NCBI GenBank assembly: GCA_023251775.1
Contig: JAHEYC010000014.1
Coordinates: forward strand, 1-55,793
Source of the DNA: Sphingobacteriaceae bacterium
GTDB taxonomy: Bacteria; Bacteroidota; Bacteroidia; B-17B0; Aurantibacillaceae
Direction of reading: 5' to 3'
DNA length: 55,793 nt
Below are positions 1 through 55,793 of the stretch, piece after piece. Position numbers and translations under genes: made by a program. The notes beneath the pieces are model-generated. The model worked only from the letters and a program-made list of their open reading frames with translations. It ran no database searches and was not told where the DNA came from. Each line of letters begins with the position of its first letter. The first letter of the stretch is position 1.

Positions 1-57
1 ATTGAATAAATTTGATATACATTTTTATCCATATAGGATAAATAGAATTAATGAAAG

Positions 58-1782
58 ATGAAAACGGAATTAATTTCGAAATTAGAAGAACTGCTTACTA
101 AAGAAGCAGGTGAAGTTGCTCTTGAAGTGCGTGCATTGCAAAAGGAGTTTCAAAAGGTTTGGAGCATGGAGTTTGAAAAAGCCAAACAACAATTTATTGA
201 CGAAGGCGGAAAAGTAAAAGAATTTGTTTACGAAAAACAACCCGACGACACTAAGTTTGAAGCGCTATTGGAGCAATACAAAAAACTTAAGAAAGAAAGT
301 GAGGATCGCTTAGCAAAAGATCAAGACAAGAATCTGGAGATCAAAAAAGAGATCATTTCGAAGATAAGCGACCTTAGCAAATTAAGCGATAACGTTGGCG
401 CAGCTATAAAAAAACTAAAGGAGTTACAAACGCAATGGAAAGAAGCGGGGCAGGTCTCTTCACATAAATACAAAGAAATTCAATCGGATTACAGTAGAGC
501 AGTTGAAGATTTTTATTATAATTTACAGATCTATCGCGATCTGCAAGAACATGATCTTAAACGAAACTATGAGTTGAAGCAAGATGTTATTGTAAAAATA
601 AAGACCTTGCAAAATACCGATAGCATTAAAGAAGCCGAACATTCTATTAAAGCATTTCGTAACGAGTGGGAAGAAATTGGTCCTGTGCCAAACGAAAAGT
701 GGGACGAGATGAAAGTTGCTTACAGAGCAGCGCTAGATGAGACCTACGGAAAAATAAAAGGCTATTACAAGAATTTAGAAGAAAAGAAAGAAACGAATTT
801 AAGATCAAAGCAAGAACTTATTGAGAAGATGAAGGAATTAACCTCTTCATTGGATCTTAAGTCCGCTTCGGCATGGAATACAAAGACCAATGAAGTTATT
901 GCCGTTCAAAACGAATGGAAAACAGTTGGAAGAACAACCGAAAAGGATAACGAAAAAGTTTGGACAGAATTTAGAGAGCATTGCGATAAATTTTTTGATG
1001 CGAAAAAAGAATTCTTTGCAGGCTTACACGAAAAGTTTGCCGATAATCGTAAAATTAAATCCGAGATCATTCAAAAGGCAGAAGCGTTCAAAAATAGCAC
1101 CGATTGGGTAAGAACAGCGCAGCAATTGATGAGATTGCAGGAGGATTGGAAAAAATATCCATCAAACGGCGATAAAGAAGAGCCAAAATTATTTGCCCGG
1201 TTCCGTAAAGCCTGTAATACATTTTTTGATGCAAGAAAAGCGCATTACGATAATTTGGATGCATCATACGAAGGAAATTTAAAAGAGAAAGAAACTATTC
1301 TAGCCAATTTAAGTACATTTCAGTTAAGTGCTGATATCACTGAGAACAGAACTGCCTTAAAACAATTTGTTTCTGATTGGAATTCAAAAGGCATGGTGCC
1401 TTTAAAAGATAAAAAACGTTTGAATGATGCGTTCTATAATAAGCTGGATGAATTATACAACCAACTTGATCTAAGCAAGAACGAAAAAGCAGCCATTCAA
1501 TACCAATCTAAGATCGATCGTTTATTAGCTTCCGAAAATCCAAAGGATCTGTTAAGTAAAGAAGCCGATTTTTTGAAAAAGCAAATGGACGAGATCAATA
1601 ATTCAATCCGCACTTACGAAAATAACCTGGGCTTCTTTAAAAGTTCGAAAGGAAATAATCCTTTATTAAAAGAAGTAGAAGATAAAGTTGCTTTTGAAAA
1701 AGCGAAAATAGATGAGATAGGAGTGAAGCGTAAGATGGTTATTGCTGAATTGGGGAAGTTGAGGGAGCCGGTGAGTTCTTAA
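58..1782 (+). CDS. DUF349 domain-containing coiled-coil protein
   Basis: The 574-residue product is highly charged, rich in Lys and Glu, and almost entirely helical. It has no signal peptide or membrane segment, so it should be cytoplasmic. Repeated blocks of about 75 residues each carry a Trp followed by a short Gly-Pro-Val or Gly-like turn and then another Trp, for example WEEIGPVPNEKWDEM and WKTVGRTTEKDNEKVW. This is the DUF349 repeat pattern, and I count at least five repeats between about residues 110 and 460. A last coiled-coil segment follows. The biochemical role of the family is not established. The gene ends at a strong bidirectional terminator shared with the convergent PKD gene. 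Confidence 0.85.
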   Translation: MKTELISKLEELLTKEAGEVALEVRALQKEFQKVWSMEFEKAKQQFIDEGGKVKEFVYEKQPDDTKFEALLEQYKKLKKESEDRLAKDQDKNLEIKKEIISKISDLSKLSDNVGAAIKKLKELQTQWKEAGQVSSHKYKEIQSDYSRAVEDFYYNLQIYRDLQEHDLKRNYELKQDVIVKIKTLQNTDSIKEAEHSIKAFRNEWEEIGPVPNEKWDEMKVAYRAALDETYGKIKGYYKNLEEKKETNLRSKQELIEKMKELTSSLDLKSASAWNTKTNEVIAVQNEWKTVGRTTEKDNEKVWTEFREHCDKFFDAKKEFFAGLHEKFADNRKIKSEIIQKAEAFKNSTDWVRTAQQLMRLQEDWKKYPSNGDKEEPKLFARFRKACNTFFDARKAHYDNLDASYEGNLKEKETILANLSTFQLSADITENRTALKQFVSDWNSKGMVPLKDKKRLNDAFYNKLDELYNQLDLSKNEKAAIQYQSKIDRLLASENPKDLLSKEADFLKKQMDEINNSIRTYENNLGFFKSSKGNNPLLKEVEDKVAFEKAKIDEIGVKRKMVIAELGKLREPVSS

Positions 1783-1800
1783 AATATTATAATGTAAAAA

Positions 1801-1825
1801 GGCCCCGACGGTTACCGTCGGGGCC
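1801..1825. terminator. Bidirectional rho-independent terminator
   Basis: A perfect 11-bp stem (ggccccgacgg / ccgtcggggcc) with a tta loop is flanked by five A on the left and seven T on the right. It can stop transcription both from the DUF349 gene on the plus strand and from the convergent PKD gene on the minus strand. Confidence 0.93.
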
Positions 1826-1830
1826 TTTTT

Positions 1831-4800
1831 TTATTTAAGTAGTGTCACATGTCCCACCAGATCGTGCGCTTTTTTGTTAACGTCAACTACATTGGCTTTC
1901 CAAACATAAACGTCGTCTTTAATTGGTTCGGTACTTCCTTTCGCAGTTCCGTCCCAGGCAACATCCATATCGTCGCTTTCAAATACTTTATGTCCCCAAC
2001 GATCAAAAATGGTTATATGGAATTCAATGATATTATATCCTTTCGCTTTAAAGCCGTCGTTTGTTCCATCGTAATTTGGCGTAAAAGTATTTGGGATATA
2101 AATGGCGTACGATTGTTTTAATCTCAAAACTCGTGATGTTGTATCGGTGCAACCATGTTTATTGGTTACTACTTGAAAGATCACCGGTTTTTGTTTATCA
2201 AGATTAGTAAAGGTATGAGTGAAATTATTTATCAAGTAAATACTTCCATCGTTGATATAGAATTTTACTTCATCTGCTCCAACAGCATCGCTGCTAATAG
2301 TTGATATAGGTTCTAATTCATCCAATTCATTTGGATCAGCAATAAAAGAAGCAATTGGTTTTGGATACACTTCTACTGCATGATGATTAATGTATGTTGC
2401 CATACATCCGCTATCACTTACTAATTTTAACGTAACATCATATTTGCCGGTGTTAAAGCAGTGTGTTGGGTTTTTTGTGTACTCAGGTTGCGATCCATCG
2501 CCAAATAACCATTGGTAAGTATTGATGTTTCCTGTGCTTATAGTAGATTGATTGGTAAATGTTACACACACACGCTCACAACCTTTTGGATTACTCATGG
2601 TAAAGGTTGGAACCGGTTTTGGATTTACATACATGGCCTTCGACATTACATTTGCGCAACCGTATTCGTTTTGTACTTCTAATTTTACAAGATAAACACC
2701 ACTGGCAACATAATTATGCGCGGCGTATGAATACACATTGTTCACATTTCCATCGCCATAATATTGCCAAGCGTAGGATGTGATATTTCCTTGAGGTGAA
2801 GTGGAAAGATTGGTGAATTCAGTACGATCTCCCAAACAGGTTGGACTCGCTTTAAAATTAGCCACCGGATTTGGATATACTACTACAGGATTTGTTACAT
2901 TGCTAGGACAACCATTATTAGAGATCGCCATCAATTTGCAATTGTAATTTCCGTAGTTAGGATAAACTAACGATGGACTCACAGTTAATGTATCATCCCA
3001 TATTCCATCATTTTGAAAATCCCAACGCCATTGTGCAACATAACCGCTGCTAATAATGGTGGAGTTATTAAATTGTGTGGCTTGGTTGTGGCAAGCTGCA
3101 TTACTTTGGAAACCAACTTGCGGTACAGCATACACACTTATGGTTTTTGTTTGTTGAGCACTGCAACTGTAATTTGAATACACCATTAAACTCACTGTAT
3201 AATTACCCGGTGAAGGATAAAAATAAGTTGGTGTGTGCACATACGCTACAGCATTTTGTCCGAAGGTCCATAAGAACGTATTTAAAGATGCATTTTGTAC
3301 GCTGCTATTATTTGTGATATACAATTGATCCATGGCACAACCATTTGGTATTGTAAAATCAGCAACGGGAATTGCGTGCACCGTAACCGTTTTAATGATG
3401 GTGTTCACACAATTCATATCGCTTACGGCGGTTAATTGTACATTGTACGAACCGTAACTTGGAAATGTATAGTTTGGATTTATTGCTGTGCTTGTATTAA
3501 AGCCATTAAAGTTCCAAATATAATTGGTAATATTTCCCGGACTTATAGTTGTTTGATTGGTAAAATTATTAGCCTGACCAAAACAAACATTTGTTGCAGC
3601 AAAATTAACCGCAGGTAATGGATTTACATTAACAATATTAGTATAAGTTGCTGTACATCCTAAATTACTTACAACGGTTAATGTAACTGTTTTTGGTCCC
3701 GGACTTGTATATTGCGTACTTGGATTCATCATATTTGAAGTTTGAAGATTCGCAAGATTCCAATTATAACTTACAATGCTTCCGATAGGAATGCTTGATG
3801 TATTTGTAAATGTGATCAAACTACTTTGGCAAACATTATTTCCTGCAAACGATGCAATAGGAGCAGGATAAATGGTAAGTGTATTAACGCCTGTGTTTGT
3901 ACAGCCAAAATTTGAAGTGGCAGTTAAACTTACATTATACGTTCCGTAAGTTGGATATGCTGCACTTGGATTTGTAAGATTTGATGTTGTACTATTTCCA
4001 AGATCCCAGGCATAGGATGTGATATTACCTGATGCAATGCTGGAATTATTTATAAAATTATAATTTAACGCACAAGGCGAACTGCCTTGCGGAGTGAATG
4101 AAACGACAGGCATAGGATAATTCACAACTGTATATGTAAATGTTGGTCCTTGGCAATTAGTGATCATAGTTGTTGTACAAGTATAAACACCGGCTGCACT
4201 TACATTTAAACATTGACTTTGAACATTGTTTGTATTTGGGCCATTCCATGTATACGATCCAAAACCTGTTGGTCCGCACACAAAGCTTGATGAACCTGCA
4301 CACATACTATATGAATTTCCTGTTGTAAATGCCGCGCAAACACCATCTATATAAGCGTATCCAAAGTGTCCGCCTAAAGCGCAATCGTAAGTTGTAAAAC
4401 GAATGGTCACATTTTGTCCGATGTAATTTGTAAGGTCAACAATTACATTTGTCCATGGTTTATAAACCACATTTCCAGGACCATTTAAAAAGCCGGGAAT
4501 ATTTTGTCCGGCCGATACATTATAATAAGTACAAGGAATTGCTGCATTAGTTGTATCAAACATCTCAACCACAAAAGCAGGTTGTTGCGCTTGCGTGTGT
4601 CCAGGATCTTCAAAAACAACAGCATATTTATAAGTGAAGTTTGCATTAGCAGCTGTAACAAAAAATGTTTGTTCAACTCTATCTGCTTCACCGTTCACGT
4701 TACTATCTCCAATTCTTAGCGAGAAATTACCACCCGGAGCAACGATCGGAAAACCTCCGAAAGGATCCACAGGATTAGCATTTGATGCCGCAGTAATTAC

Positions 4801-5178
4801 TTGTTGTCCGCCCGGATTTAAGCAGCAACCTTGTGCATTATATAAGGGGTGAAATCCTGAGCTGAGGGTCCATCCTGTTGTGCTGCCAACTTCGAAATCG
4901 ATGTTGTTACATCCGGCAGCTTGCACTTGACTAGAGTTGTTTAGTGCAGGTTTCTGGTTTGTACCAGAGTTAAGTACAGAATTTGGTTTTCTGTTACTTT
5001 CAAACTGTTTCGATTTGAGAAATTCTTCTTTCTCTGCAAGGGTCCAGTTTTGTTTATTCGCGTAACCTTTCCAGTATTCAAAAGTCTGGCCAGTGGTTTG
5101 GTTGGCGGGTGTTTGGCTTTGTACCATTCCCTGAATGATAAATGCCAACATAGCTATAATGTAAATTTTTGTTTTCAT
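1831..5178 (-). CDS. PKD-repeat secreted protein with T9SS type B sorting domain
   Basis: This 1115-residue protein starts with a clear signal peptide (MKTKIYIIAMLAFIIQGMVQSQ). Residues of about 90-290 form a lectin or jelly-roll-like region. From about residue 350 onward come at least seven PKD repeats of about 85 residues, each with a Y.W.....T....P...Y...G.Y.V.L pattern. The last 90 residues match the gliding-motility-associated C-terminal domain (FTPNYDGTNDGF ... FDRWGHKVFES ... AWDG). That domain is the type B signal for export and cell-surface attachment by the type IX secretion system. It probably acts as a surface adhesin, but its ligand cannot be read from the sequence. Confidence 0.92.
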   Translation of the reverse strand: MKTKIYIIAMLAFIIQGMVQSQTPANQTTGQTFEYWKGYANKQNWTLAEKEEFLKSKQFESNRKPNSVLNSGTNQKPALNNSSQVQAAGCNNIDFEVGSTTGWTLSSGFHPLYNAQGCCLNPGGQQVITAASNANPVDPFGGFPIVAPGGNFSLRIGDSNVNGEADRVEQTFFVTAANANFTYKYAVVFEDPGHTQAQQPAFVVEMFDTTNAAIPCTYYNVSAGQNIPGFLNGPGNVVYKPWTNVIVDLTNYIGQNVTIRFTTYDCALGGHFGYAYIDGVCAAFTTGNSYSMCAGSSSFVCGPTGFGSYTWNGPNTNNVQSQCLNVSAAGVYTCTTTMITNCQGPTFTYTVVNYPMPVVSFTPQGSSPCALNYNFINNSSIASGNITSYAWDLGNSTTSNLTNPSAAYPTYGTYNVSLTATSNFGCTNTGVNTLTIYPAPIASFAGNNVCQSSLITFTNTSSIPIGSIVSYNWNLANLQTSNMMNPSTQYTSPGPKTVTLTVVSNLGCTATYTNIVNVNPLPAVNFAATNVCFGQANNFTNQTTISPGNITNYIWNFNGFNTSTAINPNYTFPSYGSYNVQLTAVSDMNCVNTIIKTVTVHAIPVADFTIPNGCAMDQLYITNNSSVQNASLNTFLWTFGQNAVAYVHTPTYFYPSPGNYTVSLMVYSNYSCSAQQTKTISVYAVPQVGFQSNAACHNQATQFNNSTIISSGYVAQWRWDFQNDGIWDDTLTVSPSLVYPNYGNYNCKLMAISNNGCPSNVTNPVVVYPNPVANFKASPTCLGDRTEFTNLSTSPQGNITSYAWQYYGDGNVNNVYSYAAHNYVASGVYLVKLEVQNEYGCANVMSKAMYVNPKPVPTFTMSNPKGCERVCVTFTNQSTISTGNINTYQWLFGDGSQPEYTKNPTHCFNTGKYDVTLKLVSDSGCMATYINHHAVEVYPKPIASFIADPNELDELEPISTISSDAVGADEVKFYINDGSIYLINNFTHTFTNLDKQKPVIFQVVTNKHGCTDTTSRVLRLKQSYAIYIPNTFTPNYDGTNDGFKAKGYNIIEFHITIFDRWGHKVFESDDMDVAWDGTAKGSTEPIKDDVYVWKANVVDVNKKAHDLVGHVTLLK

Positions 5179-5492
5179 AGGAAATTAGTTTTAAGCAGGT
5201 TAGTATTTTCCTTAATACTGTTTGTAATGTGTCCATTTTTAAAGTTTGTGTTCTCATTATTAACGTGGTTTTAGGTTTTATTTGATCTCTTTAGTTTTTT
5301 CACCTACCCTTGGAAACCTAGGTTTGGCGAGGGTTTTGAGGTGTTTAGAACTGTTTGTTACTATTTTTTACGTGTTTAATTTAAAAAAGTTCGCTTTTTG
5401 GGCTTATTAGTTAAGAACAAATTTTTGTTAATAATATGAAGTTCGGGTCACAAAAAAACACTACATTAGTTCTCAAATAAAAAAACAACAAC
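5179..5492. other. Divergent intergenic region, no gene seen
   Basis: These 314 bases separate the PKD gene on the minus strand from the CCC-motif gene on the plus strand, so they must carry both promoters. The stretch is T-rich, with runs such as tttttt and repeated gttt. I find no clean TAnnTTTG box, no convincing short ORF and no RNA gene. Confidence 0.5.
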
Positions 5493-5873
5493 ATGGATAA
5501 TGTAAACAACCCACAGAGTAACAACCCGGTAAATACTAACGCAGGAAGTAATTTCGGAGGACCAAAGAACCTTCCAAACGCCATTGCGGTATTGGTATTG
5601 GGCATATGTTCAATTTTCCCGGGATGCTTTTGTTATGGTATCGTAGGAATTGTATGCGGGATCATTGCTTTAGTATTAGCGAAAAAAGATATGGCTTTAT
5701 ATGCCGCTAATCCCGGAAACTATATTGAAGGTTCATTTAAGAACTTAAAAGCAGGAAGAATTTGTGCTATAATAGGTATATGTCTTAGTTCATTATATAT
5801 CATATTCCTCATCGTTTACGTTATCGTCCTTGGCGCAGCATTCTCAATGATGCCTTGGGGTCAAATGCATTAA
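5493..5873 (+). CDS. CCC-motif / DUF4190-like small membrane protein
   Basis: The 126-residue protein has a polar, Asn-rich N-terminus (about 28 residues) and two hydrophobic hairpin regions: roughly residues 30-60, with a cysteine-rich GICSIFPGCFCYG stretch, and 90-120. The layout matches the small Bacteroidota membrane proteins called CCC-motif or DUF4190 proteins. Its TAA stop shares a base with the ATG of the DUF2752 gene, so the two are translationally coupled. This pairing is common in the phylum. The function is unknown. Confidence 0.75.
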   Translation: MDNVNNPQSNNPVNTNAGSNFGGPKNLPNAIAVLVLGICSIFPGCFCYGIVGIVCGIIALVLAKKDMALYAANPGNYIEGSFKNLKAGRICAIIGICLSSLYIIFLIVYVIVLGAAFSMMPWGQMH

Positions 5874-6160
5874 TGATCGATTGGTTGGAAGCGCACATGG
5901 GAACATGTGGCTTTGTTACATACTTTAATATTGAATGCCCGGGTTGTGGAATACAACGGGCATTCATTGCTTTATTAAGGGGCGAACTGGGACTTTCTTT
6001 ACGCCTTTTTCCTGCTTTACTACCTTATTTAAGTACATTACTATTAATGATATTGCATTTGATATTTAAGTTCAAAAATGGTTCGCAATACGCCATGTGG
6101 GGATTTATTCTTTCGGTTGGAATTATGGTAGTGAGTTATATTGTAAAGCTAGTCACCTGA
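5873..6160 (+). CDS. DUF2752 domain-containing membrane protein
   Basis: This small (95 aa) membrane protein has the DUF2752 hallmark CPGCG..RA (here ECPGCGIQRAF) near residue 22, followed by two predicted membrane helices. I chose the ATG at 5873, which overlaps the stop of the upstream gene as TAATG. An in-frame ATG at 5855 would add six residues inside that gene. The 3' end overlaps the convergent flippase gene by 12 bases. Members often sit next to CCC-motif or DUF4190 genes, as here. The role is unknown. Confidence 0.85.
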   Translation: MIDWLEAHMGTCGFVTYFNIECPGCGIQRAFIALLRGELGLSLRLFPALLPYLSTLLLMILHLIFKFKNGSQYAMWGFILSVGIMVVSYIVKLVT

Positions 6161-7393
6161 GAAGACTGCCTTTAACTCTTTTATATCATCATTTACATTA
6201 AACAGACTTGTAAAAGGAACCTTTGTAATTTTTAGGAACACAATTGTTGATGCAATAAAGGTAATGAAGTAAGCAATGTTAGTGGTAATGGCTGCACCCA
6301 TAACGCCATGTTTGGCAATTAAAAATGGCGCAAGGATCAGCGTGGCCGCAAAACCAAAGAAATTATAAAAGCTCACCATTTTTATATTTCCAATTCCCGA
6401 AAAGTAATGACTAATAATTCCCGAGAAACTTAAAAAGATAATTCCCGGTGAAAGCATAAGCATGATGGATTTACTTTGAATGAATGTATCTCCCAATAAA
6501 TACGTAAATAATTGTACCGGTAAAAAATAAATAAGCACAACAGCTAATATGCTTACTAAAAAACAAAGTTTGGCAAATATCAAGGTAAGCTTGATGCTAT
6601 TATCTGTTTTTCCTAAAATTGCTACGCGCGAAAGTAGAATAGGGGTCACCGAATTGGTGATTATCAATACTGCTTCTATTAATGATGATGCCGTTGAATA
6701 CAAACCAACATCGGGTTTTGTTTCTAAAAGATAATAACTCAAACGTCCGCTTAAAAGATACATTAATACTCCTGCCTGGCAGTATAAACCATTTTTTACT
6801 ATTTGACCAAAATGGAATTCGTTCTTTTGATCAGGCTTTAAAATATAAGCAAGTACAAAGTAAGAGGAGATGAGAAAAGAAAGTGCGAACGAAATAATAA
6901 GTGGCCATATATATGAATCGAGTGTGAAGTTGCCGGAGAAATTGGTGAATACAAATATCCCAACTAATAAAGCAACAGGTTGAAAGATGCTGAGAAAATT
7001 ATACATCTTGTAATATTCCTTTGCAAGAATTACAACGCAATTAAATGTATTTAAGATAATGATGATCGATGCCACAAACAAAAGCCAAGCGTATTCGGAT
7101 GGTTGTTTATGAAGTAAAACCAAAATAAGATTTGTCCCAACACTTGAAATAAGCGTGAACAACATCCCATTCAAATAAATTTTATTGATATTGAATTTGG
7201 CGATAAAATGTACAAGACTATAACCCGTGTAGATCTCGTTGATCATTTGAATGATGGCAATATTGAGCATGATCAAACCTATCTCTCCGCGCGTGGAGAT
7301 CCCCAAATACTTTGCAGTAACAATTAAGATAAGAAAGTTAACTACCGCAACACTTCCTTTGGTGAATAAACTTTGTATGACCTTTTTTAGCAT
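6149..7393 (-). CDS. Wzx-type oligosaccharide flippase (MOP superfamily)
   Basis: The 414-residue protein is strongly hydrophobic throughout, with about 12 predicted membrane helices and short loops. The N-terminus (LFTKGSVAVVNFLILIVTAK) is typical of the polysaccharide biosynthesis/flippase family of the MOP superfamily. Proteins of this kind flip undecaprenyl-linked glycans across the inner membrane. It is the last gene of the dlt-type operon, 106 bases after dltA. This suggests, by inference, that it exports the polymer or lipid-linked glycan that the Dlt proteins acylate. Its substrate cannot be deduced from sequence. Confidence 0.85.
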   Translation of the reverse strand: MLKKVIQSLFTKGSVAVVNFLILIVTAKYLGISTRGEIGLIMLNIAIIQMINEIYTGYSLVHFIAKFNINKIYLNGMLFTLISSVGTNLILVLLHKQPSEYAWLLFVASIIIILNTFNCVVILAKEYYKMYNFLSIFQPVALLVGIFVFTNFSGNFTLDSYIWPLIISFALSFLISSYFVLAYILKPDQKNEFHFGQIVKNGLYCQAGVLMYLLSGRLSYYLLETKPDVGLYSTASSLIEAVLIITNSVTPILLSRVAILGKTDNSIKLTLIFAKLCFLVSILAVVLIYFLPVQLFTYLLGDTFIQSKSIMLMLSPGIIFLSFSGIISHYFSGIGNIKMVSFYNFFGFAATLILAPFLIAKHGVMGAAITTNIAYFITFIASTIVFLKITKVPFTSLFNVNDDIKELKAVFSGD

Positions 7394-7499
7394 CTTAATT
7401 GGAAACTAAAATAAGTAAAAGATATTGTATTAAAGTGAAAATTTGAGAAAAAACCCTTTATTTCTCACTAATCACTGTGCTATGATCTAAAAAAGGAAA

Positions 7500-9011
7500 T
7501 TAGCTGTTGAATTGCTTTTTTAAATACTCTTCAATGAGCTTATTCTTATCAATTTTATGACTGGAAGAGTAGGGGAAGTTGCTTACGATCGAAATATCAC
7601 CGGGGATCATATAATAAGGTAGACTCTTCTCCATTGAAGGCATCAATTCTTTTAGTAACTCTTCTTTTTCTATAGGAGTTTTCATCATCACAAAACTAAT
7701 TATCTTCTTCACCTCATTATTTCGTTTTAATGCCACCGTAACAGCGTCTGAAACTAAATTATTCTTACAAATGGTTTGACTTATTTCATTTAGTTCGATC
7801 CTAAATCCATTCATTTTAATTTGGTCATCATTTCTTCCTAAACAAAACAACATGCCGTCCTCATAATAAGCAACATCACCCGATCTAAAAGCTCGCATGC
7901 CCTTATGAGTAAAGAATTTTTCTTTATTGAATTCTTCTCTTTTAAAATAACCAATAGAAACGTGCTCGCCAACAATAATTAATTCACCTTCCTTTTCGTT
8001 CGGATCGCTCTTTTCCACATAAAGTATACTTCCGTCCATGGGATAACCAATGGGCAGTAATGGATATTTTTTAATTATATCGTTGGTTATTTCTATTAAC
8101 GTTGTAACTATGGTTGCTTCGGTTGGACCATAGGCATTTAATATCCTTGCATTTGCAAATGAGTTTTTTAAAGATGCGCATGTTCGGTTTGGTAATTCTT
8201 CACCAATGAACAAAAATGTTCTTAAAGAAGGAATGTTAACGGTTTTAAAATCGGGATGTCGAAGAAATAGAAAAACAAAGGATGGCGTTGATGTCCAAAC
8301 TGAACATTTATATTTATTAAGTCGATCAAAAAATTCGTTTTGATCTTTCACCATATCGGTAGATATTAATACAAGTGAAGCGCCATGAGCAAATGTATTA
8401 AGAACATCGCAAAGAGAAACATCAAAGGTGAATGGAGCCTGATTCATGAATACATCATCAGATGAAAAACTAAAATCTTTTTTTACCCAATCTATAAATG
8501 CTAGTATTGAATTGCGAGTTATCTGAACACCCTTTGGTTCGCCGGTGGAACCTGAAGTGAACATAATGTATTGAAGAGGATCGGAAGGATCATGATCAGT
8601 TTTAGTTTTATGATCCGGGCTATGGTGAATGGTTTGTTTAAGATCTGCATCAATAGTAATTGCGATCTCAACATCTAAAGGTTGGTTTGAACAATTAATG
8701 AGCACTTGTGCTCCGGTGATCTCGATTATTTTTTTTATTCGCTCTACCGGATAGATCCGATCAATTGGTATGTAGGTTGTTTTAGAGTGAATGCAAGCTA
8801 AGATCACAAGGGGGTAGAAACATTCTTTATGTCCATAAATAATTATCGGGTTGCCTTGTGGAATATGGAGTTCCTTAAATAATTCAGCTAACTTCTCAGT
8901 TTTAATTTTTAAGGTTTGCCAATCAATTTCAGTATCGCTGCCTGCGATCGCAAGTTTAGTTGGATCGATCTCCGTCTCTATGAATTTACATGCTTTAAGA
9001 TCGTATTTCAT
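7500..9011 (-). CDS. dltA: DltA-like D-alanine:carrier protein ligase
   Basis: This is a 503-residue stand-alone adenylation enzyme, the usual DltA length. It has the P-loop-like A3 motif MFTSGSTGEPKG at residues 150-161, the A5 motif NAYGPTEAT, the A7/A8 motif RSGDVAYYEDG ... GRNDDQIKMNGFRIEL, and a C-terminal HKID with the catalytic lysine near 486. Family members adenylate D-alanine and load it on the phosphopantetheine of DltC. Its place in an operon with dltB, dltC, dltD and dltX supports DltA over a generic NRPS adenylation domain. D-Ala specificity is inferred from context, not from the pocket residues. Confidence 0.88.
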   Translation of the reverse strand: MKYDLKACKFIETEIDPTKLAIAGSDTEIDWQTLKIKTEKLAELFKELHIPQGNPIIIYGHKECFYPLVILACIHSKTTYIPIDRIYPVERIKKIIEITGAQVLINCSNQPLDVEIAITIDADLKQTIHHSPDHKTKTDHDPSDPLQYIMFTSGSTGEPKGVQITRNSILAFIDWVKKDFSFSSDDVFMNQAPFTFDVSLCDVLNTFAHGASLVLISTDMVKDQNEFFDRLNKYKCSVWTSTPSFVFLFLRHPDFKTVNIPSLRTFLFIGEELPNRTCASLKNSFANARILNAYGPTEATIVTTLIEITNDIIKKYPLLPIGYPMDGSILYVEKSDPNEKEGELIIVGEHVSIGYFKREEFNKEKFFTHKGMRAFRSGDVAYYEDGMLFCLGRNDDQIKMNGFRIELNEISQTICKNNLVSDAVTVALKRNNEVKKIISFVMMKTPIEKEELLKELMPSMEKSLPYYMIPGDISIVSNFPYSSSHKIDKNKLIEEYLKKQFNS

Positions 9012-9046
9012 TTCTAAAAATTTTGTTTAGAAGTAATAATGTTTTT

Positions 9047-10207
9047 TTAAAATGGACAACGTCCGCTAAATATATACAAAGCAAATGCAGCTAAATTGAA
9101 CATGATAATAATGCTAATTGTTTTTACCGTTAGGGAATTCAAATTGCCAAATAGAACATCTTTTCCTTTCTTCTTGCATAGTATAACATAAGTATTATGA
9201 ACGGCCGAGAAGATCCCGAACAGAACACCGCTTAAAATATAGTTCGATTTAAAACCATTCCAACAACCCATTAGCAAGAAGGTTAATATCAACGCAATGT
9301 TTTGTCGCATTATTGGATATTGTTTCAAACCCTTTTTTCTTGTTAAGAACATATAAAGTGGTGTAAAAAAATATTCTTTAAGCCATTCACCTAAACTAAT
9401 ATGAAATCTTCTCCAGAAATCTTGTGGATTAACCGCTAAAAAAGGATTTGTAAAGTTAACAGGCACATTCATCCCCATCATCTTTCCGATACCAAGTGCC
9501 ATGAATGAATAGCCTGCAAAATCGAAGAACAAATAGAAATAGTAAGCATACATGTTATTTGCCATGTGCAATAGTTCTTTACTTGTTTCCGGAAATAAAT
9601 TTAACCAATAGCGATCTATCACTTCGGCAACAATGTATTTAAAAATAATTCCTTTTAGAAGCGAATTCCAACCTGCTATAAAATTATCAGTGGTGATCGA
9701 ACTAAAACCAATATCTTGAGAATTTTTGAATCGCGAATATTTTTCAATAGGTCCAATTAACAGCGTTGGTGTAAATGCTAAAAAATTAAAGTAAGTAATT
9801 GGGTCGGCCATTTTTTCATTTGGCGCTTTATCCATGTAATAGCCTATTATTCTAAAGCTGGCATACGATAACCCTGAAAATGAAATAAGATCATTCAGCT
9901 TGAACGGAAATGAATAAAGTAAGATGTCAAATTTCACAAGAAGCATTGGCGTTAACAAGATCAAAATGCCCCATAACCTATTTTCGAATTTAAATACGTT
10001 GGCAACCATAAATGTAAATAAATAGGAAAGTAAAATAAGAAGTAAGAAATGATAGGGTTGCGGATAAACAAAAACTAAGAACGTGAGATTTAACACTGCT
10101 AAAATATATCTGTAATAGACGTCTTTTAAAACATATTTAGCTCCCACCAGAATGGCAATGAAAAAAGCCATGATGATCAAAAATTCGAAGGAGCTGAACG
10201 GAAGCAT
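9047..10207 (-). CDS. dltB: DltB-like MBOAT acyltransferase
   Basis: The 386-residue polytopic protein has about 11 membrane helices and the MBOAT core QDFWRRFHISLGEW, which contains His269. In DltB the family moves the D-alanyl group from DltC across the membrane. The second MBOAT histidine, normally in an LWHG-type motif about 47 residues later, is Asn317 here (GCWNGF, codon at 9257-9259). The C-terminus stops at IFSGRCPF and lacks the F-x-Y-x-x-F tail seen in the other MBOAT of this window. That tail is supplied by the separate DltX gene two bases upstream. Assignment to the DltB branch is supported by the neighbours. Confidence 0.88.
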   Translation of the reverse strand: MLPFSSFEFLIIMAFFIAILVGAKYVLKDVYYRYILAVLNLTFLVFVYPQPYHFLLLILLSYLFTFMVANVFKFENRLWGILILLTPMLLVKFDILLYSFPFKLNDLISFSGLSYASFRIIGYYMDKAPNEKMADPITYFNFLAFTPTLLIGPIEKYSRFKNSQDIGFSSITTDNFIAGWNSLLKGIIFKYIVAEVIDRYWLNLFPETSKELLHMANNMYAYYFYLFFDFAGYSFMALGIGKMMGMNVPVNFTNPFLAVNPQDFWRRFHISLGEWLKEYFFTPLYMFLTRKKGLKQYPIMRQNIALILTFLLMGCWNGFKSNYILSGVLFGIFSAVHNTYVILCKKKGKDVLFGNLNSLTVKTISIIIMFNLAAFALYIFSGRCPF

Positions 10208-10209
10208 AA

Positions 10210-10359
10210 TTAAAATTGCTGATAAATAAATTGAGTTGAGGACCTTTCCTTATTATTCGGATTCTTATTCAATGGAGAGTATAAATAATATAAAAGCATA
10301 GCCACAGCAGAATAAAGAATTAAGTTTTTTAAAAATAGAACCGCGCCTGAACTTTTCAT
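10210..10359 (-). CDS. dltX: DltX-like microprotein (49 aa)
   Basis: A 50-codon ORF starts at ATG 10359-10357, overlapping the dltD stop as ATGA, and stops two bases before the dltB start. The product has a short N-terminus (MKSSGAVLFLK), one membrane helix at about residues 12-28 (Tyr-rich at its end), a polar linker and the C-terminus STQFIYQQF. Length, single helix and terminal F-I-Y-x-x-F are the hallmarks of DltX. In Firmicutes DltX is needed for teichoic acid D-alanylation, and its C-terminal Tyr motif has been proposed to shuttle D-Ala from DltB to DltD. Gene finders easily miss it. The tight coupling to dltD and dltB strongly supports it as real. Confidence 0.88.
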   Translation of the reverse strand: MKSSGAVLFLKNLILYSAVAMLLYYLYSPLNKNPNNKERSSTQFIYQQF

Positions 10360-11555
10360 TTTGTTAGTTTATAGGTTTCAACAATAAATTTATCTACTTT
10401 ATAAAATCCATATTTACTTAAATGTCCGATATCAAATAATATTCCTTTTTCAAATGTGGTTGAATCCGAATTCCAGAGGTTCAAATAAGGAAAGTTATTT
10501 TTTTTCAATTCTGTTTCTACGATCGCTACGATGGGAGACAGGTCGCTCGCGTTCTTAAAATAATACGGATTTAAGGGAGATATAAAAAAAGAAGCATTCA
10601 CTTTCTTTTCTTTAAGAAGCTTAAGAAGTTCTAAAAAATCCTCCATTTCAGTATTGTATTTGATCTGAACAGGAGATACAAAGCTTCTTTTTCCATTGAT
10701 GTTGTTAGTATAATAGGTGTTATCAATGCTCCAATTGTTATTAGTTGATCTATTTAATTGATCTTGTTTGCTTACTGTAAACAAACTATCCCAATTAATG
10801 ACAACAGATTCCTCCCTAATGCTCTTTCTTTCAAAAGAATTAGTTGTAGTAATAGAATTTGTTTTCAAAAGATCCGATCTTAATGAATAAAGCAAATCAT
10901 CTATGGCGATAATAGGTGCGTATAAAAATTGATGCAAGAAACTCTTTGACGACCGGCTTTTAAAATGCAAAAGTTTAATGCTTAGGTCGGGACTCACAAT
11001 TTCACCATAAAATGAGGAGATCCTATTTGCTTCATAAGCTTTAAACGTATCAATTGAATCGTTCATTAATATTGAATTCAAGAAACGCGACGAATTAAAT
11101 TCAAGAAATTGTGAAGACGTTGTTCCGTTAGCGCTTACTTCATGAAACCATCCCGGAGAGATACCGATAAGTATCGGAGCGTTCTTTAAACGGGGTTCGT
11201 TAGCAAGTAGCTGAGAGAAAATTGAAAAACTTTGATTTCCCGCATGCCCAACACCTACCACCTTTGTATTAAAATGGTCTGTGATAAAATTATAAGGTGT
11301 TGCTTCTGTATTTACCCCTAACTCGGAAGATCCAAGCATGAAAATGGTCTCATGATCAGCGCGGGATGATAGAAATTCATTTTCGTAAAGTACATTATCA
11401 TTAAAATTTGGGATGTTTCTAAATGAAGGGTCAATAGGACTAGGAGATTCTGCAGTAAAAAGACTTGAATTTATAGTTGACTTGAATGCCAGTAAAAATG
11501 TAAGTGTGAGCGCACAAATTAATGGGAGAAAATAAATTAGAAGTATTCTTTTCAT
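10356..11555 (-). CDS. dltD: DltD-like SGNH-family D-alanyl transferase
   Basis: This 399-residue protein has one N-terminal membrane anchor (residues about 4-24) and a large extracytoplasmic domain. The GSSEL motif at 75-79 supplies the serine nucleophile of the DltD/SGNH fold. ISPGWF follows at about 133, and the C-terminal D375-x-x-H378 in FDIGHLSKYG completes the triad. DltD performs the last transfer of D-alanine onto the acceptor polymer outside the inner membrane. It lies eight bases after dltC, and its stop overlaps the dltX start. Confidence 0.88.
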   Translation of the reverse strand: MKRILLIYFLPLICALTLTFLLAFKSTINSSLFTAESPSPIDPSFRNIPNFNDNVLYENEFLSSRADHETIFMLGSSELGVNTEATPYNFITDHFNTKVVGVGHAGNQSFSIFSQLLANEPRLKNAPILIGISPGWFHEVSANGTTSSQFLEFNSSRFLNSILMNDSIDTFKAYEANRISSFYGEIVSPDLSIKLLHFKSRSSKSFLHQFLYAPIIAIDDLLYSLRSDLLKTNSITTTNSFERKSIREESVVINWDSLFTVSKQDQLNRSTNNNWSIDNTYYTNNINGKRSFVSPVQIKYNTEMEDFLELLKLLKEKKVNASFFISPLNPYYFKNASDLSPIVAIVETELKKNNFPYLNLWNSDSTTFEKGILFDIGHLSKYGFYKVDKFIVETYKLTK

Positions 11556-11563
11556 TTGTGAGT

Positions 11564-11791
11564 TTAAAACTTTTTTAATGTTTCAACTATTAGATCTATA
11601 CTGTCAAAATGTTCTTCTCTTATGAGATATTGTGGTATGGTCTTTCCAATTTTTCCTTCGATCGCAACTATCAGGTCAACCACCAGTATAGAACTCAATA
11701 CGCCCGACTTGATAAGAGAATCTCCGAATTGTACCTTTACAAATGCCAGTTCCATGATCTCATTTTGAATGAATATTTTGAGGTCATCCAT
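11564..11791 (-). CDS. dltC: DltC-like acyl carrier protein
   Basis: This 75-residue acyl carrier protein is the first gene of the dlt-type operon. The expected phosphopantetheine site is the Ser in SGVLSSILVVDL (around residue 30). The Asp that normally precedes that Ser (LDS in DltC, DSL in other carriers) is Ser here. The rest (LIVAIEGKIGKTIP) fits helices II-III of a carrier protein. It should carry D-alanyl thioester from DltA to DltB. The family call is from length, context and pattern. The missing Asp slightly lowers certainty about modification. Confidence 0.78.
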   Translation of the reverse strand: MDDLKIFIQNEIMELAFVKVQFGDSLIKSGVLSSILVVDLIVAIEGKIGKTIPQYLIREEHFDSIDLIVETLKKF

Positions 11792-11833
11792 GTTGATCTA
11801 TCTTACTTTTTTAAGGAATTAAATTTAATGACT

Positions 11834-11866
11834 CAAATGTAATTAAATAAATTAAAGTAGGGTCAA
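11834..11866 (-). promoter_or_regulatory. Bacteroidota-type promoter of the dlt operon
   Basis: Reading the minus strand, the -7 box TACATTTG (11841-11834) fits the consensus TAnnTTTG exactly. A TTG lies 22 bases upstream (11866-11864), close to the -33 spacing known for this phylum. Transcription would start near 11828, giving a leader of about 36 bases before the dltC ATG at 11791. Confidence 0.55.
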
Positions 11867-11982
11867 GGGTAACAAAGAGCTTATGAATTATTGTTGTTGA
11901 GAATTTAATGTTGCAATTGCTTTATGCGGTGGATTGCTCGCTTCGCTCGCGATCCCTTTAGGAATTGCTGCTTAACAATTTT

Positions 11983-12001
11983 CAAAGCCTTTCAGGCTTT
12001 G
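11983..12001 (+). repeat. Hairpin followed by T-run
   Basis: An 8-bp stem (caaagcct / aggctttg) with a three-base loop is followed by ttttattttt on the plus strand, so it looks like a terminator. No plus-strand gene precedes it, so its role is unclear. It is close to a 16-bp inverted repeat. Confidence 0.4.
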
Positions 12002-12069
12002 TTTTATTTTTCCTAATTCGGCTTATGAAAGAAGAAAGATCTTTCAACGCCTCATTAGGAAAAATAAAA
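12002..12069. repeat. 16-bp perfect inverted repeat around a palindrome
   Basis: The arms ttttatttttcctaat (12002-12017) and attaggaaaaataaaa (12054-12069) are exact reverse complements. They enclose the 12-bp palindrome gaaagatctttc at 12034-12045. The element lies between the dlt promoter region and the tRNA-His terminator. Confidence 0.7.
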
Positions 12070-12070
12070 A

Positions 12071-12091
12071 CCCCCGCTGAAAAGGCGGGGG
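12071..12091 (-). terminator. Rho-independent terminator of tRNA-His
   Basis: A 7-bp GC stem (cccccgc / gcggggg) with a seven-base loop is followed on the minus strand by TTTTTATTTTT. It starts 14 bases after the end of the minus-strand tRNA-His and should end that transcript. Confidence 0.88.
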
Positions 12092-12104
12092 TTAAAATTG
12101 TTAG

Positions 12105-12179
12105 GGTAAATGATGGGATTCGAACCCACGACCCTCGGTACCACAAACCGATGCTCTAACCAACTGAGCTACATCTACC
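12105..12179 (-). tRNA. tRNA-His (GTG)
   Basis: Read on the minus strand, the sequence folds as a cloverleaf. The acceptor stem is GTAGATG / CATTTAC, the D-arm GCTC / GAGC, the anticodon stem TCGGT / ACCGA with loop TTGTGGT (anticodon GTG), and the T-arm GTGGG / CCCAT with loop TTCGAAT. A G at 12179 provides the extra G-1 opposite C73, which is the identity element of histidine tRNA. The CCA end is not encoded. Confidence 0.96.
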
Positions 12180-12267
12180 ATATTGTCGCGACTTGATTTC
12201 AACGTCGCGACATTTTAAGAGCCCCAAAATTAGTGATTTTTTTGGATTACGGAACAATTTTTAGACC

Positions 12268-12918
12268 TTATTTCTCGGTGGCATGCCGTAGATATTCCAA
12301 AAAGGGATACATGGCTTTAAAGGCCCCCAGCAGCTTTGCGGGGTTCTCGAGGTCTTTGTCCTTAATTTTTGTGCTTACAATAAAATGCTTGTGTTTTAAA
12401 TACTCTAAATATTTATTCTCCTTATCAAATCCCTTGGGAACTGTTTTTAGAACATCCCAATCATCCAAACCTTTATAATAATTACTAAAAGGTTTACTTT
12501 TCAATAACTTCACAAACTTCGCACCATTATAATCAATTTCTTGTCGTACGGCCTTAAGCATATCCGGTTCGGGACCATACAAACCGCCCGCTAAAAAACA
12601 ATTGTTGGGTTCAATGTGAATATAATATCCGGGAATAACAGTTTTTCTTCCACCCGGACTAATACTTGCACCCATATTAGTTTTGTAAGGGGTTTTATCT
12701 TTACTAAAGCGAACATCTTTGTAGATCCTGAAAATATAATCTTTCCCTCTTAGATCTTTACTGATGCGTTTATCAAATTTTACTAAGCCTGCAATGAGTT
12801 TATCTAATAATACTTCTGTTTCTGCTTTTGAAGCAAGATATTTTTCTTTGTTGGCCTCAAACCAATCTCTGTTGTTGTTCTTTTTTAGAGCAGTTAAGAA
12901 TTTTAATGTCGACTGCAT
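12268..12918 (-). CDS. DUF2461 family protein
   Basis: The 216-residue cytoplasmic protein matches the DUF2461 (TIGR02453) family. It opens with LKFLTALKKNNNRDWFEANK and continues with FRIYKDVRFSKDKTPYKTN and a Gly-rich GYYIHIEPNNCFLAGG segment, all conserved landmarks of that family. Its function is unknown. It directly follows the AI-2E family gene, separated by one base, so the two are probably cotranscribed. Confidence 0.88.
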   Translation of the reverse strand: MQSTLKFLTALKKNNNRDWFEANKEKYLASKAETEVLLDKLIAGLVKFDKRISKDLRGKDYIFRIYKDVRFSKDKTPYKTNMGASISPGGRKTVIPGYYIHIEPNNCFLAGGLYGPEPDMLKAVRQEIDYNGAKFVKLLKSKPFSNYYKGLDDWDVLKTVPKGFDKENKYLEYLKHKHFIVSTKIKDKDLENPAKLLGAFKAMYPFLEYLRHATEK

Positions 12919-12919
12919 A

Positions 12920-14008
12920 TTACTTCTCTATTTTCTCAGTTAATTTTTTAAAGAATTTAAAACGCGTAAGGAATTCTTTGGCAACAATTCTAAAAATAGT
13001 ATACACAGGCAAAGCAACTATCATTCCTGTAATTCCCCCAATGGTTGCGCCCATGAGTGTTACAATAAATATCTCCAAAGGATGAGCTTTTACTGAATTT
13101 GAAAAAATAAATGGCTGAAAAATAAAACCGTCCACCAAATTGATGCTTAATAATCCAAAGAAAATTTTTGTTATCGTACCCATGATCATAGCATAATCGC
13201 CATGGGCAATACAACTACTTACGCCTAAAAAAATGGCAACGATCATAGTGATCACAGATCCAATATAGGGCACAACATTTAAAATAGCGGCAGTAAATCC
13301 AATAATGAGTGCATTGTCAATATTCATGATCCACATTAGCGATCCTGCCAATATTCCTACGATCAGCATATCAATAAATAGTCCTGTAAAATATTTACTC
13401 AGCATTCGTTTCGATGTATGTAAAATATCTTGAATAGAATGTTCGTAAGTACTTGGTGTAATTGTGAGGATACTTTCTTTTAATAGTTTCTCATCCTTTA
13501 AAAAGAAGAATGTTATAAAAAGCACACATAAGGTTCCTCCTAAAATAGTTCCCGTATAACTAAATATATGATCTACTATCCAGCTAACATTCGACATATT
13601 AAGAAAAGAATCTAATTGCGCCGAAAGTGCTAATTTAAGATCAGCGGCATTTCCAAAACTTTTAAGTGTGTTTTCTAAACCGGGAAATTGCGCGAGGATA
13701 TTTTGTAGTACATCGTAAAAATTTAAATTGGATAACAGATCCGCTTGTACAATTAGGGGAGGAACTATCATTTTAAATAAAAGTATCACCAACATAGCAA
13801 TTCCAAATAAGGTAAGTGCAGCCGAAAGCGCATCAGGTATTCGTTTGCCGCCTATCTTGATGCTTTCCATTTTATTGGTAATAGGAGCTCCAATGAGGAA
13901 AAGAATTGCTGAAATAACGATGTAAATAACTATTTTAAAGAAAATGAAGGCCAATAACAACAAGAGCACAACTCCTGCAATTTTCCATAAATAACTTCGG
14001 GTCTTCAT
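12920..14008 (-). CDS. AI-2E family transporter (UPF0118/PerM)
   Basis: This is a membrane protein of about 362 residues with roughly eight helices in the AI-2E/PerM arrangement. There is an N-terminal helix pair, a periplasmic segment (about residues 85-150), and a C-terminal half with the conserved LNVVPYIGSVI and HPLEIFIVTLMGATIGGITGMIVALPVYTI-type region. I favour the ATG at 14008 (MKTRSYLWKIAG). An in-frame ATG at 14056 would add a 16-residue polar extension that reaches the flank of the palindromic repeat. Substrates in this family vary and are unproven here. Confidence 0.85.
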   Translation of the reverse strand: MKTRSYLWKIAGVVLLLLLAFIFFKIVIYIVISAILFLIGAPITNKMESIKIGGKRIPDALSAALTLFGIAMLVILLFKMIVPPLIVQADLLSNLNFYDVLQNILAQFPGLENTLKSFGNAADLKLALSAQLDSFLNMSNVSWIVDHIFSYTGTILGGTLCVLFITFFFLKDEKLLKESILTITPSTYEHSIQDILHTSKRMLSKYFTGLFIDMLIVGILAGSLMWIMNIDNALIIGFTAAILNVVPYIGSVITMIVAIFLGVSSCIAHGDYAMIMGTITKIFFGLLSINLVDGFIFQPFIFSNSVKAHPLEIFIVTLMGATIGGITGMIVALPVYTIFRIVAKEFLTRFKFFKKLTEKIEK

Positions 14009-14051
14009 TGCATTAAAGGTATGCATTTTTACGAATTTATACGGTATTTTA

Positions 14052-14190
14052 GCCACGAATTACACGAATTTGCACCAATATGTGTTTACAAAAATTACAC
14101 TGATCTATGTATAAACTGTGTTTGATCAATACGCACAGATTAGTGAAATCTAATTACATATAGATTAGTGAAATTCGTGTAATTCGTGGC
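14052..14190. repeat. MITE-like palindromic repeat, copy 1
   Basis: The left arm gccacgaattacacgaattt (14052-14071) and right arm (14171-14190) are perfect 20-bp inverted repeats. The 99-base centre contains several attagtg and gtgttt words. A similar element lies at 23297-23459. No ORF is present, so it looks like a non-autonomous dispersed element. Confidence 0.85.
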
Positions 14191-14199
14191 AAGAAACCT

Positions 14200-14220
14200 A
14201 GCTTCGGCGAAGCCGAGGCT
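14200..14220. repeat. Short hairpin attached to palindromic repeat
   Basis: The segment forms a 9-bp stem with one G-T wobble around a gaa loop (agcttcggc / gccgaggct). A related hairpin follows the second palindromic repeat at 23471-23488, so it seems to belong to the same composite element. Confidence 0.55.
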
Positions 14221-14256
14221 GTAAGGTAATTCATTAATTAATTGTATTTTTACTTG

Positions 14257-15540
14257 GTGAACAATAAACGTTTTACATACCTTTTTTTAGTTATTGGAAT
14301 GCTTTTTTTAAGCGCCATTATCTCCTGTAGGTCTGTAAGGTCCTACAACTCAAAGCCTTTAAAGAATCAGGCATTTGCCAGCGAAAAAGACAAGGTGGAC
14401 ATTGATGTTAGAGTGTATCACGTGAACGATAGCCTCACAAGGATATATTATAAAATAAGTACCGAAAATCTATTATTCAAAAGGATAGATACTACTTCAA
14501 ATTTCTACGCGAATTTACTAGTTGGTTGCAAGATATTACCCGAGATCAATAGTCGAACTATTATCGATAGCGCTTCGGTTGGTCTGTCGTTTAAATTTCC
14601 GGAGCAGGGGAAAGACAAATTTGTGGAAGGCGTATTTAGTTTAAAAGTAAAACCTGCAAACTTTGCTTACGTTGATCTTTGGGTGATAGATAATTATAAG
14701 AATCTTAAACATTCGAATCCTGTCGCTATCAATAAGAAAAGCAAAAATGTTGGACAATATTATATGATCTACACTAATAATAAGATCAATTATACCAATA
14801 ATTTTTTTGCAGGAGATATTGCGCGGATAGAATCAAATGTAAATCAAGGACAAATAATTTATGTGGACTGTTTCTTTAAGGAATTTGGTCCGGCTTTGCC
14901 GCCATTCTCAACTGCAAAACCAGATGAATTTAAATACAAACCCGATAGTACGTTCTCGATCCGACTTGAAAAAAGCGTTGAACTTACCATGCCAACAAGA
15001 GGATTTTATCATTTAAGATCATCAAGCACCGAGCAATCGGGTTTATCGTTGTTCACCTTCGAAAAAGCGTATCCCGGCGTAAAGGATATTGGCGAAATGA
15101 TAAATTGCACACGATACATCATGAATAAAGTAGAATTTGATAATTGCAAGAATTCATCCGATCAAAAATTATGTATCGATAATTTTTGGTTAGCCATTGG
15201 CGGAAGTAACGAACGCGCCAAAGAACTTTTGCGTAAATATTATAATCGCGTGATGGAAGCTAATAAAGCATATACAAGCTATACACAAGGATGGAAAACA
15301 GATAGAGGAATGATCTTTGTGAATTTTGGTGACCCTGTGAATTTATACCGAAGTAAAAATGAGGAGATCTGGATATACGGACCGGAGACCGATGTGAATT
15401 CGTTGAAATTCATTTTCAAAAAAACAGAAAATCCCTTTAGTGATAACGATTATATTTTGCAACGTTCTTATATTTACCAAGCTCCTTGGTTCGATATGGT
15501 TGATTATTGGCGTCAGGGAAGGGTTATATTGGATAAGTAA
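14257..15540 (+). CDS. GWxTD domain-containing lipoprotein
   Basis: The protein of about 427 residues begins with a lipoprotein signal whose lipobox is AIISC, so it should be lipid-anchored. The C-terminal 150 residues carry the GWxTD signature as GWKTDRGMIFVNFGDP, followed by EEIWIYGPE, which defines the family. There is no ATG near the 5' end. I chose the GTG at 14257. TTG at 14242 or 14254 is also in frame, and an ATG at 14299 would truncate the signal. The family is almost confined to Bacteroidota and its function is unknown. A parS-like sequence lies inside the gene at 14414-14429. Confidence 0.85.
   Translation: MNNKRFTYLFLVIGMLFLSAIISCRSVRSYNSKPLKNQAFASEKDKVDIDVRVYHVNDSLTRIYYKISTENLLFKRIDTTSNFYANLLVGCKILPEINSRTIIDSASVGLSFKFPEQGKDKFVEGVFSLKVKPANFAYVDLWVIDNYKNLKHSNPVAINKKSKNVGQYYMIYTNNKINYTNNFFAGDIARIESNVNQGQIIYVDCFFKEFGPALPPFSTAKPDEFKYKPDSTFSIRLEKSVELTMPTRGFYHLRSSSTEQSGLSLFTFEKAYPGVKDIGEMINCTRYIMNKVEFDNCKNSSDQKLCIDNFWLAIGGSNERAKELLRKYYNRVMEANKAYTSYTQGWKTDRGMIFVNFGDPVNLYRSKNEEIWIYGPETDVNSLKFIFKKTENPFSDNDYILQRSYIYQAPWFDMVDYWRQGRVILDK
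14414..14429. promoter_or_regulatory. Degenerate parS-like site
   Basis: The 16-mer tgtatcacgtgaacga matches 13 of 16 positions of the near-universal parS sequence TGTTTCACGTGAAACA, including the central TCACGTGAA. It lies 2.7 kb upstream of parA-parB, inside the GWxTD gene. Occupancy by ParB is an inference. Confidence 0.4.
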
Positions 15541-15638
15541 TTTTAGTATAATTTATCATAAAATGTACCAATTATAAGGCACGATAATTGCATAATTCTA
15601 TTATAAAAGATATATTTACATCAATTAAAATCATGTAC

Positions 15639-16238
15639 ATGAAAAAACTAATTTCATTGATATTTATTACCGCTGCAACTGTTGCCATTGCGCAACCGGG
15701 TGGTAAAAAAGGAGAACCTCACATGGCCCCTAATTTAGAGCCGGGTTATTATGTTACGGCAAAAGGTGATACTGTAAAAGGAGAGATCCAAACCAACCCA
15801 GAGAACATTGGCGATCTTTACAAGCAGATCAATTTTAAAGTACCCGGAACAGCAAAGGTTGTAGTGATCACAACCAAAAAAGCAAAAGCCTATGGTTATG
15901 GAAACAATCACTTTATGTTATATACAGTGGATGCTCAAAATGAGGTATATATGCGTTACATGGCTAAAGGCCGCTTGAACTTTATGGAGGTAAAATATGC
16001 CACAACATTTGCAGGTACACCTACAGTTGCTGCAAAATATTATATCCAAGATAGTAAAGCGGATGAAGAAAATAAAGAGTTAAGAGATATGAAAGAGTTG
16101 AACGAGAAATTCTACAAAAAAGAATTAAAACCCTACATGAAAGATCAAGCAATGATATGGAGCGACATGGATAAATTCGTATTTAAGCCTGAAGCGATAG
16201 CAAATTCAATTCGTGAATATAATCGCATGTACGAATAA
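15639..16238 (+). CDS. Small secreted protein of unknown function
   Basis: I place the start at ATG 15639, which gives a 199-residue protein with a clean signal peptide (MKKLISLIFITAATVAIAQ). An upstream ATG at 15588 would add 17 residues of no apparent function. After cleavage the sequence reads PGGKKGEPHM, then a beta-rich domain with the common Bacteroidota pattern 'GYYVTAKGDTVKGEI ... INFK', and a helical Lys/Glu-rich tail. I do not recognise a named family. It lies 98 bases after the GWxTD gene and is followed by a terminator. Confidence 0.75.
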   Translation: MKKLISLIFITAATVAIAQPGGKKGEPHMAPNLEPGYYVTAKGDTVKGEIQTNPENIGDLYKQINFKVPGTAKVVVITTKKAKAYGYGNNHFMLYTVDAQNEVYMRYMAKGRLNFMEVKYATTFAGTPTVAAKYYIQDSKADEENKELRDMKELNEKFYKKELKPYMKDQAMIWSDMDKFVFKPEAIANSIREYNRMYE

Positions 16239-16260
16239 CAAGCGATAAAAAAATTGATAA

Positions 16261-16285
16261 AAAAGAGGCTTTTTCGGCCTCTTTT
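16261..16285 (+). terminator. Rho-independent terminator
   Basis: An A/T-extended stem (aaaagaggc / gcctctttt) encloses a tttttcg loop and continues into TTT. It lies 22 bases after the stop of the small secreted protein gene. Confidence 0.85.
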
Positions 16286-16447
16286 TTTGTTTTAATTACC
16301 TCCAAATCTATCTTATTCACAAAGGGCTGTATTTATTAACATAGTGTCAATAATCGGGCACTCTTGTTAAAAACTCTACCCAAGCTCCAAGCCATATTCG
16401 GTTAACTTTACAAACATGGAGTTTTAAACGAATTCCGCTTTTTATTT

Positions 16448-17128
16448 ATGAATATTACGTACTACGGTCACTCTTGTTTTGGTGTTGAAGTAAAAGGGAA
16501 GAATTTGGTGTTCGATCCATTTATCAGTCCTAACGAACTCGCCAAAAAAATTGAGGTGAACAAAGTGGCCGCAGATTATATTTTGATAAGTCACGGTCAC
16601 GAAGATCACATTGCCGACGCCGTAGTGCTTGCAAAACGAACAAAGGCTAAAGTAATTTGTAATTGGGAGATCTATAATTGGTTAAGCAAACAAGGAGTTG
16701 AGAATATAATTCCAATGAATTATGGCGGAAAAGTGAAGTTGGACTTTGGGAATGTGAAATGTGTGGTAGCACAACATAGCAGTAGTTTGCCCGATGGAAC
16801 TTACGGCGGAAATCCAATGGGGTTTGTGATCGAAAGCACTGAAGGGAATTTTTATTATGCAGGAGATACAGCACTCACTTATGAAATGAAACTTATTGGC
16901 GATTACAGGCAAATAGATTTCGCCTTTTTACCGATAGGCGATAATTTCACAATGGGAGCAGATAATGCCATCATAGCTTGCGATTTTATTCGTTGTAGCG
17001 ATATCATCGGAATGCATTATGACACATATCCGATCATAAAAATAGATAAGAATGAAGCGATCTCGAAATTCGAAAGGGCGGGAAAAAAGTTAACCCTGAT
17101 GGAAATTGGATCACAATTAAAAAAATAA
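16448..17128 (+). CDS. UPF0173 metal-dependent hydrolase (MBL fold)
   Basis: The 226-residue protein belongs to the metallo-beta-lactamase fold. The N-terminus MNITYYGHSCFGVE and the metal-binding SHGHEDH motif at about residues 49-55 are typical of the UPF0173 group, as are HSSSLPDG, YAGDTALTYEM and GMHYDTYPII. These residues would bind two zinc ions. The physiological substrate is unknown. Only 19 bases separate it from parA, so they may share a transcript. Confidence 0.9.
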   Translation: MNITYYGHSCFGVEVKGKNLVFDPFISPNELAKKIEVNKVAADYILISHGHEDHIADAVVLAKRTKAKVICNWEIYNWLSKQGVENIIPMNYGGKVKLDFGNVKCVVAQHSSSLPDGTYGGNPMGFVIESTEGNFYYAGDTALTYEMKLIGDYRQIDFAFLPIGDNFTMGADNAIIACDFIRCSDIIGMHYDTYPIIKIDKNEAISKFERAGKKLTLMEIGSQLKK

Positions 17129-17147
17129 AAAAACGAAACACAATAAC

Positions 17148-17981
17148 ATGGGAAAAATAATAGCCATAGCAAACCAAAAAGGAGGCGTAGGAAAAACAAC
17201 TTCTGCCATTAATTTAGCTGCCAGCCTTGCGGTATTGGAATATAAAACATTATTGATCGATGCCGATCCTCAATCAAATGCTACGTCGGGCGTTGGGATA
17301 GATTCTGCCAATGTAAAAGCAGGTTTATACGAATGCATCATCGATAGCATGCATCCAAAAGATGTGATCTTAAAAACAGACACACCAAATTTATGGTTGT
17401 TGCCAACCAACGCCGATCTTGTTGGTGTTGAACTGGAATTAGTGAATCTCACCAACCGTGAGTTCATGATGAAAAAAGCTTTGGATAAGATAAAAGATAA
17501 ATACGATTTTATTATTGTGGATTGTTGTCCTTCGCTTGGATTGACCGTTATCAATTCATTATCGGCGGCTGATAGCGTAATTATTCCTGTGCAATGCGAA
17601 TATTTTGCTTTGGAAGGAATGGGAAAACTTTTGCAGACCATTAAAATTGTTCAAACACATTTAAATACAAATTTAGATATTGAAGGTGTATTGTTGACCA
17701 TGTATGATGGACGTTTACGCTTAGCAAATCAAGTGGTGGAAGAAGTAAAGACACACTTTCAAGATATGGTGTTTGATACCTTGATCCATCGTAATACAAA
17801 ATTAGCAGAAGCCCCAAGTTTTGGAAAAACAATAATCATGCACGATGTAGCAGGTAAAGGCGCAAACAGCTATTTGAATTTAGCGCGTGAATTACTACAG
17901 CGTAATGGCATGACCAAGATCACCGATAAAAGCAGAACAATTGCTGTTGGCGAACAGGAAGAGTTGAGCGAAGACATTTAG
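17148..17981 (+). CDS. parA: ParA/Soj chromosome-partitioning ATPase
   Basis: This 277-residue ATPase starts with the deviant Walker A motif KGGVGKTTSAINLAA at residues 10-24, followed by the Walker A' LLIDADPQSNAT and Walker B IIVDCCPSLG. These residues define ParA/Soj. It binds DNA non-specifically when ATP-bound and works with ParB and parS in chromosome segregation. It is immediately upstream of parB, as in most bacteria, with a 45-base spacer containing a repeat that is shared with the accB-accC spacer. Confidence 0.95.
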   Translation: MGKIIAIANQKGGVGKTTSAINLAASLAVLEYKTLLIDADPQSNATSGVGIDSANVKAGLYECIIDSMHPKDVILKTDTPNLWLLPTNADLVGVELELVNLTNREFMMKKALDKIKDKYDFIIVDCCPSLGLTVINSLSAADSVIIPVQCEYFALEGMGKLLQTIKIVQTHLNTNLDIEGVLLTMYDGRLRLANQVVEEVKTHFQDMVFDTLIHRNTKLAEAPSFGKTIIMHDVAGKGANSYLNLARELLQRNGMTKITDKSRTIAVGEQEELSEDI

Positions 17982-18001
17982 TATACAAAACCACAAACTA
18001 G

Positions 18002-18019
18002 GAACTAGAAACCAGAAAC
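18002..18019 (+). repeat. 18-nt leader element upstream of parB
   Basis: The word gaactagaaaccagaaac ends eight bases before the annotated parB ATG. An identical 18-mer in the same sense relative to transcription lies in the accB-accC spacer at 50188-50205. Confidence 0.6.
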
Positions 18020-18026
18020 CAGCAAC

Positions 18027-18923
18027 ATGACAATGAGCAAGAAACCGGCATTAGGAAGAGGATTAAGCGCTTTATTAGAGAACGCAAAAACAGATATTAC
18101 AACTAAAAGAGTAGGAGAGGGAAGTCCAACCGTGAATTCGGTTTCTACAATTAGAATTTCCGATATTGAAACAAATCCTTTTCAACCACGAAGTAATTTT
18201 GAAGAAACTGCTTTACAAGAGCTTTCGGATAGTATCAAACAACACGGCATTATTCAGCCAATAACCGTTCGTAAACTAGGTTATGATCGTTACCAACTTA
18301 TTTCGGGCGAACGTCGTTTTCGTGCCTCGCAAATGGCAGGCTTGCGCGAAGTTCCTGCATACATTCGCGTTGCCGATGATCAGGCGATGTTAGAAATGGC
18401 TTTGGTTGAGAATATTCAACGCGAGGATCTTGATCCTATCGAAGTATCTTTATCCTACAAACGTTTAATTGACGAATGTAATTTAACGCAAGAGCAATTG
18501 AGCGAAAAAGTTGGGAAGCAACGAAGCACCGTAACAAATTTTTTGCGTCTTTTAAAATTACCTGCACCAATTCAAAAAGCATTACGCGATGCCGAAATTA
18601 CCATGGGTCATGCCAAAGCTTTGATCAATATTGATAATGAAGATCGTCAGTTAGCTATTTTTGCATTAGCACTAGAGCAAGAACTTTCTGTTCGTCAGAT
18701 CGAAGAATTAGCGCGTGGCGAAAAAATAAAACTAACGCCTAAAATTACCCGTCACGAAAAACCATTAAGCATCGAAGATAAAGCGGTTGCCAAAAAACTA
18801 GGCGCTATATTTGATAAGAACTACAGCTTTAAACGTAGCGCTAATGGCAAAGGAAAACTTACTATTTCCTTTAATAATGATACGGAGCTAGGCCATGTAT
18901 TATCTTATTTTGGCATAGAATAA
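18027..18923 (+). CDS. parB: ParB/Spo0J chromosome-partitioning protein
   Basis: This 298-residue DNA-binding protein has the N-terminal MSKKPALGRGLSALLE motif that contacts ParA. It has the ParB CTPase core (ETNPFQPRSNF and SGERRFRASQMAGL) and a helix-turn-helix around LTQEQLSEKVGKQRSTVTN for parS recognition. The C-terminal dimerisation segment is present and the length is normal. Start codons at 18027 and 18033 are both possible; the second gives the canonical MSKKPALGRGL N-terminus. Confidence 0.95.
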   Translation: MTMSKKPALGRGLSALLENAKTDITTKRVGEGSPTVNSVSTIRISDIETNPFQPRSNFEETALQELSDSIKQHGIIQPITVRKLGYDRYQLISGERRFRASQMAGLREVPAYIRVADDQAMLEMALVENIQREDLDPIEVSLSYKRLIDECNLTQEQLSEKVGKQRSTVTNFLRLLKLPAPIQKALRDAEITMGHAKALINIDNEDRQLAIFALALEQELSVRQIEELARGEKIKLTPKITRHEKPLSIEDKAVAKKLGAIFDKNYSFKRSANGKGKLTISFNNDTELGHVLSYFGIE

Positions 18924-18964
18924 GCTGCTTTTGCTCATTTCTTAAAATTCATTATATTTGAAAT

Positions 18965-20074
18965 ATGATGAAGACTTTAGGGTATCCATTTTTGATCATT
19001 TTATGTTTGTGTTTTCAATTCTGTAAAAAATCAGAGCCCGGAAAGCCATTACCCATCCTTACCAAAGAAACAGTTTTACCTCCGGGTTATAACGTTAACT
19101 TGTATCATTATAAAAAAACCATAGTTCAATATTTGAACGTCCTTAATGACATTATAGTAGATAGTACAGACAGATCAAAGGCTTTTTTGATCGGACAATT
19201 CAGCTCCGGATCAACATTTAGTTTAGCTTCGGCAATGGGGATTGTAAAATTCTCCTCTTCATCAAATACGTTCTCGCAATATCCTTCCCCTTTCTTTTAT
19301 GCAACTATTACCAGTTTATATCAAGCATCCAATGGCTTGCATTATATTGGCGGATCATTTAGTGACGGGACTTATAGTGGTTGCTTAGGGTATAAATTGC
19401 CTAGCTCAACCTCAATTACCATTATAGGTGGAGTTAATGACTTAGTTAATTGCATAACTGAATTTGGGAACGATATTTATTTTACCGGTAACTTTACTTA
19501 TTATAATGCGGCACCTTGCTCACCATTATTATTCTTTAACAAAACAACAAATGCTCCTGTAAATTCTTTTGGACCGCAACAATATGGAACGGGAGCTACC
19601 CGAATTGTAAGTTATAATTCCAAACCCATCATTGCAGGGCCGGGATTATCGGCATACGGAAGGATATACACTACAGATGGCGCAACTTGGGATGTGGCTT
19701 GTGGCGGTGGATTTAATGGTATTTGCTATGACCTATTGAGTTATAATGGAAAAGTATATGCAGGCGGTTATATGACCAACAGTTCTATTAATACATCTCC
19801 AATGCATTATGTGAATGAATATAATGGTTCCTTTTGGGTTCCGGTTGGAGTAAATAATTTACCAGGTGCATGTAATGATATTGAGATATACAATGGCACC
19901 TTGTACGCTTGTGGAAATCAATACATTTATAGTCTCGACAAGAATGATAACAAATGGAAAAGTGTTGTTGATGCAGGTACACTTAGCTTAGGCAATGTAG
20001 CCATGATGAAATTCCTCAATGGCAAACTTTATGTTTATATGGGTTATGAGTTTTGTGAGCTTACAAAACAGTAA
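18965..20074 (+). CDS. Lipoprotein with beta-propeller-like repeats
   Basis: The 369-residue product has a lipoprotein signal ending in the lipobox QFC with Cys followed by KKSE. Several repeats resemble a kelch or delta-60 propeller, with strands such as YNGKVYAGGYM, YNGTLYACGNQ and LNGKLYVYMG. It is probably anchored on the outer membrane or periplasmic side. I do not recognise a specific family. It stands alone on the plus strand and converges on the next gene with only three bases between stops. Confidence 0.7.
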   Translation: MMKTLGYPFLIILCLCFQFCKKSEPGKPLPILTKETVLPPGYNVNLYHYKKTIVQYLNVLNDIIVDSTDRSKAFLIGQFSSGSTFSLASAMGIVKFSSSSNTFSQYPSPFFYATITSLYQASNGLHYIGGSFSDGTYSGCLGYKLPSSTSITIIGGVNDLVNCITEFGNDIYFTGNFTYYNAAPCSPLLFFNKTTNAPVNSFGPQQYGTGATRIVSYNSKPIIAGPGLSAYGRIYTTDGATWDVACGGGFNGICYDLLSYNGKVYAGGYMTNSSINTSPMHYVNEYNGSFWVPVGVNNLPGACNDIEIYNGTLYACGNQYIYSLDKNDNKWKSVVDAGTLSLGNVAMMKFLNGKLYVYMGYEFCELTKQ

Positions 20075-20077
20075 GGT

Positions 20078-20854
20078 TTATAACAAACCACCGATCTTCA
20101 AATAAAATGTAAAGATATCGTGCCCTCTTACTCTTCTGAAAAGAACATCATGGGCGTTATTTACTTCATCGTATCTATAATCCGGTTTTAAAAGTAAATT
20201 ACAAGCAATACCCCTGCTAATGATCAATCGTTTGTGATAGATACGATTCATTCCAAAACTAAAACCAATACTTGTTGATGGTAAACCGTAGTAAACTTTT
20301 TTTGTATCAAATGTGTAAACGGTGCTGGGTTGAGTAGTGCTTGTTGGTTCTGTTTTGTAAGAGTCTTGCGTGAATTTGGTGAACATCTCGCAATGACCAA
20401 CACTTATTTTGAAATATTTTCCAAATGGTGCCAAGGATCTTTTGCCATAAAATACCATACTTCCAACAAAGTAATGACCAAACACATTAACCTGTGCATT
20501 GGATACATAAAATGTTTGTTGGATATTGGTTTTTTCATCCACAACAACTTGTGAGAATTTGATATAATCTTTTGTCGCCACAAGGTTATAATCAAATGCT
20601 AAGGCAAATTTACGTCCCAATACTCTTTCAAAAGAAAGTCCGTGCGTGAAGTTGAATGGCACAAACATACTTTCGTCGGCATTTGGATAATTGCTATTGT
20701 CTTTTACTTTATTTAAAAATGTGGGACGATCAAGTGCAGGTGAGATATTTACCTGATAGGAAATAATTCCTTTCTTCCCTTGATAACCCGGAACGATCTG
20801 TGCTTTTGTTTGAACGCAGGTAAAAAATAATATGACGATAGCCAAATAGCGCAT
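20078..20854 (-). CDS. Putative outer-membrane beta-barrel protein
   Basis: The 258-residue protein has a signal peptide (MRYLAIVILFFTCVQTKAQ) followed by alternating hydrophobic and polar beta strands with aromatic ends, for example RVLGRKFALAFDYNLVA and FTFYLKIGGLL at the C-terminus. This suggests a small outer-membrane barrel. It follows the M48 protease gene by seven bases on the same strand and is probably cotranscribed. No named family is recognised. Confidence 0.65.
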   Translation of the reverse strand: MRYLAIVILFFTCVQTKAQIVPGYQGKKGIISYQVNISPALDRPTFLNKVKDNSNYPNADESMFVPFNFTHGLSFERVLGRKFALAFDYNLVATKDYIKFSQVVVDEKTNIQQTFYVSNAQVNVFGHYFVGSMVFYGKRSLAPFGKYFKISVGHCEMFTKFTQDSYKTEPTSTTQPSTVYTFDTKKVYYGLPSTSIGFSFGMNRIYHKRLIISRGIACNLLLKPDYRYDEVNNAHDVLFRRVRGHDIFTFYLKIGGLL

Positions 20855-20861
20855 GACGTGT

Positions 20862-23198
20862 TTATTTTTTATACTTAGGTTGTTTTTTAATTTTGATCAT
20901 GGTATCATAAACAAAGGCATTCAAAAAATCGTGTGTATCACTCAAACGCATATTAACTGTTTGGTAGAATTGAAGTTTATTGTTCTCAACATTATATAAG
21001 GCCGCCACATAATAGGTTATTTCTTCTTTTTTGATAAGATAAGGAATGGTAAATGGAGCAGGGTATAACAACAGTGTTGCGAGTATAGCGGCTCCAACAT
21101 TTTGTTTCGGCACTTTTACTCCAATTACGCCTGTCCAAAGCATATACTTGGTCTTGTATTTTTCTTTAAGCAACTTGGCTGCATCATTGTTTAGTACTAA
21201 TGCGTTCGTACTAAAATTATGATTAAGGAATTCTCCCATCCAATCGTTCAATAAGGCAAAGTCGTTGTACTTATCCATATCTTCCTTTTTCAGAGATCTG
21301 GAATCAACATAATCAAATTCTAATCCTGCTAACTGAGCATTTTCTTTTAGTACTTCTGCATATTCAATTAGCTTTTCATCAGCAGCAAAATGGCGAATAC
21401 TTCCGCCGTTACGTTGATCAAATTTTAAATAGAAAGGATCAAGAACAACTATTTTATCTATCCCTAAGCCTCCTTTATTTACATAAGTTGGATCCGGTCT
21501 TAGTTTTTTCGCGTTGGCAATTACTGTTTCGTGAACGGCAACAGCTGCTTTATATTTGCTTACAAAAATCGGATCGTTCAAATGATCGGCAAATACATAT
21601 TTATCAAAATACTGATCAAGTTTGGAAGTAGCAATGCTGTCTCTGTTCACAAGATCACTGAGCTCTGATTTTTCGGTACTTTTTTCAATGCGTTTTATTT
21701 TACTGTCGCTATCGGCCTCATCAAGATCGGCAAGCGATGTCATTTTTTCCTTCTTTTTGATCGTATCGGTCTTTGCCGGATTTTTTCCTAACAGATCATT
21801 AAGATATTCTCTGCGCGTTGTTTTGTTAAAGTAAGTGATATCTTTATCATTATTCAAAGCTAAAAGTACAAAAAGTGAATCACACAAACGATTAACATTG
21901 GCGTTCTGCTCTTTTAGCTCCTTGCGTAATTTCCAATTATAATTAAGTGCCAGTACCGACATTTGGGCTGCATCCAATTTATTTAATAAATAATAAACCT
22001 GTTGCGAACTTCCTTCCTTAGCATCATAATCATAATACACGCTTTTGCTTTCCGAATTATCCAATACATCCAAACTCAATACTTTTCTATAATTCCAATT
22101 CTCCGGTGATTTTAATGCAGCCACTTCAAACAGGGCTTTTCCGATGGTGGTTTTTAAAAATTCGTTCTTAGGATATTTTTTTTGGAGAAGATAACAACTA
22201 TACAAACATGCAGCATAATCACGATCTAGCAATCCTATCCTGCAAATTTCAAAGCGTGATATCTCTCTTATTTTGTAGAATTCATTTTGATCTAATATGA
22301 ATTTTTCTCTGCCGCTATCACTAAACTCCCCTAATTCTTTTCCAACAGCCTCTTTTCTTTTTTTGATATTAGGATGCGTACTCTTAGAGTCATCATAATC
22401 CTCTTCTTTTTTTATGGCTGCTGTTTGTTTTAAAAAATAATCGGCCGGGAATACAAGATTTGAATCTTCTAAAAATGTTTTATCAAAAGGCACCTCGTCA
22501 AAAGGTAAGTACGAATATTTAAGCACGTTAAATGCACCGGGAATACCTTTATAACTGTACTTACTTTCTTTAAAGAATTTTACACCTTGCACATCGGCCT
22601 CTAATTCCGATTCCTGACTGTATTTATATTCGTCCCAGTCAACATTTGTAGAAAATCTACCTCTTCGCGTATTACTTTTTACATAACTTTCGAGCGAATG
22701 TTTTTTTACAAAGTGAGAAGCCTCGTGCGAAAGTATAAATGCTAATTGCGCTTCATTATCAAGTTGCGCCAATAATCCAATATTTACAAGGATGATGCCA
22801 TTATCAAAACAATAGGCATTTACAACATCACTTTTTACGATAAATATTTGGAGTTGTTTACGAACCTCCGGGGCCGACTTAAACACTTCGTCGGCTACTT
22901 TATTTACATAAATTGAAAGAGCATCGTTGAACAGGATCTTACCCGAACGTAATACTCTATCTTGACTAAAATTTGAATTAAGATAAAATTTTTCTTTTGT
23001 CGATCGGTTTGAAACGCCCTTTGTTTTGTTCAAAGCATCAAGATCGGCATTTGTTTTTTCGGAGGCTGACTTGGTATAGATCTCGGGAAGTGTTCCTTTA
23101 GATATCAGAGGCGTATAATTGTTTTTGAACTCCTCAATTTGCGAATGACATAAAGCGCATATGAACGAAAATAAAAGTACACAAGAGTATTTATACAT
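20862..23198 (-). CDS. M48 family metalloprotease, exported
   Basis: This 778-residue protein has a signal peptide (MYKYSCVLLFSFICALCHSQ). The zinc site is H158-E-A-S-H162 and the third ligand is Glu200 in ELEADVQG, so it is an active-type gluzincin of family M48. The catalytic domain occupies about residues 80-300. The remaining 480 residues have no obvious match, with a helical middle (about 300-500) and a C-terminal mixed domain. Related exported M48 proteases act in envelope protein quality control. It is cotranscribed with the small outer-membrane-type protein downstream. Confidence 0.85.
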   Translation of the reverse strand: MYKYSCVLLFSFICALCHSQIEEFKNNYTPLISKGTLPEIYTKSASEKTNADLDALNKTKGVSNRSTKEKFYLNSNFSQDRVLRSGKILFNDALSIYVNKVADEVFKSAPEVRKQLQIFIVKSDVVNAYCFDNGIILVNIGLLAQLDNEAQLAFILSHEASHFVKKHSLESYVKSNTRRGRFSTNVDWDEYKYSQESELEADVQGVKFFKESKYSYKGIPGAFNVLKYSYLPFDEVPFDKTFLEDSNLVFPADYFLKQTAAIKKEEDYDDSKSTHPNIKKRKEAVGKELGEFSDSGREKFILDQNEFYKIREISRFEICRIGLLDRDYAACLYSCYLLQKKYPKNEFLKTTIGKALFEVAALKSPENWNYRKVLSLDVLDNSESKSVYYDYDAKEGSSQQVYYLLNKLDAAQMSVLALNYNWKLRKELKEQNANVNRLCDSLFVLLALNNDKDITYFNKTTRREYLNDLLGKNPAKTDTIKKKEKMTSLADLDEADSDSKIKRIEKSTEKSELSDLVNRDSIATSKLDQYFDKYVFADHLNDPIFVSKYKAAVAVHETVIANAKKLRPDPTYVNKGGLGIDKIVVLDPFYLKFDQRNGGSIRHFAADEKLIEYAEVLKENAQLAGLEFDYVDSRSLKKEDMDKYNDFALLNDWMGEFLNHNFSTNALVLNNDAAKLLKEKYKTKYMLWTGVIGVKVPKQNVGAAILATLLLYPAPFTIPYLIKKEEITYYVAALYNVENNKLQFYQTVNMRLSDTHDFLNAFVYDTMIKIKKQPKYKK

Positions 23199-23296
23199 AA
23201 TAGAGAAGTTGCTTTAAAAATAGCAATTTATTCTATAAAAGACAATAAAGTTTAATTGAAAGAATTCCACTCAGCTCCTGCTCACAGGCCTTTTAA

Positions 23297-23459
23297 GCCA
23301 CTAATTACACGAATTTTCACTGAGCTGTGTGTAAATGCGAAACACATTGCACTAATCTGTGTTTATTAAGCAATAACTCATTTACACAAAGATTAGTGTA
23401 ATTTTTGTAAACCTAGATTAGTGCAAATTAGTGAATCCCGATAGCTATCGGGACGTGGC
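23297..23459. repeat. MITE-like palindromic repeat, copy 2
   Basis: The left arm gccactaattacacgaattt resembles the copy at 14052 with one change. The right arm is interrupted: aaattagtgaa, then an 18-bp palindrome (23436-23453), then cgtggc. The centre again carries attagtg words. A related hairpin follows at 23471-23488. The element fills most of the 299-base gap between two minus-strand genes. Confidence 0.8.
23436..23453. repeat. Palindrome nested in repeat copy 2
   Basis: The 18-mer tcccgatagctatcggga is a perfect palindrome. It sits within the right arm of the second palindromic repeat, where copy 1 has a plain arm. Confidence 0.7.
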
Positions 23460-23497
23460 AAAAGAACATCGCCTCGGCGTAGCCGAAGTTGCATGGA

Positions 23498-24151
23498 CTA
23501 GAATTTAAAGTTCACGCCTATATTCCCATAAGCCAAGCCATACCCAAATTCGCCATAAACGCCAAATTTTTCGGTAAATCTATAACGGCCACCAAAGTAA
23601 AAAGAACCTACTGCGCCTCCATATCCTGTGGTTGCGTAAGAGTTTGTTCTGCCCGCAGAATTATCGGTGCTCCATTTGTATTTAGCAAACGAATAGCCAA
23701 GCATTCCTCCCGCATAAAGATCAAGATCTTCCACCTGAATGTACTCAGCAAAATGAAAAGCACCTCTAAATCCAAATACGCCATAGGTGATCGAATGTAC
23801 ATCGTTATAGTGTGCAGTAACCCATACGTTATTATTGTCCTTATAGATATAATCGCCCGAAGTTCTGTAACTGGACCTTACATAGGCCAAATACATTCCA
23901 AGACTTACATTCTTTGTGATCCCTTTATCAATGGAAATATTTATTGGCGGACTTGTTCTCCAACCGCTGGCATAATAATATCTATTTGCTAAAAGACCTA
24001 TCCCTAAATTAATGTCTACCTGACCTTTTTCAAATGTGTTCGACATTGCTTCGTGTTTCTCAACAGTAGTTGTGGTTTTCTTTTCTTTTTTATTTTGAGC
24101 ACATAAGCCTGTTGAGATCAGCAGGCATAAAAGTAAAGATCGTGTTATCAT
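23498..24151 (-). CDS. Outer-membrane beta-barrel protein
   Basis: The 217-residue product has a signal peptide (MITRSLLLCLLISTGLCAQ), a charged linker and then amphipathic beta strands. Examples are VDINLGIGLLANRYYYASG, YFGGRYRFTEKFGVYGEFGYG and the terminal GNIGVNFKF. The final aromatic residue and strand pattern fit a porin-like outer membrane barrel. The function is unknown. It is probably the last gene of the desaturase-side cluster or a single unit. Confidence 0.75.
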   Translation of the reverse strand: MITRSLLLCLLISTGLCAQNKKEKKTTTTVEKHEAMSNTFEKGQVDINLGIGLLANRYYYASGWRTSPPINISIDKGITKNVSLGMYLAYVRSSYRTSGDYIYKDNNNVWVTAHYNDVHSITYGVFGFRGAFHFAEYIQVEDLDLYAGGMLGYSFAKYKWSTDNSAGRTNSYATTGYGGAVGSFYFGGRYRFTEKFGVYGEFGYGLAYGNIGVNFKF

Positions 24152-24180
24152 GTTTAAAAATTAATTTACGTAATAAAAAA

Positions 24181-25296
24181 CTATGCTAAGGCCTCATTGA
24201 TATCAGGAAGTTTTCCAAATCTGTGAAGTGTTCTAATATGTGAGCTTACGGCTTGCATAAATGTTTCATTTTCAAGATAAGGAACTCCAAATTCTTCTGC
24301 AGTAACTTTTACGATCTTGGCAACTTCCGGATAATGTACATGGCAAATAGTAGGGAACAAGTGATGCTCTACCTGAAAATTCAAACCGCCAACGTACCAA
24401 GAAATGAATTTGCTTTTTCTTGCAAAATTCACAGTGGTATTCATTTGATGCACGGCCCAATTATTTTCGATCGTATCTTCATTGTTTGGTAAAGGATGAG
24501 TTGTTCCTTCAACCGTATGCGCTAACTGAAAAATGAGAGTTAAAACTTGTCCGCCAATAAAGTGCATCAATAAAAATCCAACAACCACTTGCCATAAAGG
24601 TAAATGAAAGAAGAATGTAGGAACAAAAATAATAGCAAAAAAATAGACCACTTTACTTAGTACTATTTTAAAAAGAGCAACGCGATTTTGAGCAGGCGTA
24701 CTTTTGTTTACACCTTCTTTTGTGTATTTACTGAATTGAACAAAATCTTTTAATAATGTCCAATACAATGTGAGGATACCATAAAACAAGAACGCATAAA
24801 GAAATTGTAATTTATGATACCACTTTACATTAGTGTGAGGCGAAAAACGCAAAATAAGTTTATCGTCAATATCATCATCCATATGAATGATGTTTGTGTA
24901 AGTATGATGCATTAAATTATGTTGTAGTTTCCAATTGAAAACCGAACCTCCCAATAAATTAAGAGAATGACCTAACCAATAATTAGTAGTATGACTCGAG
25001 GAATAAGCACCGTGATTTGCGTCGTGCATTACACTCATACCAATTCCGGCTAAACTAAATCCCATAATGGACCATAGTAACATAGAAATGCCAAACGAGG
25101 GCTTAATAATAAGTAAGATCACAAAAGGAACAATGTATCCTGCAAGTAGAATAATGGTCTTTAAAACCATTTGTGAATTATAATGTTTGGAAAGGTTTTT
25201 TTCTTTGAAATAAGAATCAACACGTTTGCGCAAGGTTGCAAAAAAAATGGACTTGTCCTTATCCGCGTCTATAAAACGCACCGTTGTAGTGGCCAT
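24181..25296 (-). CDS. Membrane fatty-acid desaturase (paralogue 1)
   Basis: This 371-residue integral membrane di-iron desaturase has three histidine boxes: HDANHGAYSS, HNLMHHTYTN and QVEHHLFPTICH. Four membrane helices lie between them. It belongs to the front-end/linoleoyl-type acyl-lipid or acyl-CoA desaturases that bring O2-dependent double bonds into fatty acids. The gene at 25463 encodes a close paralogue of the same length, so this is a tandem duplication. Regioselectivity cannot be told from sequence. Confidence 0.92.
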   Translation of the reverse strand: MATTTVRFIDADKDKSIFFATLRKRVDSYFKEKNLSKHYNSQMVLKTIILLAGYIVPFVILLIIKPSFGISMLLWSIMGFSLAGIGMSVMHDANHGAYSSSHTTNYWLGHSLNLLGGSVFNWKLQHNLMHHTYTNIIHMDDDIDDKLILRFSPHTNVKWYHKLQFLYAFLFYGILTLYWTLLKDFVQFSKYTKEGVNKSTPAQNRVALFKIVLSKVVYFFAIIFVPTFFFHLPLWQVVVGFLLMHFIGGQVLTLIFQLAHTVEGTTHPLPNNEDTIENNWAVHQMNTTVNFARKSKFISWYVGGLNFQVEHHLFPTICHVHYPEVAKIVKVTAEEFGVPYLENETFMQAVSSHIRTLHRFGKLPDINEALA

Positions 25297-25462
25297 GATG
25301 TTTAATTAATGCACCGTAAAGATACCTATATATTACGAGTTTCAAATAATTTTTCATCACATTAACATTGTTGAAATGGTGCTAATACTATGAAAATAAA
25401 GGGGTTGAAAGGCTCTTAAGAAAGTGATACTTATCATAAGAAAACCTAATAATACTAAAGCA

Positions 25463-26578
25463 TTAGGAGATGGTTTCGTTCAAAGATGGCATTTTACCAA
25501 ATCTCTGAAGTGTGCGCACATGTGATCTTAATGCTTTTCCTAGCGTTTTATTTTCGAGATAGGGAATTCCAAATTCACCGGCGGTTGATCGCACAATACC
25601 TGCAATGTTCGGGTAATGTACATGACAAATATTTGGGAACAGATGATGTTCCACTTGAAAATTCAATCCGCCAACATACCACGAGATCAATTTATTTTCC
25701 TGAGAAAAATTTACTGTGGTATTCATTTGATGAATGGCCCAGTTGTTCTCAATATTTCCGGTATCGTTTGGAATTGGATGAGATGCTTCTTCAACCGTAT
25801 GTGCCAATTGAAAAATTACGGCCAATAAAATTCCTGAAATGAATTGCATGGTGAGATATCCGATAATGTACGCGAGAACAGGCATTTTTAAAATGATCAA
25901 GGGCAGAATAAAAAATACCAGAACATAAACCATCTTACATAAAATGATCTTTCCAAGCATAAGTTTATTGTTCGCTTTTGATTCTTTATTAACACCGCTT
26001 TTGGTGTATTTATGGAACTGAACAAAATCTTTCATAAAACTCCAATATAATGTTAGGATTCCATAGAACATGAACGCATAAACGAATTGAAATTTTTGAA
26101 CCCACAATACTTTAGTGTGCGGTGAAAAACGCATGATGGCTTTATCTTCAATATCATCATCCATATGCACAATGTTTGTGTAGGTATGATGCATGATATT
26201 ATGTTGCAATTTCCAAGTGAAAGCAACGCCTCCAACTAAATTAATAGTAAATCCTAACCAACGATTTACTTTTGCTTTTGAAGAATACGCACCGTGATTT
26301 GCATCGTGCATGATGCTCATTCCAATTCCTGATTTTGCTAATCCCATTGTGATCCAAATGATGATGGCTATAGCAAAAGATGGTTGAAAGATCAATAAGG
26401 CGGCAAAGGGTAAAATATATAACGACAGAAGTATAATGGTCTTAACAACCATTGTTGCGTTATGATGTTTTGAAAGTTTATTGTCTTTGAAGTAAAGATC
26501 GATGCGTTGTCGTAGTGTAGAAAAGAAAAGAATGTCCTTCTTGTCCTCACTTATGAATTGCATGGGCTGAATTATCAT
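25463..26578 (-). CDS. Membrane fatty-acid desaturase (paralogue 2)
   Basis: The product (371 aa) is the tandem paralogue of the desaturase at 24181. It has the same boxes HDANHGAYSS, HNIMHHTYTN and QVEHHLFPNICH, but many substitutions elsewhere, mainly in the membrane helices. Both copies keep all histidines, so neither looks decayed. It begins seven bases after the end of the sigma factor gene and may be read from the same transcript. The 166-base gap between the two copies allows separate regulation. Confidence 0.92.
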   Translation of the reverse strand: MIIQPMQFISEDKKDILFFSTLRQRIDLYFKDNKLSKHHNATMVVKTIILLSLYILPFAALLIFQPSFAIAIIIWITMGLAKSGIGMSIMHDANHGAYSSKAKVNRWLGFTINLVGGVAFTWKLQHNIMHHTYTNIVHMDDDIEDKAIMRFSPHTKVLWVQKFQFVYAFMFYGILTLYWSFMKDFVQFHKYTKSGVNKESKANNKLMLGKIILCKMVYVLVFFILPLIILKMPVLAYIIGYLTMQFISGILLAVIFQLAHTVEEASHPIPNDTGNIENNWAIHQMNTTVNFSQENKLISWYVGGLNFQVEHHLFPNICHVHYPNIAGIVRSTAGEFGIPYLENKTLGKALRSHVRTLQRFGKMPSLNETIS

Positions 26579-26585
26579 TAATGGC

Positions 26586-27449
26586 TTATCCGAGGTAAGT
26601 TTTTAATAATTTACTTTTCGATTCCATTCTAAGCCTGCGAATTCCTTTTTCTTTTATTTGTCGTACGCGCTCGCGTGTAAGATCATATTTTTCGGCAATT
26701 TCTTCCAACGTATGAGGATATTGCTGACCGATCCCAAAAAATAATAAGATCACATCTTTTTCCTTATCGCTAAGTGTATCGAGCGCTCTTTTAATTTCGG
26801 TTTGTAGTGATGATTCCATTAACAAAGCATCGGGTTTTACTTCATTCTTATCGTAAATAAGTTCCATTAAGGTGCTTTCTTCATTTCCGGGAAGAGAAGC
26901 ATCAGATGATACGTGCAATGCCGAAGCGGCCAATGTTACGCGAATTTCTTCTTGCGACATGTCTAACACTTCCGAAAGTTCGAAAATACTCGCCGTACGC
27001 TGATATTTTTGTTCTAATACGCCTTGTGCGCGTTTAATTCTATTTAATGCACCAATTTTATTCAATGGCAAACGGATCATTCGCGATTGTTCCGAAACTG
27101 CTTGCATAATAGATTGACGGATCCACCACACAGCATAAGAAATGAATTTAAATCCTCTGGTCTCATCAAATCGCTTAGCGGCTTTGATCAAACCAACATT
27201 TCCTTCATTAATAAGATCGGGTAAACTAATGCCTTGGTTTTGATATTGCTTTGCAACCGAAACAACAAATCGTAAGTTGGCCTTGGTTAATTTTTCCAAT
27301 GCCGGTTCATCACCTTCGCGTATAAGTCTTGCTAAACGAACCTCTTCTTCGGCCGTTATAAGCTCAAGTCTCGAAATGTCGGCAAGATATTTATCTAAAG
27401 ATGCCGCATCACGGTTGGTGATCGATTTGGTTATTTTAAGTTGTCTCAT
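26586..27449 (-). CDS. rpoD: Primary RNA polymerase sigma factor (sigma-70/RpoD)
   Basis: The 287-residue protein is the compact primary sigma factor typical of Bacteroidota. It has region 1.2 ([19 protein letters not shown]), region 2 with [35 protein letters not shown], region 3 and the region 4 helix-turn-helix [28 protein letters not shown]. The long region 1.1 of proteobacterial RpoD is absent. It recognises the TTG / TAnnTTTG promoters of this phylum. It is preceded by csp and its terminator. Confidence 0.93.
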
Positions 27450-27463
27450 TTTTTAAAATTAAA

Positions 27464-27490
27464 AAGAGCAGGCCATTGTGACCTGCTCTT
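27464..27490 (-). terminator. Rho-independent terminator after csp
   Basis: A 9-bp stem (aagagcagg / cctgctctt) with a nine-base loop is followed on the minus strand by TTTTTAATTTT. It lies between the cold-shock gene and rpoD. Confidence 0.88.
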
Positions 27491-27501
27491 CTGTGTAAGT
27501 A

Positions 27502-27693
27502 TTAACTTGCTAGGCTTACATTAACGGCATTTAAGCCTTTTTTGCCATTTTCAATTTCAAATACTACCTGGTCATTTTCACGAATTTCTTCTTTTAACCC
27601 GGTTACGTGTACAAAAATTTCTTGTCCACCTTCTTCTTTAATAAATCCAAAGCCTTTTGCTTCGTTAAAGAATTTTACTGTTCCTTTTTTCAT
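27502..27693 (-). CDS. Cold-shock domain protein
   Basis: This 63-residue single cold-shock domain has RNP1 (KGFGFI in NEAKGFGFIKEEG) and RNP2 (EIFVHV) with the usual aromatic residues. It binds single-stranded RNA and acts as an RNA chaperone. The DEAD-box helicase gene lies just upstream on the same strand, 64 bases away, a pairing in keeping with cold adaptation. The upstream spacer contains four TTTG tandem units. Confidence 0.95.
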   Translation of the reverse strand: MKKGTVKFFNEAKGFGFIKEEGGQEIFVHVTGLKEEIRENDQVVFEIENGKKGLNAVNVSLAS

Positions 27694-27757
27694 TGTTTTG
27701 TTTTGTTGTGTTCACTTTATGCGAACGGTTATTTATTTGTTTGTTTGTTTGTATCGA

Positions 27758-28888
27758 TCAGGCGAACGGATGCGAAGTAACTACTTCTATGTTCGATCTG
27801 ATCAATTTGTTTATGTCTTTTAGATAATTTCTTTCTTCTTGCGAGCAAAACGATAATGCAATTCCTGAAGTTCCGGCTCTACCTGTTCTTCCAATGCGGT
27901 GAACATAGGTTTCGGCTTGTTCGGGAATTTCGTAATTGATAACGTGCGATAATTTATCTACATCAATTCCTCTTGAAGCAATATCTGTAGCAACTAATAC
28001 GCGAATGGTTCTGTTCTTAAAACCTTTCAACGCTCTTTCGCGCGCATTTTGTGATTTATTACCATGAATAGCTTCTGCTTTAATGCCATTACTATTCAAT
28101 TCCTTTGCTACTTTGTCGGCACCGCGTTTTGTGCGCGTGAAAACTAAAGCGTGTTCGATCTTGCTATTCTTTAGAACGTGTTTTAATAACGATCGTTTAT
28201 CTTCTCTGTTAACGTAGTAAACACTTTGTTCAACCAAAGTTGCTGTTGAAGAAACTCTATCAACCGAAACGCTTACCGGATTTTTCAAAAGGGTATTAGC
28301 TAATTTTAAAATATCGGGCGCTACTGTTGCCGAAAAGAACATGGTTTGTTTTTTTGGAGGAAGTTTAGCGATCACTTTTTTAATGTCGTTTATAAAACCC
28401 ATATCCAACATACGATCTGCTTCATCTAACACAAAGAATTCAATGTTATTGAGATGAATAAAACCTTGTTGCATGAGGTCCAATAATCTTCCGGGAGTTG
28501 CAATAAGAATGTCAACTCCTTTTTTTAGATCTTTCACTTGTAAATGTTGAGATACGCCGCCAAACACGGTTGTGTGCGACAACTCAAGATTTTTGCTGTA
28601 TGATGTAAAGCTTTCGCTAATTTGAAGTGCAAGTTCGCGTGTTGGCGCAAGAACTAACGCTTTAATAACGCGTTTTTGATCGGCAACTTTTTTGTTTTGT
28701 AATAATTGTAAGATAGGGAGTGCAAACGCGGCAGTTTTACCTGTACCTGTTTGAGCGCAACCAAAAATATCTTTTCCTTCTAAAATTGGAGGAATTGCTC
28801 TTTCTTGGATGGGTGTGGGCGTATTATATCCGATCTTATCCAAAGCCACTATAAGCGGCTTGATAAGCTTTAATTCTGAAAATGTCAT
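27758..28888 (-). CDS. DEAD-box RNA helicase (RhlE-like)
   Basis: The helicase core of 376 residues has all motifs: AQTGTGKTAAFALP (I), PTRELALQI (Ia), VLDEADRMLDMGF (II), FFSAT (III), VATDIASRGID (V) and HRIGRTGRAG (VI). A Q motif (TPIQERAIPPIL) precedes motif I. There is hardly any C-terminal extension, unlike typical RhlE or CsdA. I place the start at ATG 28888 (MTFSELKLIKPLI), because an upstream ATG at 28924 adds twelve residues of low plausibility. It probably remodels rRNA or mRNA, perhaps at low temperature. Confidence 0.93.
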   Translation of the reverse strand: MTFSELKLIKPLIVALDKIGYNTPTPIQERAIPPILEGKDIFGCAQTGTGKTAAFALPILQLLQNKKVADQKRVIKALVLAPTRELALQISESFTSYSKNLELSHTTVFGGVSQHLQVKDLKKGVDILIATPGRLLDLMQQGFIHLNNIEFFVLDEADRMLDMGFINDIKKVIAKLPPKKQTMFFSATVAPDILKLANTLLKNPVSVSVDRVSSTATLVEQSVYYVNREDKRSLLKHVLKNSKIEHALVFTRTKRGADKVAKELNSNGIKAEAIHGNKSQNARERALKGFKNRTIRVLVATDIASRGIDVDKLSHVINYEIPEQAETYVHRIGRTGRAGTSGIALSFCSQEERNYLKDINKLIRSNIEVVTSHPFA

Positions 28889-28924
28889 TTTATTATTAAT
28901 ATACTTTAGTTCGGGCCTATGCAT

Positions 28925-29221
28925 TAGTGCATAAATACCTTTCCTTGAAAAGAAAAGTGTAAAATACCGAATTGTAAGAGGAGGCTACAAATGATTGGAG
29001 ATACAATCTTCTAATGAAGAATACAAATATACGACAATATATTGATATATAAGCTTTTATTTTGACCAAATGGCCTAAAACGCCCTATTATCGAGGGTTT
29101 TGAGGAGTATGAATGAGGGATTTATTGTTTCTTAACAGTGATGATATCCTATAATAATCAAACAAGATGTGCGTTTTGATGAATGTTCTCAAATTCGTTA
29201 GTTTAGTAAGAGTTAACCGGT
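28925..29221. other. Divergent intergenic region, no gene seen
   Basis: These 297 bases separate the DEAD-box gene (minus) from the MBOAT gene (plus). They are AT-rich, with a possible promoter near the right end. I find no other structure or ORF. Confidence 0.5.
29175..29206 (+). promoter_or_regulatory. Possible promoter of MBOAT gene
   Basis: TTTG at 29175-29178 and tagtttag at 29199-29206 (one mismatch to TAnnTTTG) are 20 bases apart, the usual Bacteroidota spacing. Transcription would begin about ten bases before the ATG at 29222. The short leader makes this tentative. Confidence 0.35.
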
Positions 29222-30625
29222 ATGCTTTTTAGTTCATCCATATTTTTGTTTTATTTCTTGCCTTTACTGCTTTTGGTTTATTTCTGCATTCCAGGAATAA
29301 AACTCAAGAATTATACTCTTCTTCTTTTCAGTTTAATATTTTTTATTTGGGGAGGCGCTTTTTTCACGCTTATTCTTTTGCTCTCAATTATCTTCAATTT
29401 TTTTACGGGAAAACTTATCGAACGATCGTACTCTAAGATTTCACTCGGCATTGCAGTTGGGGGAAATTTATTGGTTCTGGTGATCTTTAAGTATGCAAAC
29501 TTTCTCATAGATAATTTGAATGTATTATTTTCTTCTGTTCATTTTGATACAATCGTTCCCCCTGGTATAATTCTTCCCATTGGGATCTCGTTCTATACAT
29601 TCCATTCAATAAGTTATAATATAGATGTTTTTAAAAAGAGATCAAAAGCACAAGGGAATATTCTTGATATGGCTCTTTACATTATTTTGTTTTCGCAATT
29701 AGTGGCAGGACCAATAATTCGCTACAACGTTTTTGCACCTCAATTATTTGGAAGAACTCATACGTTTGAAAAGTTCATTTCGGGAATTGAGCGCTTTATT
29801 ATTGGTTTAGGAAAAAAAGTTTTGATCGCTAATACAATTGGACGTTTGGCAGATGATGCATTTTCGCAAGATGCACATCACATGGATCTTTTATTTTCTT
29901 GGACAGGCGCTTTATGTTACACTTTTCAGATCTATTTTGACTTTAGCGGTTATTCGGATATGGCCATTGGATTAAGCAGAATGTTTGGATTTGAATTCCC
30001 CGAGAATTTTAATTTGCCTTATATCGCAACAAGTATTAAGGATTTTTGGAAAAGATGGCACATAAGTTTATCGAGTTTCTTTAAAGATTATCTTTATATA
30101 CCCTTAGGCGGAAATCAAAAAGGAAATAAGAGAACGTATTTAAATCTATTGATCGTTTTTTTCCTCACAGGTTTATGGCATGGCGCCAATTATACATTTA
30201 TTGTTTGGGGAATGATACATGGTTGTTTTTTGTTATTGGAAAGAACCTCCTTTGGAAGTTTTCTTAAAAAACTCCCTTCTGTATTAAAAGGGGTATACAC
30301 TTTTTTTGTTGTGATGATGGCCTGGATCCCTTTTCGATCTTCGAGTATGGATTATTCTTGGCATTATTGGAAAAGTTTAGTTGTTGGGAAGATCAATTTA
30401 GATTTAGTCTCCAGTTATTTTACTACAGATCTTATTATCGCCGTTGTAATTGCCATTTTCCTTTCTTTTAATTTCAATGGATTTTTATCAAGGATCAAGA
30501 TCAATTCAGGTTTGCAAAGCATGGGCGATCTTACAAAGGCAGTATTTTTGTTGACCATTCTTTTTTTTAGCGCAGTTTATTTAATGTCGGGAACTTATAA
30601 CCCTTTTATTTATTACCAATTTTAA
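29222..30625 (+). CDS. AlgI-like MBOAT O-acyltransferase
   Basis: The 467-residue membrane protein has about 11 helices and both MBOAT histidines: His280 in DFWKRWHISLSSFFKDYLYIP and His320 in TGLWHGANYTF. It resembles AlgI, which feeds acetyl groups across the inner membrane for exopolysaccharide O-acetylation. The very C-terminus reads NPFIYYQF. This F462-I-Y464-x-x-F467 tail equals the terminal motif of DltX (FIYQQF), fused to the MBOAT. The next gene overlaps by one base (TAATG) and encodes an AlgJ/X-like partner. Confidence 0.92.
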   Translation: MLFSSSIFLFYFLPLLLLVYFCIPGIKLKNYTLLLFSLIFFIWGGAFFTLILLLSIIFNFFTGKLIERSYSKISLGIAVGGNLLVLVIFKYANFLIDNLNVLFSSVHFDTIVPPGIILPIGISFYTFHSISYNIDVFKKRSKAQGNILDMALYIILFSQLVAGPIIRYNVFAPQLFGRTHTFEKFISGIERFIIGLGKKVLIANTIGRLADDAFSQDAHHMDLLFSWTGALCYTFQIYFDFSGYSDMAIGLSRMFGFEFPENFNLPYIATSIKDFWKRWHISLSSFFKDYLYIPLGGNQKGNKRTYLNLLIVFFLTGLWHGANYTFIVWGMIHGCFLLLERTSFGSFLKKLPSVLKGVYTFFVVMMAWIPFRSSSMDYSWHYWKSLVVGKINLDLVSSYFTTDLIIAVVIAIFLSFNFNGFLSRIKINSGLQSMGDLTKAVFLLTILFFSAVYLMSGTYNPFIYYQF

Positions 30626-31791
30626 TGAGGACAGAGAAATATATATTATGTTTTGGTTTTTTTATCCTGATCAGCTTTCCGGTGATCAATAATTTATTGA
30701 ACATCGTTAAACCGGCTTCAAATACTGAGAATCGCGCTTTGAAAGTCATGCCAAAGACAGATACATGTTCGGTTGATACATATATAAAGGGATTGGAAGG
30801 ATTTCTTATTGATCATACAAGTATTCGTAATTATGCCATTCGATTTCACAATAAATTGAATGTGTTTGTTTTTAGGAGCAGTCCGGTTAATGTTGAAGCT
30901 TTTATTGGAAAAGATGGTTGGTATTATTTTTCGGGTGAGGAATTAAAAACTTTTGTTGGCACAGAACTTTTTACCGAAAAAGAACTTGGTGAATTTAAGA
31001 ATGAAATGCTCAGACGAAAGGATATCATTGAAGAAAAACATAATTCGCATCTGTTTGTTGCAATTGTTCCAAATAAAGCAAATATTTATCCCGAATTTAT
31101 GCCTGATCATATTATAAGATCAGAAACAGGTGGTTATGGTAAACAGATACTAAATTATCTTACAAAGAATGGCATTTCGACAATTGATCTATACGAACCT
31201 TTAACAAAAGCTAAGCAAACTCACGCCGTTTATTACAAAACTGATAATCATTGGAACGATTTTGGTGCTTTTATTGCAAGTAATGTCATTTTGAAGGAGT
31301 TCAGAAAAGTTGAGCCAAAGGTTCAGGAATTAGATGTTAATTCTTACAAAGTGAAGAGAGTGGAAGAAAAAGCAGGCGATATTGCCAAGATGTTATCGGT
31401 TGAGGACGTATTATCTGATGAGAACTATATTCCAATTCCATTATTGGGTGAAAAGAGTCATCAAATGGATCAAAACAAATATAAATGTATTAAAGACTTT
31501 GCTTATCCATGGGAGTATGAACATACTCGCTATACGAATAACGATAGTTTGCCAACCATTTTGATCATTCGGGATTCTTTCGGCGCAAAGCCATTTAAAT
31601 ATATCTCCGAACAAAGTAAAAAATGCATCACCATTTTTGATGCGTGGCATTATGGATTAAATGAAGAGATAATTGCTTCAGAAAAGCCTGACATTATTTT
31701 ATACCTAATTCTAGAGAGCCAGCTTAAGAATTTGATGAAATATCAAAAAGCTGAAAAAGGCCTTATAGTAACTGATTCAGCCTCGCAATGA
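30625..31791 (+). CDS. AlgJ/AlgX-like SGNH (DHHW family) acetyltransferase-like protein
   Basis: The 388-residue protein has one N-terminal membrane anchor (residues about 5-25) and a periplasmic SGNH-like domain. Asp207 and His209 lie in YKTDNHWNDFGA (residues 206-210), and Ser318 lies in IRDSFGAKP (316-320), a triad like that of AlgX/AlgJ and the DHHW family. With the preceding MBOAT it should transfer acyl groups to a glycan outside the inner membrane. The start overlaps the MBOAT stop. The 3' end overlaps the convergent small ORF by 29 bases. Confidence 0.88.
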   Translation: MRTEKYILCFGFFILISFPVINNLLNIVKPASNTENRALKVMPKTDTCSVDTYIKGLEGFLIDHTSIRNYAIRFHNKLNVFVFRSSPVNVEAFIGKDGWYYFSGEELKTFVGTELFTEKELGEFKNEMLRRKDIIEEKHNSHLFVAIVPNKANIYPEFMPDHIIRSETGGYGKQILNYLTKNGISTIDLYEPLTKAKQTHAVYYKTDNHWNDFGAFIASNVILKEFRKVEPKVQELDVNSYKVKRVEEKAGDIAKMLSVEDVLSDENYIPIPLLGEKSHQMDQNKYKCIKDFAYPWEYEHTRYTNNDSLPTILIIRDSFGAKPFKYISEQSKKCITIFDAWHYGLNEEIIASEKPDIILYLILESQLKNLMKYQKAEKGLIVTDSASQ

Positions 31792-32029
31792 GATTTTTTT
31801 TGTCTTTTGGAAATTTAGTGCGCCAATAAATTCGCATTTCTTTTTTAATGATGGAATTGATGATATCTAATTCTTGACTATGCGTTGCGCTATTACTTTC
31901 AAAAAGTGCTTGCAGTTGTTTTAAAATAGCAAATGTTTGATCGGCATCGGCACCACTTTCAATTTGAGCAATGCGTTTTGCTAATTCGGCTAAGATCTTT
32001 GTGCTTTTTTGTTCTCTGTTTGATTCCAT
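31763..32029 (-). CDS. Small hypothetical helical protein
   Basis: The 88-residue product is mostly alpha-helical and charged, with neither a signal nor a membrane segment. It starts MESNREQKSTKILAELAKRI. It begins 23 bases after the GT9 gene on the same strand, so it seems part of the dapD-GT9 transcript. It overlaps the end of the AlgJ-like gene by 29 bases in convergent orientation. No family is recognised. Confidence 0.6.
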   Translation of the reverse strand: MESNREQKSTKILAELAKRIAQIESGADADQTFAILKQLQALFESNSATHSQELDIINSIIKKEMRIYWRTKFPKDKKNLIARLNQLL

Positions 32030-32052
32030 TGAGATGGTGAAGGTAGGTTAAT

Positions 32053-33030
32053 TTATTGAACAGCCTTTTTTACATCAATTAATTTAGCGCAATTAAAATG
32101 TCCCTTTGGGCAGGCTTTGTGTCCATGCATTCCGCAAGGCCTGCAATCCATTTTACCGGCATCAATAACTTTACTGTTATCAGATAAAGGATAAAAACCA
32201 AATTCTTTTACGGTTGAACAAAAGAAAGCCGTAACAGGAGCATTTGTTGCTGAAGCTAAATGGAGTGGAGCACTATCGTTCACATAATTCATTTTTGCTT
32301 TTTGCATTAAAGCAGCGGATTGAAGTAAGCTTAATTGTCCGCATAGATCAACAATATTCTTATGTTTACTTTTTGAGATAATATTTTTAGCAAGATCAGA
32401 ATCATTTGCACTTCCTAAAATATAAATAGTTGTTGCAGAAATAAGATCACACAGTTCGATCCATTTTTCCATTGGCAATTGCTTTGTGAACCAAACAGAT
32501 GATGGTGCAATGCAAACAAAATTATCTTTTACAAATGGTTTTACTTTTTCAATATCAGAAGTTGATGGGTATATCTTTGGTTTTGAAATTTCTTTTCCTG
32601 TAAAATCTTCTATCAATTGATTGTAACGTTCAACTTCATGCTTGCCATCACCAAATGTATGATGCGGCGCGTGATCAAATAAATACGCAAAAGGCGTTTG
32701 TTTGTAGCCTGCTTTATGTCGTGCCCCCGAAAATGCAGTTAAAAAACCTGAACTTGCAAAGCGATGACAATTCACTACAAGATCATATTTGTTTTTACGA
32801 ATTTTGCTAAGTGTGCTGAATAAATTCCCGTATTTGTTTGTCGCCTTATCCCAAACCAAAACATCTTTTAAAAAGGGATGGTCTTTATAAATTCCTTCAT
32901 TTCCTTTTCGTATAAGAATGGAAACAGAAGCTTGTGGAAATTTAGAATGTAGTTTTTCTACAAGTGAGGACGCTAAAATTGCATCTCCAATAAAAGCAGT
33001 TTGAATTATGAGTATGTTATTATACTGCAA
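32053..33030 (-). CDS. Glycosyltransferase family 9 (heptosyltransferase-like)
   Basis: The 325-residue enzyme has the GT9 GT-B fold. The N-terminal IIQTAFIGDAILASSLVEKL contains the acceptor-site Asp, and the C-terminal half has FVCIAPSSVWFTKQLP and YVNDSAPLHLASATNAPVTAFF for nucleotide-sugar binding. Family members are ADP-heptose:LPS transferases of the WaaC/WaaF/RfaQ type. A Cys-rich tail (MDCRPCGMHGHKACPKGHFN) is common in this subgroup. It overlaps the end of dapD by 11 bases. The exact sugar is not certain. Confidence 0.88.
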   Translation of the reverse strand: MQYNNILIIQTAFIGDAILASSLVEKLHSKFPQASVSILIRKGNEGIYKDHPFLKDVLVWDKATNKYGNLFSTLSKIRKNKYDLVVNCHRFASSGFLTAFSGARHKAGYKQTPFAYLFDHAPHHTFGDGKHEVERYNQLIEDFTGKEISKPKIYPSTSDIEKVKPFVKDNFVCIAPSSVWFTKQLPMEKWIELCDLISATTIYILGSANDSDLAKNIISKSKHKNIVDLCGQLSLLQSAALMQKAKMNYVNDSAPLHLASATNAPVTAFFCSTVKEFGFYPLSDNSKVIDAGKMDCRPCGMHGHKACPKGHFNCAKLIDVKKAVQ

Positions 33031-33829
33031 CGTTGTATTCTCTTAATGTATCATTAAGACTTGTTTTTATATCGGTGCTTTCTTTACGTTTACCGATAAT
33101 TAAAGCGCAAGGCACATTATATTCTCCTGCCGCAAATTTTTTGGTGTATGATCCGGGAATTACAACACTTCTTTCAGGAACATAACCTTTGTTCTCAATA
33201 GGTTTGTCACCGGTAACATCAATTATTTTTGTTGACATCGTTAGAACCACATTAGCACCCAAAACAGCTTGCTTTCCAACTCTCACGCCTTCTACAACAA
33301 TGCAACGACTTCCAATAAAACAATCATCTTCAATAATTACTGGTGCAGCTTGTACAGGTTCTAATACTCCGCCAATTCCAACACCTCCGCTTAAGTGAAC
33401 ATTTTTTCCAATTTGCGCGCAACTTCCAACAGTGGCCCAAGTATCAACCATTGTTCCGCTATCAACATAGGCACCAATATTCACATAACTTGGCATTAAA
33501 ATAACGCCTTTTGCTAAATAAGCACCATAACGTGCAACCGCATTAGGAACTACACGCACACCGAGTCCTGCATAATCTTGTTTAAGCGCCATTTTATCGT
33601 GGTATTCAAATGGACCACACTCAATAGTATTCATTTTTCGTATTGGGAAATAAAGGATAACAGCTTTTTTGATCCATTCGTTAACCTTCCAAGAGCCATC
33701 CGCTAAAGGTTCCGCAACACGCAATACACCCTTATCGAGTTTTTCGATCACTTCATCAATGGTAGCAATGGTTTCTTTTTGTTTAAGCAGTTCGCGGTTT
33801 GCCCAGGCTGCTTCTATTATTTGTTGCAT
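33020..33829 (-). CDS. dapD: 2,3,4,5-tetrahydropyridine-2,6-dicarboxylate N-succinyltransferase (DapD)
   Basis: I place the start at ATG 33829 (MQQIIEAAWANRELL), giving 269 residues, the usual DapD size. The frame stays open up to 33922, but that extension would run into the oppositely oriented tRNA-Arg. The C-terminal two thirds form a left-handed beta-helix with hexapeptide repeats (VNIGAYVDSGTMVDTWATVGSC, VHLSGGVGIGGV and others in a row). DapD succinylates tetrahydrodipicolinate in the lysine and meso-DAP pathway. dapF of the same pathway lies at 39.4 kb. Confidence 0.95.
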   Translation of the reverse strand: MQQIIEAAWANRELLKQKETIATIDEVIEKLDKGVLRVAEPLADGSWKVNEWIKKAVILYFPIRKMNTIECGPFEYHDKMALKQDYAGLGVRVVPNAVARYGAYLAKGVILMPSYVNIGAYVDSGTMVDTWATVGSCAQIGKNVHLSGGVGIGGVLEPVQAAPVIIEDDCFIGSRCIVVEGVRVGKQAVLGANVVLTMSTKIIDVTGDKPIENKGYVPERSVVIPGSYTKKFAAGEYNVPCALIIGKRKESTDIKTSLNDTLREYNVAV

Positions 33830-33894
33830 AAAATTCAGGTTTTTCGACTTGCAAGTTACCAAAAATTCGTATATTTGCCTTCCTAATTTATTAA

Positions 33895-33968
33895 GGTTCC
33901 GTAGCTCAACTGGATAGAGCATCGCACTACGGATGCGAAGGTTTGGGGTTCGACTCCCTACGGTACCA
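33895..33968 (+). tRNA. tRNA-Arg (ACG)
   Basis: The 74-base cloverleaf has D-arm GCTC / GAGC, anticodon stem TCGCA / TGCGA with loop CTACGGA (anticodon ACG), and T-arm TGGGG / CCCTA with loop TTCGACT. The acceptor stem GGTTCCG / CGGTACC carries a T4-T69 mismatch. A73 is present, and the following bases CGG replace an encoded CCA. Anticodon ACG would be edited to inosine by TadA. Confidence 0.93.
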
Positions 33969-33979
33969 CGGTAAAAGCG

Positions 33980-34006
33980 AAACCCTCGAATTCTTTCGGG
34001 GGTTTT
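33980..34006 (+). terminator. Rho-independent terminator after tRNA-Arg
   Basis: An 11-bp stem with one T-G wobble (aaaccctcgaa / ttcgggggttt) and an ttct loop ends in TTTTT, 11 bases after the tRNA. It lies directly behind the minus-strand diacylglycerol kinase gene too, and may act in both directions. Confidence 0.85.
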
Positions 34007-34009
34007 TCA

Positions 34010-34381
34010 TTATCTGCCACAGCAGATCGCCATTATCTTCGGCAAAAATATCATTCCGCCAATGATCCCGCTAAAAATAACAGCTACCAAAACACTTCCG
34101 GCTGCAATATCTTTTATTTCTCCTGCTCTGGTGTGTTGTTGAGGATGTAAATGATCAATTGTTCTTTCTATCACGGTATTCAGCATTTCCAGGCATATTA
34201 CTAATGCAATGCAAAACAAAATAGCGATCCATTCTAATGTCGAGATCTTTAAAATAAAAGCAATAATTACTGTAACAATAGCGCAAAATACATCTATCAA
34301 AAAATTACGCTCTTTAAACGCTAACGCAATTCCTTTGAAGGCTATCACAAATGCCGTGTAAAGACTTTGTTTTTGTTTCAT
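34010..34381 (-). CDS. Diacylglycerol kinase family protein (DgkA/undecaprenol kinase type)
   Basis: The 123-residue membrane protein has three helices and the DgkA signature LEMLNTVIERTIDHL followed by AGEIKDIAAGSVLVAVI. Gram-positive relatives phosphorylate undecaprenol, and the E. coli enzyme acts on diacylglycerol. Which applies here is unknown. The ATG overlaps the stop of cmk (ATGA), so the two genes are translationally coupled. Confidence 0.88.
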   Translation of the reverse strand: MKQKQSLYTAFVIAFKGIALAFKERNFLIDVFCAIVTVIIAFILKISTLEWIAILFCIALVICLEMLNTVIERTIDHLHPQQHTRAGEIKDIAAGSVLVAVIFSGIIGGMIFLPKIMAICCGR

Positions 34382-35085
34382 TGCGCTTGATCTTTGGTTA
34401 ATTGCATATCGGTAATGAGTTTCAAAACAAATTCCAGTTGTTGTTCTCTATTAAGATCGGTATTATCCAAAACAATGGCATCTTTAGCTTTTATCAATGG
34501 ATTTTCTTTACGATGCATATCGGCATGATCGCGTTTTAGTAAATTTTGTAATACTTCGTTGATATCATGGTAATCGCCATGACTGCTTAATTCATCTAAT
34601 CTTCGCTGCGCACGAACCATATTATCGGCCGTCATAAATATTTTTAGTTCTGCATCCGGAAAAACATTGGTTCCAATATCTCGTCCATCCATTACAACCG
34701 CTTTACTTTTTCCCATCTCGCGTTGCATGGCCACCATTTTTTCGCGAACTTCTTTTACTGAACTAACTGCGCTTACATTTTCATTCACTTCCATGCTGCG
34801 AATCTCTCTATCTACATTTTTCCCATTTAAAAATGCTTCCGATGCATGCAGAGTAGGGTTATAAATAAATTCCACCTTTATTTTTGGAAGGGCTTCAATA
34901 AGTTTTGTGAAATCGTGTTTCTTTTTGTGGTCGATGAGTTCGTTTTGCAATGCATACAATGTAACCGAACGGTACATAGCGCCTGTATCAATATAACTGT
35001 AATTTAATTTTTGAGCAAGGGCTTTTGCAATGGTACTTTTACCGCAACTCGAATATCCGTCAATAGCTATAGTGATCCTTTGCAT
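34378..35085 (-). CDS. cmk: (d)CMP kinase
   Basis: The 235-residue kinase has P-loop GYSSCGKSTIAKALA at about residues 9-23, the YIDTGAMYRSVTLYAL CMP-binding segment, VMDGRDIGTNVFPDAELKIF and the LID RRLDEL with DRDHAD-like KRDHADMHRKENPL. These are diagnostic of Cmk, which makes CDP and dCDP from CMP and dCMP. The length is normal for the family. It lies 65 bases after mltG on the same strand. Confidence 0.94.
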   Translation of the reverse strand: MQRITIAIDGYSSCGKSTIAKALAQKLNYSYIDTGAMYRSVTLYALQNELIDHKKKHDFTKLIEALPKIKVEFIYNPTLHASEAFLNGKNVDREIRSMEVNENVSAVSSVKEVREKMVAMQREMGKSKAVVMDGRDIGTNVFPDAELKIFMTADNMVRAQRRLDELSSHGDYHDINEVLQNLLKRDHADMHRKENPLIKAKDAIVLDNTDLNREQQLEFVLKLITDMQLTKDQAQ

Positions 35086-35150
35086 TGCAATAAATTTACT
35101 GATTTTAGTTTATACGTAAAAAGCAACCGATCTATTTTAATCAACAGCGT

Positions 35151-36194
35151 TTACTTAATTCCTTTCTTGTTCATTGCCTTTTGATACGCGTTGGCGTATT
35201 TTTGGTGCTGCTCGTAGGTTTCAGAGAAATCGGAATAGCCGTTTAACTCCGGTTTGGCACAAAAGAACAGATATTTATGTTTAGTAAGATCAATTACTTG
35301 CAGCAAGACCTGCGTTTTTACAAGACAAATTGGTCCGGGAGGCAAACCTTTGTATTTGTAAGTATTATAAGGCGAATCAATTTCTTTGTCTTTATCATAA
35401 ATGCGTTGCGTGCCCCATAACTTATTTGCAAACACCAAAGTAGGGTCGGCCTGTAAAAGCATTCCTTTATTTAAACGATTCCAATAAACGCCCGCAATTT
35501 TTTGTTGTTCTTCGGGAATATAACTTTCGTTTTGGACTATGGATGCAAGCGTAATTATTTCGCCGATACTCAATTTCGTATTCTTTTTGGCATAGGCTAA
35601 ACGATCTCTGGTCCAAAATGTATTATATGTTTTTCTTAATTCATCAATAAAGTCCGAAAGACTAATTGCCCAACTTAATTCGTACACTTCTGGAATAATT
35701 GTTCCAAACGCGTAATTAGGCGCTAACCTAAAATCGCGATCCAACATATTCTCATCTTCAAAATAATCTTCCAATTGTTCTTCATCCAATTCAAGCTTAT
35801 CGTCCACATACAACATAAATTCTTTCATATCATGGATCTGAGAATTGAATGTGAGTTTTATTTTCTCTTGTTTGTTGTATTTTATCAAATTAATGATCTG
35901 GCGATGCGTCATGCCATTCAAGATCCTATATTTACCGGGGTGAGTGTTTTGATCAAGTTCCATTTTTTTGGCCATCCACTCAAACTTATCTGTTTCTTTT
36001 AAAATATTCTTATCCTTTAATTCGTAAATAACATCATTTAGGTCAAACGCACTTTGAATATAAATGAATTCGTAATCCTTATTAAGTTTTACAGCGGTTT
36101 TAAAAAAATTAGTGTATACCCAATAACCACCCACGCCAATTACTATCAGAAAAATTAGCAAGAGATATGATCGTATTTTTGACTTTGCCGACAT
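35151..36194 (-). CDS. mltG: Endolytic peptidoglycan transglycosylase MltG
   Basis: The 347-residue protein has one N-terminal membrane helix (residues about 9-28), a LysM-like region and the YceG/MltG catalytic domain. The segment TLASIVQNESYIPEEQQKIAG corresponds to the ASIVEKET motif of E. coli. Its second Glu, which I take to be the catalytic residue, is kept. NRLNKGMLLQADPTLVFA and SPYNTYKYKGLPPGPI are also conserved. MltG cuts nascent glycan strands in the inner membrane and sets their length. Confidence 0.93.
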   Translation of the reverse strand: MSAKSKIRSYLLLIFLIVIGVGGYWVYTNFFKTAVKLNKDYEFIYIQSAFDLNDVIYELKDKNILKETDKFEWMAKKMELDQNTHPGKYRILNGMTHRQIINLIKYNKQEKIKLTFNSQIHDMKEFMLYVDDKLELDEEQLEDYFEDENMLDRDFRLAPNYAFGTIIPEVYELSWAISLSDFIDELRKTYNTFWTRDRLAYAKKNTKLSIGEIITLASIVQNESYIPEEQQKIAGVYWNRLNKGMLLQADPTLVFANKLWGTQRIYDKDKEIDSPYNTYKYKGLPPGPICLVKTQVLLQVIDLTKHKYLFFCAKPELNGYSDFSETYEQHQKYANAYQKAMNKKGIK

Positions 36195-36305
36195 TGGTAT
36201 TACGAAGATACGTTTTGTATACCGAAGTAAATCATTTTTTTGAAATTTTACAGTCTAATTTATTCGGTATAACGGTAAGTACGCTTCGTTTTTTTAAAAA
36301 CTCAG

Positions 36306-38315
36306 CTACTTTCCGTACAATTGTTTTAAAGCTTGTTGAGCTTGAGGATTTTTTGGATTTTTCTTTAAAATTTGTTTAATTAATTCTAAAGCTTTGGCTT
36401 TATTGTTAACGCTCACATAATATCCCGCTAAATTCAAGAGGGCAGGTTCCGAATCGGGTTCGAGAGCTAAAGCTTTATTATAATTCATTATAGCTTCATT
36501 TCCTTTTCCTTGCATTAATTTTAAATAACCAAGATTTGTATACGCAGAAGCTTTCTTTGGATTTTCTTTTATCACAAATAAAAATTGTTCTTCGGCTTCT
36601 TTCATAAAATTATTTTGCGCTAAAGCTGTTCCATATTTTATTCTAAGATCAAGATTATAATTGGCGAGTTTACACGCTTTATCAAACCAAGTTAATGCCT
36701 TTTTTTGTTCACCGATGTTCAAAAACGCTTCTGCAATATGATAACATGCCCAAGCATCTTTATTATCGTAACTTAAATTCTTTAATCTTGAGCTACAGTT
36801 ATCCTCTCCAATTTGTGCAAGGTAATTCAAGATCTGTTTGAAATCCTGTATCATAAAACTTAACTGGATAAGATCGTGCAAATTGTTTTGAATATCCTCT
36901 TTTGTTTTGGAACTCAAATATTTTTTAGCAGAATCTAAATACGCTTTATTTTGTTCAAATTTTTCGAATTGTTGAATATAGGCTCTTGCTTTTGTTTTGG
37001 CTGAAGGATCTTTTTCGTTTATCGCGTACAAACCAATAAATTCTTTGATCTTATCTTTTTCTTTTTTAGTGATCGGTTTTCTAATATAATGATCATGAAC
37101 GGTAACGTGAGGAATATCAATAGACCCCGACGATGGCATATGACAATTTACACAATTGGTCTTGCAAATCTTTGATGGTGAAATGGCGAATTGTGTACTT
37201 CCATGACAATTTCTACACGCATCATTAAACACTTCCTTATTCGTTTCTCTTACGCTTACATGCGGGTTATGACATGTAATGCAGGTCATGGCACCTTTGT
37301 AGGGCTTTAAAGAATTCGTATTCTTATTTTTTTCTATCGACTTAATAAAACACGCGCTTTGTTTTAAACGATCGGCATGCGAGGCCATAATAAATTCATC
37401 ATCTGCATTTTTATACTTTGGAAGAAATACGCTTATATGATCGCTTAATTTTTGTCCGGGTTTGAAATCATAGAACGAATGATCATTCTTTAAAACAGCA
37501 TTTCCCTGCAAATGGCAGCGCTGACAAATATCAAATTGCAGATCGATGGGTAATTTAGAAGGATTCACTATGGAATAATCAATTTGTTTTGAGGTATCCA
37601 CTTTAATTCCCATTTGTTTTTGGTTCACATGTATACTTCCAGGACCATGACAACGTTCGCAATCAATACCGGTGGGAATAGAACGGTATTTATTTTCGGA
37701 GCCCATCACAAAATCGGGATAACCGTTATGACAACTCATACATTCCAAACCAATTTTTCGTGTAAAATGCGAATTCATTCCATTTTCAAATCCCGGAGGA
37801 AGATCCCATTTTTTCTTTTGAGTATAAAATGTCATAGGCATTTGATTTAAATACCCATTTACGTTTTGAATATGTGAATTGGTGTGTTGACCGGAGCCGA
37901 TAACATAATCAACTTTTTCTATTCTTCTTAAATTTTTCTTGTCCAACCACTCCTCAACGATATACATATTAGTATCTTCTTCATCGTAATAGGTATTATA
38001 AAAGATATTAGAATTTTTATCAGTGAAATTATTATTCACGCAAGCATTTGTTGAATACCATGCACTTTTCTTCGGTGTGGCAACATCAAACGATTTGCCC
38101 ATGCCTGTATTAATAAATGTATTGTAAATTCCTTGGTGACAAAGTTTACACGTATTCATTCCCACATAGCGCGCTGTATCGGAATGATTCAAATAGGTGT
38201 TTTCGGGGATCTTTTGTTCTTGCGACTGTACTTCGGTGTGCGTTCCGCAATTTGTAAGTAAAATGCAAATTGAAAAGGAAAATAAAACGAGTTTATGACT
38301 CAGTTCACTTATCAT
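36306..38315 (-). CDS. Seven-heme cytochrome c lipoprotein with TPR domain
   Basis: The 669-residue protein has a lipoprotein signal with lipobox LLTNC, so it should be anchored on the membrane. Seven CxxCH heme motifs follow between about residues 55 and 395 (CKLCH, CMSCH, CERCH, CQRCH, CITCH, CRNCH and CVNCH). From about residue 445 onward it is helical, with tetratricopeptide repeats such as AYTNLGYLKLMQGKGNEAIMNYNKALALEPDSEP. It is a multiheme electron-carrier or reductase-like protein joined to a protein-interaction domain. Its redox partner is unknown. It overlaps the acetyltransferase gene upstream by 11 bases. Confidence 0.9.
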   Translation of the reverse strand: MISELSHKLVLFSFSICILLTNCGTHTEVQSQEQKIPENTYLNHSDTARYVGMNTCKLCHQGIYNTFINTGMGKSFDVATPKKSAWYSTNACVNNNFTDKNSNIFYNTYYDEEDTNMYIVEEWLDKKNLRRIEKVDYVIGSGQHTNSHIQNVNGYLNQMPMTFYTQKKKWDLPPGFENGMNSHFTRKIGLECMSCHNGYPDFVMGSENKYRSIPTGIDCERCHGPGSIHVNQKQMGIKVDTSKQIDYSIVNPSKLPIDLQFDICQRCHLQGNAVLKNDHSFYDFKPGQKLSDHISVFLPKYKNADDEFIMASHADRLKQSACFIKSIEKNKNTNSLKPYKGAMTCITCHNPHVSVRETNKEVFNDACRNCHGSTQFAISPSKICKTNCVNCHMPSSGSIDIPHVTVHDHYIRKPITKKEKDKIKEFIGLYAINEKDPSAKTKARAYIQQFEKFEQNKAYLDSAKKYLSSKTKEDIQNNLHDLIQLSFMIQDFKQILNYLAQIGEDNCSSRLKNLSYDNKDAWACYHIAEAFLNIGEQKKALTWFDKACKLANYNLDLRIKYGTALAQNNFMKEAEEQFLFVIKENPKKASAYTNLGYLKLMQGKGNEAIMNYNKALALEPDSEPALLNLAGYYVSVNNKAKALELIKQILKKNPKNPQAQQALKQLYGK

Positions 38316-38832
38316 TGATCAACTGGAGGAACCAGGCATCCTCAAAATGATTTAATGCGGTTTTATTCCAAGCTTTTTTTGTTCCGGTTTTTTCAAAGCC
38401 TGCTTTCTCAAATAATTTTAAACTTGGTGCATTGCTTGAATTCACAATAGAATAAACTTGTTTTAAGTGAAGAATATTAAAACAATAAGTAATAGCTAAG
38501 CGTAAACTTTCGAAAGCATAGCCTTTGCCTGTATAATTTTGGTGAATATAAATTCCAACACCAACGCGCGCGTGCTGAACATCAAATTCAAAAAAATCAA
38601 TAGTGCCAATTGTTTCGCTGGTTGAATTCTCAACAACCATTAAACGTAATTGTTTGTTGGTGTAAATATCGTATTGACTATTATCTACAAACTCTTTTAA
38701 AACGTGTCTGCTAAAAGGTGTTTGCGTATTGCTCACATGCCATAACTCAATATTATTTTCCCACTCATAAAGCAATTCAATATCATCATGCTCCATGGCT
38801 CTTAACGAAATATGTTCTCCCTTTACAAACAT
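38305..38832 (-). CDS. GNAT family N-acetyltransferase (RimJ/RimL-like)
   Basis: The 175-residue protein matches the GNAT fold. It opens with ISLRAMEHDDIELLYEWENN, and the acetyl-CoA loop is YIHQNYTGKGYAFESL. SNAPSLKLFEKAGFEKTG follows near the C-terminus. This is the RimJ/RimL subgroup, whose members acetylate amino groups of proteins or small molecules. The gene sits between the conserved hypothetical protein and the cytochrome in the dapF operon. Confidence 0.9.
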   Translation of the reverse strand: MFVKGEHISLRAMEHDDIELLYEWENNIELWHVSNTQTPFSRHVLKEFVDNSQYDIYTNKQLRLMVVENSTSETIGTIDFFEFDVQHARVGVGIYIHQNYTGKGYAFESLRLAITYCFNILHLKQVYSIVNSSNAPSLKLFEKAGFEKTGTKKAWNKTALNHFEDAWFLQLINDK

Positions 38833-38833
38833 G

Positions 38834-39385
38834 CTAATAGTTTTTTCGTATATCGTTTATTTTTTGGCTGAGTTCATCCTGTGTATAAACAGGTATGCTC
38901 AATAGTCCGTTTTCCAGACTTAAATTTAGTGAATATGCTTGTAAAATAAAATTATTAGCAGCCATTCGCTTTAAAAGATCATAGATCATGTCGTTTGCGC
39001 TGGTATTTATGGCGTAGAATTCGTTAAAGAAGTCTTTTAGGGGCGTTAAACAGGTAACTTCATTGGACCGGATCTGAGGATATTTTTTTAGGATCTCCAA
39101 GAACATAGAGTTCATATGATCATTGCTAAAAACAGGATGTGGAGTTATCTTCAAAAAAGCAGATTCAATTTTTTGTTGTTGTATGGTCCTTAAAAGCGCA
39201 GTTACCGAAACATTTGGTTCTATTCCTTTAATGGTAAGCGAGTGATATTGTCCGTCAATAATAATACCAATGTGCGGAGGAACACGTTTTGCATGAAGTA
39301 AGCAAATAAAAAGTCCTTTGGTTAAAGTGGAATCAGTAAACTCTCCGGCGGAAACGTTTATAGAGGCGAATTCTGTTCTTGTCAT
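38834..39385 (-). CDS. Conserved hypothetical protein next to dapF
   Basis: The 183-residue protein has no signal peptide or membrane segment. It starts MTRTEFASINVSAGEFTDST. Alternating strands and helices suggest a soluble alpha/beta domain, but I do not recognise a family. Its ATG overlaps the dapF stop by four bases, and it ends one base before the acetyltransferase gene, so it is embedded in that operon. Confidence 0.65.
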   Translation of the reverse strand: MTRTEFASINVSAGEFTDSTLTKGLFICLLHAKRVPPHIGIIIDGQYHSLTIKGIEPNVSVTALLRTIQQQKIESAFLKITPHPVFSNDHMNSMFLEILKKYPQIRSNEVTCLTPLKDFFNEFYAINTSANDMIYDLLKRMAANNFILQAYSLNLSLENGLLSIPVYTQDELSQKINDIRKNY

Positions 39386-40167
39386 TCTATATCAATGGTG
39401 CCCTTAAAAACAAAATGGGCAGGGCCTTCAAGCCAAATATTATAAAACGTATTGCCTAATACTTTATCAAATTTTACATTAAGCATTCCGCCTTGTGTTC
39501 TAACTGAACAATTATTTTTTGAAGTGCTTATGCCCAAACAAGCAGCGGCTAAAGCTGTAGCAGTAACGCCGGTTCCGCATGATAATGTTTCATCTTCCAC
39601 GCCGCGTTCGTATGTTCTAATATAAATATGATCATCAAACTTCTCCATAAAATTCACATTGGTACCTTCTTCTTTGAAGCGATCGCTGTTGCGTATCTTT
39701 CTTCCTTCTTCAACAATATTCAGGTCGCGAACTTTTTCGGCTTGTTGAATATAGTGAGGTGAACCGGTATTAAGATAAAAGTGATCCTTATCTACTTCTA
39801 TATTCTTAACATCGTTCATTTTTAATGATACAACATCGTTGGGTAATAACAATGCATCGTGCGGACCATCAATGGCCAAAAAACGTGCTTTCTCTTTTAT
39901 AATTCCAAGATCTTTTGCAAAGGCCATTACGCAACGTCCGCCATTTCCACACATAGAACCTTCATGTCCATCGCTGTTATAATACACCATTTTGAAATCG
40001 TAACTGATCTCACCCTCTAATAATATTAAACCATCGGCGCCAATACCAAAATGCCTGTTGCACATAAATTTTATGCGCGCATAGCTGAGTTGAAGTTTCG
40101 ATTTACGGTTATCGATCAAAATAAAATCGTTACCTGTTCCTTGGTATTTGTAGAATTCAATGGTCAT
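39382..40167 (-). CDS. dapF: Diaminopimelate epimerase
   Basis: The 261-residue enzyme has the DapF signatures FYKYQGTGNDFILIDNR at the N-terminus, the first catalytic cysteine in MCGNGGRC (about residue 75) and the second in DETLSCGTGVTATALAA (about 198). It converts LL-DAP to meso-DAP for lysine and peptidoglycan synthesis. It begins at the last base of the preceding gene and is coupled to the next by a four-base overlap. Confidence 0.95.
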   Translation of the reverse strand: MTIEFYKYQGTGNDFILIDNRKSKLQLSYARIKFMCNRHFGIGADGLILLEGEISYDFKMVYYNSDGHEGSMCGNGGRCVMAFAKDLGIIKEKARFLAIDGPHDALLLPNDVVSLKMNDVKNIEVDKDHFYLNTGSPHYIQQAEKVRDLNIVEEGRKIRNSDRFKEEGTNVNFMEKFDDHIYIRTYERGVEDETLSCGTGVTATALAAACLGISTSKNNCSVRTQGGMLNVKFDKVLGNTFYNIWLEGPAHFVFKGTIDIE

Positions 40168-40793
40168 TATGAATCTAATTTAGATAATAATTCGGTATTG
40201 TTCACTTTTACAAGAGGCTGAAAATCCTGGCTCGACTCTAATTCGTAAACCACTTCAAAACTTTTAATGAAATAACGTCCTTCGTACTGATATAAAAGCA
40301 GATCGTTATGATCATTTACGCCATAAAGCATTATTTTATTCTTTTGGAAACGATATCCTTTTGAATTCAATGGGGTTTTCCAAAATTCCATTACATATGA
40401 ATCGGATTGAATTGTATTAACGCCGGCCACATATTGCGCCAAAGTATCATTCGAGTTGGAATTGGTAAGATTAATGACCTTGATAAGTTTACTCGAAATA
40501 AATTGGTCAACAACCACATTGATACTTGCATCCGAATTTATGATACTGTCAACTTCCTTATAATTAACTCGGGCCTGATTACTAACTTTTATTTTAAAAC
40601 GTTCTTTATTCTTTGATTTTTCTTTTTCTTCATCCGATCCAACTTTTTGTTCAACAATAGTTACTTTATCCGAACCGGCCAACTTGATGCTATTAAAAAT
40701 AGAATCGATCTTAAATAAAAAGAAAGCAATACCAATTAAGAGTCCAATGGAAACTCCAAAAACAAAACTTGGTATCTTACGTCTGATCTGCAT
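40167..40793 (-). CDS. Membrane-anchored hypothetical protein
   Basis: The 208-residue product has a cytoplasmic start (MQIRRKIPSFVFG), one N-terminal membrane helix (about 10-28) and a charged linker. An extracytoplasmic domain of about 130 residues with beta-strand character follows. I do not recognise a family. It is the first gene of the five-gene operon that includes dapF, and its stop shares a base with the dapF start. Confidence 0.65.
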   Translation of the reverse strand: MQIRRKIPSFVFGVSIGLLIGIAFFLFKIDSIFNSIKLAGSDKVTIVEQKVGSDEEKEKSKNKERFKIKVSNQARVNYKEVDSIINSDASINVVVDQFISSKLIKVINLTNSNSNDTLAQYVAGVNTIQSDSYVMEFWKTPLNSKGYRFQKNKIMLYGVNDHNDLLLYQYEGRYFIKSFEVVYELESSQDFQPLVKVNNTELLSKLDS

Positions 40794-40909
40794 TTATTTT
40801 AACGTAAATTTAATTAAAAATTTTAACCTTAGTTAAGCTGTGTTAAAAATAAATCAACAACATATTTTCGACTGTAATTTTACGTTTATAATTAAAAAAC
40901 CAACGTATT

Positions 40910-42355
40910 ATGAAGAAGATAGTTTCAAGCATGTTTTTAGCCTTTATGGGTGGTGTAGCGGCACTTAGCGCAGCTTATGCCTACAATTCTTACCAAAACT
41001 CAGGTAAGCAACAGTTAGCCAACGCGCCAACAAACCCGGTAGTTCGCTTTACAAATTATACGGGAGGGTCGGGCACAAGTAATACCGATTTTACCATGGC
41101 GGCCGAAAAGTCGGTGAATGCGGTTGTTTACATTACCACTAAGACCGATCAATTATCCTACGATCCCTTTGCGCAAATTTTTGGCGGAACTCCACAAACC
41201 TATGTGCAACAAGCAAGCGGAAGCGGTGTGATCGTAAGTAAGGATGGTTATATTGTTACGAATCATCACGTGGTTAATGGCGCCAAAGAAATTGAGGTGA
41301 CTTTAAATGATAAACGAAATTATAGAGCAGAAGTTGTTGGCACCGATCCTGCCACAGAAGTTGCTTTGCTAAAGATCAAAGAAAATGACCTTCCTTATAT
41401 CACTTATGGTAACAGCGATGATATAAAAATTGGGGAGTGGGTGCTTGCGGTTGGAAATCCCTTTAATTTGGAAAGTACCGTAACGGCGGGCATCATCAGT
41501 GCAAAAGGACGTAATCATATCATTAGCGGAAAAAATAATCCAATTGAATCGTTCATTCAAACCGATGCGGCGGTGAATCCCGGAAATAGCGGCGGTGCTT
41601 TGGTAAATACCAATGGCGATCTTATTGGAATAAACACTGCGATCGTTTCCAATGGCGGCGGTTCTTATGTTGGATATTCTTTTGCCGTACCGGTTAATAT
41701 TGTAAAAAAAGTTGTTGGTGATCTTATTGAATTTGGAACGGTGCAACGTGCATATATTGGCGTGAGCTTAATGGATATTGATGCCAAATTTGCGAAAGAA
41801 AATAATATTAAAAATTTAAAAGGTGTTTATGTATCGCGTTTGGTTGAAGGTGGAAGTGGTGAAGCGGCAGGAATTCAAGCGGGCGATGTGATCACAGCTA
41901 TACAAGATGCTCCTGTAAATAGTGTGAGCGATCTGCATGGACAAATTGCGAAATATCGTCCGGGCGATAAAGTAAATATTAACCTTGTAAGAAATGACAA
42001 AGAAGTTAATCTTTCGTTAACCTTAAAAAGTTTAGAGAATACCACAAGTTTGGTTAAGAAAACGGAAGCAGTGAGCACCAACATCAGTAAACTTGGAATT
42101 GCATTAAGCGAAGTTGATAATTCTGAATTGGCAAAATTAAAAATTACAAATGGTGTAAAAATTGCGACGCTTGCGGCAACTAGTAAATTCAGCGGTGCAG
42201 GAATAAAGGAAGGATTTATTATTACTTCTATCAATAAGCGTAAGATAGCCAATGTAAAAGAAGCTCAAACTATTCTTGGCGCAACTTCGGGCGGAGTTCT
42301 TGTTGAAGGAATTTATCCTAATGGAACAAAAGCGTATTACGGGTTTGGATTGTAA
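40910..42355 (+). CDS. HtrA/Deg-family serine protease
   Basis: The 481-residue protein has an N-terminal signal or anchor (VSSMFLAFMGGVAALSAAYAYNS), an S1C protease domain (about 60-275) and two PDZ domains (about 280-375 and 385-481). The triad is H120 (VTNHHVV), Glu150 (ATEVALLKI) and S227 (PGNSGGAL). Position 150 is normally Asp. Spacing H-30-x-77-S matches DegP, so the Glu really occupies the Asp place. It should degrade or refold periplasmic proteins. Confidence 0.9.
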   Translation: MKKIVSSMFLAFMGGVAALSAAYAYNSYQNSGKQQLANAPTNPVVRFTNYTGGSGTSNTDFTMAAEKSVNAVVYITTKTDQLSYDPFAQIFGGTPQTYVQQASGSGVIVSKDGYIVTNHHVVNGAKEIEVTLNDKRNYRAEVVGTDPATEVALLKIKENDLPYITYGNSDDIKIGEWVLAVGNPFNLESTVTAGIISAKGRNHIISGKNNPIESFIQTDAAVNPGNSGGALVNTNGDLIGINTAIVSNGGGSYVGYSFAVPVNIVKKVVGDLIEFGTVQRAYIGVSLMDIDAKFAKENNIKNLKGVYVSRLVEGGSGEAAGIQAGDVITAIQDAPVNSVSDLHGQIAKYRPGDKVNINLVRNDKEVNLSLTLKSLENTTSLVKKTEAVSTNISKLGIALSEVDNSELAKLKITNGVKIATLAATSKFSGAGIKEGFIITSINKRKIANVKEAQTILGATSGGVLVEGIYPNGTKAYYGFGL

Positions 42356-42368
42356 TGCCGGACAAATA

Positions 42369-42436
42369 ATTAAAGGTCATACTGAGAAGCCTGTAGTGAG
42401 CGAAGTCGAACTATAGTCGAAGTATGACTTTAATTA
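42369..42436. repeat. Inverted repeat between htrA and the phosphatase gene
   Basis: The arms taattaaaggtcatact and agtatgactttaatta are nearly exact reverse complements around a centre that includes gagcgaagtcgaa at 42398-42410. The same 13-mer recurs at 42950-42962 on the other side of the phosphatase gene. Confidence 0.6.
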
Positions 42437-42455
42437 TTTTCTTTACTTTTACTCA

Positions 42456-42917
42456 ATGCAAAAAATACTCTTCGTTTGTTTAGGAAATATTTGTCGCTCG
42501 CCTTTGGCAGAAGGAATAATGTTGCACTTGAACAAAGAACATAAATTAAATTGGAGCATTGATTCTGCCGGAACAGCAAATTACCATGTTGGTGAAGCGC
42601 CCGATAGAAGAACGATTGCAAATGCAAAAAAAAATGGAGTGGATCTATCCCAATTAAGAGGACGTCAATTTAAAGCAAGCGACTTTGATGAATTCGATAA
42701 GATCTTTGTGATGGATAAAAGTAATTTGCAAAATGTATTGAAGCTTGCAAAGCACGATGATCATAAAAAGAAAGTTGATCTTTTTTTAAACGTGCTGCAT
42801 CCTAACTCTCACAGTGAAGTTCCCGATCCTTATTATGGCACCGAGCATGATTTTGAGCATGTGTTTCAATTGGTGTACAAGACCTGTGAGGAAATGCGAG
42901 TGAAATTTTCTGAATAA
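42456..42917 (+). CDS. Low-molecular-weight protein-tyrosine phosphatase
   Basis: The 153-residue protein is a low-molecular-weight PTP. It has P-loop VCLGNICRSPLAEG at residues 7-20, including the catalytic Cys8 and the Arg, and the acid DPYYG (about 127-131) with Asp as general acid. Such enzymes dephosphorylate bacterial tyrosine kinases, often in polysaccharide export, or arsenate and other small targets. No tyrosine kinase gene lies nearby, so the substrate is open. Confidence 0.93.
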   Translation: MQKILFVCLGNICRSPLAEGIMLHLNKEHKLNWSIDSAGTANYHVGEAPDRRTIANAKKNGVDLSQLRGRQFKASDFDEFDKIFVMDKSNLQNVLKLAKHDDHKKKVDLFLNVLHPNSHSEVPDPYYGTEHDFEHVFQLVYKTCEEMRVKFSE

Positions 42918-42965
42918 TTTTTTAGACAACTGTTAGGCCTTGTCACCCTGAGCGAAGTCGAAGGG

Positions 42966-43316
42966 CTACAAATGAAGTGAAGCTTTTTTTGCAAGAAGTT
43001 GTTCTTCCGTCTCCACATTATCTTCATCAGGTATACAACAATCAACCGGACAAACGGCTGCGCATTGTGGTTCATCATGAAAGCCTTTACATTCGGTACA
43101 TTTATCGCTTACAATAAAATAAACATCCATGTGTTTTGGGACTTGCGGATCGTCAACATTAACTTCAATTCCTGAACTTTTGCCTTTATAAATTCCTTTT
43201 ACTCCGGTGCCATCGGCAAAACGCCATTCGGCGCCACCTTCGTAAATAGCGTTATTGGGACACTCAGGTTCGCAAGCGCCGCAGTTTATACATTCTTCTG
43301 TGATCTTAATTGCCAT
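42966..43316 (-). CDS. 4Fe-4S dicluster ferredoxin
   Basis: I use ATG 43316 (MAIKITEECINCGACEPECPNNA), giving 116 residues. An upstream ATG at 43352 adds an odd 12-residue leader. Two cluster motifs are visible: ECINCGACEPECP at the N-terminus, and KCTECKGFHDEPQCAAVCPVD further on, with an insert between Cys residues as in the Allochromatium-type ferredoxins. It is divergent from the acyl-CoA reductase gene, with 50 bases between starts, so the region carries both promoters. Confidence 0.92.
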   Translation of the reverse strand: MAIKITEECINCGACEPECPNNAIYEGGAEWRFADGTGVKGIYKGKSSGIEVNVDDPQVPKHMDVYFIVSDKCTECKGFHDEPQCAAVCPVDCCIPDEDNVETEEQLLAKKASLHL

Positions 43317-43366
43317 TTTATACTTAGCTTTACAGCCTAAAATTCTTTGCAAATATACGAGTAAGT

Positions 43367-44398
43367 ATGCAATTACAACAACGAATCAAGGCTTTTATTA
43401 AGATAGGGGAGTTCATTAACACTCATTATCAAAGTCCCAGCGACAAAGGAGAAGAGAACCTTCATCTTGGGCTAACAGAACTTATAAAGGTGGCTCATAT
43501 CTATAACGGCTGGTTTGTTGAGCAGTTCACGAATAATGCAATTCAAAATATTGGGAAGATGCTTACACAAGCAGAATTGGAAAAACTAACCGCTTCTTTT
43601 CCAAAAGAAAACAAAAACCCTAAAACAGTAGCGGTAATTTGTGCAGGAAATATTCCAATGGTTTGTTTTCATGATGTTTTATGTGTTTTACTTTCGGGAA
43701 ATACAGTTCTCATAAAAATGTCGAGCGATGATAATGTATTATTGCCTTTCTTTTTAAAATTACTTGTGCATTACGAACCCGATTTTGATGAGTGCATTCG
43801 TTTGGCCGATGGAAAACTCACAGGGTTTGATGCTATCATTGCAACTGGAAGTAATAACAGTGCCGATCAATTTCTTCATTATTTTTCTAAGTATCCACAT
43901 ATCATTCGCCGAAACAGAAGTTCGTTGGCGGTAATTACCGGTAAAGAAACAAGAGAAGAATTAGAAGCGTTAGGAAAAGATATTTTCTACTATTTTGGTT
44001 TGGGTTGCCGAAATGTTTCAAAGTTACTTGTTCCTAAAGACTATAAATTCGATACACTTTTTGAATGTGTTTTTAATTTTGGTTACGTGATCGAGAATAA
44101 AAAATATGCAAATAATTACGAGTATAATCGCACTATTTACTTGATGGGAAAGGAAGATTTTTTAGATAATAATTTCTTAATGATAAAGCCTGATAATCAA
44201 ATACATGCACCTATTTCAGTAGTGTTTTACCAGAGGTATGAAAATGAGAGGGAGATCACGAATTATCTTTTGGATAATGCCAAGGAAATTCAGTGTGTTG
44301 TTGGAACTAAATATATCCCCTTTGGTAATTCACAATCGCCTGTTATTACTGACTTTGCCGACGGTGTGAATACTGCCGAATTTTTAGTAAATTTATAA
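43367..44398 (+). CDS. Acyl-CoA reductase (LuxC-like)
   Basis: The 343-residue protein resembles the LuxC/acyl-CoA reductase branch of the aldehyde dehydrogenase superfamily. NPKTVAVICAGNIPMVCFHDVLCVLLSGNTVLIK-type cofactor-binding segments and FYYFGLGCRNVSKLLVPK with the catalytic Cys are present. It would reduce an acyl-CoA to an aldehyde using NAD(P)H. The LuxC length is about 480, so this is a short member. It is next to a ferredoxin gene in divergent orientation. The substrate is unknown. Confidence 0.85.
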   Translation: MQLQQRIKAFIKIGEFINTHYQSPSDKGEENLHLGLTELIKVAHIYNGWFVEQFTNNAIQNIGKMLTQAELEKLTASFPKENKNPKTVAVICAGNIPMVCFHDVLCVLLSGNTVLIKMSSDDNVLLPFFLKLLVHYEPDFDECIRLADGKLTGFDAIIATGSNNSADQFLHYFSKYPHIIRRNRSSLAVITGKETREELEALGKDIFYYFGLGCRNVSKLLVPKDYKFDTLFECVFNFGYVIENKKYANNYEYNRTIYLMGKEDFLDNNFLMIKPDNQIHAPISVVFYQRYENEREITNYLLDNAKEIQCVVGTKYIPFGNSQSPVITDFADGVNTAEFLVNL

Positions 44399-44403
44399 CT
44401 GAT

Positions 44404-45249
44404 ATGCGTATCAAGCAGTTATATTTTGTCCTAACATTAGCATTATTTAATTCGTTTGCTTCGGCTCAGGCGCCAACAGCAACTATTATCATGCCTGCGG
44501 GCATACTTTGTTCGGAAGTGCCGCACACATTTAGTTGCATTACTACAGGAACAATTTCCGCTTACTCTTGGTCGTTGAGTCCAAATAGTGGATTTACAAT
44601 GAATCCAAATAATTTTTCAAGTTCTGTTAGCATCACATTTACAAATGCGCTAACCTATAGTTTAACTTTATTTGTTGCCAATAGCAGCGGAACATTTGCA
44701 ACCGGTGGATTTGTTACCATTTCAAAAACTGCTAAAGCAGATTATCGCGCTGAGTTGAGCAATAAAGGTTTTCCGGCTTATCTTCAATTAGTGAATCACT
44801 CGTCAAATTACTCATCGCTTATTTGGGATTTTTATGGAGCTGCTGCAACGCACACCGGCGAAGTTGTTCAGGAAACATATGCTACTCCCGGAAATTATAC
44901 AGTTTCTTTGATCGCCTTAGGTGCAAGTGGATGTAATGATACACTAGATTATAAATTCGTGATCGATGATGTTTCGGATGTGAAGCTTGTAAATATTTTT
45001 ACACCAAATAATGATGGCGTGAATGATGTTTTTAAACCGATCACAAAAGGATTATTCGAAATGAGAGTTTGGGTTTATGATCGCTGGGGAGTTTTAATGC
45101 ATGAGTGGAGTGGAATAGGCGGATCGTGGGATGGTTATACAACTTCCGGCATTAAATGCGATGATGGCGTTTATTTTTATGTTATAGAAGCAAAAGGATT
45201 TGACGGAAAAGAACACAAACTCAAAAGCAGTTTAACCTTAACGCGATAG
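44404..45249 (+). CDS. Secreted PKD protein with T9SS type B sorting domain
   Basis: The 281-residue protein has a signal peptide (MRIKQLYFVLTLALFNSFASAQ), one or two PKD-like domains (about 25-195), and a C-terminal type B sorting domain. The domain has NIFTPNNDGVNDVFKPI and VYDRWGVLMHEWSG with GSWDGYT. It should be exported by the type IX system and attached to the surface. It begins five bases after the acyl-CoA reductase stop. An ABC ATPase follows immediately at its 3' end. Confidence 0.9.
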   Translation: MRIKQLYFVLTLALFNSFASAQAPTATIIMPAGILCSEVPHTFSCITTGTISAYSWSLSPNSGFTMNPNNFSSSVSITFTNALTYSLTLFVANSSGTFATGGFVTISKTAKADYRAELSNKGFPAYLQLVNHSSNYSSLIWDFYGAAATHTGEVVQETYATPGNYTVSLIALGASGCNDTLDYKFVIDDVSDVKLVNIFTPNNDGVNDVFKPITKGLFEMRVWVYDRWGVLMHEWSGIGGSWDGYTTSGIKCDDGVYFYVIEAKGFDGKEHKLKSSLTLTR

Positions 45250-45253
45250 ATCT

Positions 45254-46225
45254 ATCTTAAAGGTTAATAACATATCTTTCAATTACAGATCAAAAACATC
45301 ATTTACCGGCTTAAAGAACGTTTCTTTTCAGATAAAAGAAGGAGAGATAGTTGCTTTAATTGGAAAAAGCGGTAGTGGAAAATCAACGCTTATTAAATGT
45401 TTATACGGCCTTGAAGATCTTCAGGGCGGAGAAGTATTTGTTGGCAAAGAGCAAGTGTTGGGTCCGAGCTATAATTTAATTCCGGGTCACAAGGACATGA
45501 AATTGGTGAGCCAAGATTATTATGTTTTAGATAATCACACGGTTGAAGAAAATATAAAAGATATGCTTACGGGTCTTGCCAACGATTATAAAGATGCGCG
45601 TTGCAAAAAAATATTAAAGCTTTTGGATCTTAATCCCCTTGCAAAATTACAAGCCAAAACATTATCATCAGGACAAAAACAACGTGTAGCAATTGCTCGG
45701 GCTTTAACTGTTATTCCAAGAGTTTTATTGTTAGATGAACCTTTTAATAATTTAGACAGACCGTTAAAAGAAAAGCTTTTCACTTTCATTGTAAACGAGG
45801 TAAAAAAGAAAAAAACATCTCTGTTGATCATTACCCACGAAGCAGATGAAGCACTTAAGTATTCGCAAAAAATTGGTGTGATGGATGATGGACAATTAGT
45901 TCAGTTTGGTTTGCAAGATAAAGTGTACTATCAACCACGAAATTTAAAAGTGGCTTCTTTGCTTGGCGATTATAATGTAATTAAGAAAGTGGATCTTGAA
46001 AAAGGGAGCAAAACAGTTTTGAAAAAACAATTATTCTTAAGGCCGCATCAATTATATGTTTTGCAAAAGCCCGAAGGAGCCGATCTTGTTCTCACAGAAC
46101 CTACTCTTTATTTTAACGGTAAATGTTTTGAATTATATGGCGAAACTAAATCAGGAAATGGAGTAGTGGTGTATGCATTTACTCAGCCAAAGCTTGCCGA
46201 AAAGATGTACATTAAGATCAAATAA
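45254..46225 (+). CDS. ABC transporter ATPase without a standard start codon
   Basis: Translating from ATC 45254 gives 323 residues with every ABC motif: Walker A LIGKSGSGKST, Q-loop VSQDYYV, signature LSSGQKQRVAIARAL, Walker B VLLLDEPFNNLD and H-loop IITHEADE. A TOBE-like tail with LRPHQLYVL follows, as in PotA-type importers. The frame is closed by TAA at 45239. After that there is no ATG, GTG or TTG until 45452, which would remove Walker A. ATC followed by TTAAAGG is where a normal ATG-Leu-Lys start would lie. No permease gene is near. Confidence 0.85.
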   Translation: MLKVNNISFNYRSKTSFTGLKNVSFQIKEGEIVALIGKSGSGKSTLIKCLYGLEDLQGGEVFVGKEQVLGPSYNLIPGHKDMKLVSQDYYVLDNHTVEENIKDMLTGLANDYKDARCKKILKLLDLNPLAKLQAKTLSSGQKQRVAIARALTVIPRVLLLDEPFNNLDRPLKEKLFTFIVNEVKKKKTSLLIITHEADEALKYSQKIGVMDDGQLVQFGLQDKVYYQPRNLKVASLLGDYNVIKKVDLEKGSKTVLKKQLFLRPHQLYVLQKPEGADLVLTEPTLYFNGKCFELYGETKSGNGVVVYAFTQPKLAEKMYIKIK

Positions 46226-46246
46226 AGATCTTTTTTAGAAATAATA

Positions 46247-48157
46247 ATGAATAAGATCAAACTTCCTTTATTTATTTCGTTGCCGTTAAGGATCTATGTG
46301 ATCGGACTTATTATTTTATTTCTTTTAAGAATAGTTTTGGTTGCTTATGCTTACGATCAACCTGTTCATTTATTCAGTAAAGAAATTATCACTACATTTT
46401 TAATTGGTATTCAGTTCGATACTTCTGTGCTTTGTTATGTTTTAGTATTGCCGTTCATTTTAATGTTCTTGCAACGATTTTCAGAGAAATTGAAATTTCT
46501 CAACATCTTCATACTGATCTACATTTCCTTTTTTATGACCTTGTTGGTATTCATTGGAATTGCCGATATCCCTTATTTTAAATTCTTCCTTAATCGTTTT
46601 TCTGATTCGGCACTTCAATGGCTTGGTAGCTTTAAGGTTGTTTTTGAAATGATCGTACAAAATACAGCCAATTTACTTTTCACCATTGCTGCTATTATTT
46701 TTTCGGTGGCTTGTTTTGTTCTTATTTGGAAAGTTATTAAAAAGCGAATACAAGCTGATCAAGTCAAAGAAAAGATATCGATCAAAGAGATCGGTTTATT
46801 TATTTTATTTTCATTTTTCATTTTCATTGGCATCAGAGGAACTCACGAACAGCCTTTGAGGCAGGGCGATGCGTTTCATTGTAATGACCCTTTATTAAAT
46901 CAAATAGGTTTAAATCCGGCTTATACTTTATTACGAAGTTATTTCACACGCGTTAATTTAATGGAAGTTAATGAAGCTATAAAGAATACAAAGGATATTT
47001 TAAAGATCGATAAAGCAATTGAAGAAATTTCTCCTTTTGCGCGTAAGATCAGTTCCGATTCTGCTATGCGGAAATATAATGTAGTATTGGTGTTGATGGA
47101 AAGTATGAGTGCAAATTATTTGCAAGCTTTTGGAAGTAAAGATCATTTAACACCAAATATTGATTCGTTATGTAATAATTCTTGCTTCTTTACAAACGCA
47201 TACAGCGCGGGAATTCACACAAACAACGGTATATTTTCTTCTTTGTTCTCTTTCCCGGCCATGAAACGTATTAGGCCAATGAGTACCGTTCCACTTTTAA
47301 AATATAGCGGCCTTCCTTATACGCTTAAACAAAACGGATATAAAACTATTTTCTTTTGTCCCCATAGCGAATCGTTTGATAATATTGGCGTATTTATTCC
47401 ATTGAATCATTTCGATAAACTTTACAGCAGTAAAGACTATCCTGCCGAAAAAAGCATTGGAGCGTTTGGTGTTGCTGACGATTATTTATTTGACTTTGCT
47501 TTGAAAACATTAGATGAACAAAAAAGTGATCAGCCATTTTTTGCAACTATTCTTACAGCATCCAATCACGAACCTTACACCATTCCTGATTATTATAAAA
47601 AAGAATTTACTAAAATGAGTGATCGCTCGGTTTCATACGCCGATTGGGCCATTGGTAAATTTATAAATGATGTAAAAAATAAACCTTGGTTTGAGAATAC
47701 TATTTTTATTTTTTCGGCCGATCATGGCTTGAATGTCGGAGAAAATAAATATGAAATGGCTTTGTCGTATAATCATATTCCCATTTTATTTTACGCCCCA
47801 AAGATCCTCGGGGCAAAACAATTGAATAATTACATGGGACAAATTGATATTTTTCCAACACTCATGGGATTGATGAATACGTCGTTCATTAATAATACAT
47901 TAGGAACGGATGTTCTATCAAAGCCGCGTGAGTGCATGTATTTTTCGGCCGACAGTAAAATTGGTTGCGCAGATAGTGCTTGGCTTTATGTTTACGCATT
48001 TGGTGGAGGAGAGGGATTGTATAAATATAAAAGCGGAGATACAAAAGACTATAAAGAAGAATTCAAAACGGATTTCGAACGACTAAGGAAAAATGCTTTA
48101 TCACAAACTCAAGCGGCGGAGTATATGATCAACAACAACAAAGTTGAATTGAAATAA
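46247..48157 (+). CDS. LtaS-like sulfatase-family membrane phosphotransferase
   Basis: The 636-residue protein has five membrane helices (about residues 10-215) and a large periplasmic sulfatase/alkaline phosphatase-superfamily domain. The expected metal and catalytic residues are present: Glu285 in LMESMSANY, the nucleophile Thr325 in GIHTNNGIF, and Asp492-His493 in FSADHGL. Family members move phosphoglycerol or phosphoethanolamine from lipids to acceptors, as in LtaS and OpgB. The donor and acceptor here are unknown. It starts 21 bases after the ABC ATPase gene. Confidence 0.9.
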   Translation: MNKIKLPLFISLPLRIYVIGLIILFLLRIVLVAYAYDQPVHLFSKEIITTFLIGIQFDTSVLCYVLVLPFILMFLQRFSEKLKFLNIFILIYISFFMTLLVFIGIADIPYFKFFLNRFSDSALQWLGSFKVVFEMIVQNTANLLFTIAAIIFSVACFVLIWKVIKKRIQADQVKEKISIKEIGLFILFSFFIFIGIRGTHEQPLRQGDAFHCNDPLLNQIGLNPAYTLLRSYFTRVNLMEVNEAIKNTKDILKIDKAIEEISPFARKISSDSAMRKYNVVLVLMESMSANYLQAFGSKDHLTPNIDSLCNNSCFFTNAYSAGIHTNNGIFSSLFSFPAMKRIRPMSTVPLLKYSGLPYTLKQNGYKTIFFCPHSESFDNIGVFIPLNHFDKLYSSKDYPAEKSIGAFGVADDYLFDFALKTLDEQKSDQPFFATILTASNHEPYTIPDYYKKEFTKMSDRSVSYADWAIGKFINDVKNKPWFENTIFIFSADHGLNVGENKYEMALSYNHIPILFYAPKILGAKQLNNYMGQIDIFPTLMGLMNTSFINNTLGTDVLSKPRECMYFSADSKIGCADSAWLYVYAFGGGEGLYKYKSGDTKDYKEEFKTDFERLRKNALSQTQAAEYMINNNKVELK

Positions 48158-48280
48158 AACTTGATCTAAAGTTATTTTAATAATGCTATAATTCGTAGCA
48201 ACACTTCCTTAATTCTTGACTTAATTTTGACCAAAAAACTATGGTGACGCAATTTGCAACCCCATCAAAAGCCAAATAGA

Positions 48281-48424
48281 ATGAAAGAATTAATCACGAA
48301 TCCCTCAGACACAGCGATAGTTAACTGTATTATAGAATTAAGGGGTCAAAAAGTTATACTTGACAAGGATATTGCAGATTGCAAATTACAAATTACAAAT
48401 TGGATAAATTATGGCAACGTTTGA
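48281..48424 (+). pseudogene. Truncated ORF6N-domain gene remnant
   Basis: From ATG 48281 the frame reads MKELITNPSDTAIVNC and then IIELRGQKVILDKDIA, which is the start of the ORF6N domain (consensus I..IRGqkVmLD.DLA). The next residues in that domain (ELYGVETK...) are missing. Instead the sequence changes at about 48374 to aaattacaaattacaaattg and the frame stops at 48422. The break coincides with the start of the four-helix-bundle cassette. The downstream half of ORF6N is not found in the window. Confidence 0.75.
48375..48402. repeat. Left flank of four-helix-bundle cassette
   Basis: The A/T-rich words aaattacaaattacaaattg precede the small gene. The right side (48781-48822) carries partly complementary words (aatttgaaatttgcaatttgtcat). 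They look like imperfect terminal inverted repeats. Confidence 0.45.
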
Positions 48425-48779
48425 TAGATTTGAAGAATTGGAAGTTTGGAAACTAAGCATGGAGCTTTGTATTAATATATATGAATTAACTAATGCGGAT
48501 GTATTCTCAAAGGATTATGCATTAAAAGATCAGATCAGGAAATCAGCTATTTCTGTTCCATCCAACATCTCAGAAGGATTTGAAAGAGATGCCAAGAAAC
48601 AGTTCATTTACTTTTTAGTAATTTCAAAAGGTTCTTGTGGGGAACTAAGAACTCAATTGAAAATTGCTGAGAAATTAAAGTATGTAAGTGAAACAAACTT
48701 TATTGCATTAAACGAAAAATGTATTTCAGTAAGCAAGCAGCTTTCAGGATTCATTAACTACTTAAAAAACAAGAATTAG
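48411..48779 (+). CDS. Four-helix-bundle protein (23S rRNA IVP / S23 family)
   Basis: This 122-residue protein belongs to the four-helix-bundle family first seen in 23S rRNA intervening sequences. It opens with FDRFEELEVWKLSMELCINIYELT. The typical RKSAISVPSNISEGFER and the helical C-terminal LNEKCISVSKQLSGFINYLKN follow. The protein is related to bAvd of diversity-generating retroelements, but no reverse transcriptase is present here. It lies between imperfect inverted repeats and breaks an ORF6N gene, so it looks like a mobile cassette. Confidence 0.9.
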   Translation: MATFDRFEELEVWKLSMELCINIYELTNADVFSKDYALKDQIRKSAISVPSNISEGFERDAKKQFIYFLVISKGSCGELRTQLKIAEKLKYVSETNFIALNEKCISVSKQLSGFINYLKNKN

Positions 48780-48824
48780 CGCAGAATTTGAAATTTGCAA
48801 TTTGTCATCTGTAATTTATCATTT

Positions 48825-50165
48825 CTACGCCTTAAAATCCCAGGTCTCCAAAAACTTCGTGGTATAATTCCCCGCTTTAAAATCTTCGTTCTGCATTAAT
48901 TTTAAATGGAATGGAATAGTAGTTTTAACTCCTTCAATTACATATTCGCTTAAAGCACGATGCATTTTTGCAATAGCTTCCTCGCGAGTTTGTGCAACGG
49001 TAATTAATTTTCCAACCATGCTGTCATAATTTGGTGGGATGCGGTAACCACTATATACATGTGAATCCACGCGAATTCCATGTCCGCCCGGTGTATGTAA
49101 AGTTGTTATTAATCCCGGTGAAGGGGTAAAGTTCTTAAATGGATCTTCTGCATTGATGCGGCATTCGATCGCGTGCAACTGCGGATAATAATTTTTCCCT
49201 GAAATTGGAACTCCGGCTGCAACTAATATTTGTTCGCGGATCAAGTCGTAATTAATAACCTCTTCTGTTATGGGATGTTCTACTTGAATACGCGTATTCA
49301 TTTCCATAAAATAAAATTTGCGATGTTTATCAACTAAAAACTCAACAGTTCCAACGCCTTCATAACCTATAGAAAGTGCAGCTTTAACAGCGGCATCGCC
49401 CATGGCTTCTCGCAATTCAGGTGTCATAAATGGAGAAGGTGTTTCTTCCACTAATTTTTGATGGCGACGTTGAATACTGCAATCGCGTTCGCTTAAGTGA
49501 CAAGCTTTTCCGTACTGATCACCTACAATTTGAATTTCGATATGGCGTGGTTCTTCAATATATTTTTCCATATACATGGCACCATTTCCAAAAGCTGCCG
49601 ACGCTTCTTGTGTTGCACTATCCCAAGCTGCCTGAAAATCTTCTTCTTTCCAAATAATGCGCATTCCTTTTCCACCGCCACCTGCTGTGGCTTTAATAAT
49701 TACAGGGTATCCAACTTTAATTGCATCCTTTAATCCCTCTTCAACATTTTCTAATAATCCTTCCGAACCCGGAACGCATGGTACGCCCGCTTTTAGCATG
49801 GTTGCTTTTGCATTTGCTTTATCGCCCATAGAGTTTATCATTTCAGGACTAGCCCCAATGAATTTTATTTTATTTTGCCTACAGATCTCGCTGAACTTTG
49901 CATTCTCGCTTAAGAAACCATAACCCGGATGTATCGCATCGGCATTGGTGATTTCGGCTGCGGCAATAATGTTGGACATGCTTAGATAACTTTCTTTGCT
50001 TGGCGGAGGACCAATACAAACTGCTTCATCGGCAAATTTTACGTGCAGAGAATCTTTATCGGCTGTTGAATACACCGCCACAGTTTTTATACCCATTTCT
50101 TTACAGGTACGAATAATGCGCAGTGCAATTTCGCCACGATTGGCTATTAATATTTTTTTAAACAT
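48825..50165 (-). CDS. accC: Acetyl-CoA carboxylase biotin carboxylase subunit
   Basis: The 446-residue protein is AccC. It has the N-terminal [20 protein letters not shown], the ATP-grasp glycine-rich loop [12 protein letters not shown] at about residues 160-171, the signature [17 protein letters not shown] and the lid [13 protein letters not shown]. It carboxylates the biotin on AccB using ATP and bicarbonate, the first step of fatty acid synthesis. accB lies upstream on the same strand, with a 98-base spacer that carries repeated GTTTCTGGTTTCTAG words. Confidence 0.95.
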
Positions 50166-50187
50166 CTTTTTAAGTTTCTGGTTTCTA

Positions 50188-50205
50188 GTTTCTGGTTTCT
50201 AGTTC
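50188..50205 (-). repeat. 18-nt leader element upstream of accC
   Basis: Reading the minus strand, gaactagaaaccagaaac lies 22 bases before the accC ATG. It is identical in sequence and sense to the element ahead of parB (18002-18019). It is followed by a second, partial copy (50174-50187). Confidence 0.6.
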
Positions 50206-50263
50206 TGTTGTGAATAACAATAAACTATAAACTTCAAACTAGAAACATACAACAATAAACTAA

Positions 50264-50764
50264 TTAGGAAGGATCCACCAAAAATAATGGCTGATCATAT
50301 TCAACAGGAGTTGCATCATTAACCAAAACCTTAACGATCTTTCCTTTGATATCACTTTCGATCTCGTTAAATAGTTTCATGGCCTCAATAATACAAACCG
50401 GTTTACCTGCTGTGATCTCATCGCCAACATTTACAAATGGACCTTTATCCGGCCCAGATGAGCGATAAAAAGTTCCGATCATTGGCGATTTTATAGTAAC
50501 GTATTTTGAATCATTACTTGTAGCAGTCTGGCTAGAAGGAGTTTTGTTTTCCGTAACAGGAACACTCACCGGATTAGAAACCGGAGCAATTGAATGTACT
50601 ACCGGAGTAGTGATCTGAGGAGCGCTTTGAACATACACCTGTTGTTGTGAGGCAGTTTTTGGAGTCCTGATCACGATCTTGATCTCTTTTGTCTCAAGCT
50701 CAACTTCGCTTACCCCGCTTTTTGAAACAAATTTGATCAGGTCTTGAATTTCATTTAATTTCAT
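50264..50764 (-). CDS. accB: Biotin carboxyl carrier protein (AccB)
   Basis: The 166-residue protein has an N-terminal helical part, a Pro/Thr/Ser/Val-rich linker (about 35-85), and a C-terminal biotinyl domain with the biotinylated lysine in CIIEAMKLFNEIES (about residue 125). It carries CO2 between AccC and the carboxyltransferase. The start ATG at 50764 follows a -7-like box at 50789-50796, and three direct repeats lie further upstream. Confidence 0.95.
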   Translation of the reverse strand: MKLNEIQDLIKFVSKSGVSEVELETKEIKIVIRTPKTASQQQVYVQSAPQITTPVVHSIAPVSNPVSVPVTENKTPSSQTATSNDSKYVTIKSPMIGTFYRSSGPDKGPFVNVGDEITAGKPVCIIEAMKLFNEIESDIKGKIVKVLVNDATPVEYDQPLFLVDPS

Positions 50765-50788
50765 TTTGTGTGTTTTTAGTTAGTGAGG

Positions 50789-50796
50789 CAAAAGTA
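50789..50796 (-). promoter_or_regulatory. TAnnTTTG box upstream of accB
   Basis: On the minus strand TACTTTTG fits the -7 consensus of Bacteroidota, 24 bases before the accB ATG. No clear TTG box is seen at the usual distance, so the promoter is only tentative. Confidence 0.35.
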
Positions 50797-50818
50797 AATG
50801 TATTTTTCATAAAAAAAA

Positions 50819-50890
50819 GGTCATTTTGCCCTATTTTTAAACAAAAACGGTCATTTTTCGCTCAAAATCACTAAAAAACGGTCGAAAATT
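50819..50890. repeat. Three GGTC direct repeats upstream of accB
   Basis: ggtcattttgcc (50819), ggtcatttttcg (50849) and ggtcgaaaatt (50880) are spaced by 30 and 31 bases, about three helical turns. They fill the gap between the accB promoter box and the next gene, and could be an operator array. Confidence 0.45.
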
Positions 50891-50931
50891 GATGTTTTTT
50901 ATCTTAAATTTTATGGGCTTAAACAGGGAAT

Positions 50932-51645
50932 TTAAGCAAAAGCTGCGAGCGCAATAATGAGAATTAGCAATAAGGTACCTAATCCCGCCAAAAATAGTAT
51001 TCCAATAAATTTGCCAAATCCACGCGTGATCTTATACGCTAAGCTTTCATAATTTGGAGAGCTTAATATTATTAAAGCAGCGAAAGCTAAGAGCAAAAAG
51101 AAAAAGCCAAAGAACACCTGAGCTACAACCAAAGAAAGACCGGTTATTACTATCAATACATAACCAAAAAAGGCCATCCCGACTCCAGGTAGAGGTCGTG
51201 TTCGGATATGATCAAACTGGAGTATTGGATTTGCATTTGAATGGTATTGGGTAAAGTATTCTTTTTGCCCTTCTTTAAAATGAATTCGAGCTACCTTTTT
51301 ATTTTTTATGATCTTATTTGGTCCGGTTGGCCCCGATCTACCATCGGTATAAGTAATGCTTTTTCGTTGAATGACCTTTACTTTACATGGAAGTTTTTTG
51401 CCACTGGTTAGAATAATTGTATCAGTTAAAGGCTCAAGCGGTTTTATATTTTGTATTTCCTTCGAAAAAGTAACTGAGGTATTATTTGTTTTGGCTTGAT
51501 GTATCTCTTTTAAATGCACCGAACCGGCTTTTGAAAAGTAAAAGCCGTCGGTGTATTTACGTTTAAGAAAAATACCTTGTTTGCACGAAACAGACATCAA
51601 ACAAATTAGTATGCAGCAAATAATTCTCATATTAATAGTTGACAT
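50932..51645 (-). CDS. Putative membrane lipoprotein of unknown function
   Basis: The 237-residue product begins MSTINMRIICCILICLMSVSC, with lipobox SVSC just after an internal ATG at 51630, so translation may start there. A small beta domain (LTSGKKLPCKVKVIQRKSITY) is followed by two hydrophobic stretches at about 155-185 and 210-235. No named family is recognised. It overlaps the end of the preceding gene by 14 bases, or abuts it if the later start is used. Confidence 0.65.
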   Translation of the reverse strand: MSTINMRIICCILICLMSVSCKQGIFLKRKYTDGFYFSKAGSVHLKEIHQAKTNNTSVTFSKEIQNIKPLEPLTDTIILTSGKKLPCKVKVIQRKSITYTDGRSGPTGPNKIIKNKKVARIHFKEGQKEYFTQYHSNANPILQFDHIRTRPLPGVGMAFFGYVLIVITGLSLVVAQVFFGFFFLLLAFAALIILSSPNYESLAYKITRGFGKFIGILFLAGLGTLLLILIIALAAFA

Positions 51646-51973
51646 AACTTAATTTACCGCGATATGATTCATCAAACTCAAGGATCAAGGGTTGCTCATT
51701 AAAACGTATTCGTTTTATCTTATCAGTAACTTGATCATGTAAGGCCCCACGTTTTTTGTAAACAACCCAAGTTGGTTTTACTTCCAGAATAATGCAGTGT
51801 AAAAAGATCACACCTTCTTTTAATTCTATACGAGCGTCACCATAGTAACTCAGATCAACCGGTGTGCTGCTTAGCATTTTTGCATTCAGAGAATCAATTT
51901 TATTGACACCAATTTGCGCAAACGCTGTTTTGCAGCACACCAGGATAGTTAGTATAAAAAAGCGGCCGATCAT
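51632..51973 (-). CDS. Small exported protein of unknown function
   Basis: The 113-residue protein has a signal peptide (MIGRFFILTILVCCKTAFAQ). A beta-strand domain follows with 'IELKEGVIFLHCIILEVKPTWVVYKK' character, split over strands that resemble those of its neighbours. It starts at the last base of the preceding CsgG/TolB-like gene. No family is recognised. Confidence 0.6.
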   Translation of the reverse strand: MIGRFFILTILVCCKTAFAQIGVNKIDSLNAKMLSSTPVDLSYYGDARIELKEGVIFLHCIILEVKPTWVVYKKRGALHDQVTDKIKRIRFNEQPLILEFDESYRGKLSYVNY

Positions 51974-53142
51974 TATTGGTATTTTTTCTTTTTTTGTATA
52001 TTAAACCCAACCATCATACCAATAGTTGTACCGCTTTTTCTTGGAGCTACGTATACGTTAACCGGAATATTTAAATAGCCAGAGTGGAATGTGCGACCTA
52101 CTGCAATAACCAAACCTGCATCAATTTTTAAGTTACCACGATTATCTAAACGTTCAACTGTGCTGTATGGATTGCTGTAATTGAAAGTTCTTCTCACTGA
52201 ATCCGGCAGCGTGTTAAAGTCTTCACTTAAATAGAATTTATTTTTATCGGCTTGCTTGTCTGACATTAACAGATCACCATTATCGCCATAACCTGAGTCA
52301 TAAAAACCCTTAGCCGTTTTTATTACTCTAAAAGTTGGACCGAAACCAAATTCCCATGCGCCTTGACCTTTTCCAAATCTAAATCCTAAGAGTGGAGTGT
52401 AAGAAGGAATGAATTTGCCACTTTCTAAACCACCAATTAAAAAGATGTTCTCAACCAAAGCCTGGAAACTTCCGGCGCTGATGTATTGAAACTCTTGTTG
52501 CCACCCGAATTGGAATGTAACAGGGTACATATTAAAGCCACCATTTTTTGGATCCGATTCAGTAAGTATCTTTCCAGCATCGCCAAGTGTGTGCGAAAAG
52601 CCCATGCGAGGACCGTTCAACTTCAAAGTATTCTTTGGACTTTCAATTGGAATGTCGTAATCGATCAAAAGTTTTACCATGTTGGGATCCGGTTCCTGAC
52701 CAACCAATTTTTTTACAGAAATGGCTACCATTTTTTGGATCTCAGGAAGATTTAAATACTCTGTTGATTCGGTCTTTTCAACTTTTCCTGTTTCCACTTC
52801 TAATAAACGAAGCGAGATCACGATCTTCTCTCCAAAACGTTCAATGTTTCCACTCAACATTTTGTCGACCTTTAGAAGTTTTCCTGTTTCAATTAAGCAT
52901 GATTTTGAATAACAGTTATTAAGGTCAACTTTATTGGCCGCTGTTATTTCTTTCACCTCATACTTATCGAGTACTGTGTAAACACCTGTTTTTTCAAGTT
53001 CTAAACGAACGAGGTATCCCATTTCTTCCGAATTGTTAACGATACCCTTGCTGTCGATGTTTAATACAGCAATGCTTGGTTTTGTTTGTGCAATTATATT
53101 TGTTGCAAATAGAATTGCTGCGATGATCGATTTTGTTTTCAT
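51973..53142 (-). CDS. Exported protein with CsgG/TolB-N-like domain
   Basis: The 389-residue protein has a signal peptide (MKTKSIIAAILFATNIIAQ). Residues about 20-140 resemble the CsgG/LpoB/TolB-N fold, with IAVLNIDSKGI, YTVLDKYEVKEI, KLLKVDKMLSGNIERFG and ISLRLLEVETGKVEKT. The C-terminal half (about 175-389) looks like outer-membrane-type beta strands. I infer a periplasmic or outer-membrane-linked role, possibly as part of an envelope complex. The stop and the next start overlap by one base. Confidence 0.7.
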   Translation of the reverse strand: MKTKSIIAAILFATNIIAQTKPSIAVLNIDSKGIVNNSEEMGYLVRLELEKTGVYTVLDKYEVKEITAANKVDLNNCYSKSCLIETGKLLKVDKMLSGNIERFGEKIVISLRLLEVETGKVEKTESTEYLNLPEIQKMVAISVKKLVGQEPDPNMVKLLIDYDIPIESPKNTLKLNGPRMGFSHTLGDAGKILTESDPKNGGFNMYPVTFQFGWQQEFQYISAGSFQALVENIFLIGGLESGKFIPSYTPLLGFRFGKGQGAWEFGFGPTFRVIKTAKGFYDSGYGDNGDLLMSDKQADKNKFYLSEDFNTLPDSVRRTFNYSNPYSTVERLDNRGNLKIDAGLVIAVGRTFHSGYLNIPVNVYVAPRKSGTTIGMMVGFNIQKKKKYQ

Positions 53143-53183
53143 TTTGTTGGTTTTTTTGTTGGGTTTATTTATTTTTTATTTGT

Positions 53184-53873
53184 TTAATAATTATAGTCTA
53201 TGGTTGTGTAACCATTAAGTGTACTTACTTTAGCGCGCTTCATAGTTCCCGGAATACTAAGGCCCATAATATATAAAGGACCATTTAAAAGATCGAGACG
53301 CTTGTAGCTCACATCGCCACTGTTTATTGAAATGAGTTTTATCTCTAGTCGTCTTCCATTATCAAAAATGATACATCCATTTGCTTCTTTAGTGTTTATG
53401 ACCGCAGTTTGGTCGTTCTCATTTGTTACAGGAACTTCTTTTTTTATTTCTTCTTTATTAATTGGGGCTTCAACTATTTTAGTGGTATAGTTTGTGAATC
53501 TGTACGACTTGAAATTTGCATTTTGATAAGAGAGGTTATCAATCGGCATTACGTGGATCACCGGAACTTTATTTGCTCTAAAGAATAAAGCGTGATTATA
53601 ATGTTTAGCAGGAGTTATCCTGTCAACATTCTTTATTTGTACATCATGATACGTGCCTTCAAAATAATATTCGATCTTACCCGAAACCGTATCCATTTTA
53701 TGGATCTTTACTTTTTTAAGATCCGGACCTTTTTTTTGCATGATCCATACTTGTCCTAATTCAGCAAGCGGAGTATATTGCCCATTTTCCCAAATTAGTG
53801 TATCTATTTGTCCAACCCCTTTAAAGAAAGTGAGTAGGATAAGGCTTAGTATTATTTTTTTTGTTTTTTTCAT
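53184..53873 (-). CDS. Exported protein with two Bacteroidota beta domains
   Basis: I choose ATG 53873 (MKKTKKIILSLILLTFFKGVGQ signal), giving 229 residues. A TTG in frame at 53888 would add five residues before it. Two similar beta-rich segments are visible. The first, around residues 45-105, contains GKIEYYFEGTYHDVQIKNVD. The second, near 155-225, contains GCIIFDNGRRLEIKLISI. The function is unknown. It is the first gene of a four-gene run on the minus strand. Confidence 0.65.
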   Translation of the reverse strand: MKKTKKIILSLILLTFFKGVGQIDTLIWENGQYTPLAELGQVWIMQKKGPDLKKVKIHKMDTVSGKIEYYFEGTYHDVQIKNVDRITPAKHYNHALFFRANKVPVIHVMPIDNLSYQNANFKSYRFTNYTTKIVEAPINKEEIKKEVPVTNENDQTAVINTKEANGCIIFDNGRRLEIKLISINSGDVSYKRLDLLNGPLYIMGLSIPGTMKRAKVSTLNGYTTIDYNY

Positions 53874-53893
53874 CGATATAAAGATCAACGAAG

Positions 53894-53901
53894 CAAAACT
53901 A
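53894..53901 (-). promoter_or_regulatory. TAnnTTTG box upstream of the 53.9 kb gene
   Basis: Read on the minus strand, TAGTTTTG fits the -7 box and lies 20 bases before the start codon at 53873. No clear TTG appears at the -33 distance, so the site is tentative. Confidence 0.35.
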
Positions 53902-54005
53902 GACCTATTGAAAGCCGATAAGAAATGGATTAGCGCGGTGCATTTTCACAATTTTTGGATTTTTGTATTTAAACACGTTTAGTTGAGGATGTTTTTGTCG
54001 GTTTC

Positions 54006-54060
54006 TTGCATTTTTCGCAAACGATATGTGGCAAATTATGGATTCTTGCAAAAATCGCAA
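54006..54060. promoter_or_regulatory. Two TTGC...GCAA dyads, operator-like
   Basis: ttgcatttttcgcaa (54006-54020) and ttgcaaaaatcgcaa (54046-54060) are near-palindromes with half sites TTGC and GCAA seven bases apart. Their centres are exactly 40 bases apart, close to four helical turns. They lie in the 298-base gap between secA and the next gene. Confidence 0.45.
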
Positions 54061-54126
54061 GACATAAAATGTATTGATCGCCAAAAATAATGAAGAAAAA
54101 AATTGACAAAAGTGGATATAAAATAA

Positions 54127-54153
54127 AAAAGCCCTTCAATTTGAAGAGCTTTT
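54127..54153 (-). terminator. Terminator downstream of secA
   Basis: A 13-base stem with one mismatch (aaaagcccttcaa / ttgaagagctttt) with a tight loop ends in a T-run on the minus strand, 18 bases after the secA stop. Confidence 0.75.
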
Positions 54154-54171
54154 AATTAAAACTATGTGTTT

Positions 54172-55793
54172 TTATTGTCCCTGGCCGTGGCAGTTCTTAT
54201 ATTTTTTGCCGCTGCCGCATGGACAAGGATCATTTCTACCTACTTTTTGCTCAACGCGGATAGGTTGAATTTTAGGTTTTTGTTGTACCTGCTCTTCTTC
54301 TTTAGCAATAATATCTTCGCGTGATTCAATTAGCTTTTCCTTTTTAGCTTTTGGTTGCTCTTGAGTAAATCGCGCCTGACGTTTTGCTTCTTCTTCATTT
54401 TGTGAAGGCAAACCACCCTTCATTAAAAACGATATGATATCCTTATTGGTTTTAATGATCATATCCTTAAATAAGTTGAACGATTCCAACTTATAAATAA
54501 CTAATGGATCTTTTTGCTCTAAAGATGCATTTTGCACGGCTTGTTTTAAGTCGTCCATTTCCCGTAAGTGTTCTTTCCAAGAATCGTCGATCATATTCAA
54601 TACCACATTCTTCTCAAAACTCAATACCATATCGCGCCCTTTTGTATCATACGCCTTTTTTAAGTTAGCCATTATCTGTATTGAACGAATTCCATCTGTA
54701 AATGGTGTTACTATATTTTCGAAGGTATTACTTGGATTGGTGTATACATCTTTTATTACAGGGAATACCTGCTCACTTATTTGTTTTGTTTTATCACGGT
54801 AATGTATTTCTATTCCTGCAAATAATTTTTGAACAAGTTCGGCCTCGCGCATGGTATTAAATTCATTTTCATTTACCGGACTTTCAATTCCAAACAAACG
54901 AATGCATTCTAAACCAAAGCCGGCAAAATCATTGAGATCTTTATATTCAGCAGTCAAGCTTTCCAATACTTCATAGATCATATTGGCGATATCAATACTT
55001 ATACGATCTCCGTACAATGCGTTTTTACGACGTTTATATATAACATCACGCTGTGCGTTCATTACATCATCGTATTCGATCAAGCGTTTACGAGTACCAA
55101 AGTGATTCTCTTCAACTCGTTTTTGCGCACGCTCAATTGATTTGGTGATCATGCTGTGTTGAATAACTTCACCTTCTTTTAATCCCATGCGATCCATTAA
55201 CGAAGCAATACGCTCGCTTCCGAATAAACGCATTAAATTATCCTCTAACGAAACAAAGAATTGCGAAGAACCCGGATCACCCTGACGACCGGCACGACCA
55301 CGTAATTGTCTATCAACCCTGCGACTTTCATGGCGTTCGGTTCCAATAATTGCTAAACCACCTGCATCTTTTACACCAGGCCCCAATTTAATATCCGTAC
55401 CACGTCCCGCCATATTGGTAGCAATTGTAACAGTTCCTGCTTTACCGGCTTCTGCAACAATGTCTGCTTCCTTTGCATGTAATTTCGCATTCAACACATT
55501 GTGCTTTATGCTGCGAAGTTTAAGCATACGACTTAGTAATTCCGATATCTCAACAGTAGTTGTACCAATTAATACCGGTCTTCCTGCCGCAACTAATTTT
55601 GCAGTTTCTTCAATTACGGCGTTATATTTTTCACGTTTTGTTTTGTAAACCAGATCTTGTTCGTCTTTACGGGTCATCGGACGATTGGTAGGGATCTCAG
55701 TCACATCCAATTTATAAATATCCCAAAACTCTTGCGCTTCCGTAGTTGCTGTACCCGTCATACCCGCAAGTTTATTGTACATGCGGAAATAAT
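54172..55793 (-). CDS. secA: Preprotein translocase ATPase SecA, partial at the window edge
   Basis: The minus-strand frame runs off the right end of the window, so the N-terminal half is missing. The visible 540 residues include [46 protein letters not shown] and [25 protein letters not shown] of the second ATPase domain. The helical scaffold follows. The zinc-binding SEC-C tail [18 protein letters not shown] is last. SecA drives export of unfolded proteins through SecYEG. Nothing suggests damage in this part. Confidence 0.96.

Follow-up and report, generated by a model that had tools for sequence, protein, structure and literature searches.

An FXYXXF tail fused to one MBOAT protein and carried by a DltX-like microprotein beside another: probable members of a published acyl relay, and a tentative MBOAT-free counterpart in DUF5989

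The window, that is, the whole stretch of 55,793 nucleotides that was analysed, is one entire contig (C70) of a 3.6-Mb draft genome in 144 contigs, and it encodes two MBOAT proteins with their putative SGNH partners (Table 1). One of them, an AlgI-like protein, terminates in LMSGTYNPFIYYQF followed by the stop codon, its longer C-terminal sequence being MSGTYNPFIYYQF; positions 30590–30625 hold its last 11 codons and the stop, so that the protein carries an exact C-terminal FXYXXF motif (FIYYQF-stop) in which the tyrosine is Tyr464. The start codon of the adjoining AlgX/AlgJ-like SGNH gene shares one base with the MBOAT stop codon. The other MBOAT lies 19 kb away in a minus-strand operon with the gene order dltC-dltD-dltX-dltB-dltA. 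Here the MBOAT itself ends in IFSGRCPF, and the motif is found at the end of the neighbouring DltX-like microprotein (RSSTQFIYQQF, with Tyr46 as the motif tyrosine), which has a single helix, as judged from hydropathy, and stands beside both dltB and dltD. The original prediction, made from the letters of the window, had assigned NPFIYYQF to the AlgI-like MBOAT, QFIYQQF to DltX and no such tail to the DltB-like protein, concluding that the same tail is fused to one MBOAT and split off as a microprotein for the other; its coordinates and letters are right.

Table 1. Positions of the MBOAT genes, their tails and their companion genes in the window
Feature	Coordinates	Strand	Evidence or remark
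DltA-like adenylating enzyme, 503 aa	7500..9011	-	PF00501
DltB-like MBOAT, 386 aa, without tail	9047..10207	-	Asn317 where DltB has His336
DltX-like microprotein, 49 aa, between dltD and dltB	10210..10359	-	PF12459, E 7.5e-4, 19.4 bits
FIYQQF hexapeptide codons (F44, Y46, F49) of the DltX-like protein	10213..10230	-	sequence
DltD-like SGNH partner, 399 aa	10356..11555	-	PF04914, E 5.6e-43, over cut-off
DltC-like carrier protein, 75 aa	11564..11791	-	weak NCBIfam matches
AlgI-like MBOAT, 467 aa, with fused C-terminal tail (putative acyl shuttle)	29222..30625	+	ORF; PF03062, E 2.7e-31, over cut-off
FIYYQF hexapeptide codons (F462, Y464, F467) of the AlgI-like MBOAT	30605..30622	+	stop codon directly 3'
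AlgX/AlgJ-like SGNH partner, 388 aa	30625..31791	+	PF16822 (ALGX), E 8.1e-23

The AlphaFold model of the AlgI-like protein, built with 46 sequences (pLDDT 93.1, pTM 0.92), has the MBOAT fold: over model residues 1–381 it superimposes on the solved structure of DltB (PDB 6bug, 414 residues) with a Z-score of 30.7 and an rmsd of 2.7 Å for 359 aligned residues, the VIA-align rows other than MBOATs having Z-scores below 6 and being disregarded. The conserved MBOAT histidine is present as His320 and is invariant in our two alignments, A3 and A6. The tail residues F462, Y464 and F467 are likewise invariant there; since the rows of both alignments were picked for carrying the motif, these tail counts are not evidence of conservation. 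Before the tail the model places helices at residues 353–372, 376–388, 393–399, 402–415, 418–428 and 432–455, and the longest of those past the part covered by DltB, 402–415 and 432–455, probably both span the membrane. By family, predicted fold, tail, extra helices and SGNH gene, positions 29222–31791 have the make-up of a fused-type MBOAT-SGNH acyl-shuttle system of the PatA/AlgI kind.

The point at which DltB stops relative to the tail was located in two ways. When the solved DltB is aligned with a profile built from 50 fused MBOATs, the match extends only through profile position 378, a conserved W-I-x-F that corresponds to F371 of the AlgI-like protein, and the structure comparison ends, as noted above, at model residue 381. 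The end of DltB thus falls at AlgI-like residues ~371–381, about 86–95 residues before the C-terminus. This refutes the equation of IFSGRCPF with LMSGTYNPF, and with it the claim that the DltB-like protein stops just where the AlgI-like protein continues: the break lies ~86–95 residues earlier and two long helices intervene. The same arrangement is described in the literature, where excerpts of Anderson et al. 2025 (PMC12148441) place the motif of other MBOATs on two additional helices that are absent from DltB. A rival reading, in which the two window MBOATs differ only by a break just before the tail and DltX is the detached end of an AlgI-like ancestor, has in its favour the make-up of DltX, one transmembrane helix followed by the hexapeptide, which resembles the last helix and tail of the AlgI-like protein. 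Further helices, two of them long, lie between the end of DltB and the tail, however, and we regard such a simple detachment as unlikely.

Within the dlt operon several assignments fall short of curated thresholds. The microprotein is named DltX-like because its PF12459 score lies under the Pfam cut-off of 25 bits, and the MBOAT is named DltB-like because it reaches 224.6 bits against NCBIfam TIGR04091, for which the cut-off is 375. The DltD-like protein is under the cut-off of NCBIfam LTA_DltD (113.8 against 150 bits), as is the DltA-like protein for PRK04813 DltA (443 against 476 bits). The DltC-like protein has no match in Pfam; in NCBIfam it resembles acyl carrier protein and DltC weakly, with scores under the respective cut-offs. 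The DltB-like protein is unusual also in its active site: the catalytic histidine, found as W-H-G in the solved DltB and in all 50 rows of A3, is replaced by asparagine (W-N-G) in this protein and three relatives, although the second active-site histidine is kept (His269 here, His289 of DltB). His336 of DltB is called invariant in excerpts of a 2024 paper on DltB (PMC11035591), and W-H is kept in two tail-less MBOATs of our second survey, L364 and L365. Given asparagine at the catalytic position, the DltB-like half of the relay may differ. A DltX-like protein stands between dltD and dltB at all four DltB-like loci of the 31-genome set described below, and within the genus only 4 out of 40 genomes have this operon, as shown by matches to the DltB-like protein at E 1e-60. 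In a search of 296 genomes of the phylum, which scored at most six candidates per genome, the other DltB matches listed were all in frames of at least 457 aa, the length of a fused MBOAT.

The reading proposed from the window was that the C-terminal tyrosine receives the acyl group from the MBOAT and hands it to the SGNH partner. This is a mechanism already in print, and in sequence, gene order and fold the window proteins agree with it save for the end of DltB and Asn317. An FXYXXF acyl shuttle, which DltX supplies or the MBOAT has built in, is published by Anderson et al. 2025, who credit Schultz et al. 2023 with the statement that DltX bears the motif for DltB and that the other MBOATs have it fused; as far as the excerpts of that paper go (PMC12148441), the MBOAT acylates the C-terminal tyrosine of FXYXXF, which passes the acyl group to the serine of the SGNH protein, and the relay was shown experimentally for the PatA-PatB systems of C. 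jejuni and N. gonorrhoeae. According to the same excerpts, self-labelling of PatA with acetyl-CoA is abolished when the motif tyrosine is replaced by phenylalanine, and both acetyl-tyrosine and an acetylated FIYANF peptide act as donors for PatB. Alternatively, the conserved tail could have a structural, regulatory or docking role in which its aromatic residues bind in the funnel of the MBOAT or keep the SGNH protein in place, the tyrosine staying unacylated. All three aromatic positions are conserved and not the tyrosine alone, as a docking peptide would likewise give, and the 2024 paper, in the part available (PMC11035591), holds the role of DltX unclear and suggests that it may be a regulator of DltB that binds the aromatic cluster of that protein. 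Against this stand the acetylation of the PatA tyrosine, the loss of labelling with phenylalanine and the service of acetyl-tyrosine and of the acetylated peptide to PatB (PMC12148441, excerpts), so that a purely structural or docking role appears quite improbable.

The window systems resemble several characterized ones. PatA-PatB shares with the AlgI-like locus an MBOAT with two extra C-terminal transmembrane helices, a terminal FXYXXF and an SGNH partner (PMC12148441, in excerpts); it is a peptidoglycan O-acetyltransferase, whereas the window pair, known from sequence, has an AlgX-like partner (PF16822). The excerpts also name AlgI-AlgJ/AlgX among the MBOAT-SGNH pairs (PMC12148441), and as in those systems the window MBOAT adjoins an AlgX-family SGNH protein. 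No alginate genes were recognized by eye among the ORFs of the 26–36 kb region. AlgI with AlgJ/AlgX carries out alginate O-acetylation. The dlt operon matches DltB-DltX-DltD, the system of teichoic acid D-alanylation (PMC12148441 and PMC11035591, both in part), in having a tail-less MBOAT, genes for a carrier and a ligase, and a one-helix F-x-Y-x-x-F microprotein between dltD and dltB; it departs from that system in the asparagine in place of His336, in the several components under curated cut-offs and in its host, to judge by the proteins probably a member of the Bacteroidota, a group in which no teichoic acid is expected. In AT3-SGNH acyltransferases such as OatA an acyl-tyrosine intermediate is likewise passed to an SGNH domain but, in the account given in the excerpts (PMC12148441), the membrane domain is a different one and the tyrosine is placed in a weakly conserved stretch between helices instead of in a C-terminal hexapeptide.

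By analogy with these published relays, the AlgI-like MBOAT would take an acyl group on the cytoplasmic side, most likely acetyl from acetyl-CoA, and transfer it, at the outer face, to Tyr464 of its own tail, from which the acyl-tyrosine would be presented to the serine of the overlapping AlgX/AlgJ-like protein; this protein in turn would acylate a polysaccharide of the envelope or outside the cell. For the dlt operon, the tail would sit on the separate one-helix DltX-like protein, held between DltB and DltD, and its cargo would be D-alanine or a different amino acid that DltA activates and DltC carries. The tyrosine acylation, the transfer to the SGNH serine and the identity of the acyl groups are in each case drawn from the literature.

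Seven MBOAT genes, the DltB-like one included, were found in the draft genome to which the window belongs. Every one of those found apart from the DltB-like gene ends in F-I-Y-x-x-F, the six C-termini being NPFIYFRF, NPFIYYQF, QQFIYFQF, NTFIYFQF, RQFIYSQF and QPFIYFQF. Three of the six have an SGNH-type neighbour by Pfam, namely the window pair, the MBOAT on contig C25 (PF16822) and that on C78 (two GDSL proteins). The neighbour of the C48 MBOAT has a match just under the cut-off to DUF1574, which we take to be an SGNH-like family, and the neighbours of the C43 and C133 MBOATs have no Pfam match.

For a wider survey, MBOATs were sought in 31 genomes, of which 29 contained at least one, with 153 matches in all. 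Loci were taken from 150 of these (one of the remaining three represents a second part of the C78 gene), and a purpose-built profile called 142 MBOAT-like ORFs in them. An exact FxYxxF end is present in 132 of the 142, in 118 cases as FIYFQF or FIYFRF, compared with 6 of 7408 other ORFs of at least 30 aa with a stop codon, all six being either DltX-like (4) or DUF5989 (2) proteins, and with none of 703 other ORFs of at least 150 aa. The ten MBOAT-like exceptions comprise four DltB-like proteins, three variants, two fragments of broken genes (L056 and L057) and one ORF cut by a contig end. L063 and L070 are fused MBOATs ending in PIYLQF, in which the first phenylalanine is missing; L053 is a tail-less MBOAT whose neighbour, SGNH-like by eye and without a Pfam match, is followed directly by a small frame ending in FRYMQW. 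In a second set (viral_contigs), gathered with search patterns free of the tail, the end occurs in 54 of 61 MBOAT ORFs and in 2 of 4259 others, one a DltX and one apparently due to chance. Among the MBOATs of this set without the fused tail, L364 is a DltB accompanied by a DltX that ends in HFIYNEF, L365 is followed by a small frame ending in YVYGGF, and L357, L360, L361, L362 and L363 are apparently cut or broken. L053 and L365 fit the relay only if FRYMQW and YVYGGF are counted as variant tails. Across the genome, the raw DNA pattern for FxYxxF-stop shows no enrichment (105 matches, against 123 for the reversed pattern) and FxYxxF occurs away from the C-terminus about once per MBOAT (151 times in 130 proteins), so only the C-terminal position is meaningful; at that position, the enrichment at MBOAT C-termini that the original prediction had put forward for survey is found in both sets. 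That the likeness of the two window tails is a coincidence of short hydrophobic ends rich in F, I and Y after a last transmembrane helix, to which the unenriched DNA pattern and the internal matches might lend colour, can be dismissed with near certainty in view of the counts above and of the 1e-4 per ORF that amino-acid composition predicts.

It is thus very probable that each of the two window MBOATs is part of an acyl relay of the MBOAT-SGNH type already described. The interpretation of the tail as a relay is right but was already published, and the window adds members rather than a new principle; the original prediction amounts to a correct rediscovery of the acyl-shuttle principle from one stretch of sequence, to which the census adds a clade whose genomes have as many as ten MBOAT matches each and whose tails are nearly identical. 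Since one genome combines six fused shuttles with a split one, it is hardly the tail that keeps the pathways apart, and specificity therefore probably resides in the contact between MBOAT and SGNH protein.

Observations that count against the acyl relay as the best explanation are the Dlt components under cut-off, Asn317, the PIYLQF tails, the ends FRYMQW and YVYGGF near L053 and L365, the neighbours of the C43, C133 and C48 MBOATs, and the caution expressed in the available part of PMC11035591.

The two census proteins that carry the tail and are neither MBOAT nor DltX belong to DUF5989 (PF19451; E 5.7e-24 and 1.6e-25), and this family is the part of the analysis that could be new. Like DltX, DUF5989 is 49 aa long and has one helix and a C-terminal F44-x-Y46-x-x-F49. 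These three residues are invariant in all 18 aligned proteins, and a scan of genome_contigs with two patterns, one of which contains the tail, confirmed 562 relatives, of which the best 80 were kept: all 80 have an exact FxYxxF end, as do the 71 among them that also match the tail-free pattern. The hydrophobic stretch spans approximately residues 17–37, with three or four Lys/Arg in residues 12–18; since these positive charges precede the helix and there is no net positive charge after it, the tail is expected on the outside. An hhalign comparison of DUF5989 with DltX gave a probability of 0.4 per cent with sequences too short to decide, and we therefore claim no common origin. One further match, L197, was left out, as it scored under the cut-off and no tail was seen in it.

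The neighbours of DUF5989 set it apart from the DltX systems. Among the best 80 of the 562 relatives, a NodU-type carbamoyltransferase is encoded at 76 loci and an SxtJ protein at 76; both are on the same strand and within 3.5 kb at 72, where the gene orders of DUF5989, NodU and SxtJ occur 31, 23, 17 and 1 times. The Pfam label was confirmed on two carbamoyltransferases and on four SxtJ proteins, one of the latter under the cut-off. Two loci of the 31-genome survey that had been chosen for their MBOAT, L100 and L109, have a tail-bearing MBOAT within 3 kb of DUF5989, and in genome G018 the two genes are ~2 kb apart. An MBOAT as the usual partner, as L100 and L109 had suggested, can be rejected: none is found at any of the 80 loci (best 80 of 562) with the purpose-built profile, which detected 61 MBOAT ORFs in the viral_contigs loci, in a retrieved stretch of up to 10 kb on each side, about 10 kb being available on both sides at 39 loci and less at 41. 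At the genome level, 29 of the 50 genomes searched out of these 80 have no MBOAT match, several of them small or partial, and G021, which is 99 per cent complete, encodes DUF5989 and gives no MBOAT match.

SGNH proteins, by contrast with their share farther away, are concentrated near DUF5989. They make up 17 of 79 ORFs of at least 250 aa within 2 kb and 16 of 156 at 2–4 kb, falling to 5 of 143, 2 of 128 and 1 of 126 with growing distance (Fisher p 1e-8 for 0–4 against 6–10 kb); the profile used was seeded with 14 SGNH proteins from near DUF5989 and may miss others. An SGNH gene lies within 4 kb at 35 of the 80 loci (best 80 of 562), while at the other 45, some of them ended by the contig, none was found nearby. 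A hydrophobic stretch near the N-terminus is present in 36 of the 37 SGNH proteins of at least 250 aa within 4 kb, and a crude test found GDS in 21 of the 37 and DxxH in the last 60 residues in 11. When 18 neighbouring ORFs were compared with Pfam, 15 proved to be GDSL/SGNH proteins (some weakly), one had no match, one was a methyltransferase and one a glycosyltransferase; these ORFs were hand-picked by size and look, so that 15 of 18 is not a rate. An ORF between SxtJ and the MBOAT at L109, considered as an SGNH candidate, has no Pfam match, nor does L248.

DUF5989 loci have, from their gene content, the anatomy that would be expected of an MBOAT-free shuttle system. We tentatively propose, at somewhat less than even confidence, that DUF5989 is a second kind of acyl-shuttle microprotein, working without an MBOAT in a relay with NodU, SxtJ and an SGNH protein. 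In this scheme, production of an activated carbamoyl or related acyl group in the cytoplasm would fall to NodU; SxtJ and DUF5989 would carry the group through the membrane in the form of carbamoyl-Tyr46, and an SGNH protein would place it on an extracytoplasmic acceptor. Among the open-licence PMC papers listed for SxtJ, carbamoyltransferases and SGNH proteins, no title or opening of an abstract describes such a relay, and a search of the same literature for DUF5989 gave no paper. If the proposal is true, transmembrane acyl transfer would have a third system in addition to MBOAT-SGNH and AT3-SGNH, the uncharacterized family would gain a testable function, and surface carbamoylation would gain a route across the membrane.

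Weighing on the other side are the 45 of 80 loci (best 80 of 562) where no SGNH gene is near, the MBOATs close by in L100, L109 and G018, and SxtJ. The model of SxtJ (pLDDT 89.5, pTM 0.59) consists of three long helices and has no PDB match with E < 0.001; since only Pro80 is invariant and Trp54 nearly so, we propose no catalytic residue for it.

The distribution of DUF5989 is broad. It is found over the cut-off in 18 of 60 genomes, a set that includes the draft genome of the window, which lacks it, and, in the phylum to which a Pelagibacteraceae record belongs, in 47 of the 200 genomes sampled, all of these matches reaching the last position. The records recovered in the scan are titled Bacteroidetes, cyanobacteria, Pelagibacteraceae, Omnitrophica and others.

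The C-terminal FxYxxF of the DUF5989 microproteins (PF19451, 49 residues, one helix) is invariant in the proteins from L109 and L100, two loci of the 31-genome census, and from the 80 loci of the DUF5989 scan (L198-L277). The usual neighbours of DUF5989 are a NodU-type carbamoyltransferase and the three-helix protein SxtJ, and a search of the fetched stretch at each scan locus found no MBOAT near DUF5989 in any of the 80.

Two small frames encoded behind tail-less MBOATs may be split shuttles, that is, acyl-shuttle tails carried on separate microproteins. The one-helix frame of L053, which ends AQFRYMQW, would be a further such shuttle with Trp as its final residue, and the frame of L365, ending ERYVYGGF, possibly represents one in which Tyr is the first motif residue. 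The L053 cluster also holds two putative adenylating-enzyme frames, recognized by eye.

Among the MBOATs with a fused tail, those of L063 and L070 end in MPIYLQF, with Pro for the first motif Phe and with the Tyr and the last Phe retained. Two MBOAT genes of one census genome (L056 and L057 of G011) are each split into two pieces, with the FIYxxF tail on the last piece; these are broken genes or assembly errors. Away from the C-terminus, FxYxxF occurs about once per MBOAT, and a motif search blind to position would be misled by these internal copies.

Sequence comparison of the DltB-like proteins of the genus (the window and its relatives in L051, L052 and L054) revealed W-N-G in all four at the position of the catalytic W-H-G of solved DltB and of the fused MBOATs in A3, an alignment of 50 such proteins; the second active-site His is retained in all four. 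The DltC-like carrier protein of the window reads LSSILVVDL, whereas its relatives from L051 and L054 have LLDSISTVDL, so that Ser replaces Asp before the expected phosphopantetheine Ser.

Coordinates of the features discussed
Feature	Location	Strand	Remark
Fused MBOAT	L063:3322-4887	(-)	ends MPIYLQF
Fused MBOAT	L070:3097-4575	(-)	ends MPIYLQF
DltB-like protein	window 9047-10207	(-)	Asn317 (W-N-G)
AlgI-like MBOAT, internal motif	residues 89-94 of window 29222-30625 product		FKYANF
DUF5989 microprotein	L109:15310-15459	(-)	C-terminal FxYxxF
DUF5989 microprotein	L100:1661-1810	(+)	C-terminal FxYxxF
DUF5989 microproteins	L198-L277		scan loci
Small one-helix frame	L053 about 6162-6311	(+)	directly behind tail-less MBOAT and the MBOAT's neighbour
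Small frame	L365, frame end at 4599	(+)	behind tail-less 406-aa MBOAT; viral_contigs record
DltC-like carrier protein	window 11564-11791	(-)	LSSILVVDL stretch
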